This document shows positions 1 to 33,219 of a stretch of 33,219 nucleotides of DNA, piece after piece. Origin of the DNA: Steroidobacteraceae bacterium. GTDB taxonomy: Bacteria > Pseudomonadota > Gammaproteobacteria > Steroidobacterales > Steroidobacteraceae. Position 1 is the stretch's first letter. Each line of letters begins with the position of its first letter. The notes under the pieces are model-generated. The model was not told the DNA's origin. It worked only from the letters and a program-made list of their open reading frames with translations, and made no database searches. Where the stretch lies: assembly GCA_027456085.1 (NCBI GenBank), contig DAIDVO010000173.1, forward strand, positions 1 through 33,219, given 5' to 3'. The position numbers and the translations under genes were made by a program.

Positions 1-478
1 GTCCGCACTCATCGGCGCGGCGCGCGAGCCGACCTCTGGCCTCGAGCACCGCGCGGCTGCGTATGACGCCGTCGGCGGTCGCAATTCGAAAGCCGGACGG
101 GTCGGGCGTAACCGAAATGACGGACAGATCCATCACCGGGATTCCCGCGGCGGCCAAGTCTTCGGCGAGCGCACGATCGAACACGGCTCGTTCGACGAGT
201 AATTCCGCCGCAGGCGTCGCGTGCCGGCCGGCCCAGGCCGCGATGCGGGGGCTGGACATCGGCGTGCAGGCGGCAGCCGCATGCAGCTGCGCGGCGGCCA
301 AGCGAGCGAGCGTGCGCGCGGACAGGCCCTCCATCGCCGCGGCGCGCGCGCGCCCGAGAACGGCAACTCGATATCCGAGGCGCCGCAGGCCGAGCGCCGC
401 GGCGGCGCCCGCGGGGCCGGCGCCGAGGACGGTCGCGTCGACCGCTGCGGCAGCTGCGGGCGGTCGCGCCGCGCTCAC
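1..478 (-). CDS. NAD(P)/FAD-dependent oxidoreductase (flavin-dependent monooxygenase/halogenase-like), N-terminal part, truncated by window edge
   Basis: Manual reverse-strand translation from GTG at 478: [46 protein letters not shown]... open to base 1. It has a GxGPAGxxxAxxLxxxGxxVxxL dinucleotide-binding motif. The GTG overlaps the stop of the upstream ligase (GTGA). Not in the ORF track because it has no stop in the window. Confidence 0.75.
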
Positions 479-2166
479 GCGATCGGCCCGGCGTTGGCGG
501 ATAGGAGGGCCTGCAGCTGTTCGCGGATCAGATACTTTTGCACCTTGCCGGTCACGGTCATCGGGAAATTATCGACGAAGTGCACGTGACGCGGGACTTT
601 GTAGTGCGCAATCCGGCCGCGGCAAAACGCGATGATTTCCTCGGCCGCGCACGCGGCGCCTTCGCGCAGCCTGATCACCGCGCACACCTCCTCGCCGTAT
701 TTCGCGTCGGGAATGCCGACGACGGCGACGTCGAGTATCTTGGGATGACGGTGCAGGTATTCCTCGACTTCGCGCGGATAGACGTTCTCGCCGCCGCGGA
801 TGATCATGTCCTTGACCCGGCCTACGATCGTGCAATAGCCATCCTCGTCGAGGGTAGCGAGATCGCCGGTGTGCATCCAGCCCGCGGCATCCACCGCTCT
901 CGCGCTGTTGTCCGGATCGTCCCAGTAGCCGCGCATCACGCCGTAGCCGCGGGTCAGCAGCTCTCCTTTTTCGCCGCGCGGCACGGCCCCGCCATCGGCG
1001 TCGACGATCTTGGCCTGCATGTGCGGGTGAATGCGCCCCACGGTGGATACGCGCTGGTCGAGCGGGTCGTCGATGCGGGACTGAAAGCTGACCGGACTCG
1101 TCTCCGTCATGCCGTAACAGATCGTGACTTCGGCCATGTGCATCTCGTCGATGACGCGCCGCATGACCGCCATCGGGCAGGTCGCGCCCGCCATGATTCC
1201 GGTGCGCAGCGACTCAAGATCGAATTCCCGGAAGCGCGGATGGTCGAGCTCCGCGATGAACATCGTCGGCACCCCGTACAGTGCCGTGCAGCGTTCGGCG
1301 GCTACGGCCGCGAGCACGGAGAGCGGCTCGAACGAGTCCGAGGGAAACACCATCGCCGCCCCGTTCGTGACGGCCGCGAGAACGCCCATCACCATGCCGA
1401 AGCAATGGTACAGCGGGACGGGAATGCAGACGCGATCCTCGGGGCTGAGGCGTATGCCGCGGCCCACGAAGTAACCGTTGTTGACGATGTTGAAATGCGT
1501 CAGCGTCGCGCCCTTCGGCGCGCCCGTCGTGCCGCTCGTAAATTGAATATTGACGGGATCGTCCGGATCGGCCCGATCCGTGATCGCGCGCAGCGTCTCC
1601 GGCGCGGTGTGCGCCGCCAACTCCGGGAGCCGATCGAAGGCGAGGAATTCCGTCGACTCGGCCGGGCCGAGTTGGATCAGGAACGCGAGCGACGGGAGCG
1701 CAGCGCTTGCGCACCGTCCGTCGCGGCTCACCGCCGCTGCGCCGAGGATTTCGCGCACCATGCCGATGTAGTCGCTCGTCTTGTATCGCGGCGCAAAGAT
1801 CAGCGCGCGGCATCCGACCTTGCCGAGGACATAGACGAGTTCGCCGGCGCGATACGCGGGGTTGATGTTCACGAGGATCAATCCGGCGCGCGCCGTCGCG
1901 AACTGGGTCAGAACCCATTCGGCATTGTTCGGCGACCAGATGCCGACCCGGTCTCCGGGCTGAAGACCCAAGCTCAACAGACCGCGTGCGAGAATGCCGG
2001 CCTGCTGGTCGAGTTCCCGGTAGCTCAAACGCCGCGACTGGTGCCGGACGACGAGCGCCGGCCGATCCGGCCAGCGCTGCGCGGCGTCCGCAAGAACCGC
2101 ACCGACATCCCGATACAGCAGTGGCGCGTCGCTCGTTCCGGAGACGTAGCTCAGTTCGCAGGCCAT
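475..2166 (-). CDS. AMP-dependent fatty-acyl-CoA synthetase/ligase
   Basis: 563 aa. AMP-binding signature [67 protein letters not shown]-terminal [12 protein letters not shown]. Confidence 0.95.
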
Positions 2167-2205
2167 GGCAGAGCGCGAATGGTCATTGGCCGGTCAGACG
2201 CCTTC

Positions 2206-4572
2206 TCAGAAGCGATAGGTCACATCCATGCCGTAGGTGCGCGGCACTCCCCGGTGGCGATAGTCGTAGCCGAAGCCCTGCAAGTCAACAGCGTTCGATA
2301 GATAGAACTTGTCGGTGACGTTGTTGCTCCAGATGCCGACCTCCCATTGGTCGCCGGGCGCGTGCAGCGCCGCGCGCAAGTTCAGCAAGGTATACGCCGG
2401 CTGCGAAATTGCGTCCTCCTGCGGCAGCGCGAGATATTGCTTCGCGCTGTAGCTCAAGTCGAAGTGCAGGCGCAGCGCGATGCTCGGGCTGCTCCAGGCG
2501 TCCCAATCGCCGCTCGCGGTCCCCGAAACATGGGGCGCGTTCGGCAGTTGTTGGCCGGCGATGCTGCCGCTCGCCAATACGCCTTCTTGGACTTTGGAAT
2601 TGAGGAAGCCTAAGCCGATGCGTCCGGTGAAGCTTCGAACCGGGCGCGCGACGATCTCCAGCTCGCCGCCGTCGATCTTCGACTTGCCGAGATTGATCAA
2701 CGGCTGCTGGCCGGTCGGGTAGACGTTGATGATCTGCTGGTTCTTGTACTGATAATGGAAAACGGCGCCGTCGATCTGCAGCCGATTCTCGAGCCAGGCG
2801 GTCTTGAAGCCCGCCTCGGTCGAGTCCAGGGTTTCCGGCTTCACCGTCGTGAAGTCGCTTTGCGTGAACAGTAACTGGGCGTTGAACGCCGCTGCCCGGT
2901 AGCCGCGGTTGAAACTCACGTACAGCAGGCTGTCCTTGGTCGGCGTGTAATCGATTCCGACCCGGCCCGTCACGGCGGTGTTGTGCGAGGACTGGCTGAA
3001 TTCCTGGTTGATCAGCGACGCGTAATTCGGGGATCCCGGCAGCAGCAGAACCGGCACCGCCGAGGCCAGGATGTTCGCGATGGGCACCTCGTCGGGGCCG
3101 CGCAACTGGTCGAGGGCGTTTTTCTGAATTCCATTGTCATGGTTGTAGCGCAGGCCGGCATGCAGCTTGAACTTGTCGGTTAGCCGGTAGCTGCCGTCCG
3201 AGTAGGTCGCCCAGCTATTCTTGATCTGATCGAATTGATTGTAGTAGCGGCAGGTCGCGTTGATGAACACCCCCGCGGCGTAGCCCGAACCCGGCGTGTT
3301 GAAGCTCGAGTCGGCGCAGTCCTGGTAGTTGATCGCGCCATCGCCGTTATAGTCGAGGAAGTTGTAGATCTGATTTTCCGTCGAATTGAAAATAACTTCC
3401 TGCTGGTAATACGCGCCGACGATGAAGTTGAGCGGCCCGCGGTTGTTCGTCGTCAGGCGCAGGTCCTGGGTGACCTGGCGCGTCTTGCCGATGTACGGAA
3501 TCTTGAAGATGTCGATGGCGGCGCCGTCGGTGCCTTCCGGATTGAACAACGATCCCTCGTCCCAAGAACTGATCGAGGTCAGTGCGTAGTTGTCCGAAAT
3601 GTTCCAATCGATCGTCAGCGACGCGCCTTCGTCGTCCTGGCGGCGCCGCGGCGTGTAGTCCTGGCCGACTTGCAGGTTGCTCAAGGGCGCGCCGGTCTGG
3701 GTGCCGTCGTACGTTCGATAATAGCCGACCAGGCCGACGCCTTGCGGGCTGACGCGGCCGGCGAGGATCGCGTAGTTCTGCGGGTCCTGCATGCTCTTGG
3801 AAAGGCGCAGGATCGCCTTCAGGTCGTCGTTCGCGCGAAACAGCACGCTCAGCCGGACCCCGTATTGGTCCACACCCTCCAGATTCGGGTGGCCCGGCAG
3901 CACGTTCTGCATGAATCCGTCGGCCTTCGTGTAGGTCGCGGCGAGGCGCACGGCGACGCGCTCGGGTATCAGCGCGGTTTGAAACGCTCCTTCCATTTCT
4001 CTGCGGTTGTAATTGCCGAACCCCGCCTTTACGTACCCTTCGGTGTCGAAGCCCGGTTTGTGCGTGATGAAATTGATCGCGCCGCCGGTCGTGTTCTTGC
4101 CGTACAGGGTTCCTTGCGGGCCGCGCAGCACTTCGACGCGCTCCAGGTCGTACATCTCGACGCCGAACAGCACGAAGTTGCCCTTGTACACTTCATCGAT
4201 GTAGCTCGCGACCGGGCTCGATTGACTCAAGCTGTAGTCGAACATCGACACGCCACGCAGCGAGAATAGCGGCGTGCCCTCGCCGACGATGCCGTTGACC
4301 TGCAAGTTCGGAATTTGCGTCGCGAGCGAGGACGCGTTGTCGAGCTTCAAGGAACCGAGCTGGGCGCTGGTCAACGCCGTCACCGAGACCGGCACGCTCT
4401 GCAGAGGCTCTTTGCGCTTTTCCGCCGTGACGACGATTTGCTCGAGTTCGGCCGGCTGATGCGCCTGGTTTTCCTGCGCTCGCGCGGCGGCGCCCGGGGC
4501 GAACCACAGCGGCGCGGCGATCAATAGAGCGGAACCAACGCCGCAAACCCGTATGTAACGTCGTATGTCCAC
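2206..4572 (-). CDS. TonB-dependent outer-membrane receptor
   Basis: 788 aa. Signal peptide, EQIVVTAEKRKEPLQSVPVSVTALT plug start, VEVLRGPQGTLYGKNTTGGAINFIT, beta-barrel ending in aromatic F (GMDVTYRF). Confidence 0.95.
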   Translation of the reverse strand: MDIRRYIRVCGVGSALLIAAPLWFAPGAAARAQENQAHQPAELEQIVVTAEKRKEPLQSVPVSVTALTSAQLGSLKLDNASSLATQIPNLQVNGIVGEGTPLFSLRGVSMFDYSLSQSSPVASYIDEVYKGNFVLFGVEMYDLERVEVLRGPQGTLYGKNTTGGAINFITHKPGFDTEGYVKAGFGNYNRREMEGAFQTALIPERVAVRLAATYTKADGFMQNVLPGHPNLEGVDQYGVRLSVLFRANDDLKAILRLSKSMQDPQNYAILAGRVSPQGVGLVGYYRTYDGTQTGAPLSNLQVGQDYTPRRRQDDEGASLTIDWNISDNYALTSISSWDEGSLFNPEGTDGAAIDIFKIPYIGKTRQVTQDLRLTTNNRGPLNFIVGAYYQQEVIFNSTENQIYNFLDYNGDGAINYQDCADSSFNTPGSGYAAGVFINATCRYYNQFDQIKNSWATYSDGSYRLTDKFKLHAGLRYNHDNGIQKNALDQLRGPDEVPIANILASAVPVLLLPGSPNYASLINQEFSQSSHNTAVTGRVGIDYTPTKDSLLYVSFNRGYRAAAFNAQLLFTQSDFTTVKPETLDSTEAGFKTAWLENRLQIDGAVFHYQYKNQQIINVYPTGQQPLINLGKSKIDGGELEIVARPVRSFTGRIGLGFLNSKVQEGVLASGSIAGQQLPNAPHVSGTASGDWDAWSSPSIALRLHFDLSYSAKQYLALPQEDAISQPAYTLLNLRAALHAPGDQWEVGIWSNNVTDKFYLSNAVDLQGFGYDYRHRGVPRTYGMDVTYRF

Positions 4573-4688
4573 TGCTTCCCCCTCGTTGATATATTTCGGC
4601 GCCGCCGCGTGGCCGGCAAGCGCGCCTCCGACCGAGTATCGCGTTCAGGAGCCGCAGCGTACATGCCTCTTTCGGCGCATCCGGCTCT

Positions 4689-4702
4689 AATACGTTAGTA
4701 TT
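4689..4702. promoter_or_regulatory. Candidate operator: inverted repeat AATAC-GTTA-GTATT
   Basis: Perfect 5-bp arms, 4-nt spacer, in the divergent TonB-receptor / response-regulator intergenic region. Core ATACGttAGTAT matches a second dyad at 9820-9831. Confidence 0.5.
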
Positions 4703-4728
4703 GCATCCGCATTTGCGGTGCCTATGAT

Positions 4729-5436
4729 GTGACCGGGGCCCGGCGTAGGATGTCGAGCATGGCGACGGAAACGATGGCTTTCGAGTCGGCGGCGAAGCGA
4801 GTGCTCATCGCGGACGACCACCCGCTTTACCGTGATGCGTTGCGGGCGATCATCCCGCAGGCCTGCCCGGCGGCCGATTTGCACGAGGCGGCCTGCCAGG
4901 ACGAGGTCCTGCGGGAGGTCACCTCCGACGCCGCGTTCGACCTGATCGTTCTCGATCTGAAATTGCCGGGAGCGGTGGGACTGTCATGTCTCGCCAAGGT
5001 TCGGGAGCGGGCGCCGTTCACGCCGATTCTGATCGTTTCGGCGACCGATGACCCGAACACCATGTGCGAAGTGATCAAGGCCCGCGCCACGGGCTTCGTG
5101 CCGAAATCCGCCCATCGGCAGATGTTGATAGATGCCGTTCGCGTCGTCATGGACGGAGGCACGTACTTGCCGATCGCAGGCATGGCCGCGTTGCGCGAAT
5201 CGCCGCCCGCGCTGTGCGCGGCGGCGGATCAATCCGGCTGCAACGCGCTGACGTCGCGGCAGCGCCGCGTGCTCAATTTGCTGGCGCAGGGCCAATCCAA
5301 CAAGCAGATTGCCGGGCATCTCGAAATCAGCGAGATCACGGTCAAAGCCCACGTCTCGTCGATTCTCAAGAAGCTCGGCGTGACCAATAGAGTGCAGGCC
5401 GCACTCGAGGCCCAGAAGGCGCGCCCGCAGGGCTGA
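4729..5436 (+). CDS. LuxR/NarL-family two-component response regulator (start could be 4750 or 4759)
   Basis: REC domain RVLIADDHPLYRDAL...DLIVLDLKLPG...SKSAH-like PKSAHRQ, and C-terminal LuxR HTH LTSRQRRVLNLLAQGQSNKQIAGHLEISEITVKAHVSSILKKLGVTNRVQA. Confidence 0.95.
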   Translation: MTGARRRMSSMATETMAFESAAKRVLIADDHPLYRDALRAIIPQACPAADLHEAACQDEVLREVTSDAAFDLIVLDLKLPGAVGLSCLAKVRERAPFTPILIVSATDDPNTMCEVIKARATGFVPKSAHRQMLIDAVRVVMDGGTYLPIAGMAALRESPPALCAAADQSGCNALTSRQRRVLNLLAQGQSNKQIAGHLEISEITVKAHVSSILKKLGVTNRVQAALEAQKARPQG

Positions 5437-5457
5437 TCCGAGCTCCGGGCGATCCGC

Positions 5458-6876
5458 TCAGGGATTGCGCCGCGGCAGCCGATCGAGCACCGCCCGCAGC
5501 TTGCCGAGGTTGATCGGTTTGGCGAGAACCGTCATCCCGCGCCGCTGTAGGCGATCGCGCAAAATCGAATCGGGATCGCTGGTGATGATCAACGCCGGGG
5601 CCTTGGCGTCGAATTCCTTTTGCACCTCCGCGACCGCCTGGTCGCCCTTGGCGCCGTCCGCCAGATGATAGTCGGAGATCAGGATATCCGGCTGCAGATC
5701 GGCGGCGATCAATTGCACGACCGCGTCGGTCGCCGTGGTCGCGGTGACGGCGCGATGGCCCCATTTGCCGAGTATCGCCGCCATGCCGTGCAGTACGTCC
5801 GCATGATCGTCGATCACGACCACCGTCAGGGCCTGCCGCCCGCCCTTGCGGCCGGCATCCAAACCCCAGACGTCGATGCTCGCCGCCCCGCCGTGCGCTT
5901 CACCGTACGGCACCCGCACCGAGAAGCACGAGCCCCGGCCCACGCGCGAACTGACGGCGCATTCGAGCGACAAAAGACGCGCGATGCGGCTGACGATCGA
6001 TAAACCGAGGCCGATGCCCGCGTCGCGCGGCCGGCCCGTCATGGGCACTTGGTAGTACTCCTCGAAGATTCGCTGCAGGTGCCTTTTCTCGATGCCGATG
6101 CCGGTGTCGTAGACGCTGATCAGCAAGTCCGAGCGGCGGCGCCTGCATCCGACCAGCACGCGTCCGCGCGCCGTGTAGCGAATCGCATTGCTGACGAAAT
6201 TGCGCAGGACCGCCTCGAGCAAATGCATGTCGGTGTGGACCCACGCGCCGCACGGCACGAACTTCAGGTCGATGCCGGCGGCGCGCGCGACGCTCGCGAA
6301 TTCGGGGCCGATGCGCTCGAACAGCACCGACAACGGAAAGTCGATCGCCTTGGGCGTGATGCCGCCGGTGTCGAGCCGGGCGCTGTCGAGCAGCGTCCCG
6401 AGCAAATTGTTGAGCGATGCCAGCGCGACCTTCGCCCGGCCCACGAGTTCGCCGTTCGCGGGGGTCATCTTGGCATCGTCGAGCGACTCCAGGAACAGCA
6501 TCGCCGAATTGAGCGGCTGGCGCAGATCGTGGCTCGCGGCGGCAAGAAAGCGCGTTTTTCCTTGATTGGCGACGTCGGCCGCTTGTTTCGCCTGTTTCAG
6601 TGCCAGTTCGATTTCGCGGCGCGACTCCAATTCGCGCGTCAGCTGCGCATTGAGCGCCTCGTACTGTTCGGTCCGCAGCCGCACGGTATCTTCGAGCGCC
6701 GCGGCCGCTTGAAACCAGGAAAACGCGCTCGCGTGCTGATCCACCGCGTGCTCCACGCGCTGCATCAGCGCGCGCACCGTCTTGCGCAGAGCCTTGTTCT
6801 CGTCGCGCAGCTTCTTGATGCGCGCCGCAGCGGGCGGGGCGGCCGCCCGTTTGCGCGCCGTGCGTTTGCCGTCCAT
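5458..6876 (-). CDS. Soluble hybrid sensor histidine kinase (coiled coil - HisKA - HATPase_c - REC)
   Basis: Start ATG at 6876 (MDGKRTARKRAAAPP...). H-box AAASHDLRQPLNSAMLFLESL, N-box LRNFVSNAIRYT, G-box DTGIGIEKRHL / GIGLGLSIVSRIA, C-terminal REC VVVIDDHADVLHGM...DILISDYHLADG...LAKPIN. No TM segment or obvious PAS domain. Confidence 0.93.
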   Translation of the reverse strand: MDGKRTARKRAAAPPAAARIKKLRDENKALRKTVRALMQRVEHAVDQHASAFSWFQAAAALEDTVRLRTEQYEALNAQLTRELESRREIELALKQAKQAADVANQGKTRFLAAASHDLRQPLNSAMLFLESLDDAKMTPANGELVGRAKVALASLNNLLGTLLDSARLDTGGITPKAIDFPLSVLFERIGPEFASVARAAGIDLKFVPCGAWVHTDMHLLEAVLRNFVSNAIRYTARGRVLVGCRRRRSDLLISVYDTGIGIEKRHLQRIFEEYYQVPMTGRPRDAGIGLGLSIVSRIARLLSLECAVSSRVGRGSCFSVRVPYGEAHGGAASIDVWGLDAGRKGGRQALTVVVIDDHADVLHGMAAILGKWGHRAVTATTATDAVVQLIAADLQPDILISDYHLADGAKGDQAVAEVQKEFDAKAPALIITSDPDSILRDRLQRRGMTVLAKPINLGKLRAVLDRLPRRNP

Positions 6877-6878
6877 CT

Positions 6879-8033
6879 TCAAGGCTGCGCCGCAATGGCG
6901 AGCGCCGTGAATGAGTTGTTCACGTGCACTGTGTTGAATTGCTCGCCGAGCGTGGAGAATGCCACGACGTGATTTTGCTTGAAGAGCTTGGCGACCGTGT
7001 TCGTGAGCCCATTCTCCTGCATGTATGCCGTGCGCGCCGCGCACTCGAAGCCGATGACCAATTCCGGCCGTCCCATGCTCTGCGCGAGATCCGCGAACAT
7101 GGCCTCGAGCCGTGCCACCATGTCGTCGGGCGCGGCGATCGCGGCGACGACGCCCGCTTCGATCGCACAGGCGAACTCGATGCTGCCGTTCGGATAGACG
7201 CGCTGCACGCCGCGTGCGAAATACTGTCCGCCGATCCTGATCATCAGCGGATACAAGGAATAGGCGGCGCTCTGCGTCGGCGGCTTGCGGTATCCGCATG
7301 CTGCGGCATACTCGCCGAGAGCGGGGCGGCCGTTGATTTCCATGACGAGCCGCCGCTCCTGGTCGGCTTCGGTGATGACGATCTTGCGCGCACCGGCTTG
7401 GAAGTGGCTGTGGCTCAATGCCACGACGGGGGAGTCGGAAGCGACCAGACAGAAAATCGCGGCATTGCGCAGCGCCCGGCCCTTATGCAGGATTCTCGTG
7501 GAACCCGGGGGGTGTCCGGCCGGATTGAAGAACAAATCGCCGGCGGACCCGCCGACGAGCGGCAAGCCCGCGAACTCCATGCCGAGCGCCGCGATCAGCC
7601 GCTCTTCGCATCGAGCCTCGGCGTCGACCAATACAAGACCGAACGAAGCCTGCGGCGCCGCGGGGCGGAGGCGCAGCAGTTTGCGACGCAAGGCGGCGCC
7701 CAGCTTGCGCGCGTCGGGCAAGCCGAATTCGGCGACGTTCTCGATCAACGCGTCGAACACCGTGAATCGCGGCGACGGCAGATGAAATCCCGTGATGCCA
7801 TGCTTCAGAAAGCCCTGCGCGCCGATTGCGCAGCCGGTCGCGGCGCCGATGGTTTGATGAAAGCCGCGCTTCTCGAGCGCCAGTCCCAGGCGCGCCATGT
7901 CATAGTCGGTCGTCGCGAACAAGATGTTGAATCCGCCGCCGGCCGACGAAACGTCCGCGGTCACCTCCGCGGCGGCGCGCTCTTCGTCCTCGGCTCGGGT
8001 GGAAAAGACGGCGATGCGCTGGCGCCTAGGCAT
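6879..8033 (-). CDS. FIST-domain (FIST_N/FIST_C) sensory protein
   Basis: 384 aa. ...TIGAATGCAIGAQGF..., LPLVGGSAGDLFFNPAG..., C-terminal GFECAARTAYMQENGLTNTVAKLFKQNHVVAFSTLGEQFNTVHVNNSFTALAI typical of FIST_C. Ends 2 bp before the kinase start; its ATG overlaps the upstream ligase stop by 8 bp. Confidence 0.88.
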   Translation of the reverse strand: MPRRQRIAVFSTRAEDEERAAAEVTADVSSAGGGFNILFATTDYDMARLGLALEKRGFHQTIGAATGCAIGAQGFLKHGITGFHLPSPRFTVFDALIENVAEFGLPDARKLGAALRRKLLRLRPAAPQASFGLVLVDAEARCEERLIAALGMEFAGLPLVGGSAGDLFFNPAGHPPGSTRILHKGRALRNAAIFCLVASDSPVVALSHSHFQAGARKIVITEADQERRLVMEINGRPALGEYAAACGYRKPPTQSAAYSLYPLMIRIGGQYFARGVQRVYPNGSIEFACAIEAGVVAAIAAPDDMVARLEAMFADLAQSMGRPELVIGFECAARTAYMQENGLTNTVAKLFKQNHVVAFSTLGEQFNTVHVNNSFTALAIAAQP

Positions 8034-9729
8034 GCGGCGCCGTCTTCAGTTCGGGAAAATCCTCCTCCCAATATTCGAGCGGGTTGCGCGTGGCCGGCGT
8101 GCCGCGTCCGTGCTCGAAGTTTCTCAAATCCACGCGGCGGATCTTGCCGGAGATGGTCTTCGGCAGCGGCGCGAACTCGATGCGGCGTATGCGTTTGTAG
8201 GGCGCGACGCGGCTTTGCACATGGACGAATATCGACAGCGCGACGTCGCGGCTCGGCGCATGTTCGGGAATCAGCACGACATACGCCTTCGGCACCGCAA
8301 GGCGCAGGCGGTCCGGGCTCGGTACGACGGCCGCCTCGGCTACCGCCGCATGCTCGATCAGGACGCTCTCGAGCTCGAACGGGCTGATGCGGTAGTCGGA
8401 TGATTTGAATACATCGTCCGTGCGGCCGACGAAGGTCAGGTATCCTTGCGCGTCACGCGTCGCGACGTCGCCGGTATGGAAATAGCCGGCGTGCATGACG
8501 CTGCGCGTGCGCTCCTCGTCGTCCAAGTAGCCTTGCATCACCCCGGTCGGACGGTCGCTCAAATCGACGCAAATCTCTCCCTCGTCGCCCGGCGTGCCGT
8601 GGGCATCGAGCAGTGCGATCCGGTAGCCGGGCAGGGGCCGTCCCATGGCGCCGGGCTTCACCGTAAGGCCCGGCGGATTGGCCACCATGGCCGTCGTCTC
8701 TGTCTGACCAAAACCGTCGCGCACCGTCAAACCCCACGCGCGCCTTACTTGCTCGATGACCTCCGGGTTCAACGGTTCGCCGGCGCTGACGACCTCGCGC
8801 AGCGCGACGCGCCACTTGGCTAAATCGCGCTGAATCAACATGCGCCAGACGGTCGGCGGCGCGCAGAATGTCGTCACTTCGCAGCGCACCAGCTGATCCA
8901 GCAGCTTGCCGGCGTCGAAGCGGTCGTAGTGGTAGGCGAGCACCGTCGCCTCGGCGTTCCACGGCGCGAACACGCAGGACCAGGCGTGCTTCGCCCAGCC
9001 GGGCGAACTTAAGTTCAGGTGCACGTCCCCCGGTTTGAGGCCGATCCAGTACATCGTCGACAGATGACCGACCGGATAACTCGCATGGGTATGGGCGACG
9101 AGCTTAGGCTTCGCGGTGGTGCCCGAGGTGAAGTACAGAAGCAGCAATTCATCCGCGCGCGTCGGAGCGCGCGGCGGCAACCGTGCGGAGGCATCGGCAG
9201 AGAGCGCGTAGTCGGACCAGCCGGGCGCCGCGGCGCCGACGGCGATGCGCACCGGCGCGCCGCCGATGTCGTCGAAGCGCGGCGTCAAATCGCCTTCGGT
9301 AAGGATCGCCTTGATGCCGGCGCGCGCAACGCGGTCCGCCAGGTCCGCCCGCTGCAGCAGCGTCGTCGCCGGGATCATGACGGCGCCGATCTTGATCGCC
9401 GCGAGCATCGTTTCCCAAAGCGGGATTACGTTGCTCAGCATGATCAATATCCGGTCGCCCCGGCCGACGCCGTGCTCCGTCAAATAATTCGCGACTTGGG
9501 CGGAGCGCGCGGCGAGTTCCGGGTAGCTCAAGCGCCGGTCGCCGCCCTGATCGTCGACGACCCGCAATGCGGTTCGTTCCGAGTGCTGTGCCGAGCGGTC
9601 GAAATAGTCGATCGCCCAGTTGAATTCGGTCAGCTTCGGCCACGCGAATTCGCCTTCGGCGGCATCCAAATCCGTCGCATGCCGCAACAACGCATCGCGC
9701 GCCGCCAAGAATCGATCCGCTTGGCTCAT
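8026..9729 (-). CDS. Medium-chain acyl-CoA synthetase-like AMP-dependent ligase
   Basis: Start ATG at 9729 (MSQADRFLAARDALLRH...). LLYFTSGTTAKPKLVAHTH, DGFGQTETTAMVANPPG, GYFHTGDVATRDAQGYLTFVGRTDDVFKSSDYRISPFELES, KTISGKIRRVDLR. The longer ORF to 11007 is antisense to the aldehyde dehydrogenase and not credible. Confidence 0.94.
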   Translation of the reverse strand: MSQADRFLAARDALLRHATDLDAAEGEFAWPKLTEFNWAIDYFDRSAQHSERTALRVVDDQGGDRRLSYPELAARSAQVANYLTEHGVGRGDRILIMLSNVIPLWETMLAAIKIGAVMIPATTLLQRADLADRVARAGIKAILTEGDLTPRFDDIGGAPVRIAVGAAAPGWSDYALSADASARLPPRAPTRADELLLLYFTSGTTAKPKLVAHTHASYPVGHLSTMYWIGLKPGDVHLNLSSPGWAKHAWSCVFAPWNAEATVLAYHYDRFDAGKLLDQLVRCEVTTFCAPPTVWRMLIQRDLAKWRVALREVVSAGEPLNPEVIEQVRRAWGLTVRDGFGQTETTAMVANPPGLTVKPGAMGRPLPGYRIALLDAHGTPGDEGEICVDLSDRPTGVMQGYLDDEERTRSVMHAGYFHTGDVATRDAQGYLTFVGRTDDVFKSSDYRISPFELESVLIEHAAVAEAAVVPSPDRLRLAVPKAYVVLIPEHAPSRDVALSIFVHVQSRVAPYKRIRRIEFAPLPKTISGKIRRVDLRNFEHGRGTPATRNPLEYWEEDFPELKTAPHA

Positions 9730-9819
9730 TGCAACCCTCGGCAGTGAAGTCCCCTTGCCGGCATACACTATCGGTTTTTTTGGCGCTATGCGCACGCACT
9801 GCGCGTCCGTTGGTCTTTG

Positions 9820-9831
9820 ATACGAAAGTAT
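9820..9831. promoter_or_regulatory. Candidate operator: inverted repeat ATAC-GAAA-GTAT
   Basis: Lies in the divergent intergenic region between the acyl-CoA synthetase (-) and aldehyde dehydrogenase (+). Shares ATACGNNAGTAT with 4690-4701. Confidence 0.5.
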
Positions 9832-9930
9832 GAGGAATTCTCCGCCCGATGTCCTATAGGTGTCTGCGGGTCCGGCTGCGATGATTCGCCATCGCTGCTC
9901 TACCTGCAGCCGCAATCCGGGGGTATTCCG

Positions 9931-11481
9931 ATGGAATCCGCACGCGCCGCGGCGCAAACGCTTGCTTGCGCCAGGCTTGCCAACGATCTCGGTGGAATCA
10001 CCGCTTCGAACGCGGCATTTTTGAAGTCGCCGCGCCAGCTCCTCATCGACGGCCGGTGGGTGCCTGCCGCGTCCGGCGAGCGCTTCGAGGTGCGCGATCC
10101 GTCGAGCGACACGGTATTGACGAGTTGCGCGGCCGGCGATGCGGCCGACGTCGACAGCGCGGTCGCGGCCGCACGGCGCGCGTTCGACGGCGGCGACTGG
10201 CCGCGTATGAAGCCGTGCGAACGCGAGAAGCTGCTGCACCGTCTTGCCGACCTCATAGAGCAGCATGCCGACGAGCTCGCCGAACTGGAGGCGATCGACA
10301 ATGGAAAGTCCGTGCTGATGGCGCGGCACGTGGACATCAAGCACGCGATAGAAGTATGGCGCTACATGGCCGGCTGGCCGACGAAGCTCGAAGGCAAGAC
10401 CCTGCCGATCTCCGGAACCCTGGTGCCGGGTCAGCAATACGCTGCGTTTTCGACGCGCGAGCCGATCGGAGTCGTGGGTGCGGTGATCGCCTGGAATTTC
10501 CCGTTCCTCCTCGCCACCTGGAAGTGTGCGCCGGCGCGCGCGGCCGGGTGCACGGTCGTTCTGAAACCGGCCGAGGAGACGCCGCTCAGCGCACTGCGGC
10601 TCGGCGAACTCATCATGGAGGCTGGGTTTCCAAAAGGCGTCTTCAACGTCGTGACCGGACTCGGGGCCACGGCGGGAGCTGCGCTCGTGGCGCATCCGGA
10701 AGTGGACAAGGTGACGTTCACCGGTTCCACGGAGGTGGGACGCCTGGTCGTGCGCGCCGCGGCCGGAAACATGAAAAAAGTCACCGTCGAACTGGGCGGA
10801 AAGTCGCCCGCGATCGTGCTGGAGGACGCGAATCTGGATTTGGCGATCGCCGGCGCAGCGAGCGCGATTTTCTTCACCCAGGGGCAGGTATGCTGCGCAG
10901 GCGCGCGCCTGTACGTCGCACGCAAGATCTTCGACCGTGTCGTAGCCGGCGTCGCCCTGCAGGCCAAGTCGCTGAAGCTGGGGCCGGGCCTGGACCCGGG
11001 CGCGCAAATCGGGCCGCTGGTGTCGGCGGTTCAGCGCGAGCGGGTCATGAAGTACATAGGTTCGGGTCTACAGCGCGGCGCGCGCGCGCTCGCCGGCGGC
11101 AAAGCCGTAGAGTCGCGCGGCTACTACGTCGAGCCGACGGTCTTTACGAACGCATCCGCGGACATGGAGATCGTACAGGAGGAAATATTCGGGCCGGTCG
11201 TCGTCGCCCAGCCGTTCGACGACTTCGACGAAATCGCGAAGATGGCGAACGATTCGATCTACGGGCTGGCGGCGAGTATCTGGAGTCGAGACATCAGCCG
11301 GGTATTCCAGTTGGCGCCCAAGCTGCGTGCCGGAACCGTCTGGGTCAATTGTCACAACGTCCTTGATCCGACGATGCCGTTTGGCGGCTACAAGCAATCC
11401 GGGTGGGGACGGGAACTCGGCGGCGAGGCGGTGTATTCCTATCTCGAGAGCAAGTCCTTGTGCATCAATATCGCGGGTTGA
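9931..11481 (+). CDS. NAD(P)-dependent aldehyde dehydrogenase
   Basis: Start at MESARAAAQTL. IGVVGAVIAWNFPFLL, VTFTGSTEVGRLV, VTVELGGKSPAIVLEDA, FFTQGQVCCAGARLYV catalytic Cys region, EEIFGPVVV, PFGGYKQSGWGRELG. Confidence 0.96.
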   Translation: MESARAAAQTLACARLANDLGGITASNAAFLKSPRQLLIDGRWVPAASGERFEVRDPSSDTVLTSCAAGDAADVDSAVAAARRAFDGGDWPRMKPCEREKLLHRLADLIEQHADELAELEAIDNGKSVLMARHVDIKHAIEVWRYMAGWPTKLEGKTLPISGTLVPGQQYAAFSTREPIGVVGAVIAWNFPFLLATWKCAPARAAGCTVVLKPAEETPLSALRLGELIMEAGFPKGVFNVVTGLGATAGAALVAHPEVDKVTFTGSTEVGRLVVRAAAGNMKKVTVELGGKSPAIVLEDANLDLAIAGAASAIFFTQGQVCCAGARLYVARKIFDRVVAGVALQAKSLKLGPGLDPGAQIGPLVSAVQRERVMKYIGSGLQRGARALAGGKAVESRGYYVEPTVFTNASADMEIVQEEIFGPVVVAQPFDDFDEIAKMANDSIYGLAASIWSRDISRVFQLAPKLRAGTVWVNCHNVLDPTMPFGGYKQSGWGRELGGEAVYSYLESKSLCINIAG

Positions 11482-11956
11482 TGCCGAGGGGGGCCGCGAG
11501 GACTTCGCGCAGGACCTTCGCGTGGTTTCTTTGCGCGTCCTTCGCCGCATAAAGCAACGTGACGCGCCGCTCCGCCGCATGCTTGCGCAGCGCATTCAGC
11601 GACGCGCTCTGCGTGCGTAGTTCAAGGCGGTAACGCCGGCAAAATTCGCTCCAGCGCTCCATGTCCTCGTGCAACCACCCGCGCAGCCGGGTGCTCGGCG
11701 CCAATTCGCGCGCCCAGTGATCGAGTGCGGCCTGGCCCTTGCGGACGCCGCGCGGCCACAGCCGATCCACGAGAACCCGGTATCCATCGGCGGGATTTGG
11801 CGGCTCGTAAATCCGCTTGGTATAAATGCCGGGGTCGGCGACGCCGACGTAGTCGGCGCCGAGCTCCGCCAGGTAGCAGGGCGGCGAGCTGCATTCGATC
11901 GGCTGAGGCGCATCCTGTCGTGCTGCGACCGCCTTGCGCTTGCGTGGGGCCGGCAT
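11465..11956 (-). CDS. DUF488-family protein
   Basis: Start MPAPRKRKAV at 11956. GIYTKRIYEPPNPADGYRVLVDRLWPRGVRKGQAALDHWARELAPSTRLRGWLHED...WSEFCRRYRLEL...VTLLYAAKDAQRNHAKVL. 17-bp convergent overlap with the aldehyde dehydrogenase. Confidence 0.88.
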   Translation of the reverse strand: MPAPRKRKAVAARQDAPQPIECSSPPCYLAELGADYVGVADPGIYTKRIYEPPNPADGYRVLVDRLWPRGVRKGQAALDHWARELAPSTRLRGWLHEDMERWSEFCRRYRLELRTQSASLNALRKHAAERRVTLLYAAKDAQRNHAKVLREVLAAPLGINPRY

Positions 11957-12102
11957 CGCGTGAATCCTCCGGTTGCGACCAAATTGAGATTGCAACATCG
12001 GCCCCGCCGGTGCAACTTAGATCGCGGCTATGCGTGCACCCATCCCACCAGCTGCGCCGGGCGCCGGGGCCGCTCACCGGCAGGGCCGGGGAGCGGGCTG
12101 AC

Positions 12103-14712
12103 GTGTCCAACGAGCCCAATGCTCAGTACCGCGCGCAGCTGATCGAACTCGCGGCGCTGGATGTCGAGGAGGTGGCGAGGCGGCTATCCTGCGGTCTACT
12201 GGGGCTCGCGGACGGCCAAGCGCGGGAGCGCCTGCAGAGCTTCGGCCCCAATTCCATCGCGCAACAGGTCGTTCGAGGAATCCCGCTGCAGCTGCTGCTG
12301 AAATTGCGCAATCCGCTGAACATCCTGCTTCTGGCGCTGGCGGTCGTCTCGCTGGCCACGGGCAACATCGAGTCGGCAAGCATAATTTCCTTGATGGTGA
12401 TCCTCAGCGTCTCGCTTGCGCTCGTGCAGGAGCGCCGCTCGAACCGGGCGGCCGCCGATCTGCGGGCGATGGTCCACACCACGGCGACCGTCGTGCGCCG
12501 CGGCTTTGCCGCCGGCGCGGATCTGCCGCCTGTGCCGCGCGAGATCCCGCTCGCCGAGCTCGTGCCCGGCGACCTCATCCATCTGTCGGCCGGCGACATG
12601 GTGCCGGCGGATGTCCGGCTGCTCTCGGCGAAGGATTTGTTCGTCAATCAGGCATCGCTGACCGGCGAAGCCATGCCGGCATCGAAGTATCCGCTGGTCG
12701 AACCGGCGGGGACGGACTGTCTGCAACTGCGCAACACCTGCTTCATGGGCACCAGCGTCTCCAGCGGCGCGGCCACGGCGCTCGTGATCCATACCGGTTC
12801 GCGGGCGGTGTTTGGCGGCATCGCCGGCGTCATCGCCGGCGAGCGCTCGTTGACGAGCTTCGATAGGGGCATCACGCGGTTCACCTGGCTGATGATTCGC
12901 TTCATCGCCGTCATGGTGCCGGTCGTTTTTATCGTCAACGGCCTAACCAAGGGCGACTGGCTCGAGGCCCTGCTCTTCGCCATGGCGGTGGCGGTGGGCC
13001 TGACCCCCGAGATGCTGCCCATGCTCGTGACCGTCAACCTGAGCAAAGGCGCGCTGGCGATGTCGCGCAAGAAGGTGATCGTCAAGCGCCTGAACTCGAT
13101 CCAGAACTTCGGCGCGATGGACGTGTTATGCACGGACAAAACGGGCACGCTGACGCAGGATCGAATCATCCTCGAAAAGCATATCGACCTGGCGGGCAAG
13201 GAGAGCGACAAGGTCCTGGATTATGCATACCTCAACAGTTACTACCAGTCCGGCTTGAAGAACCTGCTGGACGTCGCCGTGTTGAAGTACACGGAGGTGC
13301 ACGAGAAGCTGCATTCGGCGGGCAACTTCCGCAAAGTCGACGAGATTCCGTTCGACTTCATGCGCCGCCGCATGTCGGTCATTGTCGAGAGGCAGGACGA
13401 GCGGCTCCTCATCTGCAAGGGCGCGGTGGAGGAGGTCTTCAGCGTCTGCGCGACGGGAGAGGTCGATGCGCTGCCGTTTGCGCTGGACGCGAGCCATCTC
13501 GAAGCACTGCAAGTCCAGACGAGGAGCCTGAACGAAGATGGATTTCGGGTGATCTCGATCGCCTACAAACGCATTGATGCCGGCGCGACGAACTTCTCGG
13601 TAGACGACGAAGCGGGCCTCACGCTGCTCGGCTACATCGCGTTCCTCGATCCGCCCAAGGACAGCGTGCGCGAGGCGCTCACGATGTTGTCGAGGCACGG
13701 CATCAGCGTCAAGATCCTCACCGGCGACAACGAGATCGTCACGCGCAAGGTTTGCAAGGATGTCGGGCTGCGGGTGGACCGGGTGGTGCTCGGCCACGAT
13801 CTGGAGAGTCTGGGACCCGAGGAGTTCAGTGCGGTCGCCGAGTCCGGCCAGATCTTCGCGAAGCTGTCGCCGACGCAAAAAGCGCAGGTGATCGAGGCGC
13901 TGCACCGGCGCGGCCGCGTGGTCGGCTATCTCGGCGACGGCATCAACGATGCACCGGCGCTCAAGGCGGCCGACGTAGGCATCTCGGTCGACACCGCCGT
14001 GGATATCGCGAAGGAGTCGGCGGACATCGTGTTGCTGGAAAAGAGCCTTCTGGTCCTCGATGACGGCGTGATCGAGGGGCGCAAGGTGTTCGGCAATATA
14101 ATCAAATACATCCGCATGGGCGCGAGCTCGAACTTCGGCAACATGTTCAGCGTGCTCGGCGCGAGTGCGTGGTTGCCGTTCCTGCCGATGGCACCGATTC
14201 AGATCCTGACCAACAACCTGTTGTACGATTTCTCGCAGACGGCGATTCCCACCGACAACATCGATCCGGATTACCTGGACAGGCCGCGGCGCTGGGAGAT
14301 CAAGAATATCGCGCGTTTCATGCTGTTCATCGGCCCGATCAGTTCGATCTTCGACTACGCGACCTACTGCACCATGTACTTCCTCTACGATGCGAGAACG
14401 CCGGACAAGGCGGCCCTGTTCCAAACCGGCTGGTTCGTGGAGTCGCTGCTCTCGCAGACGATGATCATCCACGTCATTCGTACGTCGCGGATCCCGTTCG
14501 TCCAGAGCCGGGCCAGCACGCCGCTCATTCTGACGAGCCTCGTGATCTGTCTCGCCGGCGCCTATCTGCCATACTCGCCGCTCGCTACGCCGCTCGGATT
14601 CGTGCCTCTGCCCACGACCTACTGGCCGATCCTGGCGGCGATGCTCGCAGTCTACCTGGTGCTCACGCACCTCATGAGGAGGTGGTTCCAGCGCGTCTTC
14701 GGCGTGAGCTAG
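12103..14712 (+). CDS. mgtA: Magnesium-translocating P-type ATPase (MgtA/MgtB family)
   Basis: GTG start [138 protein letters not shown] typical of P3B Mg2+ ATPases. The 11725 start in the track is an upstream overextension. Confidence 0.93.
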   Translation: MSNEPNAQYRAQLIELAALDVEEVARRLSCGLLGLADGQARERLQSFGPNSIAQQVVRGIPLQLLLKLRNPLNILLLALAVVSLATGNIESASIISLMVILSVSLALVQERRSNRAAADLRAMVHTTATVVRRGFAAGADLPPVPREIPLAELVPGDLIHLSAGDMVPADVRLLSAKDLFVNQASLTGEAMPASKYPLVEPAGTDCLQLRNTCFMGTSVSSGAATALVIHTGSRAVFGGIAGVIAGERSLTSFDRGITRFTWLMIRFIAVMVPVVFIVNGLTKGDWLEALLFAMAVAVGLTPEMLPMLVTVNLSKGALAMSRKKVIVKRLNSIQNFGAMDVLCTDKTGTLTQDRIILEKHIDLAGKESDKVLDYAYLNSYYQSGLKNLLDVAVLKYTEVHEKLHSAGNFRKVDEIPFDFMRRRMSVIVERQDERLLICKGAVEEVFSVCATGEVDALPFALDASHLEALQVQTRSLNEDGFRVISIAYKRIDAGATNFSVDDEAGLTLLGYIAFLDPPKDSVREALTMLSRHGISVKILTGDNEIVTRKVCKDVGLRVDRVVLGHDLESLGPEEFSAVAESGQIFAKLSPTQKAQVIEALHRRGRVVGYLGDGINDAPALKAADVGISVDTAVDIAKESADIVLLEKSLLVLDDGVIEGRKVFGNIIKYIRMGASSNFGNMFSVLGASAWLPFLPMAPIQILTNNLLYDFSQTAIPTDNIDPDYLDRPRRWEIKNIARFMLFIGPISSIFDYATYCTMYFLYDARTPDKAALFQTGWFVESLLSQTMIIHVIRTSRIPFVQSRASTPLILTSLVICLAGAYLPYSPLATPLGFVPLPTTYWPILAAMLAVYLVLTHLMRRWFQRVFGVS

Positions 14713-14847
14713 GCCGGGCGTGGATGAAATTACCGGCCGAGATGACTTAGTATGCGCCAGCCGCCGAGGTGCACCGGCGACGGGCAATTGCGCGATTGAA
14801 CGGGCCGGGGCCTTGCCGGCGGGTGCGTTCGGCACTGCAAGACGGGG

Positions 14848-16122
14848 GTGGATTTGAATTTCTTTGCGCGACTCTACTATCGACACCGCAAGCTGTGGAA
14901 GGCCGTGCGGCTGTACCTGGTCATCGCCGGCCCGGGAATCGTCGTCATGGTCGCAGACAACGACGCCGGCGGGATCACGACCTACGCGGCGACCGGCGCC
15001 AAATACGGCTATCACCTGATCTGGTTCCTGCTGCTGCTGATTCCGGTCGCCTATTACGTCCAGGAGATGACGGTGCGCCTCGGCGCCGTCACCAAGCGCG
15101 GCCACGCGGAAGCTATTTTCGACGGCTTCGGCGCGTTCTGGGGTTGGTTCTCATTGCTCGATCTGATGCTCGTCGATTGGCTGACGCTGGTCACCGAATT
15201 CGTCGGAATGACCGCGGCCCTGTCGATTTTCGGTGTGCCTCCGTGGCTGACGGTTGCCGCGGTCATCGTGCTGATGGCCATCATCGTGCTGCATGGCCGC
15301 TACTGGACCTTCGAGAAGCTGTCGCTGTTGTTCTGCGCCTTGAACCTGATCTACATTCCGGGCGCGTTCCTCGTACACCCGTCGGTCCGCGACATATTGC
15401 GCCAGGGCCTGATTCCGAACTTCGCCGGGGGCTTCAACGGCCAGATGTTCTTCTTCCTGATGGCCAATATCGGCACGACGATCGCTCCGTGGATGCTGTT
15501 CTTCCAGCAAAGCGCGGTCGTCGACAAGGGGATGCTGGAAAAGGACATCCCATGGGGACGGTTCGACACGCTGCTCGGTTCGTTCGTCACGGTGATCGTC
15601 GCGGTCTTCATCGTCGTCGTGACCGGAACCGTGCTGCACGGCGTGGACATCGACAGCGCCGCCCAGGCGGCGCAGGAACTGATGAAGACCGATCGCTATG
15701 TCGGCACGTTTCTCGCGATCGGCCTGTTCGACGCCGGACTTCTCGGGGCGATCTGCATCTCGCTCGCAAGTTCCTGGGCGTTCGGCGAGATCTTCGGTTG
15801 GGCGCACTCGCTGAATACGAAGATCCGGCAGGCGCCGTGGTTCTATGCGACTTACTTCTTCACGCTCGTGACCGCCGGCCTCGTCGTGCTGATCCCGCAC
15901 GCGCCGCTCGTCCTGATCACGCTGTTCGTGCAGGTGATCGCGGTCACGCTGCTGCCCGCGGCCCTGGTATTTCTGATCCTGCTGCTCAACGACCGTGCGA
16001 CGATGGGGGCCTACTGCAATACGGTCACGCAGAACGTGATCGGCGGCTTCATCGTCACCGCGATCGTCGTCCTCTCGACCCTGTACGGCATCACCGTGAT
16101 GTTCCCCAATCTATTCACGTAG
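14848..16122 (+). CDS. Divergent Nramp-family divalent metal transporter (possibly Nramp-related Mg2+ transporter type)
   Basis: GTG start. Multi-TM: YLVIAGPGIVVMVADNDAGGITTYAATGAKYGYHLIWFLLLLIPVAYYVQEMTVRLGAVTKRG is typical Nramp TM1-TM2, but the DPGN and MPH motifs are absent. Confidence 0.85.
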   Translation: MDLNFFARLYYRHRKLWKAVRLYLVIAGPGIVVMVADNDAGGITTYAATGAKYGYHLIWFLLLLIPVAYYVQEMTVRLGAVTKRGHAEAIFDGFGAFWGWFSLLDLMLVDWLTLVTEFVGMTAALSIFGVPPWLTVAAVIVLMAIIVLHGRYWTFEKLSLLFCALNLIYIPGAFLVHPSVRDILRQGLIPNFAGGFNGQMFFFLMANIGTTIAPWMLFFQQSAVVDKGMLEKDIPWGRFDTLLGSFVTVIVAVFIVVVTGTVLHGVDIDSAAQAAQELMKTDRYVGTFLAIGLFDAGLLGAICISLASSWAFGEIFGWAHSLNTKIRQAPWFYATYFFTLVTAGLVVLIPHAPLVLITLFVQVIAVTLLPAALVFLILLLNDRATMGAYCNTVTQNVIGGFIVTAIVVLSTLYGITVMFPNLFT

Positions 16123-16136
16123 GCCGCGAGATACCC

Positions 16137-16313
16137 ATGAATGCATACCGCAATTTCTTTTCGAAAATCACCGAGATCAATGCGAGGTACGGCAAGTCGC
16201 GCATTGAAATGTCCGGCGCGGTACGCTTCTCGCTGATGGCGCTGCGCGTGTATCTGATCGCGCTAGTGGCCTTGATGATCTACAAGTTCGTGCAAATCGC
16301 CGTGCAGGGGTAG
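16137..16313 (+). CDS. 58-aa predicted single-TM small protein
   Basis: ATG at 16137, TAG at 16311-16313: MNAYRNFFSKITEINARYGKSRIEMSGAVRFSLMALRVYLIALVALMIYKFVQIAVQG. Sits 14 bp after the Nramp-like stop and 3 bp before the next start. C-terminal hydrophobic helix. In the track it is only the tail of an out-of-frame ORF (14769..16313). Confidence 0.7.
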   Translation: MNAYRNFFSKITEINARYGKSRIEMSGAVRFSLMALRVYLIALVALMIYKFVQIAVQG

Positions 16314-16316
16314 GCC

Positions 16317-17570
16317 GTGGTCACCGTGCTGGAACACGAGTTCTTCCTCGGCGAAATCCTCGACCGGCGGGTATTCGTGAAGAAACGCCGGATCGGCCGC
16401 CTGAGCGATCTGGCGATCGTCGAGACCGGCAAGCTCCCCGAAGTCACGCATATAGTCGTCACGCGGCCCTACGGCTATCCCGCGCTGACGATTCCCTGGG
16501 AGCGGGTGGTGCTGATCTCCAATCACGAGATCGTGCTCGACATCGGCGAGGAGGCGACGGCGCAATTCGAGCACGCGCCGCAGGAAAATCTTATCCTTCT
16601 CCACGACCACATACTCGACAAGAAGATACTCGATATGGACGACCACGAAGTCGAGGTCGTCTACGACGTCAAGCTCGCGTTCCAAAACGGCAAGCTATAC
16701 GCCGCCGAGGTGGACTTCAGCCGCTATCGGGCGCTGCGCCGTCTGGGGCTTCACAAGCTGGCAAAGCTGCTCACGGATAGGAACCAGGAGAACCGAGTCT
16801 CCTGGCTGTACGTACAGCCGCTACCCGAGCATCTCGGCAGTTTCGCCGGCAACATCAAGCTCAAGGTGCAGAAGGAGACGCTCAGCGAGATCCATCCGGT
16901 GGATCTCGCCGACATTCTCGAAGAGCTCGAGGGCGGACAGCGGGTCGCGCTGTTCAATGCGCTGGAAACCGAGCATGCGTCGGACACGCTCGAAGAAGTC
17001 GAGCCGCGGGTACAGCGTGAGTTGATTCACGCTATCGAGAAGGAGCGTGCGGCGGTGTTGATCAACGACATGACCCCCGCGCAGGCGGCGGACATCCTGG
17101 CGATTCTGCCGCGCGACGAGGCCAACGCGATCCTGCGGCTCATAGACCGGGACAAGTCATCGAAGGTCGCGCACATCATCGGGCAGCACGACGAACAAAT
17201 CCTCCACTACGGCTCTGCCGACGTGATCCGCTTGCCGCCGTCCGCGCTGGCCGAGGATGTGCTGGACCGCTACCGCGAAATCGCCAAGGACAAGAACGTC
17301 GTCATGTACATTTATGTGGTCGACCCGGAAGGAGTGCTCAAGGGCGTCGTCGACATACGCGAGATCGTCGCGGCCGAGCCCGGGCAAAAGCTCGGCGACA
17401 TCATGACCGAGCACGTCATCGGGCTGCCGAAGAACGCGACTCTGCGGGACGCGGCGATGCTGTTCGAACGATACAATTTTCGCGCATTGCCGATCACCGA
17501 CGACAACGACCACCTTCTCGGCGCGGTGTCGTCGCACGATATCCGCAGCATACGACCGCGGCTCGGGTAG
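16317..17570 (+). CDS. Soluble MgtE N-terminal-domain + CBS-pair protein lacking the MgtE transmembrane domain; N-terminal PRC-barrel-like region
   Basis: GTG start. N-terminal [33 protein letters not shown]; MgtE_N-like [76 protein letters not shown] repeats [18 protein letters not shown]...[51 protein letters not shown]; ends without TM segments. Confidence 0.88.
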
Positions 17571-17597
17571 CGCCGCCGCGCAGCGCTTGGGCGGCGC
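17570..17597. terminator. Candidate bidirectional hairpin between convergent genes
   Basis: GCGCCGCC (17570-17577) / GGCGGCGC (17590-17597), 12-nt loop, between the convergent MgtE-like and ftsH stops. No U-tract, so only tentative. Confidence 0.3.
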
Positions 17598-17608
17598 CGG
17601 ATCCAGGC

Positions 17609-19520
17609 CTATCGGGCCGGCGCGGGCGGGTTCTCGGCCTGTTCGCGCAGCAGGCGCACGACCTCGTCCCGATCCATGACTTCCCTTTCCAGCAGCGCGG
17701 CCGCCAACGCGTCGAGGCCGGGCCGCCGCGCCGCCAGAACCTCGCGGGCGCGTCGCTGCGCCTCCTCGATCAGCGCGCGCACTTCGGCATCGATGAGACG
17801 CGCCGTATCCTCGCTGTAATTGCGCTCCTCCTCGCCGGAGACGCCGAGATAGACCAGTTGTTGGCGCCGACCATATGTCAGTGGTCCGAGCTTCTCGCTC
17901 ATGCCCATTTGCGTGACCATGCTGCGGGCGATCTCGCTCGCGTGCTCCAGATCGTTCTGCGCGCCGCTCGAGACCTCGCCGAAGGTCATCTGCTCGGCGG
18001 CGCGGCCGCCGAGCAGGATCGCGAGCTGGTCCTTGAATTGATTTTCGGTGGCAAGGAATTTCTCCTCGACCGGGAGCTGCAGCGTATAGCCGAGCGCCGC
18101 CATCCCGTGCGGAATGATGGATACCTTGTGAAGCGGCTCGCCGGTCGGCACATTGAGCGCGACCAAGGTGTGGCCCGACTCGTGCACGGCGACGCGGTGC
18201 TTTTCCGCCGCGTTCAATACGCGGTGCTTCTTTTCCGGTCCGGCGATGATGCGATCGATGGCTTCCTCGAAATCGGCCATCATGACCGCCGCGTGTCCAT
18301 GCCGCACCGCGCGGATCGCCGCCTCGTTCGCGACATTCGCGAGATCCGCTCCGACGAAACCGGGCGTACGCTGCGCGACCACGCGCAGATCGACCTCCGG
18401 GCCTAGCTTCATGCGGCGGGTGTGCAGGCGCAATATCGCCGTGCGATCGGTCAGATCCGGCTTGTCGACGACGATCTGCCGATCGAACCGGCCCGCGCGC
18501 AGCAAGGCCTTGTCGAGAATTTCGGGCCGATTGGTCGCGGCCATCACGACGACGCCGGTGGACGGGTCGAAGCCGTCCATCTCCGACAAGAGCTGATTCA
18601 ACGTCTGTTCGCGCTCGTCGTGCCCCCCCCAGCCGCGGACCGATGCCGCGAGCGCCGCCGACGGCGTCCAACTCGTCGATGAAAATGATGCAAGGCGCCT
18701 TCTGCCGCGCCTGTTCGAACAGTTCGCGCACGCGCGCCGCTCCCACGCCGACGAACAGCTCGATGAACTCCGAACCGCTGATGCTGAAGAACGGCACGCC
18801 GGATTCGCCGGCAACGGCCCGCGCCAGCAATGTCTTGCCGGTGCCCGGCGGTCCGACGAGAAGCGCACCCTTGAGCATGTGCCCGCCCAGGCTCTGAATG
18901 CGCGTTGGATCCTTGAGAAAATCGATGACTTCCTTCAGCTCCTCCTTGGCTTCCTCGGCCCCGGCGACGTCCTGGAAAGTCACTCGAACGCCCGTTTCCG
19001 CATGGATGTGGATGCGGTTGGCGCCGAGATTGAGCAAGCCGCGATTGCCGCTGCGCGCCGCGAACAAGTTCCACACCAGGAACACGGCGCCGAACGGCAA
19101 TACCCAATTCAGCAGAAAATTCAGCAGCCAATGCGTCTGATGCACGACCGAGAACTTGACGGCGTGCGCGGCGAGCGACTGCGCCAACGCATCGTCGTCC
19201 GGGCGTTCGGTGATGAATTCCGCGGGTCGATGCGTCTTCGGATCGGTCACGGTCAAGGCGCCGCTGATCATTTGATCGCCGAGCGTCGCCTCTTTGACCT
19301 CGCCGCGGTTCAAGTGCTGGAGAAACTCGCTGTAGGGAATCTGCACCTGGGCCGAGTGCTGCGCCGTCTCCCAGAACCACATCGATCCCAGCATGGCGAT
19401 CAGATAGATCCACCAGAGGTTCTGCGGCTGCTGCCAGAACCGCCGCGGTGCGCGCTTGTTGATCTCCAGTTCCGGCTTCTTCGATCCGATGCCGAGTGCG
19501 GACTTGCGTACGTCAACCAC
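17609..19520 (-). CDS. ftsH: ATP-dependent zinc metalloprotease FtsH, interrupted by an apparent frameshift near 18623-18630
   Basis: The N-terminal part is in one frame (ORF 17157..19520: [72 protein letters not shown]). The rest is in another frame (ORF 17609..18868: [51 protein letters not shown]..., HESGHTLVA zinc motif). The switch falls at a C8 tract (G8 on the coding strand). Confidence 0.9.
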
Positions 19521-19643
19521 GGCGAAACCTCCGGGCGATGATCAAGGCGAGTGCTTGTAGGCCCATGATGCACGCGCCGGACGGCGCGTCTATCCGTACA
19601 TTCCGCGAGCATGCCATATCGCGCGAACGGGGGTGGTGGCATC

Positions 19644-20741
19644 ATGCGCGGCATGCAAAAGACCATGCGCGCCGTGCTCCTGAAAGGCCATGGCGGCTTC
19701 GATCAGCTCGAATGGCGCGACGACGTTCCGGTGCCGCAGCCGGGACCCGGCGAGGTCGTGATCCGCGTCGCTGCGGCGGGCGTCAATAACACCGACATCA
19801 ATACGCGCACGGCTTGGTATTCGCGCGCCGTCAGCGAGGGAACGACCGCCGCCGCGGGAGCCGAGGGTCACCGCGGCGCCAGCGCGGCGGATTCCGGCTG
19901 GACGGGTGACGTGCTGCGCTTCCCGCGCATCCAAGGCGCGGATGCCTGCGGCCGGATAGTAGCCGTCGGCGACGGCGTCGATTCACGGCGGTTGCGGGAG
20001 CGCGTGCTCGTCGAGCCGGTCTTTCGCCGGCCGCACGCGGCCGGCCGCTACGACGCGATTTATTTCGGCTCCGAATGCGACGGCGCGTTCGCGGAATTCG
20101 CGCGGGTGCCGGCCGCGCACGCGCACCGGATCGACAGTCGCTTGAGCGATACCGCACTGGCATCCTTTCCATGCGCATATTCCGCGGCGGAGAACATGCT
20201 CAATCGGCTGGGCATCGGCGCCCGGGAGACCGTGCTGATCACGGGCGCCTCCGGCGGAGTCGGCGGCGCGGCGGTGCAACTCGCGCGGGGGCGCGGCGCG
20301 ACCGTGATCGCCGTCGCGGGCGCCGCGAAAGCCGCGCTCGTGCACTCGCTAGGCGCGGCGCAGGTATTTGCGCGGGAGGCGGACCTCGCCGCGGTGCTGG
20401 AACGAGAGTCGGTCGACGCGGTCGTCGACGTGGTCGGCGGACCCGGGTTCGGCGCGCTTCTCGACGTACTGAAGCGCGGCGGCCGCTACGCGGTGGCCGG
20501 CGCGATCGGCGGCCCGATGGTCGAGCTGGATTTGCGTACCGTCTATTTGAAGGATCTGCGGCTGCAGGGATGCACCGTCCTGGACCCGGAGGTGTTTGCG
20601 AATCTCGTCGGCTACATCGAGCGCGAAGAAATCCGGCCCGTCGTCGCAGCCGTTCATCCGCTCAGCGGCATCGTCGCCGCGCAACAAGAATTCCTGGCGA
20701 AGCAATACGCCGGAAAAATCGTATTGCTGCCCGCCGAGTGA
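19644..20741 (+). CDS. Zinc-type alcohol dehydrogenase-like / quinone oxidoreductase (MDR superfamily)
   Basis: MRAVLLKGHGGFDQLEWRDDVPVPQPGPGEVVIRVAAAGVNNTDINTR, GADACGRIVAVGDGVD, VLITGASGGVGGAAVQLARGRGATVIAVAG. Start uncertain (19611, 19644 or 19653). Confidence 0.92.
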   Translation: MRGMQKTMRAVLLKGHGGFDQLEWRDDVPVPQPGPGEVVIRVAAAGVNNTDINTRTAWYSRAVSEGTTAAAGAEGHRGASAADSGWTGDVLRFPRIQGADACGRIVAVGDGVDSRRLRERVLVEPVFRRPHAAGRYDAIYFGSECDGAFAEFARVPAAHAHRIDSRLSDTALASFPCAYSAAENMLNRLGIGARETVLITGASGGVGGAAVQLARGRGATVIAVAGAAKAALVHSLGAAQVFAREADLAAVLERESVDAVVDVVGGPGFGALLDVLKRGGRYAVAGAIGGPMVELDLRTVYLKDLRLQGCTVLDPEVFANLVGYIEREEIRPVVAAVHPLSGIVAAQQEFLAKQYAGKIVLLPAE

Positions 20742-20766
20742 GGTGTGACCATGGCCGGTCTGCCGT

Positions 20767-22014
20767 TCACCGGCGCCTGGCACAGCCGACCCGGCCGGCA
20801 CGAAACCAGCAGCGGCGCTCGATTTTGCCGCGCGCATCGTGGACGTCGATCTGCCAACCGCGCGTGCTCTTGCGCAGCATCAGGAAGCCGAAACCGGGCA
20901 TCGACAAGCCATGCTCCACGGAGACAGCGGAATCTCCCTGGAAAATGGTGCCGGTCAGGATCCGCGGTGCGCGGTCGAGCTTGTCGCCGCCGAAGCCGGC
21001 GACGATCTGCGGCGGCACTCGAATCTTGCCGCCGTAGTTCAGCGCCTCGAAACTATGAATATGGCCTGACAGCATCAATGCGACGGGCCGTGGAACGCCG
21101 CTTTGCCCGACCGCCGCGATCAAGGTGCGGTTGCCGCCGATGGGCACATCGAGGGGACCGGAAATCGCGCCCCAGATCGGCCGGTGCATCAGCAGCCAGC
21201 TTGGCGCCGGCGCTGCGGCGAGCGCGGCGATCTCGCTGCGATAGACGGGCACCATGTCGGCGGCGACGCTCCTGTCCGGCGCATTGGCGTCGTCCAGCAC
21301 CACGAGATCGATGGCTCCGGCCGGCACCCTATAGGGCGCGAGATGCGCGCGGCACGGCACATGCAAATCGACGGTGAGCGGACCCAGGAGGCGCAGCCAG
21401 CCCTTGCCGGCGCGCACGCAGTCCTCGTGGTTGCCGCGGACCATGACCCAGGGCGCCGCCGCCAGCAGCGGCGCGGCCGGTGCGAAGAAGTCGGCATCCC
21501 ATGCCGGCCAAGCGTCGCCGTGCGGCGTTCCTGCGCAGCCCGAAAAGCCCGCGGGGCACGCGCTCTCGCGGTACAGATAGTCGCCGACGTCGATCACGAG
21601 ATCGGGCCTAAGCTCAGCCTCTTTCTGCGCCATCTCGGGGAACGGCCACTGCTGCGGATCGTTGCAGGCCTGTGCGTTCCTGCCTTTGATGCGGCAGCCC
21701 GTGTCGCCCATCACGAGGATGCGCGTGGGATTCGCGACCGCAACCGGCAGCGCATGCGCCCCGATCGACAGCCTTTTCGCGCCCGCGGGAACCTGCGCGC
21801 TGCAGACGGTCGGAAAGACCGCGTCGGCCGCGGCGCGCACGCTCATCGCCGCATCGACGCCGTCGGCGGACAGTGCCGGACAGGTCTTCCCCGAGACGAT
21901 GGCGCGCGCCTCGACGGCGCCGGACGGCGCATATTGCACCCAGGCGGATTGGATTTGGCGCGCCCACGCGGGCAGAGCGAGGAGCAGGGCGGCAGCCAGG
22001 AGGATTTTTCGCAT
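20767..22014 (-). CDS. Secreted metallophosphoesterase (calcineurin-like)
   Basis: Signal peptide MRKILLAAALLLALPAWA; metallophosphoesterase motifs VMGDTGC, DLVIDVGDYLY, VMVRGNHEDC, LMLSGHIHSFE. Confidence 0.9.
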   Translation of the reverse strand: MRKILLAAALLLALPAWARQIQSAWVQYAPSGAVEARAIVSGKTCPALSADGVDAAMSVRAAADAVFPTVCSAQVPAGAKRLSIGAHALPVAVANPTRILVMGDTGCRIKGRNAQACNDPQQWPFPEMAQKEAELRPDLVIDVGDYLYRESACPAGFSGCAGTPHGDAWPAWDADFFAPAAPLLAAAPWVMVRGNHEDCVRAGKGWLRLLGPLTVDLHVPCRAHLAPYRVPAGAIDLVVLDDANAPDRSVAADMVPVYRSEIAALAAAPAPSWLLMHRPIWGAISGPLDVPIGGNRTLIAAVGQSGVPRPVALMLSGHIHSFEALNYGGKIRVPPQIVAGFGGDKLDRAPRILTGTIFQGDSAVSVEHGLSMPGFGFLMLRKSTRGWQIDVHDARGKIERRCWFRAGRVGCARRR

Positions 22015-22019
22015 CGACC

Positions 22020-24371
22020 CTACAAGCGCAGGCGGCGCAGGCGCAATGCGTTGCTGACCACCGAGACCGAACTCAAGCTCATCGCCGCCGCCGCCAGTGC
22101 CGGAGACAGCAGCACGCCGAACATTGGATACAGTACGCCGGCCGCGATCGGAATGCCCACGCTGTTGTAAAGGAAGGCGAAAAACAGGTTCTGGCGAATA
22201 TTGCGCACCGCGGCCTGGGAAAGCGCGCGAGCGCGCAATATCGCGGTCAGATCGCCCTTGACGAGCGTCACCTGCGCGCTCTCCATCGCGATATCGGTGC
22301 CGCTGCCCATGGCGATGCCTACGTCCGCCGCCGCGAGCGCCGGTGCGTCGTTGATGCCGTCGCCGGCCATGGCCACGCGCCGGCCCCGTGCTTTGAGTTC
22401 GCGCACCACACGCGCCTTGTCGGCCGGCGAAACCTCGGCGTGCACGACATCGATGCCCAGTGATTGCGCCACCGCCGCCGCCGTGGTGCCATTATCCCCG
22501 GTCAGCATGACGATGCGCAGACCGGCCGCGCGCAATCCGCGCAGTGCTTCGGGCGTGCTGGGCTTGATGCGGTCGGCGACCGCGACCAGCGCGGCCAGGG
22601 AGCCGTCGGCGGCGAGGAACATCACGGTCGCGCCGCCGTTGCGCAGCGCCTCCGCGCGCTGCTCGGCGGCCGCGTCCACGTTCACCCCCAAGTCGCGCAT
22701 CAGCGCGACGTTGCCGAGCGCCGCGGCGCGGCCGAGTACCCGCCCGCGCACGCCGCGGCCGGTCGGCGCGGCGAAATCTTCGACCGGTGCGAGCCGGCTG
22801 GCGTCGGCGGCCGCGACGATCGCGCGCGCGAGCGGATGTTCGCTGGCGCGCTCCAGCGATGCCGCTAGGTTGAGCGCGGCGTCGCGGTCGAAAGCGCCGT
22901 ACGGCACCCCCTCGAGCAGGCTGGGCTTGCCTTCGGTCAGCGTGCCGGTCTTGTCCACCACGAGAGTATCGACTTCGCGCAAGGCCTCGATCGCCGCGGC
23001 GTTGCGAAACAGCACGCCGACCTGGGCGCCGCGGCCGGTGGCGACCATGATCGTGATCGGCGTCGCCAGGCCGAGCGCGCAGGGACAAGCGATGATGAGC
23101 ACCGACACGGCGGCGATCAATGCGTTGGCGTAGCGCGGATCGGCACCCATGAGCGCCCACGCGGCGAACGCGAGCATGGCCACAGCGACGACGGTGGGCA
23201 CGAACCAAGCGGCGACGCGGTCCGCGACGCGCTGCAGCGGCGCCTTACTGCGCTGCGCTTCGGCGACGAGCGCGACGATCTGCGCAAGCAGAGTTTCGGC
23301 GCCTACTTTTTCGGCGCGCATCAGCACGCTGCCGGTCTGGTTGAGCGTGGCGCCGGTGATCCGATCGCCCGGGGCCTTGTCCACCGGCATCGGTTCGCCC
23401 GTCAGCATCGACTCATCGACGCTGCTGGCGCCTTCCAGCACGAAACCGTCGACGGGAATCTTCTCGCCGGGACGCACCCGTAGGCGGTCCCCAGGCTGCA
23501 CCCGCTCGAGCGGCACCTCGGTCTCGCCGCCGTCGGCGCCGACGCGATGCGCGATCTTGGGTGCGAGGCCGAGCAGCGCCCTCAGCGCCGCACCGGTGCG
23601 CCGGCGCGCACGCAGCTCGAGGAAATCTCCGAGCAGCACGAGGGTGACGATCACCGCCGCTGCCTCGAAATACACGGCGACGTTACCGCCGGCCGCGCGG
23701 AAAGACGGTGGAAACCATGCCGGCCGCGCGAATGCGATCACGCTGTAGCTCCAGGCAACGCCGGTGCCGAGCGCGATCAGCGTGTACATGTTCGGCGACC
23801 ACGGCCGCAGCGATCGCCAGCCGCGCGCAAAGAAGTCGGCGCCGCCCCAGAGCACCACGACGCTCGCGAGCAGCGCCTCGATCCAGGCGGCGGCGCGGTT
23901 CCAGGGCGCCGGCAGGCGCAGGCCGAACAGGTGCGGGACCATCGCCACCACGAGCACCGGCAGGCTGAGTGCGGCGCAGATCCAGAACCTGCGCGCCAAG
24001 CGCGAAAGCTCGCCGCCGTCGTCCTCATCGAGGCTGGGCAGCAGCGGTTCGAGCGCCATGCCGCACTTCGGACAGCTGCCGGGACGATCCCGGCGCACCT
24101 CAGGGTGCATCGGACAAGTCCAGATTGCACCGGTCGCGGCGGGCGCCGCTGGTGACGCGGGCGCCGGCGCGGGGTCGAGATAGCGCGCGGGACCTGCGTC
24201 GAATTTTTGCTTGCAGCCCTGATTGCAGAAGAAATAGGTCGCGCCGGTGTATTCGCTGCGATATTTGGCGGTGGCCGGATCGACCCGCATCCCGCAGACC
24301 GGGTCGACCGCCGATTTCGAATCGGCTGCCATCGCGCGGTGGCCGCCGTCGCAGTGCGTATGCGTGCTCAT
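22020..24371 (-). CDS. Copper-type heavy-metal-translocating P1B ATPase with N-terminal YHS and CPMHP/CPKCGM metal-binding domains
   Basis: [11 protein letters not shown] start. [136 protein letters not shown]. Confidence 0.95.
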
Positions 24372-24509
24372 GTCAACTCCGCGGCGCCCCGCGCCGCCCA
24401 ACATGGGATGCGCGTCGGGCTAAAGGGCGCCGAGCAGAGAGATTAAAGCACTTTCACGCGAACGGGCATATATCGCAGGCCGGTTGCGGTGCCGCGCTCG
24501 CGGTCGTAC

Positions 24510-24600
24510 GAACACAAAGATCTTGAGCCCGACATGGGCCAGGAACATGATGCCCAAACTCGCGCGCAACGAAACTGCGGCGTAAGTGGCGCTGACAACG
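24510..24600 (-). pseudogene. Possible decayed DoxX-family membrane protein fragment
   Basis: Reverse-strand reading VSATYAAVSLRASLGIMFLAHVGLKIFVF resembles the DoxX N-terminal helix (LRxxLGxMFLAHGxLKxFVF). The expected continuation is absent. Confidence 0.3.
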
Positions 24601-24666
24601 AGGGGCAGCGGATGGATATGACATGCGCCATGAGGGTGCCGGTGCGGGCAACTAAAGCGAGGAAGC

Positions 24667-25407
24667 ATGGGATTGAAAATCATTGGGGCGGGATTTGGCA
24701 GAACCGGAACGTGGTCGACGTTCGTCGCGCTCAATCAGCTCGGCTTCCCCAGTTACCACATGCAGGAGGTCATCATCAACAAGGCTAACAAGTCGCATCT
24801 GGATTTTTGGCGCAAGGTCGCGAATTCGCCGCCCGCTACGCAGCACGCCTGGGACCATGTGTTCGAAAGATACGCCGCGACCGTCGATAATCCGGGCTGT
24901 TGCGTATGGCGCGAATTGATCGCCGCCTACCCTGATGCCAAGGTCCTTCTGACCATCCACCCGCGCGGCGCGCAGGCCTGGTTTGAAAGCACGATCGATA
25001 CGATCTATTTCACCGAGACCCTGTGGCAGTGGAAGGTATTGGAATGGCTGACGCCGTTCGGGCGCAAGTTCGGCGATATATCGCGCAAACTCATTTGGCA
25101 GCGATCACTGCAGGGAACGATGTCGGACAAGGTCCGGGCGATCGCCCGCTACAACGCGCACATCGATGAAGTCAAAGCGGCCGTGCCGCCGGAGAAGCTG
25201 CTGATCTTCAAGGTCACCGATGGCTGGGCGCCGCTTTGCGCCTTTCTCGGCGTCGAGGAACCGAAACTCGAGTTCCCGAACCTGAATGACCGCGCGTCCG
25301 TCAAAAAGACGATCAGCGACATCATGCGTGGCGCTTACATCACGCTCGGGATGGCCGTCGCGGCCACGGCGGCGGTGTGTTACGGCGCGTATCGGTTATT
25401 GGCCTAG
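24667..25407 (+). CDS. Sulfotransferase-like P-loop protein with C-terminal TM segment
   Basis: MGLKIIGAGFGRTGTWSTFVALNQLGFPSYHMQEV (5'-PSB-loop-like GRTGT); YPDAKVLLTIHPRGAQAWFEST; LLIFKVTDGWAPLCAFLGV; C-terminal AYITLGMAVAATAAVCYGAYRLLA. Confidence 0.85.
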   Translation: MGLKIIGAGFGRTGTWSTFVALNQLGFPSYHMQEVIINKANKSHLDFWRKVANSPPATQHAWDHVFERYAATVDNPGCCVWRELIAAYPDAKVLLTIHPRGAQAWFESTIDTIYFTETLWQWKVLEWLTPFGRKFGDISRKLIWQRSLQGTMSDKVRAIARYNAHIDEVKAAVPPEKLLIFKVTDGWAPLCAFLGVEEPKLEFPNLNDRASVKKTISDIMRGAYITLGMAVAATAAVCYGAYRLLA

Positions 25408-25566
25408 CGTTCGGCCCGCTGCGCGGCGCTTAGGGCGCGAGCCGCGCCCACTCGCAGAAGCCGGCGACGCGCACGCGCACCGGGCCCAACCGGTGCTTGG
25501 CGCACATGCCCCGGCGGGGCTCGCACCGAAATCATGCGTTGAACTGATGCAGCGCCGCCTGCGCGC

Positions 25567-26071
<505 letters not shown>

Positions 26072-26093
26072 AGGCAAAGGGGGATTCGCATTG

Positions 26094-27509
26094 ATGACCA
26101 AACTGTCTCGATTGATCTTTCTCTGCGCGCTGACGCTTCCGCTGCAGGCCGCTTGGGCCGACGAGGCGTCATCCGCATCCACGGCGGCGAGCGCTTCGAC
26201 GCCCGCCGCAACCGCGCCGGCACCGGCTGCGGCCGCCGCCGCCGCACCCGCGGCCGCGCCTCCGGCGCCGACGGCACCCATCTTGGTCACGTTCGACAAG
26301 ATCAATTCGGGCGACACCGCATGGATGCTGACGTCGACGGCGCTGGTGTTGATGATGACGATACCCGGACTCGCGCTCTTCTACGGCGGCATGGTGCGTA
26401 AGAAGAACGTACTGGCGACGCTGATGCAGAGCTTTGCGATCACTTGCGTCGTCACCATTCTATGGTGGCTGATCGGCTATTCCTGGGCATTCACGCCGGG
26501 AACGCCCTACCTAGGAGGGGCATCGCGCGCGCTGTTCAACGGCATGGCGTACATGCACGATGCGGGAAAGTTGACGGTATCGCATCTCGCGCTGACGATT
26601 CCCGAGTCGGTCTATGCGATGTTCCAGCTGACCTTCGCGATCATCACGCCCGCGCTGATCACCGGCGCGTTCGCGGATCGCATGAAGTTCTCCGCGATGC
26701 TCGTGTTCATGTCCTTGTGGTCGCTGCTCGTCTACGCGCCGATCGCACACTGGGTGTGGGAGCCGTCGGGCTGGCTCGCCGCCAAGGGCGTTCTCGACTA
26801 CGCCGGCGGTACGGTCGTGCACATCAACGCGGGTATCGCCGGTTTGGCCAGCTGCCTCGTGTTGGGCAAGCGCGTGGGCTACGGCAAGGAGCCGATGCCG
26901 CCGCACAACCTGGCGTTGACCTTGATCGGCGCATCGCTGTTGTGGGTCGGCTGGTTCGGCTTCAACGCCGGTTCCGCGACCACGGCCGACGGCCGCGCGG
27001 GCATGGCGATGGTCGCGACGCAAATCGCCACGGCCGCCGCCGCGCTCGGCTGGATGTTCGCCGAATGGGCCACGAAGGGGAAGCCGAGCGTGCTCGGAAT
27101 AGCCTCCGGCGCGGTCGCCGGACTCGTCGCGATCACGCCCGCTTCGGGGTTCGTCGGACCGACTCCGTCCGTCGTGATCGGCGTCGTCGCGGGAGTGGTG
27201 TGCTTCTTCGCCGCGACGTCGCTGAAGAGCGCGCTGGGCTACGACGATTCGCTCGATGCTTTCGGTGTGCACGGCATCGGCGGAATCATCGGCGCGTTGC
27301 TGACCGGCGTGTTCGCGAGCAAGGAGATCAGCGGATCCGACGGCTCGGTCATTACGCAGCTCTGGGGCGTGGGCACGACCGTGATTTACGGGTTCACGGT
27401 CAGCTTCATACTGCTGAAATTGATCGACATGACGATCGGGCTGCGCGTTACCGAGGAGCAGGAACGCGAGGGTCTCGATATCTCGCTGCACGGCGAGCGC
27501 ATGGAGTAA
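26094..27509 (+). CDS. amtB: Ammonium transporter Amt
   Basis: Signal peptide MTKLSRLIFLCALTLPLQAAWA; GDTAWMLTSTALVLMMTIPGLALFYGGMVRKKNVL; GGTVVHINAGIAGLASCLVLG; FGVHGIGGIIGALLTGVFA. Confidence 0.97.
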   Translation: MTKLSRLIFLCALTLPLQAAWADEASSASTAASASTPAATAPAPAAAAAAAPAAAPPAPTAPILVTFDKINSGDTAWMLTSTALVLMMTIPGLALFYGGMVRKKNVLATLMQSFAITCVVTILWWLIGYSWAFTPGTPYLGGASRALFNGMAYMHDAGKLTVSHLALTIPESVYAMFQLTFAIITPALITGAFADRMKFSAMLVFMSLWSLLVYAPIAHWVWEPSGWLAAKGVLDYAGGTVVHINAGIAGLASCLVLGKRVGYGKEPMPPHNLALTLIGASLLWVGWFGFNAGSATTADGRAGMAMVATQIATAAAALGWMFAEWATKGKPSVLGIASGAVAGLVAITPASGFVGPTPSVVIGVVAGVVCFFAATSLKSALGYDDSLDAFGVHGIGGIIGALLTGVFASKEISGSDGSVITQLWGVGTTVIYGFTVSFILLKLIDMTIGLRVTEEQEREGLDISLHGERME

Positions 27510-27519
27510 TGCCGGCGAA

Positions 27520-27545
27520 GCCCGGCGGCGGTCGCGCCGCCGGGC
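27520..27545. terminator. Intergenic hairpin between amtB and the porin gene (attenuator/processing/terminator candidate)
   Basis: GCCCGGCGGCG-GTCG-CGCCGCCGGGC: perfect 11-bp GC stem, 4-nt loop, no clear U-tract. Confidence 0.5.
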
Positions 27546-27621
27546 CTCAAGGGGCCGCTGCATCGCCGGCCCAGCCTGTCGACCGCTTTCATCCAGAGTC
27601 AATCCAAGGAGTGTCTACCTT

Positions 27622-28818
27622 ATGAAGAGAAACGGATATGCCATCCCGATAGCCGCGCTGGTGGCCGGGGCGCTGTGTGCCGGCGCCGCTGCGGCGGACG
27701 CACCGGCGAAGCCCGCCGCACCGACCTTGTCGGACATGCTCGACGCGGCCGGAATCGCGATCACCGGCTATGCGGACACGGCCTACGAGTACCAGTCGGA
27801 TACCGGAATGTTCTCGAGCGGCGTGCCGTCGCGCGTGTTCGATGCGCGCGCGAACAGCTTCACGCTGCACCAGGCCTCGATCACCGTCGCAAAGCAGCCC
27901 AAGGAAGGATGGGGCGCGGTCGTCAACCTGACCGCTGGCCAGGATGCGGAAGTCATCAAGTCCTATCCGATAACGGGCGGTTCGAACTTCGACGTCACCC
28001 AAGCGTTCGTCCAATACGCGAACGGCCCGCTCACGCTGATGATGGGCAAGTATGTGACGCTTGCGGGCGCGGAAGTGATCAACCCGACGGCAGACACGAA
28101 CTTCTCGCGTTGGATCCTGTTAGGCTACGCGATTCCGTTCACCCACACCGGGCTGCGCGCGACCTACGCGATCAACGATCAGCTGTCCCTGGTGCTCGGC
28201 GTCAACAACGGCTGGGACCAGGTCACCGATGCGAACAAACAGAAGACGGTCGAATACGGCGTAACCTATGCGCCGATCAAGAGCGTCTCTTTGGTCGTCG
28301 ACGGCTACGCCGGCAAGGAGCCGCTCTGCATCGTCAACAACACGCCGACGAGCGCGGGCGGGCAGCGCTTTCTGGTCGACGTGGTCGCGACCTGGAACGC
28401 CACCGATAAGCTTACGTTCATCCTGAATTACGACAACGGACAGCAAAAGGACGACACCGCCGGCGCCGCGATCGGCACGTACAAATGGGACGGCTACGCA
28501 GGCTACGTCAATTACCAGTTCACCGATCAATGGAGCGTCTCGGTCCGCGGCGAGTATTTCGACGACAAGAACGGGTACCGTACCGGAGTCGTCGATCCGG
28601 TCTCCGGCGCCGGACAGAAATGGAAGGAGGGGACCGTCACCTTCGGGTACGCGCCGACGAAGAACATTTTGGTGCGCTTGGAAGCCAGGTACGACAAGTC
28701 GAATATTTACGACGCGTTCGTGAAGAACGTGGTTGCCTCGACCAGCACGACGTCCAACGGTGCCGGCCTCAACGACAACGTCGACTCGCTCGCGCTCGAA
28801 GGCTTGTACAAATTCTAG
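27622..28818 (+). CDS. Outer-membrane beta-barrel porin (OmpL-like / BBP2-type)
   Basis: Signal peptide MKRNGYAIPIAALVAGALCAGAAAA; alternating-strand barrel with DVTQAFVQYANGPLTLMMGKYVTLAGAEVINPTADTNFSRWILLGYAIPFTHTGLRATY; C-terminal EGLYKF. Confidence 0.82.
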   Translation: MKRNGYAIPIAALVAGALCAGAAAADAPAKPAAPTLSDMLDAAGIAITGYADTAYEYQSDTGMFSSGVPSRVFDARANSFTLHQASITVAKQPKEGWGAVVNLTAGQDAEVIKSYPITGGSNFDVTQAFVQYANGPLTLMMGKYVTLAGAEVINPTADTNFSRWILLGYAIPFTHTGLRATYAINDQLSLVLGVNNGWDQVTDANKQKTVEYGVTYAPIKSVSLVVDGYAGKEPLCIVNNTPTSAGGQRFLVDVVATWNATDKLTFILNYDNGQQKDDTAGAAIGTYKWDGYAGYVNYQFTDQWSVSVRGEYFDDKNGYRTGVVDPVSGAGQKWKEGTVTFGYAPTKNILVRLEARYDKSNIYDAFVKNVVASTSTTSNGAGLNDNVDSLALEGLYKF

Positions 28819-28840
28819 GAGGATAGTCCGCGGCATCAGC

Positions 28841-28868
28841 CCTATTGCCGGCGCCCGCCGGCAATAGG
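28841..28868. terminator. Transcription terminator-like hairpin after the porin gene
   Basis: CCTATTGCCGGCG-cc-CGCCGGCAATAGG, perfect 13-bp arms, 23 bp after the stop codon, followed by CTTTC. Confidence 0.65.
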
Positions 28869-28973
28869 CTTTCACGGCCGTCGGTCCGCGGGTTTTGCGC
28901 CCGTCGATAGCATCAGCCCGCGCGATATCTCTATACTGCGACCCGTCAGGGGAAGCGGCCGAGACATTCGACG

Positions 28974-30239
28974 ATGAGCACGGTGCACGAACAAGCCAAC
29001 CAGGGACCCGGCCTGAAATGCCGGTTTTGCGGCTCGAGCGACCTTAAGACTTTCGTCGATCTCGGCATGTCGCCGTTCTGTAACACGCATGTCGAGCCGC
29101 GGAATTTGAACGCGATGGAACCGTTCTTTCCGCTGCATGCGCGCGTCTGCAACGGCTGCTTCCTGGTTCAGCTCGGCGAATTCGCCGCGCCGGCGGAAAT
29201 ATTCAGCGAATACGCATATTTTTCATCTTACGCGGATTCCTGGGTCGAACATGCGCGCCGCTACGCCGAATCGATGCGCGCGCGCCTTCGGCTCGACGCG
29301 CGCAGCCTGGTCATCGAAATCGCGAGCAACGACGGCTATCTGTTGCAGCATTTCGCCGCAAACGGCGTGCCCGTGCTCGGCATAGAGCCCGCGGCCAACG
29401 TCGCCGCCATTGCGCGCGCAAAGGGGATACGGACCGATGTGTCGTTTCACGGCTGCGCGAACGCGGCACGCATTGTCGAACAATACGGGCAGGCCGATCT
29501 CGTGCTCGGCAACAACGTACTCGCGCATGTGCCGGATCTCAACGATTTCGTGGCCGGCATGAAGCTGCTGATGAGGCCCGACGGTGTCGTCACGATGGAG
29601 TTTCCGCACCTTCAGCGACTCATGGAGCGGAATCAGTTCGACACGATTTATCACGAACACTTCAGCTATTTCTCGTTTCTGACGGTCGAAAAGGTGTTCG
29701 CGGCGCATGGCTTGACGCTTTTCGACGTGGACGAGCTATCGACGCATGGCGGCTCCTTGAGGATCTACGGACGCCACGCCGAGGAGGGTTCCAAGCCGTG
29801 CACGCACCGGATCGAGGAATTACGCGAGCGCGAATCTCGTCTCGGCTTCGGTAGTATCGAAACGTACCGGAAGTTCGACGAGCAGGTCAAGGCGACGAAA
29901 CGGAACATCCTCGAGTGTCTGATCGCGCTGAAGAGCGAGAACAAGAGAATCGTCGGATACGGCGCCCCGGGCAAGGGCAACACGCTGTTGAATTACTGCG
30001 GCATCCGCACGGATTTCCTCGACTACACGGTCGATCGCAACCCGTACAAACAGGGCAAATACACGCCGGGCACGCACATACCGATTCATTCGCCGGACAT
30101 GATTCGCACAACCAAGCCGGATTTCATACTCATCCTGCCGTGGAATTTGCGCGACGAGATCACGGCGCAAATGGCTTTCGTCCGGGACTGGGGCTGCCGG
30201 TTCATCGTCCCGATTCCAACGCCCGAAATCATCGCGTGA
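28974..30239 (+). CDS. Class I SAM-dependent C-methyltransferase (sugar C-methyltransferase-like with N-terminal zinc-binding domain)
   Basis: CRFCGSSDLKTFVDLGMSPFCNTHV...RVCNGCFLVQL (4 Cys); VIEIASNDGYLLQHFAANGVPVLGIEPAANVA; FDTIYHEHFSYFSFLTVEKVFAAHGLTLFDVDELSTHGGSLRIY; GYGAPGKGNTLLNYCGI. Confidence 0.92.
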   Translation: MSTVHEQANQGPGLKCRFCGSSDLKTFVDLGMSPFCNTHVEPRNLNAMEPFFPLHARVCNGCFLVQLGEFAAPAEIFSEYAYFSSYADSWVEHARRYAESMRARLRLDARSLVIEIASNDGYLLQHFAANGVPVLGIEPAANVAAIARAKGIRTDVSFHGCANAARIVEQYGQADLVLGNNVLAHVPDLNDFVAGMKLLMRPDGVVTMEFPHLQRLMERNQFDTIYHEHFSYFSFLTVEKVFAAHGLTLFDVDELSTHGGSLRIYGRHAEEGSKPCTHRIEELRERESRLGFGSIETYRKFDEQVKATKRNILECLIALKSENKRIVGYGAPGKGNTLLNYCGIRTDFLDYTVDRNPYKQGKYTPGTHIPIHSPDMIRTTKPDFILILPWNLRDEITAQMAFVRDWGCRFIVPIPTPEIIA

Positions 30240-30397
30240 GTCCCGACCGACCGAGCGGCGGCGTCGGCGCTCGATGATCCACCATGCTGCGATAATACCG
30301 CGGCCCGACGTATTGCGTATCATCGGACCCCGGAGGCCGGGGCAACGGTCCGCCCGCATCGGATCTAAGTTCGGCCGCTCTGCAACGAGGCCGCGTT

Positions 30398-32341
30398 TTG
30401 GCGAATCTTGTCACAATTCGGGCCGGGTTCCGGCAATTCCCTGGTTGGCTGTTGTTCGCCGCCGCCGGCATCGCTATCGCCGCGGGCGGAGCCGAGGTGG
30501 CGCATGCCGCGGATCCGCAGGCCTACCGCGTCGAAATAGCGTCGACCGGCCGCGATTCCCTCGACAACACGATCGAAGCCACCTCCGAGCTGAAATCTCT
30601 GCAGAAGTCCGCGCCGGTCAGTCCATTCGGGCTGATCATGCGCGCGCGCAGCGACGAGGACCGCCTCGAGACGGTTCTGGAGAGCTTCGGCTATTACGAA
30701 TCCACGGTATCGATCACGATCGAAGGCCGTAAGATCAAGGATCCGGATCTCGGCGAGATCTTGAACGCACTGCCGGCGCAAAGCCAGGCCGGCGTCTCCG
30801 TGAAATTCACGATGGGCCCCTTGTATCACCTGCGCCGCATCGATATCGACGGCAGTTTGCCGGATTCGGTGCGGGGCGCGCTGGGACTGGCGCCGGGCGC
30901 GCCGGCCGCGGCGGCGTACGTGCTTGCCGGAGGTGCGCGCCTGCTGACGGCGCTGCAGGAGCAGGGCTACGCTTTTGCGCAGGTCGACCCGCCGGTCGCC
31001 TATGAAGATCGGACGCTGCCGCTGCTTGACCTGAAATTTCATGTGACGGCGGGACCGAGGGTCAAGATCGGCGCGATTCGCTTCGGCGGCTTGCAGCGAG
31101 TGCGCGCATCGCTCGTGCGCTCGCGGCTACTTCTGCACACTGGTGAGCGGTATTCGCCGGATGCGATCGAACGCGCGCGGCGCGACCTGCTGGAATTGGG
31201 CGTATTTGCCGCGGTCAGCGTTCAAACCGGCGCCGCGGTGGACGGTCGCGGCGGCCTGCCGATCACCTTCGATGTCAGCGAGCGGCGGCGGCACGCGGTG
31301 TCGCTCAACGCGCTCTACTCGAGCGATTTAGGCGGCAGCGGCGGCGTCACCTGGACCAATCTAAACCTTTTCGGCAGGGCTGAGCGGCTGAGCGTCTCGG
31401 CGGCGGTGACCAACATCGGCGGCAGCGCGGCGACCGGCTTGGGTTACAACACCGGCGCGAAGCTGTTGAAGCCGGACTTCGGTCACCGCGACCAAACGCT
31501 GCAATTCGCGGTCACCGCCGTCAAACAGTCGCTGCAGGCGTACCAACAAAAGGCCCTCACGACCGGCACTTCGCTGATCCGCAAATTGTCGAGCGCCTGG
31601 AGCGCGAGCCTCGGGATCACCAGCGCGAGCGAGACGATCGTGCAAGAGGGCACGACGCGGGGCTATACCCTGGTCGCGATCCCCTTCGGTTTGACCTACG
31701 ACTCGACGAACTTGAGCTCACCCATCGACGACCCCGTGCACGGCATGCGCGACTCGCTCACCGTCACGCCCACGCATTCGATCGGGGCTACGAGCGCGAC
31801 CTTCCTGATCACGCAGCTGCAACTCGCGGCATACCTGGACCTGCACGCGCTCGTGCCGGTGCCCGCCGGGCGCAGCGTGATCGCCGTGCGCGCGCTTGCG
31901 GGCCTCGCAAGCGGCGCCGGCGAGTACAGCTTGCCGCCGGACCAACGCTTCTACGGCGGCGGAGCCGGAACGATCCGCGGCTTTCGCTATCAGTCGGTGG
32001 GTCCCGCGTTCCCCAATAGCGGCAACCCGATCGGCGGCACCGCGATCACCGCCGGCAGCATCGAATTCCGCCAGCGCTTCGGCAAACGCTTCGGCGCCGC
32101 CGTGTTCGTCGACGGAGGCAAAGTCAGCGCGAGATCGCCGCCGCCGCTGCCGGTGCCGCTGCCGGTGCTGCCGCCGGCGCTGCCGCCGCCGCCGAATGTC
32201 TTTCACGTCGGCGCGGGCACGGGAATACGCTACTACACGCCGATCGGCGCGGTCCGTTTCGATGTCGCCGTGCCGATCAAGCGTTACACCGCGAAGGACG
32301 ATCGGTTCGAGATCTACGTCGGACTCGGGCAGGCATTCTGA
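30398..32341 (+). CDS. tamA: Translocation/autotransporter assembly outer-membrane protein TamA (Omp85/BamA superfamily)
   Basis: TTG start, signal sequence, POTRA-like repeats, C-terminal Omp85 barrel (FYGGGAGTIRGFRYQSVGP, AAVFVDGGKVS, GAGTGIRYYTPIGAVRFDVAVPI). A tamB-like gene follows immediately. Confidence 0.9.
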   Translation: MANLVTIRAGFRQFPGWLLFAAAGIAIAAGGAEVAHAADPQAYRVEIASTGRDSLDNTIEATSELKSLQKSAPVSPFGLIMRARSDEDRLETVLESFGYYESTVSITIEGRKIKDPDLGEILNALPAQSQAGVSVKFTMGPLYHLRRIDIDGSLPDSVRGALGLAPGAPAAAAYVLAGGARLLTALQEQGYAFAQVDPPVAYEDRTLPLLDLKFHVTAGPRVKIGAIRFGGLQRVRASLVRSRLLLHTGERYSPDAIERARRDLLELGVFAAVSVQTGAAVDGRGGLPITFDVSERRRHAVSLNALYSSDLGGSGGVTWTNLNLFGRAERLSVSAAVTNIGGSAATGLGYNTGAKLLKPDFGHRDQTLQFAVTAVKQSLQAYQQKALTTGTSLIRKLSSAWSASLGITSASETIVQEGTTRGYTLVAIPFGLTYDSTNLSSPIDDPVHGMRDSLTVTPTHSIGATSATFLITQLQLAAYLDLHALVPVPAGRSVIAVRALAGLASGAGEYSLPPDQRFYGGGAGTIRGFRYQSVGPAFPNSGNPIGGTAITAGSIEFRQRFGKRFGAAVFVDGGKVSARSPPPLPVPLPVLPPALPPPPNVFHVGAGTGIRYYTPIGAVRFDVAVPIKRYTAKDDRFEIYVGLGQAF

Positions 32342-33219
32342 TGCGCCGCGCTTTGAAAATCACGGCCGCGGCGGCAGGCGCGGTTGTTCTGTCGGTCGTC
32401 GTGCCGTGCGGGGCGATCTACACCGCCGGCATGAGCGCGCGCGGCCGGGCGATGATCGAACGCGTCACCTATGCATTGACCTCCGGGCGCGTGATACTAT
32501 CGGGGCTCGGCGGGTCATGGCCGAGCCGATTGACGCTCGCCGGGCTCGAGCTCAGCGATCGAAGCGGTGTTTGGCTGACGGCGAAAAACATCTCCATGCG
32601 CTGGGCGCCGCTTGATCTTCTGTGGCGTACGGTGCATATCGAACGACTGCACGCGGACCATGTTCTCCTCGCCCGTCTGCCGGTGTCCGCAGCGAATGCC
32701 GAGCGCACCCACCGCGCGATTCCCCGCATCGTCGTGACGAATGGATCGATCGATTCACTCGAGCTCGGGCCGAACCTCGCCGGTAGGCCGGCGGCGCTCG
32801 TCGTCCGCGGCGGCATTTCAATGCGGTCGGCCGAGGATCTTCAGGCGCAGGTCGAGGCCGAGCGCATCGGCGGCGACGGCCGATACCGGCTGCGGCTCGC
32901 GTTCGATCCGAAGCGCATGGACGCCGCGCTCGAGGTACACGAACCCGCGGGAGGGCCGCTCGAAAGCATCGTGGGGCTGCCGGACCTCGGCGCGCTGGCG
33001 GCGACGATGCCGCTGAAGGGCGCGCGCACGGCGGAGGATTTCGACTTGAAGGTCGACGCCGGCGGCCTGCGCGCACGTGCGCACGGCAGCGCGAATCTGC
33101 CCGGCCGCAGCGCGGATTTCGCGTATTCGATCGAAGCGCCGGCGATGCGGCCGCGCGCCGATCTTGCCTGGGGGCGGATCGACTCGAGCGGGCATTGGCG
33201 TGGCGCGATCGACGCGCCG
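32341..33219 (+). CDS. tamB: Translocation/assembly module TamB (AsmA-like/DUF490), N-terminal part, truncated by window edge
   Basis: Manual translation from ATG 32341 (TGATG overlap with tamA stop): MRRALKITAAAAGAVVLSVVVPCGAIYTAGMSARGRAMIERVTYALTSGRVILSGLGGSWPSRLTLAGLELSDRSGVWLTAKNISMRWAPLDLLWRTVHIERLHADHVLLARLP..., open to the window end. Not in the ORF track. Confidence 0.85.
   Translation, partial: MRRALKITAAAAGAVVLSVVVPCGAIYTAGMSARGRAMIERVTYALTSGRVILSGLGGSWPSRLTLAGLELSDRSGVWLTAKNISMRWAPLDLLWRTVHIERLHADHVLLARLPVSAANAERTHRAIPRIVVTNGSIDSLELGPNLAGRPAALVVRGGISMRSAEDLQAQVEAERIGGDGRYRLRLAFDPKRMDAALEVHEPAGGPLESIVGLPDLGALAATMPLKGARTAEDFDLKVDAGGLRARAHGSANLPGRSADFAYSIEAPAMRPRADLAWGRIDSSGHWRGAIDAP

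Follow-up and report, generated by a model that had tools for sequence, protein, structure and literature searches.

A conserved NRMT transporter cassette with a candidate single-helix subunit and a detached MgtE-like sensor in a Steroidobacteraceae bacterium

In the window, by which we mean the whole stretch of 33,219 nucleotides analysed (contig C173 of a 2.46-Mb assembly, 81% complete), three tightly packed genes encode a transporter, a small membrane protein and a soluble sensor-like protein. Taken as a whole, they are best explained, at a probability of about 0.6, as an uptake cassette for Mg2+ (possibly Mg2+/Mn2+), consisting of an NRMT permease, a single-transmembrane (TM) accessory subunit and a sensor protein. 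The cassette is real and conserved and the small subunit is well supported as a partner of the transporter; the mechanism is a proposal. The initial annotation had read the locus as a Mg2+ transport cassette in which a small protein couples a detached sensor to an Nramp-like permease. The cassette and the detached sensor stood, and the transporter falls on the NRMT (Mg2+-type) side of its family; the coupling role of the small protein was not supported.

Organization of the locus and type of the transporter

The features discussed here are the following:

11725..14712, + strand: ORF of an MgtA-type Mg2+ P-type ATPase (TIGR01524, 1154 bits, cut-off 610.75), 135 bp upstream of the trio
14848..16122, + strand: nrmT-like gene for an NRMT-clade (SLC11/Nramp-related) divalent cation transporter with 11 predicted TM helices
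16137..16313, + strand: gene for a 58-aa single-TM protein, proposed as an NRMT accessory subunit from its coding constraint and its linkage to NRMT
16317..17570, + strand: gene for a soluble PRC-MgtE_N-CBS-CBS protein of 417 aa (the sensor), with Pfam MgtE_N and CBS domains, a homologue of the cytosolic half of MgtE

The gaps within the trio are 14 bp between the transporter gene and the 58-aa ORF and 3 bp between this ORF and the sensor gene, as the initial annotation had given them. The true start of the transporter is probably TTG 14854 (MNFFARLYY...) and not GTG 14848, because its orthologues begin with MNFF. The MgtA-type ATPase precedes the trio on the same strand, again as first described, and the homologous part of its ORF starts near residue 131-144. 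MgtA-like ATPases also adjoin the trio at three other loci (L067, L087 and L112), a recurrence that comprises a Chlorobium, a Bacteroidetes and a Polaromonas genome. None was found in the fetched flanks of five same-genus trio loci, some of these flanks being short, and MgtA was on this account rejected as a constant part of the cassette.

Downstream of the trio, an FtsH-like gene (17609-19520, - strand) is split between two reading frames, with a shift near 18640. One frame holds the FtsH extracellular domain and the first part of the AAA domain, and the other holds the remaining AAA part and the M41 peptidase; the split may reflect either a genuine frameshift or a mistake in the assembly. 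Further downstream (22020-24404, - strand), some 4.4 kb from the trio, there is a P-ATPase of the heavy-metal type that carries YHS and HMBD metal-binding domains.

The transporter matches the Pfam Nramp family with E=6.5e-73. In phmmer searches its best solved relative was EleNRMT (7qia, E=1.2e-65), versus 1.7e-16 for the best canonical MntH. NRMTs are defined by DxxG in helix 1, TxxA/T in helix 6 and the loss of both proton-pathway histidines (EleNRMT study, PMC8806188). Aligned with EleNRMT, the window transporter keeps DxxG (D39..G42) and TxxA (T210..A213), and its helix-6b proton-pathway histidines are replaced by W215 and Q220 (W and N in EleNRMT), while the Glu of helix 3 (E117) and the Gln of helix 10 (Q362) are retained. 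Alanine takes the place of the methionine associated with transition metals, and transporters sharing the gene order of the window have the complete NRMT signature. By every sequence feature tested, the transporter is thus of the NRMT type and not an ordinary Mn/Fe Nramp. We therefore regard the first component of the cassette as an NRMT-clade permease that would work without proton coupling, as suggested by the signature together with the riboswitches and neighbouring genes described below.

The small protein and its linkage to NRMTs

The 58-aa protein has one predicted TM helix, a basic N-terminal segment and an LR.Y motif (L36, R37 and Y39) at the start of the helix, and gave no match in Pfam or NCBIfam up to E=0.1. 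Its ORF is of equal length in six genomes of the genus, with an excess of third-position changes and, among close pairs, dN of 0.02-0.07 versus dS of 0.31-0.68; it is coding and under purifying selection. Across the family, the arginine of LR.Y is present in 94 of 103 members, and the mean net charge before the helix is +2.9. From this basic segment and the LR.Y motif, the N-terminus is predicted to lie in the cytoplasm, and a model of a naturally fused protein (see below) gives an agreeing orientation. No description of the small membrane protein was found in the open-licence papers searched, and the subunit has apparently not been described before.

A scan of a genome collection with the transporter yielded 80 loci, to which plasmid and whole-genome loci were added. 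Five further genomes of the genus have the trio intact, and the neighbourhood check proposed in the initial annotation found it well beyond close relatives. The order NRMT-small-sensor (arrangement a) is represented by 53 transporter entries, including some duplicate loci, in 14 named bacterial and archaeal phyla, some of the archaeal and candidate-phylum cases being metagenome bins whose contigs could be mis-binned. In arrangement b, NRMT-sensor-small (11 entries from Myxococcota, Thermodesulfobacteriota, Acidobacteriota and a Sumerlaeota bin), the small protein is shortened to 36-48 aa. In arrangement c it is fused to the C-terminus of the NRMT: 15 entries, made up of Actinobacteria and three paralogues from the window's genus, are much extended at the C-terminus, and in 12 of these the small protein was matched (some matches being weak). 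Several fused tails are weak alone (E 0.01-1) and were accepted on position, length and LR.Y motif jointly, and the extensions of L225, L227 and L229 gave no scorable match. Arrangement e, NRMT-small with no adjoining sensor gene, has 24 entries, mostly from Bacillota and acidophiles. The trio is also carried by conjugative IncHI plasmids of Citrobacter freundii and Serratia marcescens (15001-17713 in both L052 and L053), where it adjoins an ArsR/SmtB regulator and a heavy-metal P-type ATPase and where the small ORF is unannotated in both records. Transporter identity between distant phyla is 65-88% for most of arrangement a, which together with plasmid carriage points to horizontal transfer. 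Among 299 sampled Pseudomonadota genomes, such a transporter was matched at E<=1e-120 in 12.

The ORFs that went into the wide HMM of the small family had been chosen by their position, with L075_3_665_m, a false ORF on the minus strand, and a single fused protein left out. For this reason, a separate 28-sequence model (A7) was run over 50 whole genomes as an independent test of specificity, many of the matched genomes lying outside the model. All 29 matches at E<0.08 were beside or inside an NRMT gene, either within ~200 bp of it, inside a fused NRMT, or, in the sole genome of arrangement b, at a distance of 1.3 kb. The remaining matches had E>=0.19, with just one of them at an NRMT (G042, E=0.93, in a fused NRMT). 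Furthermore, no small-protein neighbour was found at the other Nramp paralogues (L041-L051). In six whole genomes (G040, G045, G648, G649, G704 and G808) the small protein is beside or fused to an NRMT and no PRC-MgtE_N-CBS protein was found.

In a FastTree phylogeny of 130 transporters, with some long branches and open forks, the NRMTs bearing the small protein form one clade, sister to partner-less paralogues. The EleNRMT clade falls outside; the closeness of the window transporter to EleNRMT is qualified in this tree by paralogues that lack the full NRMT motif and yet branch nearer the window's clade. All labels together need 14 changes on this tree versus a shuffled mean of 79.6. The Nramp paralogues L041-L045, from the same genus or the same family, have DTD.GS helix-1 and GAVIMPW helix-6 motifs and form a clade of their own, and no partner genes were found for them. 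One Acidobacteriaceae genome (G043, locus L088; contigs C205, C259 and C167) has three NRMT types: one with small protein and sensor, one with the small protein and no sensor match on that contig, and one with the sensor alone.

As a stand-in for the three-protein complex, the natural fusion L123 was modelled as a single chain with AlphaFold2. In the resulting model (pTM 0.88), the 11 transporter helices are followed by a twelfth (446-485), a short helical linker and the small-protein helix (532-561); block-mean pLDDT is ~74-91 in these two helices, and the tail of the model rests on two fused sequences. Its fold is nearest to EleNRMT, and an SGLT1 chain was also a weak fold match. The free small protein would pack on the transporter as in the fusion, a binding suggested by the fusions together with the exclusive linkage. 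We accordingly propose as the second component a single-TM accessory subunit whose N-terminus would be cytoplasmic and which would pack against the permease, becoming its C-terminal helix in fused lineages.

The distribution across genomes bears directly on what the small protein does. Were it a linker coupling the MgtE_N-CBS sensor to the Nramp-like permease, as the initial annotation held, its position between both genes in the commonest arrangement and a basic N-terminal segment facing the cytosol would be readily understood. That role is nevertheless improbable and is disfavoured by the six genomes named above, which keep the small protein with an NRMT and no sensor found, and by the clade distribution, in which the whole EleNRMT/Clostridia clade has the sensor gene without the small protein. 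Since several whole genomes keep the small protein without the sensor, we read it as a subunit of the transporter and not as a coupler. Many single-TM small proteins stabilise their partners, and its size and simple helix would also fit a factor that only assists the assembly or stability of NRMT, without a role in transport. This is a possible but less favoured account, as permanent fusion in several lineages argues for a lasting structural role, with which stabilisation is still compatible. A spurious ORF in a chance gene order has virtually no probability: short length and the absence of database families are all that speak for it, and it is refuted by the coding constraint (dN much below dS), by length and motif conserved across phyla and by the exclusive location at NRMT loci in the 50-genome search. 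The small protein is thus very probably an accessory subunit of the transporter. A point against the proposed cassette is that EleNRMT moves Mg2+ in liposomes without partners (PMC8806188). We further consider it probable that this new single-TM subunit family defines a second large NRMT clade, spanning bacteria and archaea, in which the extra helix would be needed for assembly or transport and the sensor would be optional.

The sensor and the transported ion

In agreement with the initial annotation, the sensing module is a separate soluble protein next to an Nramp-fold transporter. It contains MgtE_N (2.6e-22, residues 192-289) and tandem CBS domains (6.5e-18) and ends at residue 417, directly after CBS2; there is no plug helix, and no MgtE channel domain was detected with Pfam. 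Its N-terminal ~170 residues are beta-rich; a PRC-barrel match was found in 42 of 45 family members, the match of the window sensor itself being just under the Pfam cut-off. The AlphaFold2 model of the sensor (pLDDT 82.7, pTM 0.43) had the MgtE cytosolic domain 2yvy as its top Foldseek match (E=1.5e-17).

The residues of the Mg4-Mg7 sites of MgtE have been assigned as E59, D91, D95, D226, D247 and D250 (PMC5882242). At these positions D95 and D247 are retained in the window sensor and E59 is replaced by Asp, and the protein has lost D91 (Ala) of Mg4 as well as D226 (Asn) and D250 (Ser) of Mg5; Clostridia-type sensor partners mostly keep D91, D95 and D247. Because just part of the MgtE sites is kept, Mg2+ sensing exactly as in MgtE is not assured. 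Two variants of the partner were seen elsewhere. At L230-L232 the protein adjoining the NRMT is shortened to 191-199 aa and has the N-terminal PRC-like part alone, without MgtE_N or CBS, and at L205 (2051-3350) the sensor is split into two genes that directly precede the NRMT, a situation also reported from C. acetobutylicum.

The pairing of transporter and sensor and the idea of feedback are not new. Shin et al., who named NrmT in 2014 (with Ca_c0685 of C. acetobutylicum as an example), noted that a homologue of the MgtE N-terminal domain is encoded beside most members and proposed feedback control; for a transporter from Acidobacterium capsulatum, co-expression of its MgtE fragment gave no better Mg2+ rescue (PMC4072509). 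By homology to MgtE, feedback by the sensor is probable in lineages that have one, and the third component, the cytosolic PRC-MgtE_N-CBS protein, would most likely read cytoplasmic Mg2+ or nucleotide state and down-regulate the permease. That the sensor gates the transporter of the window in particular stands at somewhat under even odds.

Mg2+ is likely the main substrate, as suggested by the ion-site signature, by M-boxes before transporters of arrangements b and e and by MgtA or MgtC neighbours. M-box Mg2+ riboswitches (Rfam) precede the NRMTs of these sister arrangements at L097, L099 and L104 and at L115, L116 and L118. M-boxes are a feature of part of the NRMTs and not of the whole family. 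Neither the window nor the 28 scanned loci of arrangement a gave an M-box match, and a riboswitch was thus discarded as evidence for Mg2+ at the window itself. MgtA or MgtC neighbours occur in the window and at L067, L087 and L112, as well as at L055 and L056.

Uptake of Mn2+ or of a different transition metal, with a sensor module that responds to this metal as has been suggested for A. capsulatum, is rather unlikely for the cassette, although several observations would suit such a system. The sensor-linked transporter of A. capsulatum mainly rescued Mn2+ uptake (PMC4072509), and EleNRMT also carries Mn2+ (PMC8806188). Moreover, the plasmid-borne trios adjoin an ArsR/SmtB regulator and a heavy-metal ATPase, and arrangement a is without M-boxes. 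Set against these are the methionine-to-alanine change within a complete NRMT signature, the MgtA/MgtC neighbours and the M-boxes of the sister arrangements. In addition, A. capsulatum may not represent the window's clade, because its published order of sensor before transporter is that of the clade without the small protein, to which its transporter may belong.

Significance and comparison with known systems

As bacterial Mg2+ importers, NRMTs have received little study, and earlier tests used the transporter alone or with an MgtE fragment only, leaving the role of the ancillary gene open. Should the present clade depend on a one-helix subunit that is passed over by annotation pipelines, this subunit ought to be part of complementation and structural work, and the natural fusions offer a ready single-chain construct. 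The small family would then provide a bacterial example of a single-helix subunit dedicated to a LeuT-fold transporter, and with the sensor split off, it could be tested directly whether a permease unrelated to MgtE comes under the control of an MgtE sensor.

A functional parallel to NRMT with its small protein is SGLT1-MAP17 (7yni, 7wmv), in which a single-TM accessory subunit accompanies a LeuT-fold transporter; it differs from the window cassette in that the sequences are unrelated, the transporter is an animal sugar/Na+ symporter and there is no cytosolic sensor protein. MgtS, MgtR and MntS of E. coli and Salmonella are, like the small protein, tiny proteins tied to Mg2+ or Mn2+ transporters; to our knowledge, none is known as a fusion to its target transporter. 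The MgtE channel (2yvy, 2zy9) shares MgtE_N, tandem CBS domains and a matching fold with the window sensor, which in contrast has no channel domain and no plug helix, carries an extra N-terminal PRC-barrel region and is missing several Mg2+ ligands. Closest to the window are the NRMTs Ca_c0685 and EleNRMT (PMC4072509, PMC8806188), which belong to the same family, have the same ion-site signature and are likewise encoded next door to a homologue of the MgtE cytosolic domain. Unlike the NRMTs of the EleNRMT clade, which have no small TM partner and whose sensor gene lies mostly upstream, the sister clade to which the window transporter belongs has the small partner.
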